DNA from: Flavobacteriales bacterium
GTDB taxonomy: Bacteria > Bacteroidota > Bacteroidia > Flavobacteriales_D > Crocinitomicaceae
Assembly: GCA_947470515.1 (NCBI GenBank)
Contig: CANITF010000009.1
Span: 1-64,000 of the forward strand
Direction of reading: 5' to 3'
Length of the DNA stretch: 64,000 bases
In this document: one piece after another, positions 1 to 64,000 of the stretch
Numbering within the stretch: the first letter of the stretch is position 1
Layout: the number at the start of each line of letters is the position of its first letter
Notes under the pieces: model-generated
What the model was told of the DNA's origin: nothing
The model's input: only the letters and a program-made list of their open reading frames with translations
Databases searched by the model: none
Program-made: the position numbers and the translations under genes

Positions 1-26
1 AGGGTGGGAGAGTAAGTCGACGCCGC
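1..26 (+). rRNA. 5S rRNA, 3' end only (cut by the window edge)
   Basis: The first bases read GGTGGGAGAGTAAGTCGACG, the usual closing sequence of bacterial 5S rRNA, and a strong terminator follows directly. The rest of the gene, and presumably the 16S-23S part of the operon, lies left of the window. The exact 3' end is inferred. Recognition is by pattern, not by alignment. Confidence 0.65.
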
Positions 27-33
27 TTTTTAA

Positions 34-69
34 AAGCCCATTCCCAAAAGGAGTGGGCTTTTTCTTTTT
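34..69 (+). terminator. Rho-independent terminator of the rRNA operon
   Basis: An 11-bp stem (34-44 with 50-60, one G-U pair) closes a CAAAA loop and is followed by a T-rich tract. It starts 7 bases after the 5S end, as expected for the end of an rrn transcript. Confidence 0.85.
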
Positions 70-113
70 ACAATAATATGAGCTGATGTCGCGAGTGTCC
101 GCCAGCTGGCCGA

Positions 114-150
114 TGGGAGAGTATCCAGATGCTATCGGGTCGACGCCGCC
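114..150 (+). pseudogene. 5S rRNA-like 3' remnant with a 15-base insertion
   Basis: TGGGAGAGTA (114-123) and GTCGACGCCGC (139-149) repeat the two halves of the true 5S end at 5-14 and 16-26. In the true end they are separated by one A; here by 15 bases (124-138). The flanks CCGAT (110-114) and ATCGG (134-138) are inverted repeats. The 82-157 stretch is clearly more GC-rich than what follows. Likely a decayed duplicate of the operon end; a small structured RNA is the alternative. Confidence 0.5.
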
Positions 151-590
151 CAGACCCTTTACTTCTTAATCGTGTTTTTAATAAAATCTAATTGAAATTT
201 GAATAATATCCTTGTTGGAAATTTGAAAATTTAGATAAGAATTAGGGTGAAACGAAAGTAATTTTACTTTACAAATAACTTTACAAAAAGAAAAAATCTT
301 ATATTAATCTATTCATAATCAAGCGTTTAATTTTAATAGTGGCGGTCTGGATGGGACTCGAACCATAAAATAAATCCAAATTTCCTTTATAAACACTACC
401 TTTTACATTCATTTTGATTCCACGCATTAATGTTCCTTATTAGGAACAACTCCGAAAATAGGGCTTTAATAGCAATTATTAGTTTTTTTTGAAAATGATT
501 ATATTTCACAATTTGTAAAATAGAATTTGGTGAGACACAAAAATTGCATATAACGTTCAATTTATAGTTTATCACTCATCACTAGATAGT
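151..590. other. Gene-free stretch after the rRNA operon
   Basis: No credible coding region. It holds the tRNA fragment at 340-366, a 7-bp hairpin at 431-448 (TGTTCCT/AGGAACA, loop TATT) without a T-tract, and at 556-587 a phrase (TATAGTTTATCACTCATCAC) shared with the tandem repeat array near 21200. The rest is AT-rich sequence in which nothing is recognised. Confidence 0.6.
340..366 (-). pseudogene. tRNA 3' fragment (T-arm, acceptor strand and CCA)
   Basis: Read on the minus strand, 366-340 gives a T-loop TTCGAGT, a T-stem 3' strand CCCAT, seven acceptor bases CCAGACC, a discriminator G and an encoded CCA. The T-stem 5' strand is one base short (ATGG), and no anticodon or D arm follows at higher coordinates, where the DNA is AT-rich. 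It is therefore a fragment, such as an integration (att) scar or a decayed rrn-linked tRNA. The identity of the tRNA cannot be read. Confidence 0.55.
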
Positions 591-1676
591 TTACTTAATC
601 TGAACACCTCTTGAAGAAAATAAACCTGCTGATTGATTTTTACTTTTGTCTAAACTGAAAGAAAAAGTACTGCCAATACCAAATGTACTTCTTACTGAAA
701 TTGTTTGTCCGTGAGACTCAATGATATGTTTTACAATGGCTAACCCAAGACCGGAACCACCTTCATTTCTATTTCTACTTTTTTCAACTCGATAAAATCG
801 TTCGAATAAACGAGGAATGTTTTGTTCTTCGATTCCTGGACCATCATCCGAAACTTCTATGGTGACAATATCATCCATTAAATATAAGCGGACGATGGTA
901 TTTCCACCTTCATTACCATATGAAATAGAATTACTTACTAAATTCATAATAACTTGAGAGATTTTGGCTTTATCTGCATTCACGAAAACACTGTTATAAT
1001 CTTTGGCAAAAGATAACTTGATATTTTTGTTTTTAGCCTTTATCTCTAATGAATCAAAAACATCCTGTACCAATTCATGAATGTCGAAAGGACGAATTTC
1101 TAATTTTAAGCGATCGACTTCTAATTTGGTTATCTGATCTAAATCCTCGATGATGTTAACCATTCGATCTGTTGCCTTAGAAGCCCGCTCTAAAAATAAG
1201 CGGTTTACATTTTCATCCTCTAAACCACCATCCAATAAGGTCAAAATATACCCTTGAATAGAAAAAATAGGAGTTTTTAGTTCATGAGCCAAATTACCTA
1301 GAAACTCACGTCGAAATGCTTCTTGTTCTTTTAATTTGGAAATTTCAACATTTCGTTCTTCAGTCCATTTTTGTGTTTCAATCTCTGCATTAGCAATGAC
1401 GTCATCGGTAATTTTAAATTTAATGTCGTTTTCCTTGGTAATTTTTCCTTTTCTAATTGAGCGATAGAGTAATTTTAAACGGTCGTTAATGAAGTACTTT
1501 ATAAAGAAATAGAATACTCCGAAAGAAATTAATCCTGTGGTAAAGGGTAACCCAATAAGTACCCAAAATGGAAAATTCATTACCTGTATATCGATAATGA
1601 ATGTAATGATTAAAGTGAGCACAAAGATTATTGCACTACCTCCAATAAGTAAATGAATTGGTTTTAAATTTTTCAC
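591..1676 (-). CDS. Two-component sensor histidine kinase (PhoR-like architecture)
   Basis: Inner-membrane sensor kinase that should phosphorylate the response regulator encoded just upstream. Two membrane segments lie within residues 9-62 with almost no periplasmic loop. A HisKA domain follows with His131 in the H-box (NLAHELKTP), then a HATPase domain with N-box (NLVSNSISYG), G1 (DDGPGIEE), F-box and G2 (GGSGLGLAIV). The start is GTG, 2 bases after the regulator's stop, so the two genes are translationally close. With so little periplasmic sequence it probably senses the membrane or a partner protein, as PhoR does through the Pst/PhoU complex (family knowledge). The stimulus is not visible; phosphate is an inference from context. 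Confidence 0.92.
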   Translation of the reverse strand: MKNLKPIHLLIGGSAIIFVLTLIITFIIDIQVMNFPFWVLIGLPFTTGLISFGVFYFFIKYFINDRLKLLYRSIRKGKITKENDIKFKITDDVIANAEIETQKWTEERNVEISKLKEQEAFRREFLGNLAHELKTPIFSIQGYILTLLDGGLEDENVNRLFLERASKATDRMVNIIEDLDQITKLEVDRLKLEIRPFDIHELVQDVFDSLEIKAKNKNIKLSFAKDYNSVFVNADKAKISQVIMNLVSNSISYGNEGGNTIVRLYLMDDIVTIEVSDDGPGIEEQNIPRLFERFYRVEKSRNRNEGGSGLGLAIVKHIIESHGQTISVRSTFGIGSTFSFSLDKSKNQSAGLFSSRGVQIK

Positions 1677-1678
1677 TT

Positions 1679-2365
1679 CTATTCGCTAAATGTATATCCG
1701 ACTCCTTTTATAGTGCGAATATAATCATCTCCTAGTTTTTCCCGCAATTTTCGAATGTGAACATCAATTGTTCTTTCACCAACGATTGTTTCGTTGCCCC
1801 AAACAATTGTCAATATTTGATCTCTTGTATAAACTTTTCCTGGTCTACTTGCTAGTAATTCGAGCAATTCAAATTCCTTTTTTGGTAAAAGTAAATTAGC
1901 ACCATTTGTTTTAACCATAAATTTTTCACGGTCAATTTGAATATGATTTGACTTTAATTCTGATTGTGTTTGAATAGGTTTCTCTAGTCTTCTTAACAGT
2001 GATTCTACCTTACTAATCAATAATCTTGGACGGATTGGTTTCGTGATATAATCATCCGCTCCTGCTTCAAATCCTGCAATTTGAGAATAATCTTCTGCTC
2101 TTGATGTTAAAAAAGCAATGATTGGTTGTGTAATGTTTAAATCTTTACGAATAATTTGACATGTCTCAATACCATCCATTACAGGCATCATAACATCTAA
2201 AAGAATAAGAGAAGGACTAACTTGCTGTGCCATTCTAACTCCTTCTTCACCATTCGATGCTGTGAAAATTTTGAATCCTTCTTTTTTCAATGAATAAGAT
2301 AAGAATTCTAAAATATCTGGTTCATCGTCAATTAATAATAAGGTATGTCCTTTTAGGTTTGTCAT
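1679..2365 (-). CDS. OmpR/PhoB-family response regulator (partner of the adjacent kinase)
   Basis: DNA-binding response regulator. The receiver domain has the acidic pair D13-D14, phospho-acceptor Asp57 (LLLDVMMP) and the usual T/K switch residues. The C-terminal winged helix covers about residues 130-228, with the recognition region ERTIDVHIRKLREKLG. Length 228 aa is typical. It forms an operon with the kinase (2-base gap). It is strikingly similar to the orphan regulator at 8362-9036, the two bracketing the T9SS and TonB genes, so they are probably paralogues with overlapping targets. The family assignment is firm; PhoB/PhoP-type specificity is inferred. Confidence 0.93.
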   Translation of the reverse strand: MTNLKGHTLLLIDDEPDILEFLSYSLKKEGFKIFTASNGEEGVRMAQQVSPSLILLDVMMPVMDGIETCQIIRKDLNITQPIIAFLTSRAEDYSQIAGFEAGADDYITKPIRPRLLISKVESLLRRLEKPIQTQSELKSNHIQIDREKFMVKTNGANLLLPKKEFELLELLASRPGKVYTRDQILTIVWGNETIVGERTIDVHIRKLREKLGDDYIRTIKGVGYTFSE

Positions 2366-2382
2366 ATAATTTCTTTAGCATT

Positions 2383-2413
2383 AAAAAGGGCTATCCTTTA
2401 TTAGATAGCCCTT
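2383..2413 (-). terminator. Rho-independent terminator of the T9SS protein gene
   Basis: A perfect 10-bp stem AAGGGCTATC/GATAGCCCTT (2386-2395 with 2404-2413) is followed, on the minus strand, by a T-run. It lies between the T9SS gene and the regulator-kinase pair and so separates their transcripts. Confidence 0.8.
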
Positions 2414-2432
2414 ACTTATGTATGTGTTTAAA

Positions 2433-5150
2433 TTATTTTTGAATAATCAATCTACGGTTAACGCTGTTGTTTTCTGTTTGAAGAACTACAGTGTATAATC
2501 CATTGTTTAATTCAATTGTGTTTAACTCTATTGAGTTATTTCCTTGCTCTAATTGTACATTTTGAACAGTAATGATTTGACCTAACTGGTTGATGATTGT
2601 TACTGTCGCTTCATTAGCTGATTGATTCTCAAATTCTAAAGTAGTATTAGCACTTGTTGGATTTGGATACAATTTAACATCAGCGAAGTTTTCTACTTCA
2701 TTCAATCCAACAGAGATTACAAGTGTATATGTAATCACATCAGTACAGTTTCCATTTGTAGCAGTTAATGTAACAGTATATGAACCGTTAGCAGCAAAGG
2801 CATGCGATGGAGATGTAGCTGAAGAATTAGATTGATCACCGAAATCCCAAGAGTAAGAAGTTGCATTTGTTGATGTGTTTGTAAATGTTACAACATTACC
2901 AGAAGTTGTGTTTGTAGCACTTGCAGTTGGCGTTTGTGTAAATGTTAAAATAACATCTGCAGATTGACCAACACCGTCACATAAATTTGCATTTGTTGTT
3001 GTTACATAGTACGTTCCATTAGCTGTTGCATCAACAGTTTGAGTCGTAGCACCATTACTCCACAAATAAGTATCAGAAGTAGAAGCTGTTAATGTAATCG
3101 TTTCGCCTGTACATGCTTGAGTTGCTGTAGAACTGATTGTAGGTACTGGTGTAGCACTTACATCTACAGTTGTAGCAGAAGAAGTTGCTGAACAACCATT
3201 TCCGTCTGTAAAAGTTACAGAGAAAACACCTGATGCAGTTACGTTAATCGCTGCAGTAGTTTCAGTAGATGACCAAGTATTACCGTTAGCAGCACTTGAA
3301 GTCAATGTTACAGAACCACCTGTACAGAATGAAGTTGGTCCACTAGCTGCAATAGTCGGTGCAGACGGCAAAGCATTTACAGTTACAACAGTTGCAGTTG
3401 AAGTTGCTTGACAACCATTTGCATCATTTACAGTTACAGTATAATTTCCATTTGATGTAGCAGTAATTCCTTGTGTTGTTTCTCCACCACCCCAAGTATT
3501 GTTAGATGCAGCACTAGAAGTTAATACAACAGAACCACCTTGACAGAAAGTTGTTGATCCTGTTGGAGTGATTGTTGGTGTAGTTGGCAAAGCATTTACA
3601 AGAACAACAATAGGAGCTGAAGTTGCAATACAACCAGCAGCATTTGTAGTTGTTACTGTATAAGAACCACTTGTTGAAACTGTAATACCTTGTGTTGTTG
3701 CTGTATTGCTCCAAGTGTTGTTAGATGCAGCACTAGAAGTTAAAACAACATTTCCTCCTTGACAGAAAGTAACAGGGCCTCCAGCAGTAGCTGAAACAGC
3801 TAAGTAAGAAATACCTGGTGTATCGTAGTCTGTAAATATAGGATTAAAGTTTGACCAACAAGCCGTCCAGTCATTTGATCCATCAAAAGCACCTTTGTAT
3901 GTTGTAGGTGTAAAAAATGAATTATTCAAGTTTGGATACGTAAAGTTTGCTCCTGCTAGTGCTGGAGAACCTGCTTGTAATAAAAAGTTAGGTGCAAAAT
4001 AATTTGTTGGTGCAACTGCCATCACTCCTTGAGGATTTGCAATAATTGAATTTGCACCTGCATTGAACCAAAGGTTCATGCCGAATGTAGATGGCGATAT
4101 TGCTGCAGAATCTAAAGGTAATGTGCAACCTGCAATGATATTATTTTTGAATTGCAAAGTACCAGATTGAGCATTATTTGCCGTGTTCGCATTTTCGATT
4201 TTCAAACCAACCGGAAACCCAACAAATACTGAATTATATGTACAAGTTGATGTACTTCTTCTTAAGTGTAATGCTCTTTTGAAATTAGGAGCGAAATCAG
4301 TACTAGTTGCTGTAGCTCTTGGGCCAAAAATACTTACGTTTGTAAAAATTGGCTTCGTTATTGGACCATTTGTTGTTCCTGTAGCATCATTATCTGATTC
4401 AAAACCATTTGAACCCGAAATATCTGCTACTGTTGAATCACTAACACCAACAGCAAACTGAATACGGCCTCCAAAACCATAATCTGTGTCAAACATATCA
4501 TCTACGGTCTTGTTTACAATTAAATGTTTGCAGTTCACTGTTCCACCAAACCATTCAAAAGCGTCGTCCCCACCATAACTAACTTGTACATAGTCAATAG
4601 TAGTTCCAGCTCCAACGCCACCCATGGTTAAACCATTTGTTTCATTATTAGGTTGAAATGCAATACCAGCAAATTCAATTCGAACATACTTTAATATACC
4701 TGAATTGTCATTAGGATCAGTTCCACCGTACAATCCTTTAGTTGGATCAATACCACCTTCACCCAATCTTTGTCCAGCTGGATCATTGATAGGTGCTTTG
4801 CCTAACATTAAAATTCCACCCCAGTCACCTGCAGCTCTACCCCCAATTCCTCCAGTATTTGGTTTATATGAAGTAAAAACAATTGGTTGTGTTTGTGTTC
4901 CTTCTGCTATTATTTTGGCACCACGAGTGATTACTAAAGCAGTTGCATTTCCTTTGATAATTGTTCCCGGCTCAATTGTCAGAGTAGCATTATTAGTAAC
5001 ATATACAAATCCTCCAGTTAAGGTGTAGATGTTGTTACTTGTCCATGTCGTGTTCGACACAATGTCGCCCGACACACTAACTTGTGCATTGATGCTGAAG
5101 ATGTTTACTAAAGCAAATGCAATAAATAGTAATTTTGTTTTCATTTTCAT
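2433..5150 (-). CDS. Secreted beta-helix / Ig-like / PKD protein with T9SS sorting domain
   Basis: Exported protein of 905 aa. A signal peptide spans residues 1-22 (ends NIFSINAQ). Residues about 24-430 look like the conserved Bacteroidota beta-helix family often mislabelled 'multidrug transporter', with repeats such as NATLTIEPGTIIKGN, WGGILMLGKAP and SYGGDDAFEWFGG. Four Ig-like repeats start near residues 461, 534, 608 and 678 (FCQGGSVVLTSSAA, ~73-aa period). A PKD domain lies near 770 (YSWDFGDQSN). A type A T9SS C-terminal domain begins near 820 (KLYPNPTS). It should be moved across the outer membrane by T9SS and kept at the surface or released. It lies directly downstream of a TonB receptor gene, suggesting a joint role in binding or uptake; the ligand is unknown. 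An ATG two codons inside (5144) is an equally possible start. Confidence 0.88.
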   Translation of the reverse strand: MKMKTKLLFIAFALVNIFSINAQVSVSGDIVSNTTWTSNNIYTLTGGFVYVTNNATLTIEPGTIIKGNATALVITRGAKIIAEGTQTQPIVFTSYKPNTGGIGGRAAGDWGGILMLGKAPINDPAGQRLGEGGIDPTKGLYGGTDPNDNSGILKYVRIEFAGIAFQPNNETNGLTMGGVGAGTTIDYVQVSYGGDDAFEWFGGTVNCKHLIVNKTVDDMFDTDYGFGGRIQFAVGVSDSTVADISGSNGFESDNDATGTTNGPITKPIFTNVSIFGPRATATSTDFAPNFKRALHLRRSTSTCTYNSVFVGFPVGLKIENANTANNAQSGTLQFKNNIIAGCTLPLDSAAISPSTFGMNLWFNAGANSIIANPQGVMAVAPTNYFAPNFLLQAGSPALAGANFTYPNLNNSFFTPTTYKGAFDGSNDWTACWSNFNPIFTDYDTPGISYLAVSATAGGPVTFCQGGNVVLTSSAASNNTWSNTATTQGITVSTSGSYTVTTTNAAGCIATSAPIVVLVNALPTTPTITPTGSTTFCQGGSVVLTSSAASNNTWGGGETTQGITATSNGNYTVTVNDANGCQATSTATVVTVNALPSAPTIAASGPTSFCTGGSVTLTSSAANGNTWSSTETTAAINVTASGVFSVTFTDGNGCSATSSATTVDVSATPVPTISSTATQACTGETITLTASTSDTYLWSNGATTQTVDATANGTYYVTTTNANLCDGVGQSADVILTFTQTPTASATNTTSGNVVTFTNTSTNATSYSWDFGDQSNSSATSPSHAFAANGSYTVTLTATNGNCTDVITYTLVISVGLNEVENFADVKLYPNPTSANTTLEFENQSANEATVTIINQLGQIITVQNVQLEQGNNSIELNTIELNNGLYTVVLQTENNSVNRRLIIQK

Positions 5151-5257
5151 TTTAAGTTTTTTTTCGCAGTATTTTTTGGGAAGCTGCGTTACCCATTTTT
5201 ATCGAAGCAAAAGTAGAGCGGATGTCTTCCATGAAGGTTAGCTAGGAATTATTCTTA

Positions 5258-5295
5258 GTTTAAGAAATGATTAATAAATAATACCGCAATGTTAA
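5258..5295 (-). promoter_or_regulatory. Phased TTAAC-like repeats upstream of the T9SS gene
   Basis: Minus-strand units TTAAC (from 5295), GTATT (from 5284), TTAAT (from 5274) and TTAAAC (from 5263) lie at offsets 1, 12, 22 and 33. This is the same phasing as the better array upstream of the TonB receptor. The units are degenerate, so binding by the module's regulators is an inference. Confidence 0.4.
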
Positions 5296-5334
5296 CATGT
5301 CTAGAAATTGGGAATTGAGGATTTATTATTTGGG

Positions 5335-5366
5335 ATTAAAAAAGCCCCGAATTTTATTTCGAGGCT
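5335..5366 (-). terminator. Rho-independent terminator of the TonB receptor gene
   Basis: A 9-bp stem (5343-5351 with 5358-5366, one mismatch) is followed on the minus strand by a run of six T. It sits 38 bases past the receptor's stop codon. Confidence 0.75.
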
Positions 5367-5403
5367 AGATTTAAATGAAAGAAGGAGATGTATTTTTCTT
5401 AAT

Positions 5404-8226
5404 TTAGAAATTATAGGCGAAAGAAAGTGTTATATTTCTACCATATTTAATTCCGTTAATTTCATTGTCTTCAGTTTCTTCATATTTCTTTGAACGGTTA
5501 AAATCTTGATAGAAAACAGCCCTTTGATTAAAAATATCGCTAACGTTTAATTTCAATTCACCTTTCTTAAAGATTCTTTTAGTTACTTGAAAATCCAAAA
5601 TATTTCTTGGGTTTTCATAAATATCTTGGTAACCATTTGTTCCAACAAAGGCAATTCTTCGTCCTATTTTATTATACATCAAACTCACTCCAAATCCTAA
5701 AGAATCATTTTGATACATGAATCCTGCATTGATTAGGTAAGGAGATTGACCTTGCATTGGTCTTAATTTTTCTTCTTCAGTAACTGCTTGGGGAACATTT
5801 GATAAATCAACAACCGATTTTACTAAGGTTAAGTTTGTAAAGAATGTAAAATTGTCTAATGCTTCTGTATTAAACAGAGAATCAATGAAACTCAACTTAG
5901 TTCTTAATTCAATCTCCATTCCATAGTCTACTGCACTTGCAACATTTCTATATGTATAAGTTCTAGACCCTGAACCACCAAAGAATACAGTGTTTTCAAT
6001 TGGGTTTGTGAAATCCTTGTAAAAGAAGGAAGTAGAAATGATTTGTCCATTACCTGGGAAATACTCAAAACGTAAATCTAAATTCGTGATATTGGAAGAA
6101 ATTAAAGTATCGTTACCAACAACTGCTGATGATGTGTTGAAATCATAGAATGAAAACGGCGCTAATTCTCTAAAATCTGGTCGAGCAACTGTTCTGGATG
6201 CAGCGCCACGTATATTGATTTTTTTAGTTGGTGAATACGTTAAATTTATAGATGGTAAATAACTTAAAGTAGTGTTATCAATCGTCACAGTATCGCCTCC
6301 GTAGGTCAACGAGTTTAATTTTTGATTGAAATTTTCAACTCTTAATCCATAAACTGCTCTGATTTTTGCACCAAACTTTTGATCTGTCATCAAATATCCA
6401 GCATGTAAATCTGTCGATGCAGTGTAGGAATCAGAGGGGTTTGTCGATTCGCCAAATTTGAAACCATTAGCACTTATATTGTCATTTGAAAAAATAGAAT
6501 CTTGAGGTTGATATAAAAGATTGTAGTCAAAAAGTGAAGTTGCGCTAACGGTGTATCCAAATACACGGGCGTCGAATGTTCTGGCTTTAATAGATCCAGC
6601 ATAACCAACTTTGATTAAACTCTGCTGACTTAACATCTTATAAGGAATAGAGATTTCTGCCATCCCCGCGTATAAATCTTCGTTCAAATCAGAGAAAAAG
6701 CGTCCTGCAAAATCAGGAGAAGGAGCACCAAAAGGTACATATGCAGAATAAACTGAATCAGCATTAGTTCCTTGTGGTGTTCTATTCTTGTAATACAACA
6801 TTCTTTTCAAATTTGGAACGGCAGATTGTGTTTTACTGTAATTTAATCCCCATTTAAGTTTGATTTTAGACTTTTCTAATAAATGATCTCCTGAAAGTTG
6901 TGAAGATAGCATTTTATTAGATGTATATTGCTGAGTAGTTGCTGAAACAATTTGATCTGCATCAATGTTTTCCCCTGTTCTATGGATTACCTGATCAGTC
7001 GAGTTATTACTGAACATATTTTTAAAAGCGATTTTGTTGTTTTCCCCAATTTTATAAGCAAAGTTCAACATCGCTCCCCAAGTAACATTTTCTCTGTAGG
7101 TAGCGTCGTTGTAATCGAAAAGTCTTGAACCATCTTCGTTAAAATCTCTTCGTGTTACATCTAAAAACCTTCTGTTATAGTTGTAAGTGAGACCACCTAT
7201 AAAACCAAATTCATTCTTTTTTAGTTTTAAGTTTTTAGCAAAACCAACCTGATAACTTTGACCTAAAGGTGATGATTTCTTTGTGTCAATTCCCCAGTCA
7301 TTTGTAAAAATCTTACTGTTTTCAAGAACTGTGTTTGGATCTGAAAGTAATAGTTTAAATTTTGAAGTACTCAACATACCTGAAGGTAATGCTCGATCCG
7401 ATGCACCTAATCCTATCCAATCTTTGCTGCTTCCTTGGTAGGTTGAATATTCCTTGAAAGTTGATTGAGTATTGAAATTAGTTCCAGCAGTTACGGAAAT
7501 AAAATCTTTTTCAGGAACGTCTTTGGTATTAATTTGAATAACACCTCCTGCAAAATCACCAGGTAAATCTGGACTTGCCGTTTTAAAAATCAACATATTA
7601 TCAAGCATTACAGAAGGAAAAATGTCAAAAGAAAATGCTTTTCTATCTGCCTCTGTTGATGGTAATGGTAATCCATTTATCATGGCTGTGTTATATCGGT
7701 CATTCAAACCACGAATAATTACAAATTTATTATCCTGTATACTAGCACCACTTACTCTCTTTAAAACATCACTTGCAGCTCTGTCTGGAGATCGTCTTAT
7801 GTTTTCTGCAGTTATTCCATCAACCATACCTGCACTGTTTCGTTGAAGAATAATCAAGTTTTCATTTGATTCTTTGTCAATTTTAACACGAATCGTCACT
7901 AAACCAATTTCCTTAACAACAGCTTCCATCGATACAACAAGTTCTGTCGTTTCTGCATTTTTAACGATAACATCTGTTATAATTTTAGTGTTATAGTTAT
8001 TGTATGAAAAAGACAATGAGTATGTTCCTGCTTTAATATCATCAAATACAAAATGACCATCTAAATCACTTAACGCTTTTGTCTCAGATCCTTCAATGGA
8101 AATTTTAATTCCTGGAATTGACTCTCCAGAAATAGCGTCTGTTACTTTTCCCTTGATTATTCCTTGCGTGAATCCTATGGAAGTTAATAATAATGATAAA
8201 AGTAAACCAGCGAATTTTGTATACAT
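5404..8226 (-). CDS. TonB-dependent outer-membrane receptor with CarboxypepD-reg-like domain
   Basis: Outer-membrane active importer. I prefer the ATG at 8226 over an upstream in-frame start because MYTKFAGLLLSLLLTSIGF then forms a clean signal peptide. A carboxypeptidase-regulatory-like beta-sandwich follows (about residues 22-100, IIKGKVTDAISGESIPGI). Then come a TonB plug (SPDRAASDVLKRVSGASI, FVIIRGLNDRYNTAMING) and a long barrel ending in FAYNF, a typical C-terminal beta signal. There is no SusD partner; the neighbour is the T9SS beta-helix protein, so this is not a classical Sus pair. The substrate is not evident. The paired sensor kinase and PhoB-like regulators suggest phosphate or a phosphorylated compound, but only by inference. 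Confidence 0.9.
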   Translation of the reverse strand: MYTKFAGLLLSLLLTSIGFTQGIIKGKVTDAISGESIPGIKISIEGSETKALSDLDGHFVFDDIKAGTYSLSFSYNNYNTKIITDVIVKNAETTELVVSMEAVVKEIGLVTIRVKIDKESNENLIILQRNSAGMVDGITAENIRRSPDRAASDVLKRVSGASIQDNKFVIIRGLNDRYNTAMINGLPLPSTEADRKAFSFDIFPSVMLDNMLIFKTASPDLPGDFAGGVIQINTKDVPEKDFISVTAGTNFNTQSTFKEYSTYQGSSKDWIGLGASDRALPSGMLSTSKFKLLLSDPNTVLENSKIFTNDWGIDTKKSSPLGQSYQVGFAKNLKLKKNEFGFIGGLTYNYNRRFLDVTRRDFNEDGSRLFDYNDATYRENVTWGAMLNFAYKIGENNKIAFKNMFSNNSTDQVIHRTGENIDADQIVSATTQQYTSNKMLSSQLSGDHLLEKSKIKLKWGLNYSKTQSAVPNLKRMLYYKNRTPQGTNADSVYSAYVPFGAPSPDFAGRFFSDLNEDLYAGMAEISIPYKMLSQQSLIKVGYAGSIKARTFDARVFGYTVSATSLFDYNLLYQPQDSIFSNDNISANGFKFGESTNPSDSYTASTDLHAGYLMTDQKFGAKIRAVYGLRVENFNQKLNSLTYGGDTVTIDNTTLSYLPSINLTYSPTKKINIRGAASRTVARPDFRELAPFSFYDFNTSSAVVGNDTLISSNITNLDLRFEYFPGNGQIISTSFFYKDFTNPIENTVFFGGSGSRTYTYRNVASAVDYGMEIELRTKLSFIDSLFNTEALDNFTFFTNLTLVKSVVDLSNVPQAVTEEEKLRPMQGQSPYLINAGFMYQNDSLGFGVSLMYNKIGRRIAFVGTNGYQDIYENPRNILDFQVTKRIFKKGELKLNVSDIFNQRAVFYQDFNRSKKYEETEDNEINGIKYGRNITLSFAYNF

Positions 8227-8288
8227 GTGTCCTTTGTTTTTTTCGACACAAAGAAACGTTGACACAGTTATTCTAGAATTATTGAAAC

Positions 8289-8325
8289 GTTACTAGATTG
8301 TTAATTCAAGGTAACGTTTAGTTAA
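8289..8325 (-). promoter_or_regulatory. Phased TTAAC direct-repeat array upstream of the TonB receptor
   Basis: On the minus strand TTAAC (from 8325), TTACC (from 8314), TTAAC (from 8304) and GTAAC (from 8293) are spaced 11, 10 and 11 bases, about one helical turn each, 63-100 bases upstream of the start codon. Tandem half-sites with 11-bp phasing are characteristic of PhoB/PhoP-type OmpR-family operators. The operator role is inferred; the repeats themselves are seen. Confidence 0.55.
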
Positions 8326-8361
8326 TAATGAAGATAAAATAATTTAACATGAGGTTGAGTA

Positions 8362-9036
8362 CTAATTTTGAACTTCTACAAATTTATACCCAATTCCTTT
8401 AACTGTTTTGATATAATGCACACCAATTTTTTCGCGTAATTTTCTTACATGAACATCTATTGTTCGATCACCGACTACGATATCTGAACCCCAAACTTTA
8501 TCTAGGATAGTATCACGTTCAAATACGTAATCTGGTTTTGACGCAAGCAATGCCAATAATTCAAATTCTTTTCGCGGTAAATGGATAACAGCGCCATTTT
8601 TTTCAACTACGTATTTTTCACGATTAATAACAAGATCTTTGGCATGTCCAGATGTTAATGAGATCATACCTTTTCTGCGCAAAAGAGCATTAATTCTACT
8701 AACTAATACTTTTGGTTTTACAGGCTTAGCAACATAATCATCTGCACCGGCATCTAATCCAGCAATTTGGCTATAATCCTCATTTCGTGCTGTAAGAAAA
8801 CAAATTAATGTTTTTTGAAATCCATCTGTTCTTCTGATTGCTTCACAAACTTCGATACCATCCATTCCAGGCATCATAACATCAAGAATTATCAAATCAG
8901 GTTTGTTATTAACCATTAATGCTAATCCTTTTTCACCATTTTCAGCCGAATAGACGTCATAACCCTCCTTCTTGAGATTGTAGCACAGCAATTCTCTAAT
9001 GTCTTCTTCGTCGTCTATAACTAATATTGTTACCAT
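8362..9036 (-). CDS. Orphan OmpR/PhoB-family response regulator
   Basis: 224-aa DNA-binding response regulator. The receiver domain has D8/D9 and phospho-acceptor Asp52 (IILDVMMPGMDG). The winged helix carries DRTIDVHVRKLREKIG and ends KTVKGIGYKF. It closely resembles the regulator at 1679-2365 over both domains, including the unusual ITxK/VAKP region after DDY. No kinase lies next to it, so it is an orphan that either shares the kinase at 591-1676 or uses one elsewhere. It is the first gene of the minus-strand module and precedes the TonB receptor by 135 bases. Confidence 0.92.
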   Translation of the reverse strand: MVTILVIDDEEDIRELLCYNLKKEGYDVYSAENGEKGLALMVNNKPDLIILDVMMPGMDGIEVCEAIRRTDGFQKTLICFLTARNEDYSQIAGLDAGADDYVAKPVKPKVLVSRINALLRRKGMISLTSGHAKDLVINREKYVVEKNGAVIHLPRKEFELLALLASKPDYVFERDTILDKVWGSDIVVGDRTIDVHVRKLREKIGVHYIKTVKGIGYKFVEVQN

Positions 9037-9268
9037 CGTTGTGTGAAAATAAGTTAAGTTTTGCTTTTATGCTTATAAATATAGGTAGAATATTGGAATC
9101 TTAAAAGATTTGAATTTATGGTATTCTTAATTGTGTTTTTTTCAAACTATAATAAAACCAGCGATTTAGGCCATTTAACACAAAATTAATTGTACTAAAT
9201 GATCCTATTTTATATCTTAATTATAAATTTTTTATTTATCTATTTTAAAAAGATCTTCTAAAAATGTG

Positions 9269-9298
9269 TTGAACAAAGCTAAAAAATACTTAGCTTTG
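9269..9298 (+). promoter_or_regulatory. Bacteroidota-type promoter in front of the candidate small RNA
   Basis: A -33 TTG (9269-9271) is followed after 19 bases by TAGCTTTG (9291-9298), matching the Bacteroidota -7 consensus TAnnTTTG with canonical spacing. Initiation is expected near 9303-9306. The same bases also form a perfect 10-bp hairpin (9273-9282 with 9290-9299), which may be fortuitous or regulatory. Confidence 0.55.
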
Positions 9299-9302
9299 TG
9301 CT

Positions 9303-9372
9303 AGTAGTAGTAGGTTAGGTTGATTAGTATAGCAAGAGCTTTGGACGCCCGTCCAAGGCTCTTGTTTCTTTT
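9303..9372 (+). ncRNA. Candidate small RNA (~65-70 nt) ending in a strong terminator hairpin
   Basis: The 497-base gap 9037-9533 has no convincing gene. Its middle holds the promoter at 9269-9298 and a 15-bp hairpin (9333-9347 with 9350-9364, one G-U pair, 2-base spacer so about 13 bp effective with a small loop) followed by TTTCTTTTT. Between them runs a short leader rich in AGTAGTAGTAGG. Promoter and terminator face the same way and neither neighbouring gene uses them, so an independent small transcript is the simplest reading. It is not recognisable as 6S, SRP RNA or tmRNA. Nothing else is recognised in the gap. Confidence 0.5.
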
Positions 9373-9533
9373 TACACAAGTTCAACATAAGTAGTTTACG
9401 ATTTTTTATTGAAATGCTTCAATAGATAGTGCAATAAAAAAGAGCTCTGTGCAACACATTTTTTAACAAATCGCACTAATTTTCAAAAAAGTTTTAACTG
9501 AGAAATTTTTATATTTACAGTATATTCGACCCC

Positions 9534-10223
9534 ATGAAAATTAAAATACTTTTAGTTGAAGATGATACAAGTTTAGGCTTTATTATTTCAGATCAGTTAA
9601 AATCGGACGGTTACAGCGTTACGCTCTGCACAGATGGCGCAGAAGGGTTTAAACGGTTTAATGAAGAAAGTTTTCATCTCTGTATTTTTGATGTAATGAT
9701 GCCGAAAAAAGATGGTTTCAGTCTTGCTCGAGATATACGTAAAATAAATTCTGAAATTCCTATTCTGTTTTTAACAGCAAAATCAATGACTGAAGATAAA
9801 GTCGAAGGGTTTAAAGCTGGTGGAGATGATTATTTAACCAAGCCATTTAGTATTGAGGAATTGCAAGTTCGACTTTCTGCTCTATTGAAAAGGGTCAACA
9901 TTATTGTTGAGACTCCAGAAGAAACAATCATTCAATTAGGCGAATATGCTTTCGATACAATCAATTTTAAATTGGTTCATCCTAATTTCGAGAAAACATT
10001 AACTAAAAAGGAAGCTCAAATTTTAAAAATTCTTTGCCGGTTGAAAAATCAAGTTGTACCAAGAGATATCGTTTTGAATGCCGTTTGGGGTCAAGATGAT
10101 TATTTTGTGGGTCGAAGCTTGGACGTTTTTATCACCAAATTGAGGAAATATTTCAAAGAGGATGATTCGATTCATATTTCAAACGTTCACGGTATCGGGT
10201 TCAAATTAGAAATTGTAAAATAG
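9534..10223 (+). CDS. OmpR-family response regulator
   Basis: 229-aa response regulator with D10-D11, phospho-acceptor Asp53 (CIFDVMMPKKDG), K after LT (DDYLTKPF) and a C-terminal winged helix (RSLDVFITKLRKYF, ending GIGFKLEI). It belongs to a different subgroup from the two module regulators: the recognition helix and the DDYLTKPFSIEELQVRL linker region differ. No kinase is adjacent. tsaB starts 1 base after its stop, so they are co-transcribed, an arrangement without an obvious functional reason. Confidence 0.92.
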   Translation: MKIKILLVEDDTSLGFIISDQLKSDGYSVTLCTDGAEGFKRFNEESFHLCIFDVMMPKKDGFSLARDIRKINSEIPILFLTAKSMTEDKVEGFKAGGDDYLTKPFSIEELQVRLSALLKRVNIIVETPEETIIQLGEYAFDTINFKLVHPNFEKTLTKKEAQILKILCRLKNQVVPRDIVLNAVWGQDDYFVGRSLDVFITKLRKYFKEDDSIHISNVHGIGFKLEIVK

Positions 10224-10224
10224 G

Positions 10225-10893
10225 ATGATTTACATTCTTCATCTTGAAACATCTACAAAAGTTTGTTCTGTAGCACTCTCGTGTGATGGAAGACAACTAG
10301 CAATCAAAGAAGATTTGAGCAATGAATATTCTCATGCGGAAAATTTAACAAGCTATATTCAGGATGTTTTAAATCAAAGTAAAATTTCTTTGAAAGAATT
10401 AAGTGCGGTTTCTGTTGCTTCTGGACCTGGTTCTTATACTGGTTTAAGAATTGGCGTTTCAACTGCTAAAGGTCTGTGCTATGCATTAGAAATCCCATTA
10501 ATTGCTGTAGATTCTTTAATTTCATTAGCTACTCAAGCGAAAGAAAAACACCAAGACATCAACTTATGCGCGCTAATCGATGCACGAAGAATGGAGGAGT
10601 TTAATGGGTTTTATAATTCAAATCTAGAATCCTTAAAACCAATTTCCGCAGATATTATTATAAAAGATAGTTACAAAGAATTTGAACCATTCGTTTATTT
10701 TGGCGATGGAGCAAACAAACTTGAGGAAATTTGGAAGGATAGAAACTGCACTATTGATTCGTCAATTTATTCATCGGCAACAGGACAAATTCCTTTGGCT
10801 TATGAAAAATTCAACAAGAAACAATTTGAAGATGTTGCTTATTTCGAACCATTTTATCTGAAAGATTTTATTGGCTTGAAAAAAAATAATTAA
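10225..10893 (+). CDS. tsaB: tRNA threonylcarbamoyladenosine biosynthesis protein TsaB
   Basis: Cytoplasmic partner of TsaD and TsaE in making t6A at position 37 of ANN-decoding tRNAs. TsaB is the inactive ASKHA/M22-family paralogue that scaffolds TsaD. The N-terminal LHLETSTKVCSVALS and the hallmark VASGPGSYTGLRIGVSTAKG (about residues 65-84) are visible. Length 222 aa is normal. It is tightly coupled to the upstream response regulator (1-base gap) and converges with the DUF2490 gene 5 bases downstream. Confidence 0.93.
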   Translation: MIYILHLETSTKVCSVALSCDGRQLAIKEDLSNEYSHAENLTSYIQDVLNQSKISLKELSAVSVASGPGSYTGLRIGVSTAKGLCYALEIPLIAVDSLISLATQAKEKHQDINLCALIDARRMEEFNGFYNSNLESLKPISADIIIKDSYKEFEPFVYFGDGANKLEEIWKDRNCTIDSSIYSSATGQIPLAYEKFNKKQFEDVAYFEPFYLKDFIGLKKNN

Positions 10894-10897
10894 TCGA

Positions 10898-11614
10898 TTA
10901 TTTTTTGTTTTTCCGGAACGTGTGCTCGTAAGATAAATTCAGTATTAAATTGGTATTGTTCGTTGTTTGATAATCGCGCAGTAATAATCCAATCGTAAAA
11001 GTATTTGAATTATTAATTTCTAAATCAGTTCCAATAGAATAACGCATTTCATTCATTAATCCCTCAGTTACAAATTCATCTCCTGACAAAAAGTAATATT
11101 GATTGCTGCGATAAAATGATTCAGCACTTAAAAAAGGTTTAATAATTTTACTTTTAAATTGCGGTCTTAATGTTAATTTGTTTCTCCAATAAAGCTGTTC
11201 TCGTTTAAATTTAAAATTTTCATATTGAATTTTACTTGTAATTTGAATTCCAAGATATTTATCAATTTTTAGCCATTTAGAAGGTTCTATTTGAATTCCA
11301 AATGAAATTCGCTGTGAAGTCATTTGTCTTTTTCCATCCAAGAGTGCATAATCATTGGTTTGCCAAGAATTACGGTATAACAAACCAAATTTTATTGATT
11401 GAGTCAAGGCAAATTTTGACTCCAAGGTGACAAGTGATTTTGAATAACTTCTTTCCGTTAAATTCCACCTACCTTGTAATTCAGCACTGATAGATAGTTT
11501 TTTTATTAAGTAAAACTTAGCAGCTATAGAAGATCGATTGTAAAAGGAATTATTTTGAGAAAATGAATACCCAACAACAAAAAGTAAGAAGAAAATTGGC
11601 AGAAGTAGTTTCAT
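10898..11614 (-). CDS. DUF2490-family outer-membrane beta-barrel protein
   Basis: 238-aa protein with a signal peptide (MKLLLPIFFLLFVVGYSFSQ). The remainder alternates hydrophobic and polar residues with many aromatics (FGLLYRNSWQTNDY, IGLLLRDYQTTN), as expected of a small outer-membrane barrel of the DUF2490 type. It is the last gene of a three-gene operon with a lipoprotein and a CotH-like protein; its start overlaps the upstream stop by one base. Function unknown; it may anchor or export something for the CotH partner (inference). Confidence 0.75.
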   Translation of the reverse strand: MKLLLPIFFLLFVVGYSFSQNNSFYNRSSIAAKFYLIKKLSISAELQGRWNLTERSYSKSLVTLESKFALTQSIKFGLLYRNSWQTNDYALLDGKRQMTSQRISFGIQIEPSKWLKIDKYLGIQITSKIQYENFKFKREQLYWRNKLTLRPQFKSKIIKPFLSAESFYRSNQYYFLSGDEFVTEGLMNEMRYSIGTDLEINNSNTFTIGLLLRDYQTTNNTNLILNLSYEHTFRKNKK

Positions 11615-12375
11615 TATTGTACGATTGAAATCACTCCAATTTCAGTAACACTTGCTTTTTCGGTAATTTCAATTTCCTTATAAACTGGAATTTTTTCACC
11701 TGAAATGGCATCTTTCGTTAAAGCGTAAACTTTATATTTTCCAATTTGTAATCCTTCAAAAGAAAAATAACCATCTGCTCCAGTGCGTGCAATATCATTA
11801 AAAATTGTGCCGTCACCGTAAATTAAATATACGCGTTCTTCAGTAATTGCCATTTCAGTGCCATTAACATCCGGTTTTCCTTGATGAGTAACATCAACAT
11901 TGAAATTTGTTGTACCATTATCTGCATCTGTAATTTCAGTATGACTTGTACTAACCAATGTTAATATATCATTGATTTGAGATATTGTAAAATCACCATT
12001 TAAAGAAGCTTCAATTGCTGTTAAAGTTGCATTCGCAATTTCTAGGTTTGAAGCGCTATAATTGTAATTAACTTGAATGCCGACTCTTCCTTGTAATTGA
12101 GGGTCACCATTACTAACCCATGTTGGATTATTATACCAGACATAATATAAAGAACCACCTGCAGGACCATTAAATAAAAAATAATCACCGTGCTCAATAT
12201 CAAGACCTTGTTTTATAGTAATGTCAATTGTTTCAGCATTTCCAGTTGAATTATTCACACCAACAACGGTTCCTCTAATAGCTGATGTACCTCCAGGTCC
12301 AGCAACTTTTTTACAACTTGAAAATGCTCCAATCAATAGGATAGATAGAATACTTGCTTTTAAATATGAGTTCAT
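11614..12375 (-). CDS. Hypothetical lipoprotein with CarboxypepD-reg-like C-terminal domain
   Basis: 253 aa. The signal peptide ends in a lipobox (AFSSC) with lipidation expected at Cys21. The C-terminal ~80 residues (ARTGADGYFSFEGLQIGKYK) look like a carboxypeptidase-regulatory-like beta-sandwich. The middle part is of unknown fold. It overlaps CotH upstream by ATGA and DUF2490 downstream by one base, so the three products are probably made together and meet at the cell envelope. No catalytic residues are seen. Confidence 0.7.
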   Translation of the reverse strand: MNSYLKASILSILLIGAFSSCKKVAGPGGTSAIRGTVVGVNNSTGNAETIDITIKQGLDIEHGDYFLFNGPAGGSLYYVWYNNPTWVSNGDPQLQGRVGIQVNYNYSASNLEIANATLTAIEASLNGDFTISQINDILTLVSTSHTEITDADNGTTNFNVDVTHQGKPDVNGTEMAITEERVYLIYGDGTIFNDIARTGADGYFSFEGLQIGKYKVYALTKDAISGEKIPVYKEIEITEKASVTEIGVISIVQ

Positions 12376-14576
12376 TTTATTGTAATTTTAATTGTTTGAT
12401 AAAATTCATTATTCTGAAGAATTGTCACGAAATACATTCCTTCACTGAAATTTGAAACATCAATTGTTGTTTCGTCGAAGTCTTTAAATTCAAAGGTTTG
12501 AATCTTTTTACCGTGTGTTGAAATTATATTAATTGCAACATTTTTCAAGTGTTGGTTTGTTTTAATGGTAAGTTTTCCTTCTGTTGGATTAGGAAATGCA
12601 ATAACCTGATTTGTGTTAGTTATTTCTTTAATTCCTAAATCATTACAAATTCCAAACATGTTATTATCCATCCAGATTAGTCGACCTGCAATCCATTCTT
12701 TCATGTAATCAATTTCTTCTTGGTAGGTATTTCCAATGAAGTTATTCGGCCATACATATGTTCCTAAAATTGGCCAGCGGTTATAATTTCGAGCAGCCGG
12801 GTCAGCTAAAACTGCTGCCATACTATCAATGTAAGAAAGTATATAATCGGTATTCAAACTAGTTTGACGCAATTCTAACCACCTGCATTTTAATGCATGA
12901 GAATAGGTAGAATCTTCCAGTAATCTTCCCCACCAGAAAGGATTTTGCCAGCCACCGCCGCAAACGGAATTAAAATTAATTTCCCAACCTGTTGTATCAG
13001 AACCTTGACAATAATTTGAATTTCCAAATGCTAAATTAAAATCCCAAAGTGGTCCGGCCACAAGTTCTCCTCCTTCACTTACTCTATTTTTATGTAAATA
13101 AGTTGAAATTCGATAACCATCAACATTTTTAGATAATTCATTAACCAACATAAAATCGATAAAAGATGCTTCATCAATGAAGGGCTTATAACCTAAAACT
13201 GGGTCAGTGAAATTTGGTCCAGCTAGAGCATTTTCCCAATTCGTAACTAAATCTTCAATATACTGTAATTGAGAAGGATGCATGGCAATTGCATCTGGTT
13301 CATGCAATTGAAAACCAATGTTACTTGAACCAGGAGCCGCGCTCGTATAAGGAGAATTCCATGAAATTACTCCTCCTGCAGTTGTTTTATCAATTTTAAC
13401 AATGTAACCGCCTGTTAATTCATTATTGAGCGTGTCAGAATAATTTAATGGATCAATATTTACGCGTCCTGGATTCACTTTTATACGTTCCATGAAAACA
13501 TAAACACCTATATAATCTCCGTTCAGAATGACTTCACACATTTGCGTGCGAGGTGCCCAACTTCCCATTTCGTTGCCGATTTTATAAGTAAGCACATTTC
13601 TGATCATTGCTTTATCGGTGTATGGCGCGTATAATATCCAATCATTATCTGCTGGCCAATCAAAAATTGATGCGTTATAATTTATGTTGGTATCTGGCCC
13701 TCTTGTTTCTAAACCATATGATTTCATTGGAAAAGTGTTTGAAGAAGAACCTCTTCGTTCAATCGCTATTTGACCATAAAATTCATTTGTCGCATCTGTT
13801 ATATTATTAATTACTCCAGGACCATTGTATATGATTCCCATGAACCCATCAATTTTTGGTTCATCTGGAATTGTAATTCCATTTGTATTCAAAATAACAA
13901 TTGGCAAGTTTGAGCTAGATAATTCAACCGGGGGAATAAACCATAAAGGAGTTGGGCCATAATTGGATGAATTATCGGATATCCCAAAAGACAAAAAAGC
14001 TCTTGAAGTGAAATCAGAAGAAGTTGAAGTTTGATTATGTGTTTCTACACAAAGAACATTTGGGCCATTTACAAGCGCACTTTGCACTTGCGCTTGGTTA
14101 AAGACAAATTGGTCTGGATAACCACCAGAATATAAAACTGCTTCGTGCGAGATTGATGCTAACTGATTATAATTTGGCTGTCCAGTGCCTGCAATTCCAT
14201 TACGAGCAATTTCAACACCATTTAGATAAGCAACAAATCCATCATCATAATCCATGTTAAATATTGCCTTTGTAATCAAAGAAAGATCTACAACATTAAA
14301 TGTTATGCGCTGATAAACTGAGATTGTGCTTGTTGGTAAAGGAGTATTGTCATCACTGTCACCGAAGCCAAATCCTCCAGGCCCAACGCTCCACAAAGAA
14401 GCATCATATGAAGGTGAAATCCAGCTGGCTTGTGTTGTTGCCGTGGGAATGGAATAGCTCCAATTACTATTGTCATTCACAACAGTTTCCCAATGGTCAG
14501 ATTGTGCATTTAGGTTTAATGCAAAAAACAATAATAAAGAAAAAAGAGTGGTTTTTTGTATAATTTTCTTCAACAT
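12372..14576 (-). CDS. Secreted CotH-kinase-family protein with T9SS sorting domain
   Basis: 734 aa: signal peptide (residues 1-25, ending NLNAQ), an N-terminal region with jelly-roll-like sequence, a CotH domain over about residues 220-600, and a T9SS type A C-terminal domain from about 660 (AFPNPTEGKLTIKT). CotH signatures are NGDYIGVYVFMERIK, GGYIVKIDK and LWDFNLAFGN. CotH family members are protein kinases of spore coats or virulence effectors (family knowledge). Here an exported, surface-located version is predicted; its substrate and its energy source outside the cell are unclear. First gene of an overlapping operon with a lipoprotein and DUF2490. Confidence 0.88.
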   Translation of the reverse strand: MLKKIIQKTTLFSLLLFFALNLNAQSDHWETVVNDNSNWSYSIPTATTQASWISPSYDASLWSVGPGGFGFGDSDDNTPLPTSTISVYQRITFNVVDLSLITKAIFNMDYDDGFVAYLNGVEIARNGIAGTGQPNYNQLASISHEAVLYSGGYPDQFVFNQAQVQSALVNGPNVLCVETHNQTSTSSDFTSRAFLSFGISDNSSNYGPTPLWFIPPVELSSSNLPIVILNTNGITIPDEPKIDGFMGIIYNGPGVINNITDATNEFYGQIAIERRGSSSNTFPMKSYGLETRGPDTNINYNASIFDWPADNDWILYAPYTDKAMIRNVLTYKIGNEMGSWAPRTQMCEVILNGDYIGVYVFMERIKVNPGRVNIDPLNYSDTLNNELTGGYIVKIDKTTAGGVISWNSPYTSAAPGSSNIGFQLHEPDAIAMHPSQLQYIEDLVTNWENALAGPNFTDPVLGYKPFIDEASFIDFMLVNELSKNVDGYRISTYLHKNRVSEGGELVAGPLWDFNLAFGNSNYCQGSDTTGWEINFNSVCGGGWQNPFWWGRLLEDSTYSHALKCRWLELRQTSLNTDYILSYIDSMAAVLADPAARNYNRWPILGTYVWPNNFIGNTYQEEIDYMKEWIAGRLIWMDNNMFGICNDLGIKEITNTNQVIAFPNPTEGKLTIKTNQHLKNVAINIISTHGKKIQTFEFKDFDETTIDVSNFSEGMYFVTILQNNEFYQTIKITIK

Positions 14577-14652
14577 ATTTAAGAGAATGAGATTTTACAA
14601 AAGAATGCGTTAAATTAAATTAATTTAATCAAATTATTAAGAATTAATTAAT

Positions 14653-15450
14653 TTATTTTTCTAGGAATAGATTGATAGCATTTAAAAATTTGGAGTTTTT
14701 TTCAAAATCATCGTGTCCTTGATTCGTAATCGGATAAAATTTATCCCCTTTTTTCAAGAGTTGAGACAATTGTTGCGATGCTTCAAAAGGAATAACTGAA
14801 TCAATGTCTCCATGAATAATTAAAATTGGACTTTTAACTTTTTGAATGTATTTATATGTCTCAAATTTATACTTCAATAAAAACGTTGGGATAATTTTAT
14901 ACTTTCTAACTGTCATATCAACCAACGAATAATAAGGGGCAATTAAAACCAATTTTTTCGCGTCGTTTGTTGAAGCCAACATTGCTGCAGGTGCTGTTCC
15001 AACAGAATAACCTATAATTGTGATTGAATCTTCACTATAACTTTTCTTAATCAAATCATACGTTGTTTGAACATCTTCGAAAAATTGTTTTTCATCCTTC
15101 ATTTCACCAGTACTCTTGCCAAAACTTCTATAATCAACAGTGAAAAAATCGTAACCTAAATTTGTGTAAAATTTAGCTGCATTTTCTTGGTCTAGTAAAT
15201 TCCCAGCATTGCCATGTAAAAAGAAAATTAGTCCTTTTGGTTTTTCCACCTTGAAAAGAGCACCACTTAAATTTGCGGCTTCAACAGGAATGTTTATTAA
15301 TTCAGCAGGAAGAGAAAATTCAATTTTTGTATTACTGGAAATTTTTTCTGGATGGAAAATAAAACTTTCTTGAGCAAAATACATATAACCGCATCCAATT
15401 GTATAAATAAGCGCGGCAAAGATAAGTAGACGGGAGATAAATTTTTTCAT
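14653..15450 (-). CDS. Membrane-anchored alpha/beta hydrolase
   Basis: 265-aa serine hydrolase of the YfhR/BEM46 type. One N-terminal membrane segment (LLIFAALIYTIGCGYMYF) anchors it. The oxyanion motif is FLHGNAGN, the nucleophile elbow GYSVGTAPA, the acid in HGDIDSVIPF and the His in NQGHDDFE. The substrate cannot be told. Monocistronic; it diverges from the DAHP synthase gene across 64 bases. Confidence 0.85.
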   Translation of the reverse strand: MKKFISRLLIFAALIYTIGCGYMYFAQESFIFHPEKISSNTKIEFSLPAELINIPVEAANLSGALFKVEKPKGLIFFLHGNAGNLLDQENAAKFYTNLGYDFFTVDYRSFGKSTGEMKDEKQFFEDVQTTYDLIKKSYSEDSITIIGYSVGTAPAAMLASTNDAKKLVLIAPYYSLVDMTVRKYKIIPTFLLKYKFETYKYIQKVKSPILIIHGDIDSVIPFEASQQLSQLLKKGDKFYPITNQGHDDFEKNSKFLNAINLFLEK

Positions 15451-15514
15451 ACGGTATAAGATTCAAGAATGGGAAATGTAAAGATAGAGATTCTTCAATC
15501 AATTTTAGGCAAAG

Positions 15515-16645
15515 ATGGTAAGAACATTGTATTTTTATAGTCTAAATATTTTAGTGTTGCAAATTCAAAAATTAATATCAGAATCGCCACGACCATTTAT
15601 CATTGCGGGTCCATGCAGTGCCGAGACGGAAGAGCAAGTATTCGCGATCTCAAAACAAATTGCGGATAATAAGTTGGCGAGTGTTTTACGTGCAGGAATT
15701 TGGAAGCCACGCACGCGTCCTGATTCTTTTGAAGGAGTGGGTGAGGTTGGATTGAAATGGTTAGTTGACGCTGGTAAAACTGTTGGTTTGCCTGTTGCGA
15801 CAGAAGTAGCGAATAAAACACATGTTGAATTGGCTTTAAAAGCTGGAGTTGATGTGTTATGGATTGGAGCAAGAACAACTGTAAATCCCTTTGCAGTGCA
15901 AGAAATTGCTGATGCACTTGTTGGAACTCAAATTCCTGTGCTAATAAAAAATCCTGTTAATCCAGATTTGGAATTATGGATCGGCGCCTTTGAACGACTT
16001 GAAAAGGCTGGATTAAATGATTTGGCAGCGATTCATAGAGGTTTCTCCGTTTATAAACACCCAAAATATAGAAATGTGCCGAATTGGGAGATTCCAATTG
16101 CTTTGAAAGAAAGAAGACCAGATTTGTCAATTATTTGCGACCCAAGTCATATAACTGGGAATCGTTCATTGATTGCTGAAGTTTCTCAAAAAGCAATGGA
16201 TTTGAATTTTGAAGGATTAATGATTGAAACGCATGACAATCCTGATAAAGCATGGTCGGATGCAGCGCAACAAGTTACGGTTGAAAAACTGAATCTAATT
16301 ATTCGAAATTTAGTTCTCCGTACTAGTCAAGTGTCAAACGAATTTGCATCTTACTTATTAGAAGTTCGAGAAAAAATAGACATTTTGGATGACAGATTAT
16401 TTGATTTGTTGACTGCTCGAATGGCACTTAGTGAAGAGGTCGGACAATTCAAGCGAGAAAATAACATTATGATTTTACAGCAAGAACATTGGGCTAGAAT
16501 CATTAATAAGCGCTTGGATCTTAGTGCTGATTATGATTTGTCAGAAAAATTTGTACGCCAATTTATGGATGCAATACACCAAGAATCTATTCGTCATCAA
16601 ATAAAAGTGATGAATCCTAAATCTGAAAACGATAGTTCAAAATAA
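15515..16645 (+). CDS. Bifunctional DAHP synthase / chorismate mutase
   Basis: First step of the shikimate pathway (PEP + erythrose-4-phosphate) fused to the chorismate mutase that starts Phe/Tyr synthesis. Residues about 25-270 form the type I-beta DAHP synthase barrel: PFIIAGPCSAE, LRAGIWKPRTRPDSFEG, CDPSHITG and the His in MIETHDNPDKAWSD. Residues about 280-375 are an AroQ-type helical mutase (LLEVREKIDILDDRLFDLL). Such fusions allow feedback control through the mutase domain. The listed ATG adds an unusual N-terminus; GTG or TTG codons about 14 codons in are possible real starts. It overlaps EPSP synthase by one base (TAATG). Confidence 0.92.
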   Translation: MVRTLYFYSLNILVLQIQKLISESPRPFIIAGPCSAETEEQVFAISKQIADNKLASVLRAGIWKPRTRPDSFEGVGEVGLKWLVDAGKTVGLPVATEVANKTHVELALKAGVDVLWIGARTTVNPFAVQEIADALVGTQIPVLIKNPVNPDLELWIGAFERLEKAGLNDLAAIHRGFSVYKHPKYRNVPNWEIPIALKERRPDLSIICDPSHITGNRSLIAEVSQKAMDLNFEGLMIETHDNPDKAWSDAAQQVTVEKLNLIIRNLVLRTSQVSNEFASYLLEVREKIDILDDRLFDLLTARMALSEEVGQFKRENNIMILQQEHWARIINKRLDLSADYDLSEKFVRQFMDAIHQESIRHQIKVMNPKSENDSSK

Positions 16646-17895
16646 TGATTCAAGAAATTCATCCCTCAATTCTAAAAGGTGAAATTCTTATTCCATCGTC
16701 TAAAAGTGATTCACAGCGTGCAATTTTATGTGCTGGTTTGGCTGATGGAAAATCAATGCTAAAAAATTGTGGTGAAAGTGACGATGAATTGAACATGTTG
16801 AAAACTATTGCTGATTTAGGAGCAAGAATTCAACATATCGATTCTAATTCAATTGAAATATATGGGATTCATACATTTCCAAAAAGTAAAACAATTCACG
16901 TTGGAGAAAGCGGTTTGGGACTGCGTTTGCTAACAAGTATTTGTGCAGCGCATCAAGGCGAATTTATGCTTGAAGGAAGCGGAACCTTATTGAAAAGACC
17001 AATGAACTTTTTTGATATCACATTCCCAAAATTGCATGTTGATTTTAGTTCGAATAATGGATTCTTGCCTTTTAAAATCAAAGGCCCAATGATTGCAACT
17101 TCGTTAACTGTTGACGGTTCTCAAAGTTCACAATACATTTCAGGTTTGTTAATGGCTTTTCCTTTTTTAGATGGTACAACATATTTAAAAGTAGAAAATC
17201 TGAAAAGTATTCCTTATTTGGAAATGACCTTGAAGACATTGAAAGCATTTGGTATTACAATTGAAAATCAGAATTTTGAAGAGTTTATAATTGCAGGAAA
17301 TCAATACTATTTGCCAGCAGAATACAGAATTGAATCTGATTGGAGTTCAGCCAGTTATTGGATTGTTGCAGCAGCTTTAGGATCTGATATTTTGATAAAA
17401 GGATTGTCCACGGATAGTTTGCAAGCTGACAAAAAAATCCTTGAAGCCTTAGCAATAGCAAATTGTACACTAATCAATTTTGAAAATGGATTTAAAGTTG
17501 AAGGTGAGAATCGAAAACCATTTCATTTTGATGCTACTCATTGTCCAGATTTGTTCCCTGCATTAACAACATTAGCAGCAGTAACGCCAGGAATTTCAAG
17601 AATTGAAGGAATTCACAGACTTGCAACAAAAGAAAGTAATAGAGGTGAGGCATTGCAACAAGAATTTCAGAAATTGGGAATTAAAATCGAATTTCAAGCG
17701 GATAAAATGGTGATTCATGGACAATCAGCTATTGCAGGTGGAAGTGTAATATCGCATCACGATCACCGTATTGCTATGTGTTTAGGAATAGCTGGTTTAT
17801 TTGCAAATTCACCGGTTATTATTGAAAATGCAGAGGTAGTTGCTAAAAGTTACCCTAATTTTTGGAATGAATTGAAAGAATTGTCGTTACCTTGA
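16645..17895 (+). CDS. aroA: 3-phosphoshikimate 1-carboxyvinyltransferase (EPSP synthase)
   Basis: Sixth step of the shikimate pathway, joining shikimate-3-phosphate and PEP. 416 aa with the two inside-out alpha/beta domains. Motifs: GEILIPSSKSDSQRAIL near the N-terminus (catalytic Lys), ESGLGLRLL in place of the more common NAGTxxR loop, GSQSSQYISGLLMA, ATKESNRGEAL and HHDHRIAMCLGIAGL near the C-terminus. The altered glyphosate-loop region is common in Bacteroidota and may change inhibitor sensitivity (inference). Co-transcribed with DAHP synthase-chorismate mutase. Confidence 0.93.
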   Translation: MIQEIHPSILKGEILIPSSKSDSQRAILCAGLADGKSMLKNCGESDDELNMLKTIADLGARIQHIDSNSIEIYGIHTFPKSKTIHVGESGLGLRLLTSICAAHQGEFMLEGSGTLLKRPMNFFDITFPKLHVDFSSNNGFLPFKIKGPMIATSLTVDGSQSSQYISGLLMAFPFLDGTTYLKVENLKSIPYLEMTLKTLKAFGITIENQNFEEFIIAGNQYYLPAEYRIESDWSSASYWIVAAALGSDILIKGLSTDSLQADKKILEALAIANCTLINFENGFKVEGENRKPFHFDATHCPDLFPALTTLAAVTPGISRIEGIHRLATKESNRGEALQQEFQKLGIKIEFQADKMVIHGQSAIAGGSVISHHDHRIAMCLGIAGLFANSPVIIENAEVVAKSYPNFWNELKELSLP

Positions 17896-17944
17896 TCGTT
17901 GTAACCAAATCAGTATACATCGTTATTCCCACCAAACTCAAACT

Positions 17945-18838
17945 ATGAAAACAGCTACATTCTTCACTTTTATCTTACTAGTCACTTTTTGCATGTGTTC
18001 TGTACTTTTTGCTCAAAATGATGCAAAAAAGATCGTAAAAAGTTTAAAAGATGATTTTTCCTTTATCCCTACGGGTAAAGCTTTTGTTGAAGGAAAAGAA
18101 GTTACAGTGCAATCTTTTTATATGCAAAACGGTGAAATCACCAACAGGCAATACTTGGTTTTTTTGAATAGTTTAAAAACTTCTGGTCAATTGGAAAAAT
18201 TTAAAATTGTACAGATTGACACAAATCAGTGGGCTAGACCTGATGGATTTAATACGGCTTATGCTAAATACTATCATAGTCATCCAGCATATTTGGATTA
18301 TCCAGTTGTTAATGTGAGTCACGCGGGAGCACTTCTATATTGTGAATGGTTGAATGAAAACATGGGTACTGTTAATGGGTTACCTGGAGGTTATAAATTT
18401 AGATTACCTGAAAGAGCGGAGTACATCCGTGCAGCTCGTGGAGATAATCCTTCCGTGAATTATTCTTGGGGGTCAAATTTATTAAGAAACGAAGACGGGC
18501 AAATACAATGTAATTTTCTTCAATTCGGTTCTGAAAATATTCATAAAGATTTAAAAACTAATAAATATGAGCTTGTAAATTTGGATGTTGATTTCGGAGA
18601 TTTATCTGGTTCAGTTGATATTGTTGCTCCTTCTGAGTCTTATTGGCCAAATGAATATGGAATTTATAATCTTAATGGTAATGTTGCGGAAATGATTTCA
18701 GAAGATGGAATCGCCTTAGGTGGATCATGGCAAAATACTGGTTATGATGTGAGAATTGAATCAAAGAGTATTTATAAAAGTCCAAATCCAACAACTGGTT
18801 TTAGGGTAGTGATGACGTTTATTCCTTCTGAAAAATAA
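17945..18838 (+). CDS. Exported SUMF1 / formylglycine-generating-enzyme-like protein
   Basis: 297 aa with a signal peptide (ends SVLFAQ) and one SUMF1-type fold from about residue 35 to 292 (SFYMQNGEITNRQYLVFLN, YPVVNVSHAGALLYCEWLN, YKFRLPERAEYIRAARG, GIYNLNGNVAEMI, GGSWQNTG). It lacks the Cys pair of true formylglycine-generating enzymes, so catalysis is doubtful. In this phylum relatives include the gliding/T9SS proteins GldJ and GldK, but this one is shorter and has no clear lipobox. Probably structural or substrate-binding in the periplasm. Its own promoter is not recognisable. Confidence 0.8.
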   Translation: MKTATFFTFILLVTFCMCSVLFAQNDAKKIVKSLKDDFSFIPTGKAFVEGKEVTVQSFYMQNGEITNRQYLVFLNSLKTSGQLEKFKIVQIDTNQWARPDGFNTAYAKYYHSHPAYLDYPVVNVSHAGALLYCEWLNENMGTVNGLPGGYKFRLPERAEYIRAARGDNPSVNYSWGSNLLRNEDGQIQCNFLQFGSENIHKDLKTNKYELVNLDVDFGDLSGSVDIVAPSESYWPNEYGIYNLNGNVAEMISEDGIALGGSWQNTGYDVRIESKSIYKSPNPTTGFRVVMTFIPSEK

Positions 18839-18924
18839 TTGTCAATAATTCTTGATAACTAGTTCAATCGATATTTTCATTTAGTTCTTGATAGCTGTAT
18901 TTTTGGAGTTCAAATAGAACAAAC

Positions 18925-19320
18925 ATGACACTTAAAGAAACGATTGAAGCAGTCGAGCAATTTCACAACGCTTTCGGAATAGAAAACAATTACGAGCAAA
19001 CAACATCACTTTCTGAATCTGAAATTTTATTGCGTCACAGATTGATGGCAGAAGAAAATGAGGAATATCTTGAAGCAGCATTGAATGGTGATATTGTGGA
19101 AGTTGCAGATGCTTTAGGTGATCAATTGTATATTTTATGTGGAACAATTTTAAAGCATGGTTTGCAACATAAAATTGCCGAAGTATTTCAAGAAATTCAA
19201 CGTTCGAATATGAGTAAATTAGATGCCGATGGAAATGCTATTTACCGTGAAGATGGAAAAATAATGAAATCTGAATTGTACTTCCGACCAGATATTAAAT
19301 CAATTTTGGAAAGTATTTAA
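18925..19320 (+). CDS. MazG-like nucleotide pyrophosphohydrolase
   Basis: 131-aa all-alpha NTP pyrophosphatase family protein. The metal-binding pattern EENEEYLEAA...EVADALGDQLYI (about residues 48-75) matches the MazG/PRA-PH EExxE...ExxD arrangement. The C-terminal extension (SKLDADGNAIYREDGKIMKS) matches a subgroup acting on non-canonical or phage-type nucleotides (family knowledge; the substrate here is unknown). Its stop overlaps the ATG of the Nudix gene (TAATG), so the two hydrolases are made together. Confidence 0.85.
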   Translation: MTLKETIEAVEQFHNAFGIENNYEQTTSLSESEILLRHRLMAEENEEYLEAALNGDIVEVADALGDQLYILCGTILKHGLQHKIAEVFQEIQRSNMSKLDADGNAIYREDGKIMKSELYFRPDIKSILESI

Positions 19321-19766
19321 TGGAGAAATTCAATCTTCGTGTTTATGGCTTACTGGTCAATGATTTGGGTCAAGTATTGATTTCTGATGAATATAGAAAT
19401 GACTATGCTTTTACAAAATTTCCAGGTGGAGGAATGGAATTTGGCGAAGGATTTAAACAAACCTTGAAACGTGAATTCCAAGAAGAATTGAACATAGATG
19501 TGGAAGTTGGAGATTTGTTTTATTTCAATGAATTTTATCAGGCATCAGCTTTTAACGAAAAACACCAGCTCATATCATTTTATTATTTCGTTGATTACCC
19601 AAATTGGAAATCAATTGAAACTAATAAGCATGAACTACCATTGAAAGAGGATGGAGAGAAACACCGTTGGATAGATTTAAAAAATCTAAATCCAGAGGAA
19701 TTTACATTTCCCATTGATAAAATTGTTGGTGAAAAATTAAAAACTGCGATAAAAGGATTTCAATAA
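19320..19766 (+). CDS. Nudix hydrolase
   Basis: 148 aa with an N-terminal YGLLVNDLGQVLISDEY strand and the Nudix box FKQTLKREFQEELNID (about residues 43-59), preceded by FPGGGMEFGEG. The REFQEEL segment carries the catalytic Glu residues. It hydrolyses a nucleoside diphosphate linked to another group; the substrate is undefined. Paired with the MazG-like gene, which suggests nucleotide-pool cleaning. Its last 7 bases overlap the convergent gene at 19760-20134. Confidence 0.9.
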   Translation: MEKFNLRVYGLLVNDLGQVLISDEYRNDYAFTKFPGGGMEFGEGFKQTLKREFQEELNIDVEVGDLFYFNEFYQASAFNEKHQLISFYYFVDYPNWKSIETNKHELPLKEDGEKHRWIDLKNLNPEEFTFPIDKIVGEKLKTAIKGFQ

Positions 19767-20134
19767 AACGTATCTGAAACACGTTGGCAAACCATTTGGT
19801 GTATGCGCTTGTTCACTTCCGTTTGATTTTTCCAGTAAAAGTCCAATTCGTTTTCTGTCAACAAACCAAGAATAGAACCAATCAATTGATGTTTAATATT
19901 GGGTTGATTCCCTATAAATTTCTTAACCGTTTCTTGAAATTCTGTTCGCGACGTTTTATTGATAATCAGCGGTTTGAATTGTGAATTTGCTTCAAAATAC
20001 GTCTTCAGAAAACCTTGTTGAAATTTAATTACTGGACGTAATATGTTATTTTGAAAAGACTCTAACGTTTTAGTCCCTTCTAATGTTAGACCAGGTAATA
20101 AAGGTCGAAATTCAGTTAATAATTCTCTTTCCAT
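19760..20134 (-). CDS. Conserved hypothetical protein (often mislabelled glyoxalase)
   Basis: 124-aa, cytoplasmic, probably all-alpha. It starts ERELLTEFRPLLPGLTLEG and ends ELDFYWKNQTEVNKRIHQMV. I recall similar short Bacteroidota proteins being labelled glyoxalase, but no VOC metal ligands or beta-alpha-beta repeats are visible here. No function can be assigned. It precedes the DEAD-like gene on the minus strand only in location (38-base gap, it being downstream), so it may be the last gene of the mazG-DEAD operon. Confidence 0.65.
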   Translation of the reverse strand: MERELLTEFRPLLPGLTLEGTKTLESFQNNILRPVIKFQQGFLKTYFEANSQFKPLIINKTSRTEFQETVKKFIGNQPNIKHQLIGSILGLLTENELDFYWKNQTEVNKRIHQMVCQRVSDTFY

Positions 20135-20172
20135 GATATACTTTTAGTGTTAATCAACCAAGTCAACTTTTG

Positions 20173-20787
20173 TTATTCTGTTTCAATTGAAACGGCATAG
20201 GGAATAAATTGCTCAATGTATTCTTGAACTCTGTAATCCTTCATCGTCGTTGAAAACAAGATTTGTTGGCATTTTGGCAAACTTTCAACAACACGTTCAA
20301 TTTTCATTTTGTGACCATCTTTGAATAAGGTAAGCGCATCGTCTAAAATAAACATTTTTAATTGGCTCACATTGATTCCGTTCTGTATGTACAAATCATA
20401 AATACGACGCATTGTACCCACAATTATTTCTGTACCATCAAAAATGTCGTTGCGTTGTTGAATTTGATTTCCTTTTTCATTTGCTAAATCAACAGTTAAA
20501 TCTAAGTTTCTGCAAATTCTATGAAATTGAGCATGTAATTCGATGGCTTTTTGATCGGTGGAACAAACAACAATTGCTCGCGGAGAACCTTCTCCTGGTT
20601 CAGTAATTTTTTGCAATACGGATAATAGGATGGCTGTTGTTTTACCGCTTCCTTCCGGACCTGTTCCAAGAATGTTTTTCCCTGCTTTTGCGGCATCAAT
20701 TATTTTAACCTGAAATTCGTTGATTTCTGAAATGCCTTTATCAGGTAATATTTCAGCAAGTTCTGCACGTAATTTTGATAAAGCCAT
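20173..20787 (-). CDS. One-domain DEAD-box-like ATPase (RecA1 only)
   Basis: 204 aa, half a helicase. Residues about 18-200 match the N-terminal RecA domain of DEAD-box proteins: a Q-like segment (INEFQVKIID), Walker A GPEGSGKTT, Ia-like VVCSTDQKA, motif II changed to LDDA and motif III FSTT. The second RecA domain with motifs IV-VI is absent, and no remnant follows, so classical unwinding is unlikely. The reading frame is intact and overlaps mazG by one base, and similar short proteins occur in other Flavobacteriales as far as I recall. It may be a regulatory or RNA-binding ATPase. Confidence 0.75.
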   Translation of the reverse strand: MALSKLRAELAEILPDKGISEINEFQVKIIDAAKAGKNILGTGPEGSGKTTAILLSVLQKITEPGEGSPRAIVVCSTDQKAIELHAQFHRICRNLDLTVDLANEKGNQIQQRNDIFDGTEIIVGTMRRIYDLYIQNGINVSQLKMFILDDALTLFKDGHKMKIERVVESLPKCQQILFSTTMKDYRVQEYIEQFIPYAVSIETE

Positions 20788-21113
20788 TAGTCTAATTTTT
20801 TATTTTCTTTATGTCGTGAGTGATCACGTTCTGTTTTCTTTTCTAAATTCTTCTTCATTGCCTCTTCCAAATCAATTCCTGTTTGATTAGCTAAACAAAT
20901 CAATACAAATAACACATCCGCCATCTCATCTCCAAGATCTTTCCCTTTATCGGATTCCTTTTCACTTTGTTCACCATAGCGTCTGGCCATTATCCGAGCA
21001 ACTTCACCAACTTCCTCCATCAACATCACTGTATTGGTCATCTCATCGAAATAACGAACACCATATTCTTTGATCCATTGATCTACTTTTTCTTGCGCTT
21101 CTTTGAATGTCAT
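20787..21113 (-). CDS. MazG-family nucleotide pyrophosphohydrolase
   Basis: 108-aa single MazG domain. The EEVGEVARIMARRYG segment and LGDEMADVLFVLICLANQ supply the EExxE and ExxD metal ligands. The C-terminus is charged (KKTERDHSRHKENKK). It probably hydrolyses NTPs or dNTPs to NMP and pyrophosphate. Its stop overlaps the start of the one-domain DEAD-like gene, so they form an operon. Upstream lies the tandem repeat array 21137-21472, which must contain or precede its promoter. Confidence 0.9.
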   Translation of the reverse strand: MTFKEAQEKVDQWIKEYGVRYFDEMTNTVMLMEEVGEVARIMARRYGEQSEKESDKGKDLGDEMADVLFVLICLANQTGIDLEEAMKKNLEKKTERDHSRHKENKKLD

Positions 21114-21136
21114 ATTATACTAATCTATATTTAAAT

Positions 21137-21472
21137 TAAACCACATAGGCACATAGTTCACATAGAAATTTAAACTATAAACTATCACTTCTAAACTCAA
21201 CACAAATCACTTTGCACTCTTTCTAAACCACATAGACACATAGCTCACATAGAAAGTTAAACTATAAACTATAAACTATCAGTTCAACACTCATCACTCA
21301 TCACTCTTTCTAAACCACATAGGCACATAGTTCACATAGAAAGTTAAACTATAAACTATAAACTATCAGTTCAACACTCATCACTCATCACTCAACACTT
21401 TGCACTCTTTCTAAACCACATAGGCACATAGTTCACATAGAAATTTAAACTATAAACTATCAGTTCTAAACT
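21137..21472. repeat. Four-copy ~87-bp tandem repeat array
   Basis: Units begin TAAACCACATAGGCACATAG at 21137, 21224, 21311 and 21412 (periods 87, 87 and 101; the last unit is cut to ~60). Each unit is built of smaller phrases: CACATAG (three per unit), AAACTAT (two to three, 7-base period) and CACTCAT/CACTCTT. The array fills the non-coding space between mazG and dtd, the only stretch over 300 bases without a gene in this part. There are no unique spacers, so it is not a CRISPR. Confidence 0.9.
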
Positions 21473-21509
21473 CCACCTCGACTGTCGCTCGGCGTTCGTT
21501 TATCAATCC

Positions 21510-21962
21510 TCACTCCCTATTCTTCGAATCAATCACAATCGTCACAGGACCATCATTGACCAGGCTTACTTTCATGTCTGCGCCAAATTTTCCAGTTTGA
21601 ACCTTAATTTCTGAAACATGTTGAAGTTGCTCACAAAAATAGTCATATAATGGAATTGCTTTTTCAGGTCGTGCAGCTTGAATGAAACTAGGTCTATTTC
21701 CTTTTTTCGTTGACGCGTGCAATGTAAATTGACTTACAACTAAAAATTCCCCTTTAATTTCATTGATTGAAAGATTCATTTTATCATCCGAATCACTGAA
21801 AACACGCATTCCAATTACTTTTTGAATCAACCAATCTGCATCAGATTCTTCGTCTTCATGTTCGATTCCTATCAATAACATTAGGCCTTGAGAAATTTCT
21901 CCAACAATTTGATTGTCGATTTTAACAGATGCTTCTGAAACCCTTTGTAACACTATTCTCAT
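21510..21962 (-). CDS. dtd: D-aminoacyl-tRNA deacylase
   Basis: 150 aa. Removes D-amino acids (and glycine mischarged on tRNA-Ala) from tRNA. Hallmarks are the N-terminal MRIVLQRVSEASVKI, the SQFTL motif (VVSQFTLHA) and the C-terminal NDGPVTIVI corresponding to the Gly-cisPro-type region. Its ATG overlaps the rsgA stop (ATGA), giving an rsgA-dtd operon; both products serve translation quality or ribosome assembly. Confidence 0.95.
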   Translation of the reverse strand: MRIVLQRVSEASVKIDNQIVGEISQGLMLLIGIEHEDEESDADWLIQKVIGMRVFSDSDDKMNLSINEIKGEFLVVSQFTLHASTKKGNRPSFIQAARPEKAIPLYDYFCEQLQHVSEIKVQTGKFGADMKVSLVNDGPVTIVIDSKNRE

Positions 21963-22909
21963 CCGTAAATATTTTTACGAAAAGTTTCGTTCTCATCTTC
22001 AATCATCAATTGGTGATATGAAGTGTATCTACTTTCTGAAATTTGTCCACTTTCTACCGCATCTTTTACAGCACATTTGGGTTCATTCAAATGCTGACAA
22101 TTGTGAAACTTACAAGCGCCAATCAACGCCCTCATCTCAGGGAAATAATGGGATAAAAATTCTTTTTCTAAGTCAACTATTCCAAATGCTCTGATTCCCG
22201 GCGTATCAACAATATATCCACCAGTAGTCAATTTGTGCATCTCTGCAAAAGTAGTTGTATGCTGACCTTGTAAATGTGATTTTGAAATTTCTCCTGTTCT
22301 TAAATCAAGATTTGGATCTAAAGCATTTACTAAAGTACTTTTCCCAACACCACTATGACCAGAGATCATCACTTTTTTATCCTTAATCTCTTCTCTTAGA
22401 AAGTCAATGTTCAACTTGTTTTCAGCCGAAATTTTATAACAAGGATATCCGATCGATTCATATAAATCGCACAGCGCATCTATATAAAACAGTTCATCTT
22501 CATCATAAATGTCAATTTTATTGAAAAGTAAAGTTGTAGGAATTCTGAAGGATTCAGCTGCAACTAAAAAACGGTCAATAAAAGCTAAATGTGTATTCGG
22601 AGATTTTGTGGTAACCAATAAATAAGCACGATCTACATTGGCAGCAAGAATTTGCATTTGCTTACTCAGATTCGTTGATTTTCGAACAATATAATTCTTC
22701 CGAACATCAAAATCGGAAATCATGTATTTCCCTTCGTCATCAGGTGCCTCATCCATAACAACAACGTCACCAACAGCAATCGGGTTGGTTGTACGTAATC
22801 CTTCCAAACGAATTTTACCTCGAATACGTGAACTTACTACAGAACCATCCATGAGTTCTACAGTGTACCATTTACCCGTCGATTTTAATACGTTTCCTTT
22901 GATTGACAT
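21959..22909 (-). CDS. rsgA: Ribosome small-subunit-dependent GTPase RsgA
   Basis: 316 aa. Late 30S assembly factor. An N-terminal OB fold (MSIKGNVLKSTGKWYTVEL) precedes a circularly permuted GTPase with motif order G4 (LFNKIDIYDED), G1 (GHSGVGKSTLVN), G3 (DTPGIRAF). The C-terminal zinc module has CKFHNCQHLNEPKCAV. The start codon follows a -7 box by only 5 bases, suggesting a leaderless or nearly leaderless mRNA. Forms an operon with dtd. Confidence 0.95.
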   Translation of the reverse strand: MSIKGNVLKSTGKWYTVELMDGSVVSSRIRGKIRLEGLRTTNPIAVGDVVVMDEAPDDEGKYMISDFDVRKNYIVRKSTNLSKQMQILAANVDRAYLLVTTKSPNTHLAFIDRFLVAAESFRIPTTLLFNKIDIYDEDELFYIDALCDLYESIGYPCYKISAENKLNIDFLREEIKDKKVMISGHSGVGKSTLVNALDPNLDLRTGEISKSHLQGQHTTTFAEMHKLTTGGYIVDTPGIRAFGIVDLEKEFLSHYFPEMRALIGACKFHNCQHLNEPKCAVKDAVESGQISESRYTSYHQLMIEDENETFRKNIYG

Positions 22910-22914
22910 TGTTG

Positions 22915-22922
22915 CAAAGATA
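22915..22922 (-). promoter_or_regulatory. -7 box TATCTTTG directly before rsgA
   Basis: On the minus strand TATCTTTG matches TAnnTTTG and is followed by 5 bases and then the rsgA ATG. A start site about 5-7 bases downstream would put transcription at or beside the ATG. No clear -33 TTG is seen. Confidence 0.4.
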
Positions 22923-22952
22923 GCTTAGAAATCTGAGTTTTGATTTTTTATT

Positions 22953-23036
22953 AAGAAGTAAAAAGTAAGAAGTAAAAAGTAATTTGGTTCTCTGGAATTA
23001 CACTTTTTCCTTTTTCTCTTTTACTTTTTTTCCTCC
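22953..23036. repeat. Dispersed repeat with AAGTAAA heptamers and pyrimidine tract
   Basis: Four ~7-base units (AAGTAAA, AAGTAAG, AAGTAAA, AAGTAAT from 22956) run into TTTGGTTCTCTGGAATTA and a T/C-rich tract to about 23036. The complementary strand of 22953-23000 matches 47252-47296 at about 37 of 45 positions. Lies between the divergent genes rsgA and gldA. Confidence 0.65.
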
Positions 23037-23078
23037 TTCATCTATTATTCCTTATCTTCGCAATTCAAATTTTGAATC

Positions 23079-23978
23079 ATGTCAATAGAGGTAAAAAACC
23101 TATTCAAATATTACGGTGAACAAGCAGCAGTGCGTGATGTAACTTTCTCCGTTGCTAAAGGTGAAATAGTTGGTTTTCTTGGTCCAAATGGAGCTGGGAA
23201 ATCAACAACAATGAAAATATTGACTGGATTCATTTCAGCTTCTTCTGGAGAAGTAAAAGTATGTGGAATGCCTGTTGATGTTGATTCATTGGATACCCGT
23301 CGAAAAATTGGTTATTTACCAGAAAACAATCCACTATATCTTGACATGTATGTCAAGGAATATTTGGAATTTGTTGGAAAAATCTACCATGTTAAAAATT
23401 TGAAAGCTCGCGTTATTGAGATGATCAAAGCGGTTGGTTTGGAATTGGAACAAGATAAAAAACTAGGCGCTTTATCAAAAGGTTACCGTCAACGTGTTGG
23501 TTTAGCAGCTGCAATTATTCATGATCCTGAGGTTTTGATTTTGGATGAACCAACATCAGGTTTGGATCCAAATCAAATGGTTGAAATCAGAGAGCTCATT
23601 AAAAAAATTGGAAAATCTAAAACGGTTATGCTTTCTACACATATCATGCGTGAAGTTGAAGCTATTTGCGACCGCGTTGTGATTATCAATAAAGGTCAAA
23701 TTGTTGCCGATGATACTGCTTCACATTTACAAATTGATTTATCTCATCAGACTGTTTATGCTGAATTTGACGGCACAGTTTCTAAAGCAATGCTTTCTAA
23801 GATTAATCATGTTGGAAAAGTTGAAAAAGTCAACAACGGATGGTTATTGGAAACTACGGATGAGGTAGATTTGAGAAAAGTAATTGCTCAACATGCTCAA
23901 CAAAATAATTTATTGGTCTTGACGCTGAAAACAGAAGAAAAGACACTTGAAGAAGTATTTAAAGAATTAACGAAATAA
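23079..23978 (+). CDS. gldA: Gliding-motility ABC transporter ATP-binding subunit GldA
   Basis: 299-aa ABC ATPase. Walker A GPNGAGKST, signature LSKGYRQRVGLA, Walker B VLILDEPTSGLD and the switch His in MLSTHIM are all present, with a C-terminal extension of ~80 residues typical of GldA. In flavobacteria GldA works with GldF and GldG in gliding (family knowledge); those partners are not in this window. A 13-bp inverted repeat follows its stop codon. It is transcribed toward tyrS, 93 bases downstream. Confidence 0.85.
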   Translation: MSIEVKNLFKYYGEQAAVRDVTFSVAKGEIVGFLGPNGAGKSTTMKILTGFISASSGEVKVCGMPVDVDSLDTRRKIGYLPENNPLYLDMYVKEYLEFVGKIYHVKNLKARVIEMIKAVGLELEQDKKLGALSKGYRQRVGLAAAIIHDPEVLILDEPTSGLDPNQMVEIRELIKKIGKSKTVMLSTHIMREVEAICDRVVIINKGQIVADDTASHLQIDLSHQTVYAEFDGTVSKAMLSKINHVGKVEKVNNGWLLETTDEVDLRKVIAQHAQQNNLLVLTLKTEEKTLEEVFKELTK

Positions 23979-23997
23979 GAAAACGCGATAGCGTTTG

Positions 23998-24037
23998 ATG
24001 AAAACAAGCGTTAGCGCAGTTTATCGCTAGTTTTCAT
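23998..24037 (+). repeat. Inverted repeat after gldA
   Basis: ATGAAAACAAGCG (23998-24010) pairs with CGCTAGTTTTCAT (24025-24037) with one mismatch. Smaller GCG-rich hairpins (AACGC/GCGTT at 23981-23994) lie beside it. There is no T-run, so it may be a weak terminator or a mobile short palindrome. Confidence 0.45.
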
Positions 24038-24071
24038 TAATATACAAACGTTATGTAGATTATTGTAATTT

Positions 24072-25361
24072 ATGAGTAAAATGCCAGCAAATTTTATCGA
24101 AGAATTGAAATGGAGAGGAATGGTGCACGACATCATGCCTGGAACGGAAGAAGCACTGAATAAAAAAGTTTCTAGTGGATACATTGGTTTTGATCCAACG
24201 GCTGATTCATTGCACGTTGGACATTTAGTTCAAATCATGACGTTGGTTCATTTTCAGCGTGCTGGTCACAAGCCATTTGCATTGGTTGGTGGTGCAACAG
24301 GAATGGTTGGCGATCCTTCTGGTAAATCGAAAGAAAGAAATTTGTTAGATGCAGATACATTGAATCACAATGTTGCTTGTGTTAAAGGGCAATTAGAAAA
24401 ATTCTTAGATTTCAACAGTGGTGAAAATTCAGCAGAGATGGTGAACAACTATGATTGGTTCAAGGATATGAGTTTTTTGGATTTCATCCGTGATGTTGGA
24501 AAACACATTTCAGTAAATTATATGATGTCGAAAGATTCTGTTAAGTCGCGACTTGAAACAGGAATGTCATTTACAGAGTTTTCTTATCAACTTGTTCAAG
24601 GGTACGATTTCTATTATTTGAATCAACATAAAGGGTGTATTTTACAATGCGGTGGTTCTGATCAATGGGGAAATATTGTAACTGGCACTGAATTAATCAG
24701 AAGAAAAGGTGGGGGAGAAGCGTATGCTGTAACAACTCCGTTAATCAAAAAAGCAGACGGAACGAAGTTTGGAAAAACGGAAGGTGGAAGTGTTTGGTTG
24801 GATCCTGAAAAAACATCTCCTTATGAGTTTTACCAATTTTGGTTGAATTCTAGTGATGCCGATTCTGTGAATTACATTCGAATTTTCACCTTGAAAGCGC
24901 AAAGTGAAATTGAAGCGCTAGAAAAAGAACATAATGAAGCACCACATTTACGCATTTTGCAAAAAGCAATAGCTGAAGACATTACAATTCGTGTTCATGG
25001 AGAAGATGCTTTGAAAACGGCTATTCTTGCCTCTAATATATTATTTGGAAAATCAACTTCAGAGGATTTAAAGTCACTTTCGGAAAAAGATTTCTTTACG
25101 ATTTTTGACGGTGTGACTCAAGCAACAATCAGTCGAGCTGAGTTTGGAACTTCTTTTTCAATTGTCGAAGCATTAGCTGGTAAGGCAGGATTTTTATCTT
25201 CTAACGGTGAAGCACGTCGTGAATTAAAAGCAAATGCGATTTCAGTGAACAAAGAAAAAGTAGGCGAAGAATTTATGTTGACGAGTGAAAACTTAATCAA
25301 TGACAAATATGTGTTGTTGGGGAAGGGGAAGAAGACGAATTATATTTTGGTGGTCGAGTGA
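24072..25361 (+). CDS. tyrS: Tyrosyl-tRNA synthetase
   Basis: Class I aminoacyl-tRNA synthetase charging tRNA-Tyr, 429 aa. The Rossmann domain has the HIGH-type motif HVGH (DSLHVGHLVQ) and the KMSKS-type loop KFGKTEGG. Tyrosine-binding residues lie in FTEFSYQLVQGYDF and CGGSDQWGNI. A C-terminal S4-like domain ends the protein (INDKYVLLGKGKKTNYIL). Likely monocistronic. Confidence 0.96.
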   Translation: MSKMPANFIEELKWRGMVHDIMPGTEEALNKKVSSGYIGFDPTADSLHVGHLVQIMTLVHFQRAGHKPFALVGGATGMVGDPSGKSKERNLLDADTLNHNVACVKGQLEKFLDFNSGENSAEMVNNYDWFKDMSFLDFIRDVGKHISVNYMMSKDSVKSRLETGMSFTEFSYQLVQGYDFYYLNQHKGCILQCGGSDQWGNIVTGTELIRRKGGGEAYAVTTPLIKKADGTKFGKTEGGSVWLDPEKTSPYEFYQFWLNSSDADSVNYIRIFTLKAQSEIEALEKEHNEAPHLRILQKAIAEDITIRVHGEDALKTAILASNILFGKSTSEDLKSLSEKDFFTIFDGVTQATISRAEFGTSFSIVEALAGKAGFLSSNGEARRELKANAISVNKEKVGEEFMLTSENLINDKYVLLGKGKKTNYILVVE

Positions 25362-25396
25362 TTATTTAAATGATTTACAGCTATTAAATATAGCAA

Positions 25397-25440
25397 TTTT
25401 CCAAAATAGCTATATTACGTAGAAAGTCTGTTTTTATTGA
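25397..25440. repeat. 44-bp direct repeat, left copy
   Basis: TTTTCCAAAATAGCTATATT and the following 24 bases match the right copy at 25849-25892 at 43 of 44 positions, in the same orientation. It lies just past the stop codon of the winged-helix gene. Confidence 0.92.
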
Positions 25441-25461
25441 CCTACAGGTCTACTTGGATTT

Positions 25462-25755
25462 TTAATCCCGTAAAAAGAAATTTATTTCATCCAGAATTTC
25501 AGGAACTAAATTTATGCGATATTCATGATGAAAATATTGAAATTCAACAATGTTTGCAGATTTTAGTTTAACCAAATGATCATGAACAGTAGTAGATGAA
25601 AGATTTAAAACGGACATAAAATCTACATTTCTTAAATATGGGTTTTCTTTGAGTGTTTTAATAATTGTGATTCTTGCTGGATGACCAAGTGCATTAGCAA
25701 GTTGAGCCAATTGAATGTTTTCAGTAGAATAATGATTGATTTTTGATGCGCCCAT
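25462..25755 (-). CDS. Small winged-helix (ArsR-like) transcriptional regulator
   Basis: 97 aa, essentially one winged helix-turn-helix: QLANALGHPARITIIKTL, then NVDFMSVLNLSSTTVHDHLV as the recognition helix and a wing with YHHEYRINL. No metal-binding Cys motif of ArsR sensors is present. The gene is bracketed by nearly perfect 44-bp direct repeats, and the palindrome AAAATAGCTATTTT lies 84 bases upstream of its ATG, a good autoregulatory operator candidate. It stands alone between tyrS and truA and has no evident effector gene next to it. Confidence 0.85.
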   Translation of the reverse strand: MGASKINHYSTENIQLAQLANALGHPARITIIKTLKENPYLRNVDFMSVLNLSSTTVHDHLVKLKSANIVEFQYFHHEYRINLVPEILDEINFFLRD

Positions 25756-25838
25756 AAATTGTATTTGAAATGATTTTCTATTGAATATAAGAAAAAAGTT
25801 TAGTATTTCAATAACAATTAGCGTATTTCTAATTTTCC

Positions 25839-25852
25839 AAAATAGCTATTTT
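25839..25852. promoter_or_regulatory. Perfect 14-bp palindrome, candidate operator
   Basis: AAAATAGCTATTTT is a perfect palindrome (extending to GGAAAATAGCTATTTTCC-like flanks only on the right). It arises from a 16-base tandem duplication of TTTTCCAAAATAGCTA at 25833-25864. Its place upstream of the winged-helix gene fits a dimeric repressor site (inference). Confidence 0.5.
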
Positions 25853-25892
25853 CCAAAATAGCTATATTACGTAGAAAGTCTATTTTTATTGA
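25849..25892. repeat. 44-bp direct repeat, right copy
   Basis: Matches 25397-25440 except for one base (A at 25882 for G at 25430). It lies between the end of truA and the start of the winged-helix gene; with the left copy it encloses that gene in a ~500-bp unit. Confidence 0.92.
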
Positions 25893-25896
25893 TCCT

Positions 25897-26628
25897 TCAA
25901 TACTCAATCTCCCACAAAAACAATCCACGTGCCGGAACCGATGTCGATGCTGCTTGACGATTTTTTGCGTCAATAATTTCATTTATCGCTTCCGGTTCAA
26001 TTTTACCTGCACCAACTTCAATCAGAGTTCCAACTGTTGCACGAACCATATTGCGCAAAAAACGATCTGCACTAATTTCAAAATAAAGTTGATTCCCATC
26101 TTCTACCCAATGCGCTTTATCAATCGTGCAAATATTGGTTTTAACGTCAGTATGTAATTTAGATAAAGAAGTAAAATCTTTTGTTCCAATCAATAATTGA
26201 GCAGCTTCATTCATTTTAGAAATGTCCAATCTTTGTGGAAAGTACCAACTCGTTTCAGTGATAAAAGGATCTTTTTTTTGATGCATAAAATAACGATACG
26301 TGCGCCTTTTCGCATCGAAACGTGCATGTTTTTCGCTGTCAACTAATTCTGCATTATGGACAACAATTGAATCTGGTAACATGCGATTCAATTTGAAAAC
26401 AAATTGATCAATGGAATCTACCGGTTCTAAATCAACATGAAAATAATATTCTTTGGCATGAACGCCTGTGTCTGTTCTACCGCATCCAAGAATTGTTATT
26501 GGCTTTAAAGAATACATTTTTGAAAGCGCATTTTCAATAACCTCTTGCACAGAAATTTCTTTTGGTTGACGTTGCCAGCCGAAATAATTTGTCCCTTTGT
26601 AAGAAATATTGATAAAATACCTGTTCAT
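25897..26628 (-). CDS. truA: tRNA pseudouridine(38-40) synthase TruA
   Basis: 243 aa. Makes pseudouridine at positions 38-40 of the anticodon stem. The catalytic Asp lies in CGRTDTGVHA (about residue 52). Other family marks are YFGWQRQP, RRTYRYFMH and FLRNMVRATVGTLIEVG. Its 3' end abuts the right 44-bp repeat by 4 bases. Probably monocistronic. Confidence 0.96.
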   Translation of the reverse strand: MNRYFINISYKGTNYFGWQRQPKEISVQEVIENALSKMYSLKPITILGCGRTDTGVHAKEYYFHVDLEPVDSIDQFVFKLNRMLPDSIVVHNAELVDSEKHARFDAKRRTYRYFMHQKKDPFITETSWYFPQRLDISKMNEAAQLLIGTKDFTSLSKLHTDVKTNICTIDKAHWVEDGNQLYFEISADRFLRNMVRATVGTLIEVGAGKIEPEAINEIIDAKNRQAASTSVPARGLFLWEIEY

Positions 26629-26668
26629 TCAACAAAAGTACTATTTCTTGTGGTTCTATAAGTTGTAA

Positions 26669-26714
26669 GCCACAGATGCACTGATTAAATTTTTCTAATC
26701 TGTGTATCTGTGGC
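26669..26714. repeat. Imperfect 19-bp palindrome (CCACAGAT family)
   Basis: GCCACAGATGCACTGATTA (26669-26687) and its near reverse complement (26696-26714, two mismatches) enclose the loop AATTTTTC. It lies between truA and the MuiA-family gene, both on the minus strand, upstream of truA. It lacks the T-run of a terminator. The wording CCACAGAT...ATCTGTGG resembles short palindromes I have seen scattered in Bacteroidota genomes. Confidence 0.7.
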
Positions 26715-26755
26715 AATTATTAAATATTGCAACTGGCCTTTAAGGCTAAAATTGC

Positions 26756-28744
26756 TTATTCAATGTATAAGACACTTCCATGCAAATAATCAACTGAATA
26801 ATTGAATAACAATGATTTACTTTGAGATGAATTCAACAAGAAATTCCAAGTTAAAATCCCTGTATTTTCGTCAAATTTAGCATCTGTATAATCACCATTT
26901 TTTACTTTGATGTCGTTATTTGTTGAAATTGGGAATTGGTCTTTAATAATAATTGGAATTAGTGCTCCACCATTATTTTTCACTTTGATTTCCCATGTAA
27001 CTTCAAACTTTTGACGAGAACCAATGGTTCTATTTGTACTTTTTTCTTGAATACGTTTGCGTTCAATCTGAATTTTGTTGTCTTTTCCTAAAGAGAAGGA
27101 TAAGGTGTCTTTCGTTGAATTAACATCGATAAATGTTTTCCCGATAAATGTTCCATCGAAATATAAATTTGATTCACCATTTAATAAATTCAATTTTTCC
27201 CAGCCTGATACTTGTGCTGCTAGATAAACCGATGGATCCATTTTTGGCGCAGCATGGTATTCATACTTAGCAGGTAATTCATACGTTGCAATTTGAACAC
27301 GGTGATCAATGCCATCAGAAGGAATCGTAAATTTAGACTGAATAGCATATTCCATGCGTAAATCTTTTTGTGTAGCGACACTCACTGCATTGGATGAGTA
27401 ATTGTAAGACTCTCCAGATGATGCACCTGCTAAATTTGAATTATATGCAGCAGAGTAATCTTTATCTGCTTTTCTTTTTCTGCCTCCTCTTCTATTAGAA
27501 CTAAATAAACCTTCTTGGTTACTTGTTGATTTAGAAACACTCATTACATCCGCAACTTCATAATCATAACTTTCAGCGGAAATCATAACTTCTTCCAAAA
27601 CCAATTCTTGAGAATGAATAAAGAATTTCAAATACGGAGCAGTGATTCCTAACTGAACTGGATTGTATCCAACATAATTTGCTGAAACAAATTTTTCACC
27701 ACGAGGAACAATAACTTCGAATTTACCATCAAAGTCAGTTACTGCGCCAACGTTTGGATTAGAAGGGAAAGAGATTTTTGCAAAAGGCAATGGTTCACCA
27801 GTCGATGCATCAATAACTTCACCACGTAATTTTTCACCTGAATAATCATTTTGAGGAATCTGACGCTGGTAAACTTGTTTTTGTGGAGGATAATTATAGT
27901 AAGTCAAATACCAAGGATTTAAAGTCGGCTCTTTTGAATTTTCATAAGGATCATTGGTTGAAAGCACCAAATCAATATTGTTCCAAGAAATACCAGAAGT
28001 TTGACTCACCAATGCTTTTGCTTCTAAACGAACTGGCTGACCTATACCATCACTGCGCATGTCATAATAAGGTTTCCAAGATGCATTTGGTGTAATATAC
28101 GTAAAGAAAAATTCTCCTTTCGTTGCTTTTTCAACGTCTATTTCGACGATTATTTCAGTGAAGTTTGTAACTGGTTTACTGCGCTGACTAGTAATCTCTT
28201 GTTCAATTCGATTCATTTCCTTGTTCAAATCTTCCAACTGATTATAGATGGCAGATTGACGCGTATTAATTTCTGTAAGTTTTAAATGCATGAACGCAAA
28301 AGCTTCTTTTAATTCAGCTACTTTTAATCCATCAGCATTTCCTTTTAAATCACGATTTTTCAAAAGTAAATTTTTGTCCAACGCTAAAATGTCGTATTCA
28401 TCTCGTAAAATTTGATCTTGAAGTTCTAATTTATGTTTTTTGGTATTCAAACTTGCAATTTCTTCGTTGGACATTTTTAAATCTTCGAAGTTCTTGCGCG
28501 TTCGAACGGAAAGGATTGTCATGTCACCAATTGCTTTAACTTGAACCGAATTAGGATCTAAAAAATCTGTTAATTTCTCAAAAATAATTTCTTGCTTTCC
28601 GGGTTTCAAATCGGTAGATTTTTGATGTTCTATTTGTGCTCCCTGGAAGAAGACGGTTACTTTCTTAATTTCAGAAGGTAACGTAGTTTCTTTTTGACCG
28701 AAAGAAATAATTGAAATTAGGATAAAGAGAAAAGTTGTTTTCAT
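26756..28744 (-). CDS. MuiA/DUF4139-family protein with inserted CarboxypepD-reg-like domain
   Basis: 662 aa, exported (signal peptide MKTTFLFILISIISFGQ). A DUF4140-type N-terminus (residues ~20-115, KKVTVFFQGAQIEH) and a coiled coil (~85-205) precede a DUF4139 beta-rich region (SWKPYYDMRSDG, ending SVDYLHGSVLYIE). Inside DUF4139, about residues 305-385, sits a carboxypeptidase-regulatory-like domain (LRGEVIDASTGEPLPFAKI), followed by a basic, Ser-rich linker (RRGGRKRK). The family is named for a mucoidy-related protein, but its biochemical role is unknown. A terminator of the upstream gene precedes it, so it has its own promoter. Confidence 0.82.
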   Translation of the reverse strand: MKTTFLFILISIISFGQKETTLPSEIKKVTVFFQGAQIEHQKSTDLKPGKQEIIFEKLTDFLDPNSVQVKAIGDMTILSVRTRKNFEDLKMSNEEIASLNTKKHKLELQDQILRDEYDILALDKNLLLKNRDLKGNADGLKVAELKEAFAFMHLKLTEINTRQSAIYNQLEDLNKEMNRIEQEITSQRSKPVTNFTEIIVEIDVEKATKGEFFFTYITPNASWKPYYDMRSDGIGQPVRLEAKALVSQTSGISWNNIDLVLSTNDPYENSKEPTLNPWYLTYYNYPPQKQVYQRQIPQNDYSGEKLRGEVIDASTGEPLPFAKISFPSNPNVGAVTDFDGKFEVIVPRGEKFVSANYVGYNPVQLGITAPYLKFFIHSQELVLEEVMISAESYDYEVADVMSVSKSTSNQEGLFSSNRRGGRKRKADKDYSAAYNSNLAGASSGESYNYSSNAVSVATQKDLRMEYAIQSKFTIPSDGIDHRVQIATYELPAKYEYHAAPKMDPSVYLAAQVSGWEKLNLLNGESNLYFDGTFIGKTFIDVNSTKDTLSFSLGKDNKIQIERKRIQEKSTNRTIGSRQKFEVTWEIKVKNNGGALIPIIIKDQFPISTNNDIKVKNGDYTDAKFDENTGILTWNFLLNSSQSKSLLFNYSVDYLHGSVLYIE

Positions 28745-28762
28745 AGTTTAAAATTTAAGTTA

Positions 28763-28794
28763 TAAAAAAAGCACCACTTGAAAGGTGGTGCTTT
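28763..28794 (-). terminator. Rho-independent terminator of the TPR-propeller gene
   Basis: A perfect 10-bp stem AAAGCACCAC/GTGGTGCTTT (28768-28777 with 28785-28794) is followed on the minus strand by seven T. It lies 37 bases past the stop codon of the gene at 28831. Confidence 0.88.
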
Positions 28795-28830
28795 CAGGAT
28801 GCACTTACACCCTTAATTCCATAAAGTTCA

Positions 28831-30201
28831 TTATTTTCCTGTTTGCATAACGAAATTTGTCATGTCCACCTCATATAAATCCATACTTGCTTTTTGACCA
28901 ATAATTTCAAAACTTGACATTACGGCTTTGTTCATTTCAGGATAATATTGAAAATGTGAATCGTTATTAACTGTGTTTACGATAATCCCTAGGTTGATTG
29001 GGTCTCCCCAAGTTGAACCTAAATTTTCAACAACATAAATATCCAATCCACCCATTCCTTGACGACCATCTGAACTGAAAAATAAATAGCGTCCATCTCC
29101 AGAAATGAAAGGAGTAGTTTCTCTTCCTATTGTGTTGATTGTAAAAGGCAATGGTTTAGCTTCACCCCATGATTTTCCTGCTTTTTGAGAAACATATATA
29201 TCAGTAGAACTTTTATCTCCCTTTCGATCAGAAACAAAATACATCGTATTCCCATCATTCGTCATTGTTGCAGATCCCTCAAAGAAAGAGGTGTTAACAG
29301 ACTTAGAGTTTATTCTTTTTGGAGTTGACCATTTTCCTTTTGTACTCATTTCAAAAGTAAAAATATCTGACCCTTTGGTCGTCTTTTTCGCATTTGTAGC
29401 AGTAGTGTTTACAGTCATTAAACCTTGCATTCCGTCTCTTGAAATAAATGTGATTGCATCAAAACCATCAGAATTAATTCTACCTAATTCATTGGTTAAA
29501 CTGTCCCAATCTTGGGTATCATTATTCCAAACAGCACAATAAGTGTCTTCAAAAAATTCCTGATCATCTGGATTCATACTCCCTCCTTTTGTGTCACTTC
29601 TTCGAGATGTAAAATATAAGTTTTTTCCATCCCCAGTTATGATAGGACAATAGTCACCATAACCAGAATTAATTGTTTTAATATCAACTCGTTTTGATTT
29701 ATTTGGGCTAGCTAATTCTGCTTTTGCAAACAAACATTGCTCAATTCTTAATTGTAATTGCAAGTCTTTTAAACGACTAGCTGAAAGTTTCGTAATAGCA
29801 ATGTTGTAATTGAACATCGCTGAGTCAAGATTTCCAATTCGGTGATAAGATCTACCTAGTAATTCATAGACATCTGCATCAATTTCATCATCATCCAAAG
29901 TTACTGCTTCGCTGGCATATTTTAATGCCAATCCATAATTGTTCATGGCATAATGACACTGACTTACCCAGTATGGTGCTCGCCAAGTGTATGGGTCTTT
30001 TACTGCGGCTTCTCTAAATTTTACCAAGGCATCACGCACTTTTCCCTCATTAAATTGAGTTTTTCCTTCTTCGATCATTAATAGTGCTGTCGTTTTATCA
30101 ACAATGCTACTTACGGTATCTGGTGGTGAAACAAAATTTCTTGAAAAAAGTGTTTGAGTGGATAAAACCAATAAAAACAAGGAAAAACAAATTTTAAACA
30201 T
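28831..30201 (-). CDS. TPR plus PD40 beta-propeller envelope protein
   Basis: 456 aa from the ATG at 30201, chosen over an upstream TTG because MFKICFSLFLLVLSTQTLF is a signal peptide. TPR-like helices (about residues 40-170: GKTQFNEGKVRDALVKFREA, NYGLALKYASEAV, DSAMFNYNIAI) precede PD40/WD40-like strands (YCPIITGDGKNLYFTSRRSD, TMTNDGNTMYFVSDRKGD, PFISGDGRYLFFSSDGRQG). The layout matches the first half of PorE-type T9SS proteins, but the C-terminal OmpA peptidoglycan-binding domain is missing; the protein ends soon after the propeller. Role inferred as envelope scaffold. Confidence 0.8.
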   Translation of the reverse strand: MFKICFSLFLLVLSTQTLFSRNFVSPPDTVSSIVDKTTALLMIEEGKTQFNEGKVRDALVKFREAAVKDPYTWRAPYWVSQCHYAMNNYGLALKYASEAVTLDDDEIDADVYELLGRSYHRIGNLDSAMFNYNIAITKLSASRLKDLQLQLRIEQCLFAKAELASPNKSKRVDIKTINSGYGDYCPIITGDGKNLYFTSRRSDTKGGSMNPDDQEFFEDTYCAVWNNDTQDWDSLTNELGRINSDGFDAITFISRDGMQGLMTVNTTATNAKKTTKGSDIFTFEMSTKGKWSTPKRINSKSVNTSFFEGSATMTNDGNTMYFVSDRKGDKSSTDIYVSQKAGKSWGEAKPLPFTINTIGRETTPFISGDGRYLFFSSDGRQGMGGLDIYVVENLGSTWGDPINLGIIVNTVNNDSHFQYYPEMNKAVMSSFEIIGQKASMDLYEVDMTNFVMQTGK

Positions 30202-30312
30202 AGTTTTCTGAATTGTGTAAACGTTATATTCTTTAAAAGAATTTACAAAAGAAAGCAATTTTTACGTCTCATGGAAATTTGCGTGATACTATTTTACTGG
30301 GTTTCAGTTTTT

Positions 30313-31146
30313 TTACTTTTTCTTTCTGATTAATTTTAAATCGACAAGTTCATTCATACCAATAGTTGAAGCAACAATTGCTAAAATTGGTGCTGTTGAA
30401 GCAGAAATCCAAAGCGTAATATGTATAATAAATTGTCCTAGTCCAAAGAATAATCCATTCTGTTTAAATCCAGATAAATTGAAAATTATATGAATATCTA
30501 CCGGCACAAGAATTAAAAGCGAATAAATAAGCCCAATTGAAACGGCAAAACCACTATGCTGTCTCACAAAAATGATACTTTCATTTATATTTAATTTCCT
30601 CCTTTCGTTTACATAATCCATGAAACTAAACCCGTAATAATAGAAAGCGATGACAAAAATAAGGTAAAATACAGGTGAACTTTTCGGATCTTGCCATCCA
30701 ATCATTGAGACGAAAAAAATGATGATAAAGAAGAGATATTGCCAAAAGAAATTCCTTAAAACAATTCGTATTCCGCGCTTTATATCTCTTAAAAATTGAT
30801 TCAAATCAAATGGGTATTTATTTCCCGTTAATATTCTTTCAGTTTTTTGACTTAGATGGGCAAGAAGGGGAGACAGAATTATCACTACAACATATTTCGC
30901 AAAGTTCATTAAAAGCAAGGCAATGGAAATTTCAAAAAGTAGTTGAATCATTTGCCAAACAATCTCATTCATGTTTTCAACTTGAGGAACAAATGTTCTT
31001 TGTTGAATAATTGCACCTATTTTATAAATACCAAGCATGAAAATTGCCGGAATCAAAATATACCAATAGAATTTTTGTTCTTTTATGAAAAGGATAGCCT
31101 TCCAATAGCTTTTCAGCCCTAAGAAAAAATGAGTCAAAAATTTCAT
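30313..31146 (-). CDS. EI24/CysZ-like inner-membrane protein
   Basis: 277 aa from the ATG at 31146 (an upstream TTG would add two residues). About six membrane segments (FYWYILIPAIFMLGIYKIG, LFFIIIFFVSMIGW, PVFYLIFVIAFYYYGFSF and others) and the EI24 pattern YYGFSFMDYVNERRKL are visible. CysZ is a sulfate permease in enteric bacteria; whether this relative carries sulfate is unknown. Divergent from purB across 116 bases. Confidence 0.8.
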   Translation of the reverse strand: MKFLTHFFLGLKSYWKAILFIKEQKFYWYILIPAIFMLGIYKIGAIIQQRTFVPQVENMNEIVWQMIQLLFEISIALLLMNFAKYVVVIILSPLLAHLSQKTERILTGNKYPFDLNQFLRDIKRGIRIVLRNFFWQYLFFIIIFFVSMIGWQDPKSSPVFYLIFVIAFYYYGFSFMDYVNERRKLNINESIIFVRQHSGFAVSIGLIYSLLILVPVDIHIIFNLSGFKQNGLFFGLGQFIIHITLWISASTAPILAIVASTIGMNELVDLKLIRKKK

Positions 31147-31199
31147 AGTCAAAAATAATCAAACTGAAAGTATAAGACGAAGATTACTTAGGGTTTTGT

Positions 31200-31207
31200 T
31201 ATCTTTG
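31200..31207 (+). promoter_or_regulatory. -7 box TATCTTTG upstream of purB
   Basis: TATCTTTG matches TAnnTTTG, 55 bases before the purB ATG, predicting a start near 31214. No convincing -33 TTG is seen at the usual distance. Confidence 0.45.
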
Positions 31208-31262
31208 TACTTTATAACTAAAATGAACCTTAAATGGCTATAATTCATCTAATTAAGTAAAA

Positions 31263-32618
31263 ATGGAATTCAGTAGTTTGACAGCAATTTCTCCTATTGA
31301 CGGAAGATATCAAGCAAAAACAAAAGAATTACAACCGTATTTCTCGGAATTTGGACTAATAAAATATCGAGTTCTTGTTGAAGTAGAATATTTTATTGCT
31401 TTAGTAGAGTCAGGAATTGAACCATTAAAATCCTTTCCTAAAAATTCTTTTTCCGCTTTACGTGAATTATACACCAATTTCTCTGAACAAGATGCAAACT
31501 GGATCAAAGACACTGAAAAAGTCACGAATCACGATGTTAAGGCTGTTGAGTATTTCTTAAAAGAAAAATTGACGAACCTGGGATTGACTGAATATTTAGA
31601 ATTCGTTCATTTTGGCTTGACGTCTCAAGATATTAATAATACATCAATTCCATTATCTTTAAAGGATGCACTGACAGAGCAATATTATCCGCTAATTGAA
31701 AAATTAATTGAAAAATTGGAATTGCTTCAAACTACTTGGAAAGATATTCCGATGCTCGCAAGAACTCATGGTCAACCAGCTTCTCCAACGCGATTAGGAA
31801 AAGAAATTAAGGTTTTTTCTGAACGATTATCTATTCAATTAAAACAATTAAAAGCTGTCCCTTTTTCTGCAAAATTTGGAGGAGCAACGGGAAATTTAAA
31901 TGCGCATCATGTTGCTTTTCCAAATCACGATTGGGTAGCTTTTGCTAACAATTATGTCAATACTATTCTTAAATTAGATAGAAGTCAAACAACTACGCAA
32001 ATTGAACATTACGATAATTTAGCAGCGCTATTTGATACGATGAAACGCATTAACACGATTATTTTAGATTTAGATCGTGATATGTGGACGTATATTTCAA
32101 TGGAATATTTTAAACAGAAATTGAAAGAAGGAGAAATTGGTTCGTCTGCCATGCCACATAAAGTGAATCCTATTGATTTTGAAAATTCAGAAGGAAACAT
32201 TGGCATTGCAAATGCTCTTTTTGAACATTTAGCAGCAAAACTTCCAGTTTCAAGATTGCAACGAGATTTAACTGATTCTACTGTTTTGAGAACTGTTGGA
32301 ATGCCAATCGCGCATACGTTTATTGCAATTAAATCAACCTATGCAGGCTTAGAAAAACTCTTGTTAAATGAAGCTGCTTTCCAGAAAGACTTAGCAAATA
32401 ATTGGGCAGTTGTGGCCGAAGCAATTCAAACAATATTGCGAAGAGAAGGATTTCCTAAACCGTATGAAGCATTGAAAGGTTTGACGCGAAAAAATGAAGC
32501 AGTAACAAAAGAAACTGTTCACCAATTTATAGAATCTTTGCCAATTTCAGAGAATCTAAAACTTGAATTAAAAAATATTACACCAGAAAATTTTACTGGA
32601 ATTCAATTAGTTTATTAA
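31263..32618 (+). CDS. purB: Adenylosuccinate lyase
   Basis: 451 aa. Cleaves SAICAR and adenylosuccinate, releasing fumarate, in purine synthesis. The fumarase/aspartase superfamily signature SSAMPHKVNPIDFENSEGN contains the mobile catalytic Ser loop; ARTHGQPASPTRLGKE and LTSQDINNTS carry the catalytic His and phosphate-binding residues. The N-terminal SPIDGRY is typical of the E. coli-like subgroup. The gene at 32629 follows after 10 bases and is probably co-transcribed. Confidence 0.97.
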   Translation: MEFSSLTAISPIDGRYQAKTKELQPYFSEFGLIKYRVLVEVEYFIALVESGIEPLKSFPKNSFSALRELYTNFSEQDANWIKDTEKVTNHDVKAVEYFLKEKLTNLGLTEYLEFVHFGLTSQDINNTSIPLSLKDALTEQYYPLIEKLIEKLELLQTTWKDIPMLARTHGQPASPTRLGKEIKVFSERLSIQLKQLKAVPFSAKFGGATGNLNAHHVAFPNHDWVAFANNYVNTILKLDRSQTTTQIEHYDNLAALFDTMKRINTIILDLDRDMWTYISMEYFKQKLKEGEIGSSAMPHKVNPIDFENSEGNIGIANALFEHLAAKLPVSRLQRDLTDSTVLRTVGMPIAHTFIAIKSTYAGLEKLLLNEAAFQKDLANNWAVVAEAIQTILRREGFPKPYEALKGLTRKNEAVTKETVHQFIESLPISENLKLELKNITPENFTGIQLVY

Positions 32619-32628
32619 AAAGTATATT

Positions 32629-34197
32629 ATGAAAATTACAACACTTTTATTTTGTTTTGCGACAGTTACTTCTGTTTTCAGTCAAGGTTATGACATTGAA
32701 TGGGGAGCAATGGAGAATGGAACCGGAAGAATGGTTTCAATTTTACCAAAGGCTGGTAAAGATTTTTATGCCTTAAGATGGTCTGGAGGCTTTTTATTAG
32801 GTTCATATAAGTTTTCCAATCACGAAAATTTTACTGTCACAGCAACAGGAAAATTAGATATGAAAGCTGATGGTGGAATGGCAAATTTCGAAGGTGCTCA
32901 AGTAGTTGGTCAGAAATTAATCGTTTTCCTTTCTGATAAAAAAGAAGGTGCAAATCATTTTTTTATGCAAGAATATGGAAAAGATATGTTGCCAAAAGGT
33001 GCTTCTAAAGAATTGGCACATTATGAATTAGAAAAAGGAAAATCAAAAGGGTTTTTTAATGCAATTAGCTCAAGAGATAATGAATTTTTTGGTGTAGTTT
33101 GGGAAATTCCGGGCAAGAAAGACGAAAAAGATAAATATGGATTTAAAATATTTGATAGTGAATTAAATGAAGTTTCTGATGGTGATTACAAATTGCCTTA
33201 CGAAGGGAAACTATCAACAATAAATCAACATTATCTTTCGAATACGGGTGATTATTTTATCTCAGTAACTGAGTTTGAACCTGCTGAAGAAAAGAAAATT
33301 TTCAAAAATTATTTGAATTACAAAGCAATGCATATTTTGCATATTACGCCAGATGATTTAGAAGATTTTACAATCGATTTAGAAGGAAAAAGAGTCGAAG
33401 CGATGACGATGAATTCCGACAATGACAGAATTTTCACGTTTACTGGAATTTATGGGGATCAAGGAAAAGCTGGTGTAACGGGATTATTTTATATGCGGGC
33501 AAACTTTGACAAACAAGAAATTATTGATGAAGGTTTTGAGAAATTTGGAAAGGATTTTATAACGCAAGATTGGTCTGACCGACAAAAAGAAAAAGCGGAG
33601 AAAAAAGAACAAAAAGGGAAAGGTGAACCACAATTGTACAATTATGTAATGCGGCAAACTGAAGTTTTAAAAGATGGAAGTGTTGTTGGTTCCTTAGAAC
33701 AATACTATGTTGTAGTAAATACTTATCGTGACCCTAAAACTGGAGCTACAACTACAACGTATACGTATTATTACAACGACATCATTGCTTTTAAGGTTGG
33801 TGTTGATGGTGGATTTGATTGGTTGAAAAAACTGAACAAATATCAAGTGTCAACAAATGATGGAGGACCTTATAGTTCGTATGCCCGTTTTGTTGATGAA
33901 GGTAAATTATGTTTTATTTTCAATGACCATGTTAAAAACTATGACGAGCAAGGAAAATTTCTGAATGCAGACAAAACGTACCCGGCAAATTTTGGAAAGA
34001 AAAAGAATGTTGTTGCTATTGTAGAAGTTGATTTAGAAGACGGAGCTATTTCTAGAAAGACGTTCTTCGACCGACAAGAGATAACTGCGTTAGCAGTTCC
34101 TAAAATGTTTCATATCGATTTCAAAACGAATGAAATGTTGCTTTATGCTGTTTATGGTAAAAAAGAACGATTTGGTATTTTGAAGTTTAACGAATAG
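32629..34197 (+). CDS. Hypothetical exported protein
   Basis: 522 aa with a signal peptide (MKITTLLFCFATVTSVFSQG). The mature part is rich in Lys, Asp, Tyr and Phe, and has a charged stretch near residue 320 (DRQKEKAEKKEQKGKG) and a repetitive-strand look suggestive of a beta-propeller (FFGVVWEIPGKKD, RIFTFTGIYGDQGK). I recognise no family motif and no T9SS sorting domain. Located 10 bases after purB; the link is probably only transcriptional. Confidence 0.75.
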   Translation: MKITTLLFCFATVTSVFSQGYDIEWGAMENGTGRMVSILPKAGKDFYALRWSGGFLLGSYKFSNHENFTVTATGKLDMKADGGMANFEGAQVVGQKLIVFLSDKKEGANHFFMQEYGKDMLPKGASKELAHYELEKGKSKGFFNAISSRDNEFFGVVWEIPGKKDEKDKYGFKIFDSELNEVSDGDYKLPYEGKLSTINQHYLSNTGDYFISVTEFEPAEEKKIFKNYLNYKAMHILHITPDDLEDFTIDLEGKRVEAMTMNSDNDRIFTFTGIYGDQGKAGVTGLFYMRANFDKQEIIDEGFEKFGKDFITQDWSDRQKEKAEKKEQKGKGEPQLYNYVMRQTEVLKDGSVVGSLEQYYVVVNTYRDPKTGATTTTYTYYYNDIIAFKVGVDGGFDWLKKLNKYQVSTNDGGPYSSYARFVDEGKLCFIFNDHVKNYDEQGKFLNADKTYPANFGKKKNVVAIVEVDLEDGAISRKTFFDRQEITALAVPKMFHIDFKTNEMLLYAVYGKKERFGILKFNE

Positions 34198-34201
34198 AAA
34201 G

Positions 34202-35797
34202 TTAGCTTCTTTTAACATATCGAAACACCGTTGCAAAAAGCAACCCAAACGCTATAAAAGCAAGGAATTTACCAAGTAAATCACCGAACGTGGAATAAAA
34301 CGTGATGTCATTGTTCAGGTTGATTTTTTGTTTCAAAGCAATTGGTTTCCACCACTTAGATTGTTCCATCACATCACCTTTTTGATTGATAAAACAACTT
34401 GTTCCTGTATTAGCTGAACGCGCAATTGATCTTCTGTTTTCAATTGCCCTTAAACGTGCAAAACTCATATGTTGTTTGTAGCCTGGTGTATTCCCCCACC
34501 AACCATCATTGGTAATGATAAAAATTACTTGGGCTCCTTTTTTACATTGAGTCCCGATGAATTCTCCATAAATAGATTCATAGCAAATCGAAGGAGCAAA
34601 TGTAAATTTAGAAGTCTTTAATACTTTCGGTTCTTTTTCAATTCCAAGTGTTCCTGATGTACCTCCATTATTAATAGAAAATTCTTCCAAAAAAGGAAGC
34701 CAACTCGAAAAAGGTATTTTTTCTACACCTAAAACAAGTTTTGATTTGTGTAAAAAGGTAGAAACATTCTCCTCATCCATCAATAAGGAACTATTGTAAC
34801 TCTCATAAAAACCTGGGCCACCTTCAATTTTTCTTGAAGCATGTGAATGTTTGTTTTTGAAAAACTTTACTGTCGATGCACCAGTATAAAAAGCAATGTT
34901 CCCCCAGCTCTTTTTGCGCAATTTTAAATACTTATAAAACGGTAAAAGATGCAAATCTTCCTCCCAAAAACCAACACTAATAGCTGTTTCTGGTGCGATA
35001 ACAATATCTGTAGATTTGGTGACAATTGGATCAGCTAAATCACACAACTTTTTCAATTGAATGCTAAGTGGGGAGATAAATTTCTCATTGGAAGGATCAA
35101 TATTCGGTTGTAAAACAACTACTTCAATTGGATTGATTTTTTCAGAATAGGAATAATATTGAATTTGTGAAATGCTAATAGGAATAAGTAAAACTGCTAT
35201 TAGTTGGGTGAGTAAAGTACGTTGAATTTTTTTATTTGCCCTCTTTATGATTTTTCCTTCAACTAATTTGTAAACAAGAATATTTGTGATTAACACCCAA
35301 AGTGTTCCGCCTAAAACACCTGTATAAGAATACCATTGCACAAAAGATGGCACAATGGAAAAGTTATTCCCCAAATTTAACCATGGATAGGACAATTCCC
35401 AATGGTAATGGAAATATTCAAATGCAATCCAATATGCGATTAGAGAAAAATATCCAATTTTTGAACCCAGTTTTTTCTTCGTTAAATGGAACAACAAAAA
35501 TGTAATCGACATCAATAAAGCATTTAAGGTAAAAGCCATTATTGCACCTCCTAAATCAGCGTTCCAAATCCACCAAGTTGTTCCAATATTGAAGATGAAA
35601 AAAACAATATAGGCATGAATAAATACTTTGCCAGAACGGTATTTCTTCTGACTGATGTTGTTTTCAATCATTAAAAGTGGAACCCATGAAAGAAAAACCA
35701 AAGGAGTTAGACTTCCTGTAAATGGAAAAGAAACTATCATCAATAAGCCTGAAAGAATACTAAAAAGATAACGGTGTTTCTTGGTAAAATTTATCAT
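34202..35797 (-). CDS. lnt: Apolipoprotein N-acyltransferase
   Basis: 531 aa, inner membrane. Adds the third acyl chain to lipoproteins. Six or so N-terminal membrane segments (LFSILSGLLMIVSFPF to VLITNILVYKL) precede a nitrilase-type domain from about residue 225, with the triad Glu in VIAPETAIS, Lys in LHKSKLVLGVEKIPF and Cys in PSICYESIYG. A last membrane segment (GKFLAFIAFGLLFATVF) closes the protein. Many lipoproteins in the window could be its substrates. Confidence 0.94.
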   Translation of the reverse strand: MINFTKKHRYLFSILSGLLMIVSFPFTGSLTPLVFLSWVPLLMIENNISQKKYRSGKVFIHAYIVFFIFNIGTTWWIWNADLGGAIMAFTLNALLMSITFLLFHLTKKKLGSKIGYFSLIAYWIAFEYFHYHWELSYPWLNLGNNFSIVPSFVQWYSYTGVLGGTLWVLITNILVYKLVEGKIIKRANKKIQRTLLTQLIAVLLIPISISQIQYYSYSEKINPIEVVVLQPNIDPSNEKFISPLSIQLKKLCDLADPIVTKSTDIVIAPETAISVGFWEEDLHLLPFYKYLKLRKKSWGNIAFYTGASTVKFFKNKHSHASRKIEGGPGFYESYNSSLLMDEENVSTFLHKSKLVLGVEKIPFSSWLPFLEEFSINNGGTSGTLGIEKEPKVLKTSKFTFAPSICYESIYGEFIGTQCKKGAQVIFIITNDGWWGNTPGYKQHMSFARLRAIENRRSIARSANTGTSCFINQKGDVMEQSKWWKPIALKQKINLNNDITFYSTFGDLLGKFLAFIAFGLLFATVFRYVKRS

Positions 35798-35831
35798 GGG
35801 CTAAATTTATATCAAAAAAATCAGAAAGGCA

Positions 35832-35864
35832 TAAAAAAAGGGCCGACTATTAAAGTCGACCCTT
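35832..35864 (-). terminator. Rho-independent terminator of the OmpA-family gene
   Basis: An 11-bp stem (35838-35848 with 35854-35864, one mismatch) with loop ATTAA-type is followed on the minus strand by seven T. It lies 20 bases past the stop codon. Confidence 0.85.
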
Positions 35865-35883
35865 ATAAAACTATAAGTGATTC

Positions 35884-38424
35884 TTATTTAAAAATGATTT
35901 TCATTTCCACACGTCTGTTTTTCTGACGTCCTTCAGGTGTATCATTTGTTGCAATTGGCATTGTTTCACCGAAGAACAATGTGTTCAATCTACTTGCATC
36001 AATTCCTTTATAAACCATGAATGCTTTAACAGCCTCAGAACGTTTCTTAGAAAGAATCAAGTTTTTCTGATCATCACCAACATTATCTGTGTGACCTGAA
36101 ATTTGTAGTCCCCAAGCAGTTTTCTTCATTAATACACCAGCTAACTCAGTTAACGAAGGAATAGAAGAAGATTTAATGATGTCTTTTCCAGTTTCAAATT
36201 CTAAGTTGTCGAAAGCCATTTTCAAGATTTCTTCAACTTCTTTTTCAATTACAGGACAACCTTTGTTTGAAATAGGTCCTGGAGTCGCTGGACAATCATC
36301 ATCTTTGTCTAACACACCATCATTATCAGTGTCTTGGAATGGACAACCTTTGTTTTTAATTGGACCCGCAAGATTTGGACAATCATCGTTTTTGTCTAAT
36401 AATCCGTCATTATCTGTATCTGGCCATGGACAACCTTTGTTCTCTTTTGGTCCATAAACTTCAGGACAGTCATCTAAGAAATCAAAAATTCCATCTTTAT
36501 CAGTATCTGGACATCCTTGATTCACAAGAGGACCAGCGACATCTGGACAAGCATCTTCGTCATCTTTAATTCCGTCACCATCTGTGTCTGGACAACCTCT
36601 AAATGCTACTAAACCTGGAGTGTCTGGACAGTCATCATTGGGGTCAATGATGCCATCATTATCTCTATCTGGGCAACCTTTAAATTTAGCATCTCCAGCA
36701 AGATCTGGACATAAATCATCTTTGTCTGGAATTTTGTCGCCGTCTTTATCTGGACAACCTTGGAATTCAGCCAAACCAGCTTCTTGTGGACAATAATCTT
36801 CAATGTCTTTTATTCCATCACTATCGGAATCAGGACATCCTTTAAATGCCCAAACTCCTGGTATAATTTTACATTCGTCCACCTTGTCTGAAACTTTATC
36901 ACCATCCATATCTTCTGGTTCAGTGTAAAGAATTGGAACACGAAGCCCTGCGTATACCATTCCTCCATTAATTTTTTTGCCAGAAGCGAAAAGGAGACCG
37001 AAATCATTTACTCCAACTGTCAAAGGTCCTAAACGGGTTCCGATTCCAGCTTTGAATCCTGAATAACCATTATAAGATAAAGGTAAATGCAATCCAAACC
37101 AAGCATGATCTAAACTTGGAGTAACGGTTATTTGATTAGGAACACGAACACGATGAGGATTGTTTCTATTTTGAACGCTTATCATTCCAGTAGCATTCAC
37201 ATAAAATACTTTCCAAATATGGTAATCTAATTGTAAACTAACAGCTGTTGGAAGTTGCATGAAAAATGTTGAACCTGCATCTTCTTTTGCAGTCCAATCT
37301 GCATCATTTTGTATTAAACTATCAATTGTACCGTCAACAGCAACAATTGAAGTGTCTCCTTTAAAAACTGTTCTGAAATTGAAAAACTTATCAGTATTTA
37401 CTGAGAAGTCTCTGCTTAATCCTCCTTTAGCAAATTTCATCCCTCCAATATCTAGAATAGAAACACCAGCTCTAATTTTATACTTCTCTTTATCTTGTCT
37501 CCAGATGTTTGTTTCACCATCCATGTCATATTTGTACTCTTTCCAGTCTGGACGCCATTCGTAAACAAAACCGAGGTCTAAACCTAAACCGAATTTTGAA
37601 GCTACAGGAGGCATCCCACCAGTAGAATTACTTGTACCAAGATCTTCAAGCATTCCAGTTGAATGACCATAAGATATATCTCCAGATAAATGTTGCAAAG
37701 AATCTTGATTGTAAACATTGTACTGAAAATTGTTGGTGTGCATGTAGGCAGCGGCAAAACCTGTCAAGTATTTTGCTTTACCACCAGCTTTCATAAAATG
37801 CTCACCATCGTCTTTTATAACTTGAGAATACACAAAACCATATTCAGCCCATGTTAAGTGATTGACGTTTAATAATTTTTCATTCCATTGTTGATTCCAC
37901 AAAGATGAAATATCCCAATCCTTTTCTAAAAGGGTTGCTAATTTTGGATCAATATCATCAATGTTTGTAATTGAACGAACCTTTACAGCTAAACCAATTG
38001 CAATAGTAGGCTTGATATGAAACATGAAATTTAAAACGTCAACTTGCACATTGTTATATATTCCTAAAACTTTGGTCGAGTTAGCGTCATAAGATCGCTT
38101 TATATAACGATCCATAAAAGTGCTATCTGGGCTGATCCAATCATTATATGGGTTTGGAGTAGGTTTATCACTTCCGAACGATTTCGTCCACCATTTTGGC
38201 ATATCAGCAGTGGTGAAAGACATTGCATTATTCCATGCAGCTCCGCTGAAACTTGTCAAATTAACATCAACAACAAAACGGCTATCTACGAAGCTTGCAG
38301 GTTGGATATCAGTACCCATGACGCCTGAATAGTTGCTGCCATAGATGCCTAAATAGTTTTGTGAACTTACTTGAAAAACAAGTGAAACACTAAAAAACAA
38401 AATTGCTTTTTGGATAATTCTCAT
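35884..38424 (-). CDS. OmpA-family protein with barrel domain and thrombospondin type 3 repeats
   Basis: 846 aa: signal peptide (ending VFQVSSQ), a DUF5723-like outer-membrane barrel over about residues 25-505, eight or so calcium-binding thrombospondin type 3 repeats (about 510-735; CPDTDGDGIKDDEDACPD pattern), and a C-terminal OmpA domain (about 740-846; LQISGHTDNVGDDQKN, KKRSEAVKAFMVYKG, GRQKNRRVEMKI) that binds peptidoglycan. The Ca-stabilised rod would span from the outer membrane to the cell wall. It ends in a strong terminator and is preceded by a gene of unknown function 10 bases away, likely the same operon. Confidence 0.92.
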   Translation of the reverse strand: MRIIQKAILFFSVSLVFQVSSQNYLGIYGSNYSGVMGTDIQPASFVDSRFVVDVNLTSFSGAAWNNAMSFTTADMPKWWTKSFGSDKPTPNPYNDWISPDSTFMDRYIKRSYDANSTKVLGIYNNVQVDVLNFMFHIKPTIAIGLAVKVRSITNIDDIDPKLATLLEKDWDISSLWNQQWNEKLLNVNHLTWAEYGFVYSQVIKDDGEHFMKAGGKAKYLTGFAAAYMHTNNFQYNVYNQDSLQHLSGDISYGHSTGMLEDLGTSNSTGGMPPVASKFGLGLDLGFVYEWRPDWKEYKYDMDGETNIWRQDKEKYKIRAGVSILDIGGMKFAKGGLSRDFSVNTDKFFNFRTVFKGDTSIVAVDGTIDSLIQNDADWTAKEDAGSTFFMQLPTAVSLQLDYHIWKVFYVNATGMISVQNRNNPHRVRVPNQITVTPSLDHAWFGLHLPLSYNGYSGFKAGIGTRLGPLTVGVNDFGLLFASGKKINGGMVYAGLRVPILYTEPEDMDGDKVSDKVDECKIIPGVWAFKGCPDSDSDGIKDIEDYCPQEAGLAEFQGCPDKDGDKIPDKDDLCPDLAGDAKFKGCPDRDNDGIIDPNDDCPDTPGLVAFRGCPDTDGDGIKDDEDACPDVAGPLVNQGCPDTDKDGIFDFLDDCPEVYGPKENKGCPWPDTDNDGLLDKNDDCPNLAGPIKNKGCPFQDTDNDGVLDKDDDCPATPGPISNKGCPVIEKEVEEILKMAFDNLEFETGKDIIKSSSIPSLTELAGVLMKKTAWGLQISGHTDNVGDDQKNLILSKKRSEAVKAFMVYKGIDASRLNTLFFGETMPIATNDTPEGRQKNRRVEMKIIFK

Positions 38425-38434
38425 AAAGTGAAGT

Positions 38435-40606
38435 TTAAAGTTTTAATTTGTATTGTATCAAATAGTTATCGACTATCGTTGTCAGAATTAAATTACCATC
38501 TGCCCAATTGAGCATGCTTTTTTTCATTCCTTCAAACGATTGGTCGAGTAGTTTCTCACCATTTAGTTGGTATAAATATACATTATTTTCCAAACCATCA
38601 ATAAGTGAAACATAAGTTCGTCCATTTATTGTTTGAACATCACTGTATTCAATGTCTGTGAAATCTGTATTTGTTGTGCCCAATTGTAAGCCTAACGAAC
38701 TAAAAACAGAAATGGTTTGATTGCTACTATTTATTAAAAAGCTTTCCTTTCTCCCGGTTGCAGTTTTAATTAATTTTCCAGAAAGAGTTGAATTCATGGT
38801 ATGTTTGTTTCCTTTTTGATCGAGGTACATTAAATTTCCACTTTCTTTGGTAAACAAGAATAATTCATTCGATTTGGTAAAAGATTGGCTTTCGCCTGGT
38901 AAATTGAATGATCTAAATTCTTTTTTACCATTGGCGTCAATCATTTTAAAAAGTGATTTAGAATGTGCTCCAAAAAATAATTTATTTTGACTCACCCACG
39001 CATCGATAGGTGCACTTATATCACTCATATTTGTTTTTATACTCCCTTGTAATGTTCCTTTAGAATTATACATAATCAAATTGCCACTTTGATCAGGGTA
39101 AACTAAGTACATTTTATTTTTCCATTTATAATGCGTTGCAATCTGCGAAGGAGTTTTTCCTCCTAAGTTTATAGATCCTCCAAATACATATGACCCTTGT
39201 TTGTCTAGTAAATGAATAGAATTTTTACATGTAATTAGAAGAAGTTGAAATTCTTCAATATAGGTAATAGAACCAATTGCTTTTGAATTTAAGTTTTTAA
39301 CCCATGCTGGCTTTCCATTGATATAATACATTAATTCACCTGTTGCTGTTAAAACTGCAGCATTGCCTTTTCCATCAAAAGAAATAAAATCTTGAATTAC
39401 GGCATCAACACTAATTGTTAATGTTTCACCATTTGCAATAACAATTTGTGCGTCTTCGCTTTGGTGAACCATTAATTGCGTTTCTAAAATTTTTGATTTA
39501 TAAATTGTCCTGCTTGATTTTTGTTTTGAGTTTACTATTCTCTCAGAAACTCGAGCTGGTAGGCCATCGTATAAAAACGCCAACGCTGGCGGATTAGAAG
39601 ACAATGTATTACCAAGCTTATTTTGAGCAATAATTTCTTCACAAGCAGATTGATCTTCTGAGATAACAACATAATCATTCATCGAATAGACATAAAAACC
39701 AGTTGAACTTCGGCTCGGAAAGTCTTTTGTTAATTGCACATTTTCAAAAAATGCATGTGATTCATTCTCTGCATCTTTCTTGAGGTAATCACACAAAACA
39801 TTTATAGGATCTTGACCTGTTATAAAATCAGTGAAAAGCACTTTGATACCTTTGAAATCGATTGTTACATAGCCTTTGCTTACCCATTTCGACATGACAT
39901 TAATTCTGAAAATCGAATCCGTGCTTTTAGCATATTCCTTTTCCATGAAATGATAATCTGTAATATTTTTAGGCAAAACAGAAGAAAACAACTCTTGATC
40001 TACCACTTGATTTCCAAGGATTTTTTTATCATTTTTTGTGTGAAATTCAATAGTATTCGCACCTTTAAAATAGATTTCTTGGAGCGATGGAATTTCTGAA
40101 TTAAAATCAATTAATGCAGCGCTTGATTTTCTATCGAAGGTAAACCAATTTTCTTGCGCCGTTGTTGTGAAATTAGATTCATGAAAGTACAAGTAATTCT
40201 TGTTAAACTCAATTTTGTAGTTCGTGATTTTAAAAGATTTCAAACCATCTGTTTCGAATTTCAGACCACCTTTTCGAAGTAATTCAATTACTTTGTTCTT
40301 ATTCCAATGATACTTTGATTCAATTAAAAAATGCCTCCGTTCTGCACTTATATAGATTGATTTTTCATCCTTTATAAAGGGCAATAGTGAATTTATTATT
40401 TCGTGGTTTTTAGGATTTGTTTTGAAAGGAATTGCATTTAAATCCACCTCTGCCTTCCTATTGATTATCAATAATTGATGATCTTCTTTTCCAAAAAGAT
40501 AAGAAGGCGATAAGGCATCTTTTTTATCAATTAGATCAACTGCTACAAAGCCAATCCAAAATAGACTTATTATTCCTAAAGAAATTAAAAGGTAACGTGC
40601 TCGCAT
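38435..40606 (-). CDS. Hypothetical membrane-anchored protein with propeller-like C-terminus
   Basis: 723 aa. One membrane segment near the N-terminus (YLLISLGIISLFWIGFVAVDL) puts the rest outside the cytoplasm. The C-terminal half repeats blade-like strands (GKGNAAVLTATGELMYYIN, LLLITCKNSIHLLDKQG, LILTTIVDNYLIQYKL) suggesting a beta-propeller. No family is recognised. It lies 10 bases upstream of the OmpA-family gene on the same strand, so both may act in the envelope. A -7-like box (TAATTTTG, 40623-40630) sits 16 bases before its ATG. Confidence 0.75.
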   Translation of the reverse strand: MRARYLLISLGIISLFWIGFVAVDLIDKKDALSPSYLFGKEDHQLLIINRKAEVDLNAIPFKTNPKNHEIINSLLPFIKDEKSIYISAERRHFLIESKYHWNKNKVIELLRKGGLKFETDGLKSFKITNYKIEFNKNYLYFHESNFTTTAQENWFTFDRKSSAALIDFNSEIPSLQEIYFKGANTIEFHTKNDKKILGNQVVDQELFSSVLPKNITDYHFMEKEYAKSTDSIFRINVMSKWVSKGYVTIDFKGIKVLFTDFITGQDPINVLCDYLKKDAENESHAFFENVQLTKDFPSRSSTGFYVYSMNDYVVISEDQSACEEIIAQNKLGNTLSSNPPALAFLYDGLPARVSERIVNSKQKSSRTIYKSKILETQLMVHQSEDAQIVIANGETLTISVDAVIQDFISFDGKGNAAVLTATGELMYYINGKPAWVKNLNSKAIGSITYIEEFQLLLITCKNSIHLLDKQGSYVFGGSINLGGKTPSQIATHYKWKNKMYLVYPDQSGNLIMYNSKGTLQGSIKTNMSDISAPIDAWVSQNKLFFGAHSKSLFKMIDANGKKEFRSFNLPGESQSFTKSNELFLFTKESGNLMYLDQKGNKHTMNSTLSGKLIKTATGRKESFLINSSNQTISVFSSLGLQLGTTNTDFTDIEYSDVQTINGRTYVSLIDGLENNVYLYQLNGEKLLDQSFEGMKKSMLNWADGNLILTTIVDNYLIQYKLKL

Positions 40607-40686
40607 GGTGATTCAATTTATCCAAAATTAGCAGTTTAAATTGCAAAATTTGAGCTTCAAAATTATTTAAATCAACAATGATTTGT

Positions 40687-41295
40687 TTACTCAAATAATG
40701 AAAGTTGATGAGGAGCTAGTAAGGTAAAAGACATTCGGTGATGCACAGTTGGACCATATTTCTGAATCGCTGCTCTATGCGCAATTGTTGGATAACCTTT
40801 ATTTTGTTTCCATGAATAAGCTGAAAACTCTTCGTTCAACCTTTCCATATATTCGTCTCTATATGTTTTTGCCAATATTGAAGCAGCCGCAATATTTAAA
40901 TATTTTCCATCACCTTTTATAATGCATTCATGAGGTATATTGGAATAAGGCTTAAAACGATTCCCATCAATTAATAATAATTCGGGCATTATTTTTAATT
41001 GTTCAACGGCACGATGCATGGCAAGAAAACTGCCTTGTAAGATGTTGATTTCATCAATTTCTTCTGGTGAAACAAAAGCTACACCAAATGCTATCGCTTC
41101 TTTTTCAATTATAGGTCGCAACAATTCTCGGTGTTTTTCACTTACTTTTTTAGAATCATTTAATAAAGGATGATAAAAATCTTTCGGTAAAATTACTGAT
41201 GCAGCAACAACTGGTCCGGCTAAACAGCCCCGTCCTGCTTCATCGCAACCGGCTTCAATTTTGTGCTCGTCGAAAAATGATAAAAGTTTAAACAT
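40687..41295 (-). CDS. rnhB: Ribonuclease HII
   Basis: 202 aa. Removes ribonucleotides and RNA primers from DNA hybrids. Catalytic acidic residues lie in [17 protein letters not shown] (Asp-Glu pair, residues ~18-19), LLIDGNRF (Asp ~109) and the later D in AKTYRDEYM. The KKVSEKHRE motif and basic C-terminus ([11 protein letters not shown]) fit the family. Monocistronic by appearance. Confidence 0.96.
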
Positions 41296-41390
41296 CAGAA
41301 AACAAAATTGGCAAAAAAATTGTACATTAGCTTTCAGATGTTAATACAACTTTTTAAACACAACTATCGTCTACCTAAAAAACAAACAAT

Positions 41391-41762
41391 ATGAGAACAT
41401 TATTTTTATCAGTTTTAGCAGTCGTAAGCATGGTTACAATCTCTTATGCACAAGACGTTACTAGTGCAACTGCACAATCAAAAACTGAATTAATTTCAAG
41501 TAAAAAAACTGGTGATTATTCTTTTATTCTAGGAAATAAATTATCTGCTGATGAAGTAGCAAAAAATGCTCAGTACTATGTTCATTATTTTACAGTTGAT
41601 TATTCTGAAAAAACAAATGAAGCAAAAATAACCATGATAGAGAATGATGAAAAAACAAGACACGTTGCTGTCCGGTTTTTAACAGCTTGTGGTATTCAAA
41701 ATGTAATTATCGATGGTAGAACTATTTCAACTGAAGAGTTCTATATTAATTTCATGAAATAA
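41391..41762 (+). CDS. Small exported hypothetical protein
   Basis: 123 aa with signal peptide (MRTLFLSVLAVVSMVTISYAQ). The mature ~100 residues are predicted alpha/beta (YYVHYFTVDYSEKTNEAKIT, VAVRFLTACGIQNVIIDGR). One Cys, no known motif. Single gene between a divergent rnhB and its own strong terminator. Confidence 0.75.
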   Translation: MRTLFLSVLAVVSMVTISYAQDVTSATAQSKTELISSKKTGDYSFILGNKLSADEVAKNAQYYVHYFTVDYSEKTNEAKITMIENDEKTRHVAVRFLTACGIQNVIIDGRTISTEEFYINFMK

Positions 41763-41780
41763 GAAAAATTTGATTTTTTG

Positions 41781-41815
41781 AAGGTCATTCGTCAGCTGAC
41801 GGATGACCTTTTTTG
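41781..41815 (+). terminator. Rho-independent terminator
   Basis: A 14-bp stem AAGGTCATTCGTCA / TGACGGATGACCTT (41781-41794 with 41797-41810, one G-U type mismatch) runs into TTTT. It ends the transcript of the gene at 41391. Confidence 0.88.
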
Positions 41816-41884
41816 CTTTTTACATGACCTTAGTCATTGTATTGTTACAATAAACGATGCATCTTTGCTCAAAAATCTAAAAAA

Positions 41885-42370
41885 ATGAAAAAATTATTAT
41901 TTATTGCAAGTTTGGCTTTTGTCGCAGTTTCTTGTGGTAACAAGGAAAAAATCGAAGATCAATCAATAGAGCTGGGGAAAAGTTATGGTCCAATTAAAAT
42001 TGATACTTCAAAAGCAATTTCAGTAAGTCAAATGTTAAAGTCATTTGAAGGGAAAACAAAGGAAATGGAATTTACTATTTTTACTGAAATTTCAGAGGTA
42101 TGTTCGAAAGCAGGATGTTGGATAAATATTCCAGTTGAAAACGGTGATCCAATCATGGTTCGTTTTAAAGACCATTTTACCATACCCCCTAAAACAAAAA
42201 AATGCACTGAAGTATATATACATGGAATGGCACATTGGGATACTGTAAGTGTCGAGCTTTTACAACATTTTGCTGAAGATGCAGGGAAAAGTAAAGAAGA
42301 AATTGCAAAAATTACCGAACCTAAATTCGAATTAGGTTTTGAAGCAGATGGTATTGTTCTGAAAAAATAA
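41885..42370 (+). CDS. DUF4920 lipoprotein
   Basis: 161 aa from the ATG at 41885; an upstream TTG start would hide the lipoprotein signal MKKLLFIASLAFVAVSCGN, whose lipobox gives Cys17. The mature part has the DUF4920 pattern: EISEVCSKAGCWINIPVENG with two Cys, then MVRFKDHFTIPPK and VYIHGMAHWDTV. Relatives show an OB-like fold resembling periplasmic metal- or ligand-binding proteins; function unknown. It has its own terminator and precedes mnmH. Confidence 0.85.
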   Translation: MKKLLFIASLAFVAVSCGNKEKIEDQSIELGKSYGPIKIDTSKAISVSQMLKSFEGKTKEMEFTIFTEISEVCSKAGCWINIPVENGDPIMVRFKDHFTIPPKTKKCTEVYIHGMAHWDTVSVELLQHFAEDAGKSKEEIAKITEPKFELGFEADGIVLKK

Positions 42371-42389
42371 ATAGTAAATAATTTAATGG

Positions 42390-42418
42390 AAGCAGGTTAT
42401 TTATATCCTGCTTTTTTT
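42390..42418 (+). terminator. Rho-independent terminator after the DUF4920 gene
   Basis: AAGCAGG (42390-42396) pairs with CCTGCTT (42407-42413) and is followed by a run of T. The stem is short, so efficiency is uncertain. Confidence 0.65.
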
Positions 42419-42455
42419 GTTGGAGATTATCGAAGGTTTGAAGTAACTTTACATT

Positions 42456-43481
42456 ATGATTAAATCCGTTTCGATTGAAGAATTTATTGAATTAGCCGAC
42501 CGGATGCCGATAATCGATGTTCGCAGTGAAAATGAATTTTTTAGTGGTCATTTTCCAAGTGCTGGTAATATTCCAATTTTATCTGATGATCAGCGGAAAA
42601 TCGTAGGTACGATTTACAAACAAAATGGTCGAGAACCTGCCGTTTTTAAAGGGTTGGAATTACTTGGGCCATTAATGAGCATCCGCTTAAAACAAGGAGT
42701 TAAACTTGTGAAAGACAATCATGTTTTGGTTCATTGTTGGAGAGGTGGAATGAGAAGCCAATTCTATGCATTTCTGTTAGAATTCTATGGAATAGAACCT
42801 GTTTTATTAAAAGGTGGCTATAAAGCGTTTCGCGGAGTTGTGCTAAAATCGTTTGAGGAGCCATTGAAAATTATTGTTTTAGGAGGAAAAACAGGTTCTG
42901 GTAAAACAATTTTATTGAATTTCCTGAAGGAACAAGGTGAACAAATTCTGGATTTGGAACATGTTGCAAATCATAGAGGTTCTACTTTTGGGGCCTTAGG
43001 AATGGAGGATCAACCCTCTCAAGAACAATTTGAAAATAATTTATTTGCTGCTATTCGTAAATTGAATAAAAACAAAATTATTTGGATTGAAGATGAAAGT
43101 CGAACAATTGGAGCTCGTGTTATTCCAGAAGGAATTTGGTCGCAAATGAAAACGACAGTAAAAATTTATTTGGATCGCGATTTTGAAGAACGACTAAATC
43201 AAATTATGGCTGATTATTCTAATTTTTCAATTGTAGATTTGAAAACGTCTATGTTGAGAATTGGAAAAAGGTTGGGGCCGCAACATGTGAAACGAGCAAT
43301 TGAATTGTTGGAAAACGGAGAAATTCGAGAAGCCTTTGCAATGGCCTTGATCTATTATGATAAAACATATTCATATAACTTAGAACAAAACACAACGAAT
43401 AAAATAACGAAAATTGCTGCCCAAGGAATTAGTTATTTAGAAATTACAAAACAACTCATTTCTTTGAAAGATGGAAATTAA
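42456..43481 (+). CDS. mnmH: tRNA 2-selenouridine synthase
   Basis: 341 aa. Converts 2-thiouridine at the wobble position of certain tRNAs to 2-selenouridine through a geranylated intermediate. The N-terminal rhodanese domain has the catalytic Cys94 (VHCWRGGMRSQ). The C-terminal P-loop domain starts near residue 143 (GGKTGSGKTILLNFL). It uses selenophosphate from SelD, whose gene overlaps its 3' end by 11 bases. Also called selU or ybbB. Confidence 0.94.
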   Translation: MIKSVSIEEFIELADRMPIIDVRSENEFFSGHFPSAGNIPILSDDQRKIVGTIYKQNGREPAVFKGLELLGPLMSIRLKQGVKLVKDNHVLVHCWRGGMRSQFYAFLLEFYGIEPVLLKGGYKAFRGVVLKSFEEPLKIIVLGGKTGSGKTILLNFLKEQGEQILDLEHVANHRGSTFGALGMEDQPSQEQFENNLFAAIRKLNKNKIIWIEDESRTIGARVIPEGIWSQMKTTVKIYLDRDFEERLNQIMADYSNFSIVDLKTSMLRIGKRLGPQHVKRAIELLENGEIREAFAMALIYYDKTYSYNLEQNTTNKITKIAAQGISYLEITKQLISLKDGN

Positions 43482-44508
43482 AACGACAATTCGATTAACG
43501 GAATTCACAAAAGGCGGAGGCTGTGGATGTAAATTACCACCGGCTGCTTTGCGAGAAATTTTATCCAATCAACATTCATCTGACGAATTTGGATTGATTG
43601 TCGGTAATTCGAAAGGAGACGACGCGGCTGTTTGGGACATGGGAAATGATAGTTTTTTGGTGAGTACCACCGATTTTTTTACGCCTATTGTTGATGATCC
43701 ATACGATTTTGGTCGAATTGCTGCAGCAAATTCTATTAGTGATGTTTACGCGATGGGAGGGACTCCTGTGATGGCTTTAAGTATTTTGGGTTGGCCAACA
43801 AATAAATTACCAAACGAAATTGCAGCGCAAGTTTTAAAAGGAGCACGCGATGTTTGCGCAAGTGTCGGAATTGCAATTGGGGGTGGACATTCAATTGAAA
43901 ATCCTGAGCCAATTTTTGGACTTGCGGTTAATGGGATTGTGGCAAAGAAAAATTTAAAAAGAAATCATTCGGCTAAAGCTGGAGATATTTTAATTCTTAC
44001 AAAACCTATTGGATCAGGAATTTTATCTGCCGCAATGAAACGAGGAATGCTTTCCGAAGAGTATAAATTGGAACTTGTTCAACAATTGGTGCAATTGAAT
44101 AAAATTGGTGAAAATTTAGGGAAATTGGAAGAAGTGCATGCCATGACGGATGTCACAGGATTTGGATTAATTGGCCATACAATTGAAATGGCTGAAGGAA
44201 GTAGTTTGTCTGCACAACTTACTTACCAAGAAGTTCCATTGATGAATGGCGTTTCAGCCTATGCTTCTCAGATGATTTACCCAGATAATACCATGAGGAA
44301 TTGGAAAGAATTCAGTGAAAAAGTAGTTGGAATTAGCGGTGAATCCTTATTGACTTTATGTGACCCACAAACAAATGGTGGATTGTTAATTGCAGTTGAC
44401 AAAAACGGTCTGAATAACGTAATTAACCTTTTGAAAACCGAAAATCATTTCTTTAAACAAATTGGTGTGCTTGTTGAGCAGCAAGAAAAAGTGGTTGAGA
44501 TTGTATAG
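43471..44508 (+). CDS. selD: Selenide, water dikinase
   Basis: 345 aa. Makes selenophosphate from selenide and ATP. The N-terminal KGGGCGCKLPP carries the catalytic Cys18 and Lys21 (Cys, not selenocysteine, at the key site). The PurM-like ATP-binding part shows GDDAAVWDMG, STTDFFTPIVDDPYDFGRIAAANS, GGHSIENPEPIFG and DVTGFGLIGH. The overlap with mnmH indicates that selenium is used for tRNA modification here; no selA, selB or selC is seen in the window. Confidence 0.95.
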   Translation: MEIKTTIRLTEFTKGGGCGCKLPPAALREILSNQHSSDEFGLIVGNSKGDDAAVWDMGNDSFLVSTTDFFTPIVDDPYDFGRIAAANSISDVYAMGGTPVMALSILGWPTNKLPNEIAAQVLKGARDVCASVGIAIGGGHSIENPEPIFGLAVNGIVAKKNLKRNHSAKAGDILILTKPIGSGILSAAMKRGMLSEEYKLELVQQLVQLNKIGENLGKLEEVHAMTDVTGFGLIGHTIEMAEGSSLSAQLTYQEVPLMNGVSAYASQMIYPDNTMRNWKEFSEKVVGISGESLLTLCDPQTNGGLLIAVDKNGLNNVINLLKTENHFFKQIGVLVEQQEKVVEIV

Positions 44509-44545
44509 AATTGTTACTTTTTCAAATTTTATCATTTCCAGTTAT

Positions 44546-45256
44546 ATGAAAATAGGATTAATATTTTTTTTCTTGAACTTAGCTTTGATTTGCCAATCAC
44601 AAATTAAGCTTTTAAATGCATCATTAATTACTCCTGAAGTTCAAATTGCCTATATCCGTATTGATAATAAAATTGAAGTAGATGGAATTGAAATAGACTC
44701 CACTTTCCATTTAGTGATAAGTAATGACACTTTAGAAAACCACCATGGTTATTTTATTTATAAACCAACAAAAAAAATAGGGGCTGAGAGTTTAAGCTTG
44801 ATCAAGAATAACCTGGTAGTTTATTCTGCTGAATTTAAGCTTGAGTATTTATTTGACCCTCAATTTTATTTAGGTCAAATAAGGGATTCAATGGTGAGCA
44901 AAAAGGAATTAAGTTTAAATCCTGGATTAATTGCGAGTTATGAGCCTCAGGTTTTAAAGTCAGAGATAAGAGTTACGAGTTTTGAAGCAAATATTCAGAA
45001 GAAATGTGGACGGGTCATTCTTTTGAACGACTCTTCGTCATTAGGTTGGGAAAATTGGTCTGAAAAAAAAATACTTCGTTATGAAATAAAAAATGACCCG
45101 TTTAAATATGGAGGTAAAAAATTTTCAAAAAAACAATTGAGAAAAATATGTAGAATGAATAAAGGGGACATTCTTAATATCACAACATTAACATTTCTTT
45201 CTCCTAGCTCGTGCAATAGGAAAAAAACCGTAAATCTTAAATTTATAATAGAATAA
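44546..45256 (+). CDS. Hypothetical exported protein
   Basis: 236 aa from the ATG at 44546, chosen because MKIGLIFFFLNLALICQSQ is a signal peptide; the longer frame starts at a TTG inside selD. The C-terminal half is basic (KYGGKKFSKKQLRKICRMNK) with a predicted beta-rich N-terminal half. No family recognised. It follows selD by 37 bases and may be read through from it. Confidence 0.65.
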   Translation: MKIGLIFFFLNLALICQSQIKLLNASLITPEVQIAYIRIDNKIEVDGIEIDSTFHLVISNDTLENHHGYFIYKPTKKIGAESLSLIKNNLVVYSAEFKLEYLFDPQFYLGQIRDSMVSKKELSLNPGLIASYEPQVLKSEIRVTSFEANIQKKCGRVILLNDSSSLGWENWSEKKILRYEIKNDPFKYGGKKFSKKQLRKICRMNKGDILNITTLTFLSPSSCNRKKTVNLKFIIE

Positions 45257-45281
45257 AAAAGGCCACTTTTTCAAGCAGCCT
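45254..45281 (-). terminator. Rho-independent terminator of the acyl-CoA dehydrogenase gene
   Basis: On the minus strand AGGCTGCTT pairs with AAGTGGCCT (9 bp with two G-U pairs; 45273-45281 with 45260-45268) and runs into six T. It is 20 bases past the stop codon. Confidence 0.7.
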
Positions 45282-45301
45282 CTCCATAAGAAATTATCTT
45301 T

Positions 45302-47092
45302 TTAAAAAGCGTATCGATTTTCAGCTATCAACTTTTCAGCGATTAATTGGCGGCTTGCTTTTGGATTGAAAGGTTCGGTTTTCGTGAAACGTTTCATTCC
45401 CATCAACATCATGCGTAATTCATCTCCTTCAGAAAAAGAATTCAATGCATCTTTTCCTGCTTTGTCAATTTTATCAGCAATGTCATAGAAGTATGTTTTT
45501 ACGATTGCGATTTGTGCTTCGCATGCTGCTTCACCTTTCATCTCAATCATTTTTTCAACGCGCAATAAAACAGATTCAGCTTGGTACGTCCATATTGCCA
45601 TATCCGCAATATTCATCAAAACTTCTTGCTCTTTCGCCATGGATTGCATCAATTTTTGAACGGCACTTCCTGCAACCATGAGAATCGTTTTCTTGAAACC
45701 TTCCAAGTATTTATTCTCATTTCCGAAAACACCCGTTGGCGCATCACCCATATCTGGGATACTCATTAAATCACCTGCGACTTTCATTGCTGGTCCCATT
45801 AAATCTAATTCGCCTTTCATTGCACGACGCAAAATCATGTCAACCGTTAAGATTCTATTGATTTCGTTTGTTCCTTCAAAAATTCGATTGATGCGCGAAT
45901 CACGGTATGCTCTTTCAACCGCTGATTCTGCAGAATAACCCATTCCTCCAAATACTTGCACTGCTTCATCACAAACGTAATCCAAGCATTCAGATCCCGC
46001 AACTTTCAGCATCGCACATTCAGCTGCAAATTGTTCGATTCCTTTCAATGTTGCTTGACCTTTTGACATTCCACCAGCAATTAGTCCATTAATGGCATCG
46101 TCAATGTTTTGTCCTGCGCGATAAGTAGCTGATTCCAATACAAAAATTCTGATTGCCTGCTCTGCTAATTTATAACGAATTGCACCATATTTTGAAATAG
46201 AACGACCGAATTGCTCTCGTTGATTAGCATATTTTACCGTTTCATTGAATGCTTCTTTCGATCCACCTAATACACCTGCAGCCAATTTAATTCGACCGAT
46301 ATTTAAAATGTTTATTGCGATTTTAAAACCATTTCCTCGCTCTGAAAGCAAATTTTCCACTGGAACTTTAACATTGTTGTAAAAAACTTGTCGTGTTGAC
46401 GAGCCTTTAATTCCCATTTTCTTTTCTTCAGGATTCAAAGAAATTCCTTCAGAATCTGCTTCAACTAAAAATGCTGAAAGGTTATCATCAGTATCTATTT
46501 TAGCGAAAACAGTCATGAAATTTGCGAAACCACCATTTGTGATCCACATTTTTTGTCCATTCAAAATATAGTGTTTTCCGTCTTCAGATAACACCGCTTT
46601 TGTCTTACCTGAATTAGCATCAGATCCAGAACCTGGTTCAGTTAAACAATATGCCGCTTTCCATTCACCAGTTGCTAATTTAGGGATGTACTTCGCTTTT
46701 TGTTCTTCTGTTCCATAATAGAGTAGAGGCAATGTACCAATTCCCGTATGTGCGCCATAAGCGACTGAGAAAGAATAACCTTTTCCTAAATGTTCGGTCG
46801 CTAAAAGTGATGTTTTGAAATCAACACCCATTCCACCTAATTCTTCTGGCACAGTCATTCCTAACATTCCCAACTCACCCGCTTTATCCAACAGCGATTG
46901 CATCAAACCTTCTTCCATTTTGTCAATTCTGTCAAGATGAGGTTTGATTTCTTGATCAATAAAATCATCACACATTTGTGCAATCATTTTTTGTTCTTCA
47001 TTGAACTCTTCTGGAATAAAAATTTCATTTGGAGTTGTTTTCCGGATGATAAATTCTCCGCCTTTAATTGGGTTTGTGTTTAAAGTTGCCAT
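45302..47092 (-). CDS. Acyl-CoA dehydrogenase (FadE-like, VLCAD type)
   Basis: 596 aa. First step of fatty-acid beta-oxidation, FAD-dependent. An N-terminal helical domain (FNEEQKMIAQMCDDFIDQEI), the middle strand domain (AAYCLTEPGSGSDA, KMWITNGGFANFMTVFAKI) and the C-terminal helical domain (VQVFGGMGYSAESAVERAYRDSR) are followed by ~180 extra residues as in VLCAD-type enzymes; the catalytic Glu is expected in FEGTNEI. It is the expected last gene of a fadN-fadA-fadE-type operon, but here ~3 kb with a helicase and a Fic gene separates it from fadA. Confidence 0.93.
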   Translation of the reverse strand: MATLNTNPIKGGEFIIRKTTPNEIFIPEEFNEEQKMIAQMCDDFIDQEIKPHLDRIDKMEEGLMQSLLDKAGELGMLGMTVPEELGGMGVDFKTSLLATEHLGKGYSFSVAYGAHTGIGTLPLLYYGTEEQKAKYIPKLATGEWKAAYCLTEPGSGSDANSGKTKAVLSEDGKHYILNGQKMWITNGGFANFMTVFAKIDTDDNLSAFLVEADSEGISLNPEEKKMGIKGSSTRQVFYNNVKVPVENLLSERGNGFKIAINILNIGRIKLAAGVLGGSKEAFNETVKYANQREQFGRSISKYGAIRYKLAEQAIRIFVLESATYRAGQNIDDAINGLIAGGMSKGQATLKGIEQFAAECAMLKVAGSECLDYVCDEAVQVFGGMGYSAESAVERAYRDSRINRIFEGTNEINRILTVDMILRRAMKGELDLMGPAMKVAGDLMSIPDMGDAPTGVFGNENKYLEGFKKTILMVAGSAVQKLMQSMAKEQEVLMNIADMAIWTYQAESVLLRVEKMIEMKGEAACEAQIAIVKTYFYDIADKIDKAGKDALNSFSEGDELRMMLMGMKRFTKTEPFNPKASRQLIAEKLIAENRYAF

Positions 47093-47235
47093 TATAATAA
47101 GGTGTTTTGAATAGACTGGTACTAAGGTAATAAAAACTTTTTATATTATGCATGCATATTTAAAAAAAGAACATAGAGCCTAGAACCTAGAGCATAGATT
47201 GGCAATTGGGAAAAATAATAATCGCTCGATTGGCT

Positions 47236-47372
47236 TTTAAAGTAAAAAGTTTGATTCCCACGAACCAAATTACTTTTTCCTTCTTCCTTTTACCTTAATG
47301 TCTCCAAGTCCTTTGTCCTTTGTCTTTCAGTCCTTTGTCTTAACATCCTAATGTCCTTTAGTCCTTTGTCCT
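47236..47372. repeat. Dispersed repeats: GAACCAAATTACTTTTT block plus GTCCTTTGTC phrases
   Basis: 47252-47296 matches the complement of 22953-23000 (~37 of 45). From 47296 to 47372 the sequence is a run of ~7-base phrases (AGTCCTTTGTCCTTTGTCTT, repeated as variants) ending at the stop codon of the helicase gene. Another run just upstream (47170-47195, CATAGAGCCTAGAACCTAGA) is a third phrase type. The 278-base gap holds nothing else. Confidence 0.75.
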
Positions 47373-48693
47373 ATTTAGAGATATCAATTTTCAATTTCTT
47401 TCCCTTCACTTTTTCTTGTCGAATAGTATTTAAAAGAGATTTTATATTTTTTCGTTTAACAGAAACATACGATGTGAAATCCAGAACGGTTATAAGTCCT
47501 ATGTCTTCTTTTTTCAATCCTCCTTTTTGACCGAGAAATCCAACAATATCTATTTTATTGATTTTATCCTTTTTACCTCCACTGAAATACAACGTGATCC
47601 ATGGGCTTTCAATTGGACCCATAAGATCATTCGGAATTCGGAATTCAGAATTCGGAATTTGGATGTAATCTGGCATATCTTCCTCTTTGTTAATTAAAAG
47701 ATAAGACGAACCATTGGCTTTCATTCTGGCTGTCCTACCGTTTCTATGAATGAATGCTTCTTCACTGTGAGGGAATTGGAAATGAACAACGTGTTGAATT
47801 TCTGGAATATCTAATCCACGTGATCCTAAATCAGTGCATATTAACGTGTGATAACTTCCATTTCGGAATTTAATCAAGGCACGTTCTCTTTCATCTTGTT
47901 CCATCCCACCATGATAAATAACCGAGTCATAACCGTTTTCAGATAAATATTCATTGACACTTTCTGTCGCCTCCCTGAAATTGCAAAAAACGATAGTTAA
48001 TTCACCATTGAAGGAGCACAACAAATCAAAAAGTCGTTCAAATTTAGTACTCGTTTTAACAGGGAAATTCCAAAAATTAATTGCTGGCTCTTCAGAATTG
48101 GATAAATGATTAATTACTGCCGGATGATCAAATGACAGATATGTCGGGAATTCTTTGTGTTCCGTTGCTGAAACAAGCGTTGTAAACGCCAAACTGGTAA
48201 ACTCCTCATAAATGAATTTAATTTGATCTTCAAAACCAAACTCTAAACTTTTATCATATTCATCTACAATAAATTGTTTGACCTGAGAAAGGTCAATTGT
48301 ATGACGGGTAATATGATCACAAATTCTTCCAGGCGTTCCAATTAGAACAGCAGGAGATTCAGAAAGACTATTTTTTTCTACTTGCATAGAATGTCCACCA
48401 TAACAAGTTAGTACTTTGAAATTCGTTTTCATTGATCTAAAAACCCCTTCAATTTGAATGGCTAATTCTCGAGAAGGCGCAAGAATGACAGCTTGAATAT
48501 CGGTTGATTTCTCGTCTAATCTTAAGAATAAAGGCAACAAAAAGGCAAATGTTTTACCAGAACCTGTTTGTGAAAGTATAAACATGTCTTTTGCTGTTTT
48601 ACTCTTTTCTAATGTTTCTTTTTGAAGGTCATTTAATTCTTTGAAACCAATTTTTGAAAGTATGGAATCGATGTGTTGCTTTTCTGAATTCAT
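47371..48693 (-). CDS. DbpA-like DEAD-box RNA helicase
   Basis: 440 aa. Both RecA domains are present: Q-motif (GFKELNDLQKETLEK), motif I SQTGSGKT, motif II DEYD instead of DEAD, motif III SAT and motif VI HRNGRTAR. The C-terminal ~75 residues (ALYFSGGKKDKINKIDIVGF-like stretch, KKEDIGLITVLDFTSYVSV) match the DbpA RNA-binding domain that targets 23S rRNA, so a role in 50S assembly is likely. A -7 box lies 4 bases before the ATG. It sits inside the otherwise metabolic fad cluster. Confidence 0.9.
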   Translation of the reverse strand: MNSEKQHIDSILSKIGFKELNDLQKETLEKSKTAKDMFILSQTGSGKTFAFLLPLFLRLDEKSTDIQAVILAPSRELAIQIEGVFRSMKTNFKVLTCYGGHSMQVEKNSLSESPAVLIGTPGRICDHITRHTIDLSQVKQFIVDEYDKSLEFGFEDQIKFIYEEFTSLAFTTLVSATEHKEFPTYLSFDHPAVINHLSNSEEPAINFWNFPVKTSTKFERLFDLLCSFNGELTIVFCNFREATESVNEYLSENGYDSVIYHGGMEQDERERALIKFRNGSYHTLICTDLGSRGLDIPEIQHVVHFQFPHSEEAFIHRNGRTARMKANGSSYLLINKEEDMPDYIQIPNSEFRIPNDLMGPIESPWITLYFSGGKKDKINKIDIVGFLGQKGGLKKEDIGLITVLDFTSYVSVKRKNIKSLLNTIRQEKVKGKKLKIDISK

Positions 48694-48697
48694 GTCG

Positions 48698-48705
48698 CAA
48701 AGATA
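48698..48705 (-). promoter_or_regulatory. -7 box TATCTTTG directly before the helicase ATG
   Basis: On the minus strand TATCTTTG is followed by CGAC and the ATG. Initiation 5-7 bases further would give a leaderless mRNA. The same box occurs before rsgA. Confidence 0.4.
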
Positions 48706-48809
48706 CGGATGAAATCTTCAATGTGGCAAATGACTTTTAAAGTTGCTTTTTACTTCCAAAAATGAAAAGTGATACAGAAAAGTTTAGATAATTTGAACAT
48801 GTCTGGCTG

Positions 48810-48912
48810 ATATGTCCAGAAAAAGATAAAAAATTGGACACAACATAGCTGAATAATCAAAAATTGGACATATATTTGTAATATGTTCAGAAAATGAACT
48901 AAAATTGGACAT
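48810..48912 (+). promoter_or_regulatory. TTGGACATA / TATGTCCA operator-like array before the Fic gene
   Basis: AAAATTGGACA occurs three times (48830, 48860, 48901), the last touching the start codon region. ATATGTCCAGAAAAAGA (48810) recurs as ATATGTTCAGAAAATGA (48880). TGTCCA and TGGACA are inverted halves of one site. A -7 box TATATTTG (48871-48878) lies between the second and third copies, so a bound protein would block transcription. The binding protein is unknown; the Fic protein's own C-terminal winged-helix-like region is a candidate. Confidence 0.6.
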
Positions 48913-48915
48913 ATT

Positions 48916-50022
48916 ATGAAGCGTCAATTTGATCGAAAAATTCCATACAATGATTTACCAGATCTTCCACCGGTCGAAACAATTCTTGATCATGAAGTTT
49001 TGCTCAAATGGGGTTTGGCATCACGAGCATTAGCAGAACTGAATAAAAACATTTTTCGCATACCAAATCCAACAATGCTGGTAAATACGATTTCATTGCA
49101 AGAAGCACAAAGCTCCACAGCAATTGAAAATATATTTACAACGGAAGATGAATTGTTTAAAGCTGTATCTGATTCAATAAAAGAAGAACGAGCAAATCCT
49201 GCAACAAAAGAAGTTTTACGGTATCGTGAAGCATTGTGGAGTGGGTACAATGCCTTAAAAATGGATGGTGAGTTTACTATTGACACGATAATAAAGGTGT
49301 TTCAAGAAGTTAAGAATACAACTCAGGGAATTCGTTCACCACAATCTTTGGTTGTGATAAAAAGAGGTCAGAGCGAATTGAGACCGGGTGAAATAATCTA
49401 TACACCACCTCGGGGAGAAGGAATCGTTGAGCAAAAATTGCAGAATTTAATCCATTTTTTAAGTACGGATAGTTTAGATCCTTTGTTGAAAATGGTAATT
49501 GCACATTATCAGTTTGAAACGATTCACCCTTTTTCTGATGGAAATGGGCGGACAGGCAGAATCATCAACCTACTTTATTTAGTGGAACAAGGATTACTTT
49601 CTCATCCAGTTCTTTATTTAAGTAAATACATTATTACGCACAAAGAAGATTATTATCATTTACTTTCCGGAGTTACACAAAGACAAGCATGGAAACCATG
49701 GTTAATGTATATGTTGACTGCTGTTGAGCAAACTGCCAAACAAACCAATCAAACAATTGATGAAATAATGGCACAAATGGATGCAACATTTCGATTTGTA
49801 CAACCCAAAATTAGTTGGTATTCTCTTGAATTAAATCAAGCAATCTTTGCACAACCTTATATAAAACAAGAAACAATCGCCAGAATTACTGGAGTAACAA
49901 GTAGAACAACGCTGAACTCCTACGTTAAAAAACTCATCCATCATGGAGTAGTATCACAAAAATACGATGGTAGAGAAGTGTTTTACATCAACAATGACTT
50001 GCTGAGAATACTTCAATCATAG
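48916..50022 (+). CDS. Fic-domain protein (self-inhibited AMPylator type) with C-terminal HTH
   Basis: 368 aa. Fic core motif HPFSDGNGRTGR (about residues 199-210) is complete, including the catalytic His. An N-terminal inhibitory helix motif STAIEN (S/TxxxEG/N) lies near residue 64, marking a class II, self-inhibited Fic enzyme that would transfer AMP (family knowledge). The C-terminal ~60 residues (ETIARITGVTSRTTLNSYVKKLI) look like a winged helix, suggesting DNA binding and autoregulation through the repeat array upstream. No separate antitoxin gene is needed or seen. Its codon use and plus-strand placement break the minus-strand fad cluster. Confidence 0.9.
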   Translation: MKRQFDRKIPYNDLPDLPPVETILDHEVLLKWGLASRALAELNKNIFRIPNPTMLVNTISLQEAQSSTAIENIFTTEDELFKAVSDSIKEERANPATKEVLRYREALWSGYNALKMDGEFTIDTIIKVFQEVKNTTQGIRSPQSLVVIKRGQSELRPGEIIYTPPRGEGIVEQKLQNLIHFLSTDSLDPLLKMVIAHYQFETIHPFSDGNGRTGRIINLLYLVEQGLLSHPVLYLSKYIITHKEDYYHLLSGVTQRQAWKPWLMYMLTAVEQTAKQTNQTIDEIMAQMDATFRFVQPKISWYSLELNQAIFAQPYIKQETIARITGVTSRTTLNSYVKKLIHHGVVSQKYDGREVFYINNDLLRILQS

Positions 50023-50112
50023 TAACTCTTCAAACTTTCAATTCTAAATTCAAGACCGAGTTGTACATATTCTTTTTCCTTCTAAGAAAAAAACGTGTCT
50101 GATTAAAAGAAA

Positions 50113-50164
50113 CAAGTCTTTTGTCCTCCAGTCCTTTGTCTTTTATCCTCCAGTCCTTTGTCTC
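50113..50164. repeat. GTCCTTTGTC phrase repeat after fadA
   Basis: GTCCTCCAGTCCTTTGTC and near copies (AAGTCTTTTGTCC, ATCCTCCAGTCCTTTGTCTC) run up to the stop codon of the thiolase gene. Same orientation as the run at 47296-47372, so the two bracket the helicase-Fic segment. Confidence 0.75.
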
Positions 50165-51342
50165 TATAACATTTCTATCACCCCAGCTGCTCCCTGCCCA
50201 GTTCCAACACACATGGTAACAATTCCGTATTTTTCGTTTCGTTTTTTTAATTCGTTCATGATTTGAACAGACAATTTTGCTCCCGTACAACCAAGTGGAT
50301 GACCCATAGCAATTGCGCCTCCGTTCACATTAACAATAGCTGGATTTAGCCGAGTTTCACGAATTACGGCTAAAGATTGAGAAGCAAAAGCTTCATTCAG
50401 TTCCACCAAATTAATGTCATTCATCTTTAATCCTGCAGCTGCAATTGCTTTCGGAATAGCATCAACTGGACCTATTCCCATGATTCTTGGTTCAACACCA
50501 ACAACAGAATAAGAAGCTAAACGTGCAATCGGTTCTAATTTCAATTCTTTTACCATTCTTTCCGACATCACAATAACAAAAGCGGCACCATCTGAGGTTT
50601 GTGAAGAATTTCCTGCGGTAACGGACCCGCCATTTGCAAATACAGGTTTTAAACTACCGAGTGATTCTAATGTACTTGGTCTAGGTCCTTCGTCTGTATC
50701 AACAATGTAATTTTTTACGTGTCGTTTTTCATTTTCATCTAAAAAGATATGTTCAACATTTATTGGAACAATATCATCTTTAAAACGACCTGCTTTTATT
50801 GCTGCAATTGCTTTTTCGTGTGAATACAAAGAAAAAGCATCTTGTTCTTCACGTGTTACGTTGTATTGTTTTGCAACTGCTTCTGCCGTTAAACCCATTC
50901 CCCAATACCAATTTGGATTTTCTTTTCCAACCTTTGGATTAGGAACAATTCTCCAACCACCCATTGCCATTGTTGACATTGATTCAACACCACCAGCAAT
51001 GATGCATTCAGCCATTCCAGCTTCTATTTTTGCAGTAGCAATAGCTATTGTTTCCAAACCTGAAGAACAATATCTGTTGACAGTCATTCCTGGAACTTTG
51101 TCGGTATTTAATCCCATTAATGAAATCATTCGACCAACATTTAAGCCTTGTTCCGCTTCAGGCGTTGCATTTCCAACAATTACGTCATCTACGCGCAATT
51201 TATCTAATTCTGGAACACTTGCCATTAAATGTTTAATTACATCTGCTGCTAAATCATCTGGACGGTAGAATCTGAAACCACCTTTTCCCGCTTTTCCAAC
51301 TGCGGAACGAAATCCTGTTACTATGTATGCGTTTTGTTTCAT
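50164..51342 (-). CDS. fadA: Acetyl-CoA C-acyltransferase (thiolase, FadA-like)
   Basis: 392 aa. Thiolytic last step of beta-oxidation. Nucleophilic Cys in NRYCSSGLETIAIA (about residue 88), then NEAFASQ, the His in GGAIAMGHPLGCTG (about 350) and the second Cys in MCVGTGQGAAGV (about 379). It normally sits directly after the multifunctional hydratase-dehydrogenase gene; here a four-helix-bundle gene lies between. Confidence 0.94.
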   Translation of the reverse strand: MKQNAYIVTGFRSAVGKAGKGGFRFYRPDDLAADVIKHLMASVPELDKLRVDDVIVGNATPEAEQGLNVGRMISLMGLNTDKVPGMTVNRYCSSGLETIAIATAKIEAGMAECIIAGGVESMSTMAMGGWRIVPNPKVGKENPNWYWGMGLTAEAVAKQYNVTREEQDAFSLYSHEKAIAAIKAGRFKDDIVPINVEHIFLDENEKRHVKNYIVDTDEGPRPSTLESLGSLKPVFANGGSVTAGNSSQTSDGAAFVIVMSERMVKELKLEPIARLASYSVVGVEPRIMGIGPVDAIPKAIAAAGLKMNDINLVELNEAFASQSLAVIRETRLNPAIVNVNGGAIAMGHPLGCTGAKLSVQIMNELKKRNEKYGIVTMCVGTGQGAAGVIEML

Positions 51343-51355
51343 TTTTCTCGATATT

Positions 51356-51402
51356 AAGACAAAAGATAAAGGACAAAAGACAGATTCTATCTTCGTCCTT
51401 TA
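51356..51402. repeat. GACAAAGGAC phrase repeat (inverse orientation) between fadA and the four-helix-bundle gene
   Basis: AAGACAAAAGATAAAGGACA and AAAAGACAG are the complement of the GTCCTTTGTC phrases; TTCGTCCTTTAAG follows in the other orientation. It separates the start of fadA from the stop of the four-helix-bundle gene. Confidence 0.65.
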
Positions 51403-51408
51403 AGATTG

Positions 51409-51762
51409 TCAGTTTTTCATTAAATTATTTTTAAATCCAAAAATCATTTTTTGAACTTGTTGACAGTCATTTATTATCTTTTCACAATCAATTTCAAATA
51501 TATCTTGAACGAGAATTAATTGAGTTTCCAATTCATAACATGAACCCAGTGACATGCTTAAAAAATGAGAAAAATCTTTATCTGTAGACCGTCCTGAACC
51601 TTCCGCAATATTTGATGGCACAGAAACAGAACATCTTGAAATTTGAGATTTTAAACCAAATCTTTCATCATTAGGGATTTCGGGAAGTATGTTGTAAACG
51701 GATTTTGTTAATTCCATCGCGTTTTTCCAAACTTCCATTCTCCTAAAATTGTGTGTCGCCAT
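51409..51762 (-). CDS. Four-helix-bundle protein (23S rRNA intervening-sequence family)
   Basis: 117 aa with the family pattern FRRMEVWKNAMELTKSVYNI, FGLKSQISRCSVSVPSNIAEGSGR and FLSMSLGSCYELETQLILV. The family (S23/IVP) was first seen inside 23S rRNA intervening sequences and is scattered widely in Bacteroidota; its function is unknown and it often behaves as a mobile gene. Here it interrupts the fadN-fadA order and has GTCCTTTGTC-type phrases on both sides. Confidence 0.9.
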   Translation of the reverse strand: MATHNFRRMEVWKNAMELTKSVYNILPEIPNDERFGLKSQISRCSVSVPSNIAEGSGRSTDKDFSHFLSMSLGSCYELETQLILVQDIFEIDCEKIINDCQQVQKMIFGFKNNLMKN

Positions 51763-51779
51763 CGTATATTTATTTAAAG

Positions 51780-51822
51780 TCTATAAGTCCTTTGTCTATT
51801 GTCTTCCAGTCCTTTGTCTTAT
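51780..51822. repeat. GTCCTTTGTC phrase repeat after fadN
   Basis: AAGTCCTTTGTCTATTGTCT and CCAGTCCTTTGTCTTA run to within a few bases of the stop codon of the hydratase-dehydrogenase gene. Together with 51356-51402 it brackets the four-helix-bundle gene. Confidence 0.75.
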
Positions 51823-51823
51823 T

Positions 51824-54229
51824 TTAATTCCGTAGGATCTTCCCATTCTTCACCAAACTTTCCAATCGTTCCAAAGTCTTTCGTTCAGCACACAATTCAA
51901 CAAATGCTTTGCGTTCTAGGTCTAATAAATATTGCTCTGTAACCAGCGTGTTCTCGCTTAAGTCACCTCCACAAAGAACAAATCCAAGTTTTTCCGAAAT
52001 AACCCGGTCGTGGTCTGACATATAATTTCCTGAAACCATTGAATTAGCTCCAACATAAACAATTCCTAATCCTTCTTGCCCCATAACTGTTATGTTTTTC
52101 TCACGTTTAGGAGCATTGTATCCTTTGTTAGCCAATTCTAATGTTGCTGCTTTAGCTCGTGACAATTGATGATCACGACTTACGACCACTTCATCAATGC
52201 CTTCTCTTAAATACCCAAGATCAAATGCTTCGTACGCAGAAGTTGAAACTTTGGCTTGTCCAATTGTTAAGAAACGTTCTCTTAAGCGATTGATTTTAAT
52301 GTCACCAGCGTGTAATTCTTCAGAAAGTCGTTTTGCATATTCTTTAGAACCACCTCCTCCTGGAATTAAACCAACTCCAAATTCTACAAGACCCATGTAA
52401 AGTTCTGCGTGAGCAACAACTTTATCAGCATGCATTGACATTTCACATCCACCACCAAGTGCCATGTTATGAGGTGCCACAATGACTGGGATATTTGAAT
52501 AACGTACGCGCATCATTGTATCTTGGAATGCTTTTACCGCAAAATTCAACTCATCGTAATCTTGTTCAATGGCCATCATGAAGATCATTCCAACATTAGC
52601 GCCAGCAGAGAAATTTTGTCCAGTATTTGAAATGACCAAACCTTTGTATTCTTTTTCTGCAAGATCAATTGCTTTGTTAATTCCTTCAATAACACCGCCA
52701 CCAATCGTGTTCATTTTAGTATGGAATTCAATATTCAAAATTCCATCTCCAAGATTTACGATTGTTGTATCGGCATTTCCCCAAACTTTATTTTCACTTC
52801 GAAGTGCATCGAGAATAACAAGATTTTCAGTTCCAGGAATCGTTTTATACGATTTTGATGAAACATCATAAAACTGCTTTTGACCTTTATCTAATTTATA
52901 AAAAGAGCTGATACCGGAAGCTTTCATTTCAGAAACCCAAGTAGCAACTTGTTTATTATTATCTCCAATCAATTTTAATCCTTGATCCAAACCGATGATG
53001 TCCCAAGTTTCAAATGGACCTAACTCCCATCCAAATCCAGCCTTCAAGGCATCGTCTATTTTATAAAGATCATCTGTGATTTCAGGAAGTCGATTTGAAA
53101 CGTAAGCAAACAATCCTGCAAATAATTTTCTGTAGAATTCCCCTGCTTTATCAACTCCCATGAACAACATTTTCGTGCGTTGTTTTAAATCGTCGATTGG
53201 TTTTGTCATTTCAAGTGTTGGGAATTTTACCTTCTCAGCAGAACGGTATTCTAATGTGTTTAGATCTAAAACAAGAATTTCACTTTTCCCATCAGCAGTT
53301 TTTACTTTTTTGTAAAAACCTTGATTTGATTTGGATCCAAGCCAATTATTTTCAACCATTTTTGAAATATAATCGGGTAATTCAAACAGTGCTTTTTCTT
53401 CGTCTGTTGGGCAATTTGCTTTCAGACCATTTGCTACGTGAACAAGCGTGTCTAATCCAACAACATCGCATGTTCTAAACGTTGCAGATTTCGGTCGACC
53501 CAAAACTGGACCTGTTAATTTGTCAACTTCTTCAACCGTTAAATTCATTTCTTTCACTGCATGGAATAAAGCCATGATTGAAAAAACGCCAACTCGGTTT
53601 GCTATGAAAGCAGGTGTGTCTTTGCACAAAACTGTTTTCTTTCCAAGAAATCTACTTCCATAATCCATTAAAAAATCAACTACTTCAGGTTTGGTTGAAG
53701 GAGTAGGAATGATTTCTAATAAGTGTAAATAACGTGGTGGATTGAAAAAGTGCGATCCACAAAAATGTGCTTTGAAATCATCAGAACGACCATCAAGCAT
53801 CATGTGAATCGGAATACCAGAAGTGTTTGACGTAATCAAAGTACCTAGAGTTCTGTATTTTTCAACTTGTTCAAATACTTTTTGTTTGATGTCTAATCGT
53901 TCAATCACTACTTCAATAATCCAATCACAACTTCCAATTTTCGAGATATCATCATCGAAATTTCCAATGGTAATCCTTTGGGCAAATGATTTACGATATA
54001 GTGGAGCTGGATTGGAAGCAATAGCTGTTTGCAACGAACTATTTACAATCCGATTTCTAACAGCAGGAGATTCAAGACTTAATCCTTTTTTTGTTTCCTC
54101 TGGTGATAATTCTCGTGGGACAATGTCAAGAAGGAGTACCTCACATCCTATGTTTGCAAAGTGACAAGCGATCCTCGAACCCATGACACCTGAACCAAGA
54201 ACGGCTACTTTTTTAATATGTCTGTTCAT
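51824..54229 (-). CDS. fadN: 3-hydroxyacyl-CoA dehydrogenase / enoyl-CoA hydratase (FadN type)
   Basis: 801 aa. Middle two steps of beta-oxidation in one protein. The order is dehydrogenase first (NAD site AVLGSGVMGSRIACHFANIG, then SNTSGIPIHMM and GSHFFNPPRYLHLLEI), hydratase last (about residues 500-720: QNFSAGANVGMI, HNMALGGGCEMSMHADKVV, LIPGGGGSKEYA). This is the order of Bacillus FadN, opposite to E. coli FadB. First structural gene after the MarR gene (20-base gap), and co-transcribed with it. Confidence 0.93.
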   Translation of the reverse strand: MNRHIKKVAVLGSGVMGSRIACHFANIGCEVLLLDIVPRELSPEETKKGLSLESPAVRNRIVNSSLQTAIASNPAPLYRKSFAQRITIGNFDDDISKIGSCDWIIEVVIERLDIKQKVFEQVEKYRTLGTLITSNTSGIPIHMMLDGRSDDFKAHFCGSHFFNPPRYLHLLEIIPTPSTKPEVVDFLMDYGSRFLGKKTVLCKDTPAFIANRVGVFSIMALFHAVKEMNLTVEEVDKLTGPVLGRPKSATFRTCDVVGLDTLVHVANGLKANCPTDEEKALFELPDYISKMVENNWLGSKSNQGFYKKVKTADGKSEILVLDLNTLEYRSAEKVKFPTLEMTKPIDDLKQRTKMLFMGVDKAGEFYRKLFAGLFAYVSNRLPEITDDLYKIDDALKAGFGWELGPFETWDIIGLDQGLKLIGDNNKQVATWVSEMKASGISSFYKLDKGQKQFYDVSSKSYKTIPGTENLVILDALRSENKVWGNADTTIVNLGDGILNIEFHTKMNTIGGGVIEGINKAIDLAEKEYKGLVISNTGQNFSAGANVGMIFMMAIEQDYDELNFAVKAFQDTMMRVRYSNIPVIVAPHNMALGGGCEMSMHADKVVAHAELYMGLVEFGVGLIPGGGGSKEYAKRLSEELHAGDIKINRLRERFLTIGQAKVSTSAYEAFDLGYLREGIDEVVVSRDHQLSRAKAATLELANKGYNAPKREKNITVMGQEGLGIVYVGANSMVSGNYMSDHDRVISEKLGFVLCGGDLSENTLVTEQYLLDLERKAFVELCAERKTLERLESLVKNGKILRN

Positions 54230-54249
54230 ATCTAATAAATTAAGATGCG

Positions 54250-54690
54250 TTATATTTTTTTCATTTCTTCTTCAATCAATAAATCCACTTTTTCAGCCAC
54301 CTCAAAAAAGGCGTTCATTTTACTTTTTGGAATTTTATTGAAAATTTGGTCGTTGAATCCAATGACAAAATTCTTTACCATTTTACGTTGCTCAATTCCT
54401 TTTTCAGTTAGAAATATTAGCACTTTACGTTTGTCAGATAAATCCTCTTCTCTACGTATTAAATTTCGCTCTTCCATTGTTTTGAGAGTTCTTGAAAGAG
54501 AGGTAGGTTCCATTCCCATTTTTGGACCTAATTGAGTGCTGGGTGTTCCTTCTTTATCAACAGACATAAGGAGAAAACCTATGGACATAGTCATGCCATG
54601 TTCTGCAGCTTTTTGATTGTACATTCTTGATATGCGGTGCCATGAATGACGCACAACAAAATCAAATAAAAATTCAGGTTTTTTTGACAT
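54250..54690 (-). CDS. MarR-family transcriptional regulator of the fad cluster
   Basis: 146 aa winged-helix repressor: N-terminal dimer helix, recognition helix region GPKMGMEPTSLSRTLKTMEE, wing with RREEDLSDKRKVLIFLTEKG. The DxR(K) wing motif is typical. It lies 20 bases upstream of fadN in the same direction, so it probably senses acyl-CoA or a fatty acid and controls the operon including itself (inference from context). Confidence 0.9.
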   Translation of the reverse strand: MSKKPEFLFDFVVRHSWHRISRMYNQKAAEHGMTMSIGFLLMSVDKEGTPSTQLGPKMGMEPTSLSRTLKTMEERNLIRREEDLSDKRKVLIFLTEKGIEQRKMVKNFVIGFNDQIFNKIPKSKMNAFFEVAEKVDLLIEEEMKKI

Positions 54691-54769
54691 AAACTATTTT
54701 TTGCACGCCTAATGTACTAAAATATTTTATGCGTACATATAATAATCTGGAAATTTATTAAATATTTTT

Positions 54770-55177
54770 TTACCAGAAATCTTGGGAGATATGAACTGTT
54801 CCCTTAAAAATAGAAATTTTCTTATGATCTTGATTTGCAATAATTACTTCATAAATTCCGATAGTTTTACCGCGATGAAGTTCAGTACATTTTGCTGTCA
54901 GAATGTCGCCAATTTTTGCTTGACGAAGATGTGAAATTGAAGTTTCAATGCTTACACATTTGTTTCCATAAGAATTAGACGCAAAAGCAAGAGCGGAATC
55001 AGATAACGAGTAACTAATTCCGCCATGTAAGATTTCAAAACCGTTAAGCATGTCTTCTTTTACAGTTGCCGTTAGTTCACAAAAGCCTTCTTTTATTGAA
55101 ATAATCTCAATCCCCAACCAGATACTAAAAGCATCTTTCTCAAGCATAATTGAAGTAATTTCTTCAGGACTTTTCAT
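54770..55177 (-). CDS. PaaI-type hotdog-fold acyl-CoA thioesterase
   Basis: 135 aa hotdog protein. The segment FEILHGGISYSLSDSALAFASN (HGG and a catalytic acidic residue downstream) is the PaaI/YbgC-type core. It would hydrolyse acyl- or aryl-CoA, releasing CoA. Its position just upstream of the marR-fad cluster fits recycling of CoA or a detoxifying role, though 79 bases separate the genes. Confidence 0.9.
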   Translation of the reverse strand: MKSPEEITSIMLEKDAFSIWLGIEIISIKEGFCELTATVKEDMLNGFEILHGGISYSLSDSALAFASNSYGNKCVSIETSISHLRQAKIGDILTAKCTELHRGKTIGIYEVIIANQDHKKISIFKGTVHISQDFW

Positions 55178-55198
55178 GAAAAAAAAATTGGTTTAGAA

Positions 55199-55678
55199 TT
55201 ATATTTGTATTACACGATTCATTAATGAAATCATGGCCAATGTCACAATGAATAATTGCGTTGCCGTTTCATCGTCTAAAGAAGTTCCATCTTCATCGGA
55301 AGTTGAAATTTCCATCGCCATAAACTGAGCTAGTTCAGGTTGGTCACAAAAATTCTCTAAAATTTCATCATCGTCATCTTCGAAATACGTATCCAACATA
55401 TCAAAATAAGGTTCCTCAAAAGTATCAATATCTTCTTCGGTTACGTTTCTCAATTCAATTCCTTCAATTGCAAAACATTCAGAAATTAAACAGTAATAAT
55501 AAACGAGTAAACCTTCAAGTTTTTCATTCTTATATTCAATTGCAGCAGACATAACATAGCCTAACAAAATCTCTTGTTTTTTGGCTAATTGCTCAGATAA
55601 TTCCTCTAATGCGTCGTCGTCTAGATTGTCAACTTTTTGAATTGCTTTTTCAATACTTGCTAATGAAACGTGCTTCAT
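55199..55678 (-). CDS. Acidic conserved hypothetical protein
   Basis: 159 aa, strongly acidic (EEDIDTFEEPYFDMLDTYFE and DDDDEILENF stretches), predicted all-alpha, no signal peptide. No family recognised. Located 21 bases upstream of the thioesterase gene in the same direction, probably one operon. Confidence 0.7.
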   Translation of the reverse strand: MKHVSLASIEKAIQKVDNLDDDALEELSEQLAKKQEILLGYVMSAAIEYKNEKLEGLLVYYYCLISECFAIEGIELRNVTEEDIDTFEEPYFDMLDTYFEDDDDEILENFCDQPELAQFMAMEISTSDEDGTSLDDETATQLFIVTLAMISLMNRVIQI

Positions 55679-55718
55679 AATTTTAATATTTTTTCGTAAA
55701 GTTACTGATTCTTGAGAA

Positions 55719-55748
55719 TTGAAAATTCAATGAGATTCATTAGTTTTG
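55719..55748 (+). promoter_or_regulatory. Bacteroidota-type promoter before the DUF2461 gene
   Basis: TTG (55719-55721), 19 bases, then TAGTTTTG (55741-55748), an ideal -33/-7 pair. The start codon follows 16 bases later, so the leader would be about 10 bases. Confidence 0.65.
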
Positions 55749-55764
55749 AATAAATTCAAAAAGT

Positions 55765-56439
55765 ATGGCTTTTTTCGCACCTGATTTTCTTCAGTTTTTC
55801 ATTGACTTAGCACCTAACAACAACAAAGATTGGTTTGATTTGAACAGAAAGCGCTATGAAAACTCTGTAAAAGAACCGTTTAAGCTATTCGTTCAACGTA
55901 TAATTGACGAACTCGCAAAATCGGATAACGTATTCAAAGATTTAGAAGCTAAGAATTGCATTTTCCGTATTAATCGAGACATCCGATTTTCAAAAGATAA
56001 AATTCCTTATAAGATGATGGTTTCGGCCGTTGTAGCGCCTGAAGGAAAAAAAAGTAAGGCTGTAAATGGTGTTTATTTTGAATTTGGACCTGAACATGTT
56101 CGTATATATGGAGGAGTTTATGAAATTGAGAAAGACGACTTGCTTATAGTTAGAGAGGGAATCGCAAGTGATATTTCAAGTTTTCAAAAAGTTTATGAGA
56201 ATCCAGTTTTCAAAGAAGTTTTTGGCGACATCAAAGGAGAGAAAAATAAAATTATTCCTAAAGAATTGCGAGCAGCAGCAGAAAAAGAACCTTTGATTTT
56301 TAATAAACAATGGTATTTTTATGCGGAATTTGATGCTGAGACTGTTTTGTCAGATGAATTAGATCAAATAGTCTTGAACTGTTATGAAGCTGGAAGGCCA
56401 GTTGAAAGTTATTTCAGTAAGTTGATTAGGCGGAACTAA
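55765..56439 (+). CDS. DUF2461-family protein
   Basis: 224 aa cytoplasmic protein of the DUF2461 family: FLIDLA-type start (DFLQFFIDLAPNNNKDWFDL), NRDIRFSKDKIPYKMMVSA and YFEFGPEHVRIYGG. The function of the family is unknown; the fold is thought to be alpha/beta. It has its own good promoter and no close neighbour in the same transcript. Confidence 0.9.
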   Translation: MAFFAPDFLQFFIDLAPNNNKDWFDLNRKRYENSVKEPFKLFVQRIIDELAKSDNVFKDLEAKNCIFRINRDIRFSKDKIPYKMMVSAVVAPEGKKSKAVNGVYFEFGPEHVRIYGGVYEIEKDDLLIVREGIASDISSFQKVYENPVFKEVFGDIKGEKNKIIPKELRAAAEKEPLIFNKQWYFYAEFDAETVLSDELDQIVLNCYEAGRPVESYFSKLIRRN

Positions 56440-56442
56440 TAA

Positions 56443-56540
56443 TTGCTAGTTACGAATTACAAGTTGCAAGTTATGAGTTATATTGAACATAAAACACATT
56501 TGAAAAATATCACGCCTTTGTGCCTTTGTGGTTTTAAAAT
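56443..56540. repeat. Phrase repeats AGTTACGAATTACAAGTTG and CCTTTGTG
   Basis: Runs of degenerate 7-8-base phrases: GTTACGAATTACAAGTTGCA then AGTTATGAGTTA (56449-56480), and CCTTTGTGCCTTTGTGG (56515-56531). They lie between DUF2461 and the peptidase gene. No coding potential. Confidence 0.6.
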
Positions 56541-56576
56541 GAATAACAAGCGTGATAGAATTTATATTTAATTAAA

Positions 56577-58715
56577 ATGAAAATGTTAAAACAAGTATTA
56601 TTTATTGGAGCAATCATATTGGGAACAGTTGTATTTGCTCAAAAAAAGGAATTGACATTAAAAGATGCTGTTTCGAATCAATATCGAACTTACGGACCTG
56701 ATAGAATGAATGGTTTCCAATGGATTCCAAATACTGATTGTTATACTTTTTTCAGTAAAAATTACCAAACGATGTTTAAATCATCGGTAAAAAATCTCAA
56801 AGATCAAGAGTGGTTTACAATTCAAACTATAAATACTGCACTAGGTAGTGAATTATCGAGTTTCTTTGGTTTAGAATGGAAGAACTCAACTGACTTTTTT
56901 ATTAATGATGGTGTTAATTTTTATTCGTTTAATACCGTAACGAGCAAAGGAAAAACAATCCATTCTCTGGGGGAAACAGCTGAAAATGCGCTTTTTCATT
57001 CTGCTTCTGAAAATGTTGCTTATACAATTGGAAACAATGTATATGTGCATACTTTGGAAGGATTAAAATTGATTGTTACGGATAATGCAGATAAAAACAT
57101 AGTTTCTGGACAAGCAATTGCGCGAAGTGAATTTGGTATTTCTGGTGGATTGTTTTGGTCGCCAAATGGGCAACATTTGGCATTTTATCAAAAGGATGAA
57201 ACAAATGTTCATGATTATCCTTTATTGAATATCAATGAAACTCCTGGCGAATTAATGCCGATTAAATATCCGATGGCTGGTCAAAAATCGGAAAATCCTC
57301 GTGTTGGAATTTATCATTTAATGACCAAAAAAACAGTTTTCATTAGTCCAAAAGGTGAAAAGGATGATTACTTGACCAATATAACATTTACACCTGACAA
57401 TAATTATGTTGTAATTGCTGAAGTTAACCGTGACCAAAACCACATGTGGTTAAATGTTTATGAAGTCAAAACTGGGAATTTCGTAAAAACGTTATTAGAA
57501 GAAACAAATGAAAAATGGGTAGAGCCAGAACATCCAGCATTTTTTCCAAGTGAAAAGTCAACTAATTTCATTTGGATTTCCGAAAAAGATGGATTTAATA
57601 ACCTTTATTACTATGATTTTACGGGTAAACTAATCAAACAATTAACTGCAAATAAGTTCGTAACGAAAGAAATCTTAGCCGCAAAAAACGATGGTAAAAC
57701 AATTTATTTTGCAGCAACAGGCGACAATGCAACAAATACATTGGTCTATTCTGTGGATTTGGCAGGAAAACAAACATTAATTACAAAAGCAGAAGGAACG
57801 CATGAGTTTTCTTTAACTACGGACGGGAAATATTTTTATGATGCTTATTCTAGTCATACAGTGCCTAATAATGCTCAGATTTGGGCAACTTCAGGAAAGA
57901 CGACAAAAAAGTTAATTGAGAGTAAAGAAAAGTTGAATGATGTTATAATTGGAACAGGGGAAATAAGCACATTAACTGGAAAAGATGGTTCGAAATTATA
58001 TACGCGATTGATTAAACCAAGCAATTTTGATCCTTCTAAGAAATATCCAGTTATGGTTTATGTTTATGGTGGTCCACATGCACAGATGATTACCAATTCT
58101 TGGTTAGACGGTGCGAATTTATGGATGTATTGGATGGCCGAACAAGGTTATTTGGTTTATACGCTCGATGGTCGTGGTTCTGGAGAAAGAGGTTTTGTAT
58201 TTGAATCACAAATCCATAGACAGTTAGGCGATTTAGAAATGGAAGACCAATTGACAGGTGTCGAATACTTGAAATCATTACCGTATGTCGATGGAAATAG
58301 ATTGGCAGTTCATGGTTGGTCGTTTGGTGGTTTCATGACAACTTCGTTAATGCTCAGAAACCCTGATGTTTTTAAAGTAGGTGTTGCTGGTGGACCAGTT
58401 ACCGATTGGAAATATTATGAAATTATGTACGGAGAAAGATACATGGACCGTCCAGAACAAAATCCTAAAGGATATGAGAAAGCAAGTTTAATGAAGCATG
58501 CTGGAAATTTAAAAGGAGAATTGTTGTTGATTCACGGAACTGTTGATGATGTAGTTGTGATGCAACATAATTACGCCTTGATTAAGAAATTTGTTGATCT
58601 TGGAATTCAAATGGATTTCTTCCCTTACCCAATGCATAAGCATAACGTTACTGGTAAAGATCGAGTTCATTTGATGGAGAAAGTCTTAACCTATATTATT
58701 GAGGAAAATAAATAA
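56577..58715 (+). CDS. Exported S9-family dipeptidyl peptidase (DPP-IV type)
   Basis: 712 aa. Signal peptide (MKMLKQVLFIGAIILGTVVF). The N-terminal two-thirds is a DPP-IV beta-propeller (SGGLFWSPNGQHLAFYQKDE, EHPAFFPSEKSTNFIW). The catalytic domain from about residue 460 has the nucleophile GWSFGGFMT (Ser), Asp in HGTVDDVV and His in PMHKHNV. It should clip dipeptides, often after Pro, from peptides in the periplasm. It is followed after 8 bases by the DUF480 gene. Confidence 0.93.
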   Translation: MKMLKQVLFIGAIILGTVVFAQKKELTLKDAVSNQYRTYGPDRMNGFQWIPNTDCYTFFSKNYQTMFKSSVKNLKDQEWFTIQTINTALGSELSSFFGLEWKNSTDFFINDGVNFYSFNTVTSKGKTIHSLGETAENALFHSASENVAYTIGNNVYVHTLEGLKLIVTDNADKNIVSGQAIARSEFGISGGLFWSPNGQHLAFYQKDETNVHDYPLLNINETPGELMPIKYPMAGQKSENPRVGIYHLMTKKTVFISPKGEKDDYLTNITFTPDNNYVVIAEVNRDQNHMWLNVYEVKTGNFVKTLLEETNEKWVEPEHPAFFPSEKSTNFIWISEKDGFNNLYYYDFTGKLIKQLTANKFVTKEILAAKNDGKTIYFAATGDNATNTLVYSVDLAGKQTLITKAEGTHEFSLTTDGKYFYDAYSSHTVPNNAQIWATSGKTTKKLIESKEKLNDVIIGTGEISTLTGKDGSKLYTRLIKPSNFDPSKKYPVMVYVYGGPHAQMITNSWLDGANLWMYWMAEQGYLVYTLDGRGSGERGFVFESQIHRQLGDLEMEDQLTGVEYLKSLPYVDGNRLAVHGWSFGGFMTTSLMLRNPDVFKVGVAGGPVTDWKYYEIMYGERYMDRPEQNPKGYEKASLMKHAGNLKGELLLIHGTVDDVVVMQHNYALIKKFVDLGIQMDFFPYPMHKHNVTGKDRVHLMEKVLTYIIEENK

Positions 58716-58723
58716 TTTTTTCA

Positions 58724-59377
58724 ATGGAAGAATCAATACTTTTACCCCAGCTTAATGCCGAAGAAATTCGCGTATTGGGAGTAATGATCGAAAAAAGTAA
58801 AACAACCCCGGACTATTATCCAATGACGTTAAATTCATTGGTTACAGCATGCAATCAGAAATCAGCAAGACATCCAGTTGTAGAATACGATGAGGGGATT
58901 GTTGTTTTGGCGCTTGATTCATTGAAAAAGAGACAAATGGCTGGAAATGTGATAGGTGGTGGAAGTAGAGCAATCAAATACCGTCATAATTTGGCAGTTC
59001 GTTTTCCATTGGATCCAGCAGAATTAGCAGTTCTATGCTTGTTGATGCTTAGAGGACCACTCACGGCAGGAGAAATTAATTCAAATTCAGGTAGATTATT
59101 TGAATTTGATGATCTAGCAGAAGTTCAACAAACATTGGAAAATCTTTCAAACTATGAACTTCCTTTTGTTCAACTATTACCTAAGAAACCTGGTCAAAAA
59201 GAAGGTCGATATTGCCACTTATTTTCTGAAGTTCCAGCATTTGATGAAGATTATTTTAATCACGTTGAGCCAGCTCGGAAAAATGTGAGCGAATTGGAGG
59301 AACGCCTTTCAAAAGTTGAAATTGAATTGGCAGAATTAAAGGCTGCATTTGATCAATTGATGAAAGAATTAAGTTGA
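58724..59377 (+). CDS. YceH/DUF480-family protein
   Basis: 217 aa. Two DUF480 winged-helix repeats (EEIRVLGVMIEKSKTTPDYYPMTLNSL, then PAELAVLCLLMLRGPLTAGEIN) and a C-terminal coiled coil (SELEERLSKVEIELAELKAAF). A cytoplasmic protein of unknown function; related YceH proteins are widely conserved. It lies 8 bases after the peptidase gene and may share its transcript. Confidence 0.92.
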   Translation: MEESILLPQLNAEEIRVLGVMIEKSKTTPDYYPMTLNSLVTACNQKSARHPVVEYDEGIVVLALDSLKKRQMAGNVIGGGSRAIKYRHNLAVRFPLDPAELAVLCLLMLRGPLTAGEINSNSGRLFEFDDLAEVQQTLENLSNYELPFVQLLPKKPGQKEGRYCHLFSEVPAFDEDYFNHVEPARKNVSELEERLSKVEIELAELKAAFDQLMKELS

Positions 59378-59417
59378 AGTAGTTTAATTGTTAGGATTAT
59401 CAAATAAATATGACTAA

Positions 59418-59443
59418 ATTTGTCATGATAATATTTGACAAAT
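59418..59443 (+). promoter_or_regulatory. Inverted repeat over the start codon of the HTH-Fic gene
   Basis: ATTTGTCA (59418-59425) and TGACAAAT (59436-59443) are perfect inverted arms around a 10-base spacer; the second arm includes the ATG. A related half, TGACTAAATTTGTCA, starts at 59411. An operator for the gene's own HTH domain is likely (inference). Confidence 0.6.
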
Positions 59444-60485
59444 GAAAACTTTACTCAAAACATCCAGAATAAATAAGAATTTCAAAACAAGAGAACTTGC
59501 ACAATTTTTAGGAATTGATCAAGCTTTGATTAGTAAATTTGAAAATGGCGCTCGTATTCCTACGAAAAATCAAATAAAGAAATTGTCTGATGTTTTGGAT
59601 TTGCCATATAACGATTTAATGATTTTATGGCTTAAAGAAAAGATTCTAAATGAAATAGGCGATGAAAACTATGCACACGAGGCAATTCAGCTTGTTCAAG
59701 AGGAGTTGGCTACGTATAAGCAATCAACTGTGGGTTTCTCAAGTAGTCTTCAAAATTTATTATTAGAAATTGATAAATTAAAAGCAAAATTAGATCAATT
59801 AAGGCAGTTTGATAGTTATCGAATTGCGCAAGCTTTAGAATTAGAATATACTTTTGAAAGTAATCGTATTGAAGGAAACACGTTAACCTTAAAAGAGACA
59901 GATTTAGTCATAAATGAAGGCTTGACAATTTCTGGAAAAAGTATGCGTGAGCATTTGGAGGCTATAAATCATAAAGATGCAATTGAATATGTGAAAGATT
60001 TGATGTTGAGAAAAGTACAAATAAATGAGCGAGAAATTTTAACTATTCATAATTTGATTTTACGTGGAATTATGCCTGAGTATGCTGGCAAATATAGAAA
60101 CGTTCAGGTGATGATAAAGGGTAGTTCTCATTTGCCTCCTCAGCCATTCATTGTGCCAAAAAAAATGGAAGAATATTTTGAGTGGTTTCAAATAAACAAG
60201 AACATTTTGCATCCTGTTATTTTAGCTGCTGAAATGCATGAACGTTTGGTTACTATTCATCCTTTTATTGATGGAAATGGTCGTACGTCAAGATTAATAA
60301 TGAATTTGATTTTATTAAAAAATGGATTTGTAATTGCTAACATAAAAGGGGATAATGAAAGCCGAATGAATTACTACAATGCATTGGAAAAAGTTCAAAC
60401 TGAAAACAATAAAGAAGCATTCCATTTGATGGTAGCACAAGTCGAAAAAGATTGTCTGGAACGCTATTTAACTATATTAAGCTAA
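59442..60485 (+). CDS. HTH-Fic fusion protein
   Basis: 347 aa. An XRE-type HTH (residues ~1-62; TRELAQFLGIDQALISKFEN GARIP split over the helix pair) is fused to a coiled linker and a Fic domain with the full motif HPFIDGNGRTSR (about residues 272-283). The inhibitory motif SNRIEG (near residue 141) precedes the core, as in self-inhibited class II Fic proteins. The HTH and the inverted repeat over the start codon point to autorepression. A different subfamily from the Fic gene at 48916. An inverted repeat without a T-run follows the gene. Confidence 0.9.
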   Translation: MKTLLKTSRINKNFKTRELAQFLGIDQALISKFENGARIPTKNQIKKLSDVLDLPYNDLMILWLKEKILNEIGDENYAHEAIQLVQEELATYKQSTVGFSSSLQNLLLEIDKLKAKLDQLRQFDSYRIAQALELEYTFESNRIEGNTLTLKETDLVINEGLTISGKSMREHLEAINHKDAIEYVKDLMLRKVQINEREILTIHNLILRGIMPEYAGKYRNVQVMIKGSSHLPPQPFIVPKKMEEYFEWFQINKNILHPVILAAEMHERLVTIHPFIDGNGRTSRLIMNLILLKNGFVIANIKGDNESRMNYYNALEKVQTENNKEAFHLMVAQVEKDCLERYLTILS

Positions 60486-60532
60486 AATTCCCTTTCTGAA
60501 TTTAGAGATAAATCTTGTTTAGAAAGGGAATT
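60486..60532. repeat. Long-loop inverted repeat after the HTH-Fic gene
   Basis: AATTCCCTTTCT (60486-60497) and AGAAAGGGAATT (60521-60532) are perfect 12-bp arms around a 23-base loop. There is no T-run afterwards, so it is not a standard terminator. Confidence 0.7.
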
Positions 60533-60558
60533 CAGTTAGTAATCACTTGAGTTTTTAC

Positions 60559-60566
60559 TATATTTG
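60559..60566 (+). promoter_or_regulatory. -7 box TATATTTG before the dehydrogenase E1 gene
   Basis: TATATTTG fits TAnnTTTG 26 bases before the ATG. No -33 TTG at the ideal distance; the closest TTG is only 9 bases upstream. Confidence 0.4.
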
Positions 60567-60591
60567 AATCCATAAAATAGGATAGAGGAGA

Positions 60592-62685
60592 ATGGGAACT
60601 ACAGTTTCAAAATCAAAATCGGTTAAAGAAAAAGTTTCGAAAGAAACATTATTGAGCGCATTCACATTTATGTGTACCGCTAAAAATTTAGCTGAAAAAT
60701 ACGAAGCAAACAAAGAAATTACAGCAAAATATGTTCATGCCACTTCTCGCGGACATGAAGCAATTCAAATTGCTGTTGGAATGCAATTAAAACCCCAAGA
60801 TTGGGTGTCTCCATATTATCGCGATGACAGTATTTTATTGAGTATCGGTATGACTCCATACGAATTGATGCTTCAAGTTTTTGCGAAAAAAGAAGATCCA
60901 TTCTCAGGCGGACGAACCTATTATTGTCATCCATCTTTGAAGCGTGATAATATGCCTAAAATCCCGCATCAATCATCTGCAACAGGAATGCAAGCTATTC
61001 CAACCACAGGAATTGCAATGGGTGTTCAATACAAGGAGAAACAAGGATTGGCCGAAGATTTTGGAGGTGAAAATCCGGTTGTTGTTTGTTCGTTGGGTGA
61101 TGCATCGTGTACGGAAGGGGAAGTCTCTGAAGCGCTTCAAATGGCTGCTTTGAAACAATATCCAATTGTTTATTTGGTTCAAGATAATGGGTGGGATATT
61201 TCAGCAAATGCCGCTGAGACACGTGCACAAGACATAACTCAATACGCTAAAGGGTTTAATGGAATTGAAGTAAGAACGATTGACGGAAGTGATTTTGAAC
61301 TGTCTTATCAAACAATTCAAGAAGTTTTTGCCATCGTTAGAGAGGAGCGTCGCCCATTTATTATACATGCAAAAGTTCCACTTTTAGGGCATCATACTTC
61401 TGGAGTGCGCAAAGAATGGTACCGTGATGATTTAGAAGATGCAGCTTCAAAAGACCCTTATCCACAATTGAAGGATAGCATGCGAAATGCTGGTGTTGAT
61501 GAATCTGATATTATTAATATTGAAGCGGATACAAAGAAATTTGTGGATGCCGAATACGATAAAGCATTAAATGCGGAAGAACCAGATCCAAGTTCGATTA
61601 CAGATTTTATTTTCGCTCCAACTCCAATAACGGAAGAAAAAGGTGAACGTGAACCAAAAGGTAAGAAGAAAACCGTTATGGTTGATTCTGCCTTGTTTGC
61701 AGTGAGAGAATTAATGGAAAAACATCCTGAAGCATTGCTTTATGGTCAAGATGTAGGAGGTCGTTTAGGTGGAGTTTTTCGAGAAGCTGCAACATTGGCT
61801 CAAACTTTCGGCGATGATCGCGTTTTCAATACGCCTATTCAAGAAGCATTTATTATTGGTTCAACTGTTGGAATGTCAGCTGTTGGATTAAAACCTTTCG
61901 TTGAGGTCCAATTTGCAGATTACATCTGGCCAGGATTAAATCAATTATTTACGGAAGTTTCACGATCTTATTATTTGTCGAATGGCAAATGGCCAGTAAG
62001 TTGTGTCATTCGTGTTCCTATTGGTGCATACGGATCAGGTGGCCCTTATCATTCATCAAGTGTTGAATCGATATTAACCAATATTAGAGGAATCAAAGTT
62101 GCATATCCATCAACTGGTGCAGATTTAAAAGGCTTAATGAAAGCAGCTTTTTACGATCCGAATCCAGTAGTTATGTTAGAACATAAAGGATTATATTGGT
62201 CCAAGATACCTGGAACGGAAGGAGCGATGTCAATTGAACCTGATGAAGATTATATAATTCCTTTTGGAAATGGCAGAGTTGTTCAAGAAGCGTCTGAAAC
62301 TTCAATTTCAAAAGGAGAATCGTGTGTTATTATTACGTATGGAAGAGGAATTTATTGGTCATTAGAAGCAATTAAAGCGTTTGAAGGAAGAATTGAAATT
62401 GTTGATTTAAGAACATTAAACCCACTTGATCATGACATGATTAACGCTGTTGCTCAGAAACATGGTAAAGTAATGCTCGTAACAGAAGAATCTGTGGAAG
62501 CTTCATTCACACTTGGTTTAGCAGGCAGAATCCAACGGGATAATTTCAAGTATTTAGACGCACCCGTTTCAATTGTTGGTTCGGTTGATACGCCAGCAAT
62601 TCCTTTGAATTCAATTTTGGAGGCTGAATTATTGACGAATTCAGAAAAAGTAAAAACGGCACTTGGAGATTTATTAAATTACTGA
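60592..62685 (+). CDS. Fused alpha-beta E1 component of a 2-oxoacid dehydrogenase (branched-chain type)
   Basis: 697 aa. Thiamin-diphosphate-dependent E1. The alpha half (about 1-330) holds the ThDP motif beginning GDASCTEGEVSEALQMA and ending in VQDNG; the beta half (about 365-697) holds LYGQDVGGRLGGVFREA, NTPIQEAFIIG and EVQFADYIWPGLNQL. The two subunits are separate in many bacteria but fused here, as is common in Bacteroidota. Sequence character suggests branched-chain 2-oxoacid substrates; pyruvate cannot be ruled out. E2 and E3 genes are elsewhere. Confidence 0.92.
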   Translation: MGTTVSKSKSVKEKVSKETLLSAFTFMCTAKNLAEKYEANKEITAKYVHATSRGHEAIQIAVGMQLKPQDWVSPYYRDDSILLSIGMTPYELMLQVFAKKEDPFSGGRTYYCHPSLKRDNMPKIPHQSSATGMQAIPTTGIAMGVQYKEKQGLAEDFGGENPVVVCSLGDASCTEGEVSEALQMAALKQYPIVYLVQDNGWDISANAAETRAQDITQYAKGFNGIEVRTIDGSDFELSYQTIQEVFAIVREERRPFIIHAKVPLLGHHTSGVRKEWYRDDLEDAASKDPYPQLKDSMRNAGVDESDIINIEADTKKFVDAEYDKALNAEEPDPSSITDFIFAPTPITEEKGEREPKGKKKTVMVDSALFAVRELMEKHPEALLYGQDVGGRLGGVFREAATLAQTFGDDRVFNTPIQEAFIIGSTVGMSAVGLKPFVEVQFADYIWPGLNQLFTEVSRSYYLSNGKWPVSCVIRVPIGAYGSGGPYHSSSVESILTNIRGIKVAYPSTGADLKGLMKAAFYDPNPVVMLEHKGLYWSKIPGTEGAMSIEPDEDYIIPFGNGRVVQEASETSISKGESCVIITYGRGIYWSLEAIKAFEGRIEIVDLRTLNPLDHDMINAVAQKHGKVMLVTEESVEASFTLGLAGRIQRDNFKYLDAPVSIVGSVDTPAIPLNSILEAELLTNSEKVKTALGDLLNY

Positions 62686-62686
62686 T

Positions 62687-63883
62687 TCAATCAACCGTCC
62701 AATGAAATTGCTTTTGTAAAGCGGGTAATTTTTGCCAATTTATTGTTTTTGTTTTTATCAGTAGAGTATCGCCATTTTTGGTAGATGAAAGTTTCAATAA
62801 ACGATCTCTTTTTGAATAAGAATAACTTATAGTCGTTTTATTCAACTCATAATCGGTTAGTATAAAAGTGTTTTTAATTGGATTTATTTCCAATTTGTAA
62901 TCTGTCATTTCATCTTGTTGGTTTTGAAAAATGAGGTAACCATCTCTGTGAAAAAAGAGCCTTTTTACAGGAGAATTTCTGGTATTTAAAATAATTCCAT
63001 TTTGATTGAATTCCTGAACTACATAAGCACCATGTAAAAATGGACGTTTGGAGATATCATCATTGAAATTGCCACTATTCAAATATGGGAAAAGTGATTC
63101 AAGTAATAGGAGGCAAATCACGATGGTTTTAATAATAATCTTGGTTGACTTTGGAATTGAAAAATTAAATTGAATTTTTAATCTTATTACGCTGTTTAAA
63201 ATGAATAGATTCCAAAGTATTCCTAATGTTGGAATCAGTAAATAAAGATTTATTAAAATCAGAAAAGCTGAGAAAAGTTTTACCGAAATGTCAAATGAAA
63301 GGTTAATTGCTAAAACATTTATTAGTACGCCCAATGAAATCAATAATCCGATTTGCCTAGTTCGATTAAAAAGAATTAAAATTGCAGGGATTATTTCCAT
63401 AAAACCCATGAATAGATTATAAGAATAGGATGTTCCCATGGTCGACCAAAAAAGAATGTCCTTATCCAAATTACCGAAAGGCGTATAAAGAATATTAGGT
63501 TCTGGAAGATAAAATTGTGCTTTAAAAACTTTGTCAAACCCATATTTCATGAGGATAACAGCAAAATAATAAGTAGCAATCAAAACGATGTAAGTTTTGA
63601 ATTTTTCAAGTTGATTTTGAGAGAAGAATCTCAAAAGAAAAGGAGTTAATATCACTGATAATATTGCCAAAAACGACAGTAAAAAATACAATCCTTTTGA
63701 GTCAGAAGAAAAATCAAAGAGTACTATTTCAGTGTTTATTGAAAAGGCAATTTGTTTTAAGATTGACCCAAAGACGAACGAGTTGATTTGGCTATGAAAT
63801 GGAAATAAATTCCAAGTCATTGGAATGAATAATATTGTTAATCCAATAAATGATAGGAGAAAAATTTTCAAAAATTGTTTCAT
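62687..63883 (-). CDS. DoxX-like polytopic membrane protein
   Basis: 398 aa from the ATG at 63883 (MKQFLKIFLLSFIGLTILF); a TTG 17 codons upstream extends the frame but adds nothing recognisable. About eight membrane segments are followed by a soluble C-terminal ~130 residues (about 280-398). The DoxX-like part includes MKYGFDKVFKAQFYLPEPN and LFMGFMEIIPAILILF. The role of this subfamily is unknown. It converges with the E1 gene with a single base between the stops. Confidence 0.75.
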   Translation of the reverse strand: MKQFLKIFLLSFIGLTILFIPMTWNLFPFHSQINSFVFGSILKQIAFSINTEIVLFDFSSDSKGLYFLLSFLAILSVILTPFLLRFFSQNQLEKFKTYIVLIATYYFAVILMKYGFDKVFKAQFYLPEPNILYTPFGNLDKDILFWSTMGTSYSYNLFMGFMEIIPAILILFNRTRQIGLLISLGVLINVLAINLSFDISVKLFSAFLILINLYLLIPTLGILWNLFILNSVIRLKIQFNFSIPKSTKIIIKTIVICLLLLESLFPYLNSGNFNDDISKRPFLHGAYVVQEFNQNGIILNTRNSPVKRLFFHRDGYLIFQNQQDEMTDYKLEINPIKNTFILTDYELNKTTISYSYSKRDRLLKLSSTKNGDTLLIKTKTINWQKLPALQKQFHWTVD

Positions 63884-64000
63884 CAATTGAATGAAATCAA
63901 AAAGGTGTTTTGAAAAATTTTGAAAGAATGGCAAATATAACCATCATAAAAAGTGATGGTCGTTTGTGGACTTGTGAATTGTTTTTTCTGTCAAGTGATT

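Follow-up and report, generated by a model that had tools for sequence, protein, structure and literature searches.

Organization of the locus

The sequence studied is the start of one contig in a 2.99-Mb draft genome of a Crocinitomicaceae bacterium, and the window is the whole stretch of 64,000 nucleotides that was analysed. Near its beginning lie the five genes of the original prediction, all on the minus strand and in the order claimed: an orphan PhoB paralogue (RR1, 8362..9036), a TonB-dependent receptor (TBDT, 5404..8226) with CarboxypepD_reg, plug and barrel domains, a secreted, T9SS-tailed beta-helix protein (2433..5150) that resembles the ElpS and FII receptor partners, a second PhoB-like response regulator (RR2, 1679..2365), and the PhoR-like histidine kinase that RR2 adjoins (HK, 591..1676). 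These assignments draw on Pfam and NCBIfam matches (HisKA and HATPase_c for the kinase), together with hydropathy for the kinase, an AlphaFold model and PDB folds for the beta-helix protein, the well-supported RR2 clade, and, for RR1, its identity to RR2, its place in the tree and its intact receiver and DNA-binding residues. The two regulators are indeed look-alikes in both domains, with 54% identity over 221 residues covering both, and the expected absence of SusD was borne out among the ORFs and domains of the locus.

For the receptor, the ATG at 8226 is the most likely start codon, because a clean signal peptide follows from it and because the longer ORF, which begins with a GTG at 8265, runs through the TBDT promoter (8246..8355, minus strand). 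Rather than one operon, the five genes are predicted to form several transcription units, because hairpins intervene and because the TBDT gene and the beta-helix gene are each served by a separate operator array. A terminator-like hairpin lies 3' of the TBDT gene (5343..5366, minus strand), and a hairpin with a T-run separates RR2 from the beta-helix gene (2386..2413, minus strand), the latter being kept as a hairpin in relatives with its sequence changed. Past RR1, on the plus strand, are a candidate small RNA and the gene for an RprY-like response regulator (9534..10223), which often adjoins RR1 and the small RNA in the family. Further along, on the minus strand, positions 10898-14576 encode a T9SS-tailed protein with a CotH-kinase domain, a 253-aa protein with no Pfam match and a DUF2490 protein, a group that adjoins the locus in many members of the genus.

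Promoters and operator arrays

The phased repeats that had been remarked on in the original prediction are TTAAC-like pentamers with an 11-bp period, and at both the TBDT and the beta-helix genes their register relative to the -7 box TTTG is fixed. Their positions were taken from aligned upstream regions and are counted from the end of the -7 TTTG. At the TBDT promoter (-7 box TTTCTTTG) units lie at approximately -99, -77, -66, -56 and -45, with weaker ones at -34 and -23, and at the beta-helix gene promoter (5205..5316, minus strand; -7 box TACTTTTG) they lie at -88, -67, -56 and -34, the two promoters being offset from each other by whole 11-bp units. Shuffling gave p values for the phasing of 0.0012 (TBDT) and 0.011 (beta-helix gene) for the studied sequence alone, and of <0.001 at both promoters across genus homologues, which are not independent of one another. 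PhoB/OmpR direct repeats share this 11-bp geometry, and the array takes the place of the -33 element.

The same genome holds a further array of this type between phosphate transport genes. The pit and DUF47 genes are divergent from pstSCAB-phoU, and the 196-bp gap separating them contains a four-unit array, GTTAACTTAATGTTAAGCTTATTAAACCTATATTAAC (p 0.002). Most relatives in the genus have two half-sites 11 bp apart upstream of DUF47-pit; the relatives vary in this respect, and the corresponding site in the studied genome is degenerate. Apart from the TBDT promoter, a genome-wide search with the spaced operator pattern found no more sites than the reversed control did, and a genome-wide profile (R1) was significant at only the two promoters used to build it. 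Because any further sites were indistinguishable from background in these searches, no regulon is claimed or mapped. The 11-bp TTAAC array is proposed as the putative Pho operator of this branch.

The receptor and its beta-helix partner

The suggestion that the beta-helix protein acts as the receptor's partner is strengthened by adjacency and by co-divergence. Of 80 named loci, nearly all from Bacteroidota, 79 have the two genes side by side, and the 80th is cut by a contig end. TBDT and beta-helix distances correlate with r 0.97, and the partial correlation is 0.95 after removal of RprY, TsaB, RR1 and RR2 (Mantel p 0.0005), indicating that receptor and partner diverge as one unit. Within the genus the receptors fall into two groups that are 43% identical to one another, as do the beta-helix domains (52% identical between groups), with the flanking regulators ~75-80% identical between those same two groups.

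In the partner, residues ~22-350 form the beta-helix, followed by Ig-like repeats, a PKD domain and a T9SS type A sorting tail that scores above both applicable cut-offs (TIGR04183, 46.8 bits against 23; PF18962, 47.9 against 27). The AlphaFold model of the protein is confident (pLDDT 86, pTM 0.89), its likeness to pectate lyase Pel9A and further beta-helices in the PDB is one of fold only, and no Pfam family covers the beta-helix domain. The only NCBIfam match of the TBDT was to TIGR01782 (TonB-Xanth-Caul), at 226.2 bits against a cut-off of 310, and no solved structure was matched by sequence for the receptor-partner pair.

One feature of the beta-helix domains concerns the motif YKGAF..DWT..W, which one group of the genus carries at the C-terminus of the beta-helix and the other at its N-terminus, as seen in positions 3801-5150 of the present locus and in L053, L054 and L058-L061, all from one syntenic place. 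The opposite ends give the appearance of a circular permutation of the beta-helix.

Most other families have a lipoprotein as partner, and the T9SS-tailed form occurs here and in a small number of families besides. All 13 receptors whose partner has the T9SS tail fall into a single clade, apart from 83 other receptors, in a sampling that was centred on lipoprotein forms and may miss T9SS pairs elsewhere. In one further locus (L066 of genome G172, 7231-13133) a beta-helix lipoprotein stands on each side of the receptor, giving two candidate partners for one receptor.

Conservation of the neighbourhood

The order RR1-TBDT-beta-helix-RR2-HK, with rprY-tsaB divergent past RR1, is found genus-wide in genomes with a contig long enough, and a search for the same neighbourhood in other Bacteroidota confirmed that conservation reaches past the genus, above all for the receptor-partner pair. 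A phoB gene adjoins the pair in 19 of the 80 named loci, including those of Arenibacter, Salegentibacter, Psychroflexus, Maribacter and Schleiferiaceae, and such linkage also occurs in several further families; several families of the order have phoR-phoB and the pair transcribed divergently. This linkage across families makes it likely that the ancestral unit was phoBR adjoining the pair.

The position of RR1 is more variable. In sister genera it lies apart from the receptor, in company with rprY-tsaB or with the DUF47-pit phosphate transporter. RR1 and RR2 also flank the pair in loci L143, L145 and L146, and in L217 two PhoB copies lie around it, with their assignment to RR1 or RR2 unclear in the tree. 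The idea of a self-contained device did not survive this comparison: the stable unit is the TBDT with its beta-helix partner, often adjoining one phoBR, and RR1 is often elsewhere.

Two PhoB-like regulators and one PhoR

PhoB-like proteins were counted from tables for 150 genomes of the order and for the studied genome. Exactly two are present in 55 of the 60 family genomes, and almost all genomes outside the family have one. PhoR, by comparison, is single in the studied genome and in 57 of 60 family genomes, and is never double in the family. RR1 and RR2 each have a clade of their own (100/97 and 100/99, respectively), in a tree that does not settle where RR1 roots among other families' single PhoBs. 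Both have the OmpR-type architecture of a receiver and Trans_reg_C, with the receiver active site and its phosphorylation residues intact, and both have the recognition helix RTIDVH(I/V)RKLREK; 12 residues separate the two groups.

PhoB is the best NCBIfam model for both regulators, at scores below the equivalog cut-off for TIGR02154 (204.5 bits for RR2 and 211.3 for RR1, against 296.2) and below that for NF053854 (197.3 and 203.6, against 270). The best models for HK, PnpS (255.6 against 400) and PhoR (231.1 against 334.2), are likewise below their cut-offs. Because the equivalog cut-offs are not reached, the proteins are named PhoB-like and PhoR-like. By hydropathy HK has two N-terminal membrane helices with a nearly absent periplasmic loop, and Pfam gave no match for a PAS domain in it. 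One near-complete family genome (G167, locus L083) has kept RR1 and the small RNA, with RR2 and PhoR undetected, so that RR1 may answer to another kinase. Within the literature library searched, PhoB duplication in Crocinitomicaceae found no report, and its family-wide duplication beside one PhoR looks new.

A candidate small RNA

The candidate small RNA of ~70 nt is on the plus strand (9303..9373), divergent from RR1 in the interval that separates it from rprY, behind a promoter (9269..9298), TTG-N19-TAGCTTTG, of the housekeeping type, for which the consensus is TAnnTTTG (PMC9723704). The promoter is followed by AGTAGTAGTAGGTTAGGTTGATTAGT and a strong terminator hairpin, the near-invariant 5' portion of the RNA being AGTAGTAGTAGGTTAGGTTGATTAG, and the fold has a z score of -5.1. 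In 27 distinct sequences the 5' part has 20 invariant columns, and the stem shows two-sided changes at 16 of 16 pairs, with 98.6% of cells paired. When two mismatches are allowed, the core is found in 38 of the 60 family genomes and in one genome outside the family, where the hit has two mismatches. For the form that stays close to the core (one mismatch or none, with a second related element excluded), coordinates place 28 of 37 copies within ~0.5 kb of RR1 and the rest with rprY or apart; because some copies are away from RR1, it is not strictly a Pho element. Rfam gave no match for the candidate, and none anywhere in the 64-kb window. It is presented as a new, family-restricted candidate. 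Predictions of duplex energy against the gene starts of the 64-kb window and against pst/pit yielded no target that was convincing or Pho-specific; a short AACCTAA match at the start codon of RR2 was rejected, as it is lost in relatives.

The second related, RNA-like element, AGTTAGTTTTCATAAGTAGTAGTAGTTTAGGTT with a terminator, lies upstream of lepA in the studied genome (L118:3478, minus strand; G000:C12:47958-47977). It also occurs in L125, L126, L127, L128, L133 and L134, in some cases as two or three tandem copies, and the sequence complementary to its central part, CTTATGAAAACTAAC, looks like the surroundings of a start codon.

A probable phosphate-starvation cassette

The locus is very probably a PhoB-controlled phosphate-starvation cassette of the ElpS or PUSIV kind. 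Phosphate limitation, the leading guess of the original prediction, is well backed by the phased TTAAC arrays at both genes, by the matching array between pst and pit, by the linkage of phoBR to the pair, and by the literature on F. johnsoniae and Caulobacter; the presence of RR1 beside DUF47-pit in sister genera, and the common recognition helix and intact receivers of RR1 and RR2, also count in its favor. The genus-wide gene order and the adjacency and co-divergence of the pair speak for the cassette as well. Synteny and operator sites support the putative control of the phosphate regulon by RR1 and RR2. Against the phosphate reading stand the genome-wide operator searches with no excess over control, the degenerate pit site, the PhoB and PhoR scores below cut-off, the reportedly constitutive cc0171 of Caulobacter, the unchanged phosphatase activity of that species on deletion of elpS, and genome G167.

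Under low phosphate, PhoR (591-1676) would phosphorylate RR2 (PhoB2) and, by cross-phosphorylation, the orphan RR1 (PhoB1). One or both regulators would then bind the 11-bp TTAAC arrays just upstream of the -7 boxes and switch on the receptor and beta-helix genes, which predicts their induction by low phosphate in this species. The receptor would be exported to the outer membrane, and the beta-helix protein would exit through the T9SS, to be fixed on or released from the surface. Together, partner and receptor may form a complex that captures a phosphorus-containing substrate for TonB-driven import.

An improbable alternative is that the pair handles a cargo other than phosphorus, such as a glycan or a metal complex, with the PhoB-like proteins reporting a general envelope or nutrient signal. 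TBDTs of such build usually serve glycans or siderophores, the partner is closest in fold to pectate lyase and other beta-helices that act on glycans, and the PhoB and PhoR models are below cut-off; however, the same operator is present between pst and pit, phoBR is linked to the pair in several families, and the corresponding F. johnsoniae genes are induced under low phosphate only (PMC8115612).

Two further alternatives concern RR1, and each is unlikely, if less so than a non-phosphorus cargo. RR1 might stand outside the Pho circuit as an rprY-linked regulator that adjoins the receptor by an accident of the genus, which would fit its occurrence with rprY-tsaB and the small RNA in many genera where the receptor is elsewhere, and its presence without PhoR in G167. 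Yet RR1 is a PhoB paralogue that shares its recognition helix with RR2, it sits beside DUF47-pit in other genera, and flanking of the pair by both regulators (L143, L145, L146), or by two PhoB copies (L217), recurs. It could also be that RR1 and RR2 are opposed, one activating and the other repressing or timing the same operators, as products of a duplicated and divided PhoB; two well-supported clades kept family-wide, 12 group-specific residues and a single PhoR would accord with such a division, but receiver and DNA-binding residues are kept in both.

If the phosphate-starvation reading is extended to the family as a whole, the Pho system of Crocinitomicaceae might comprise two PhoB proteins, one PhoR, a shared 11-bp operator, a constitutively promoted family small RNA that lies divergent from the orphan PhoB and adds a layer of regulation, and a separate lineage of pairs with a T9SS partner, a composite that is offered tentatively and with some doubt. 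Bacteroidota depend on TonB-dependent receptors for phosphorus, and the most abundant surface proteins of low phosphate (ElpS and FI-FIII) have no known function; the beta-helix family described here has no Pfam entry. A family-wide design of two PhoB and one PhoR offers an uncomplicated setting in which to ask how response regulators share out a regulon after duplication, and the small RNA candidate is a concrete new target beside the locus.

Comparison with known systems

In E. coli PhoR-PhoB, an OmpR-type regulator recognizes Pho boxes, which are direct repeats spaced 11 bp that immediately precede the -10/-7 region. The present system resembles it in its OmpR-type regulators, its 11-bp repeats and the presence of pst-phoU, and differs in the TTAAC core, the longer arrays, the Bacteroidota -7 box, the two PhoB proteins and a kinase with no Pfam PAS match. 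Systems for SusCD polysaccharide utilization and PusCD phosphate utilization likewise couple a TBDT to a surface partner and are controlled by substrate, but here SusD is absent and the partner is a beta-helix, which places the pair outside SusCD.

Closer parallels are found in Caulobacter and F. johnsoniae, and the link to their proteins draws on architecture, neighbourhood and published work, the homologues used being from other Flavobacteriaceae with the same neighbors. Caulobacter ElpS (CC0170) is induced by low phosphate, is surface-located and adjoins the TBDT CC0171; it has no phosphatase activity itself, deletion of elpS left phosphatase activity unchanged, and cc0171 was reported to be constitutive (PMC2996285). 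The likeness lies in a low-phosphate surface protein adjoining a TBDT, the two co-occurring in many genomes. Unlike the present partner, ElpS is a lipoprotein with T2SS-dependent release, and its gene is beside T2SS genes rather than phoBR.

The PhoBR operon of F. johnsoniae (PUSIV, Fjoh_0543-0546) encodes PhoR, PhoB, a TBDT and FII; Fjoh_0545 (the TBDT) and Fjoh_0546 (FII) are strongly induced under low phosphate only, and the paralogues FI and FIII are also induced by phosphate depletion (PMC8115612). FII has a pectin-lyase fold, and its family resembles ElpS (PMC8115612). Like PUSIV, the present locus has phoBR next to the genes for a TBDT and a surface protein with a beta-helix (pectin-lyase) fold, and no SusD. 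It differs in that F. johnsoniae has one PhoB rather than two, and in that FII is a lipoprotein, whereas the partner here is T9SS-tailed and has Ig/PKD repeats. Judged by neighbourhood and architecture, then, the receptor-partner pair is of a known kind, PUSIV/ElpS-type and not SusCD; what look new are the doubled PhoB, the lineage with T9SS partners, the proposed operator and the small RNA candidate.
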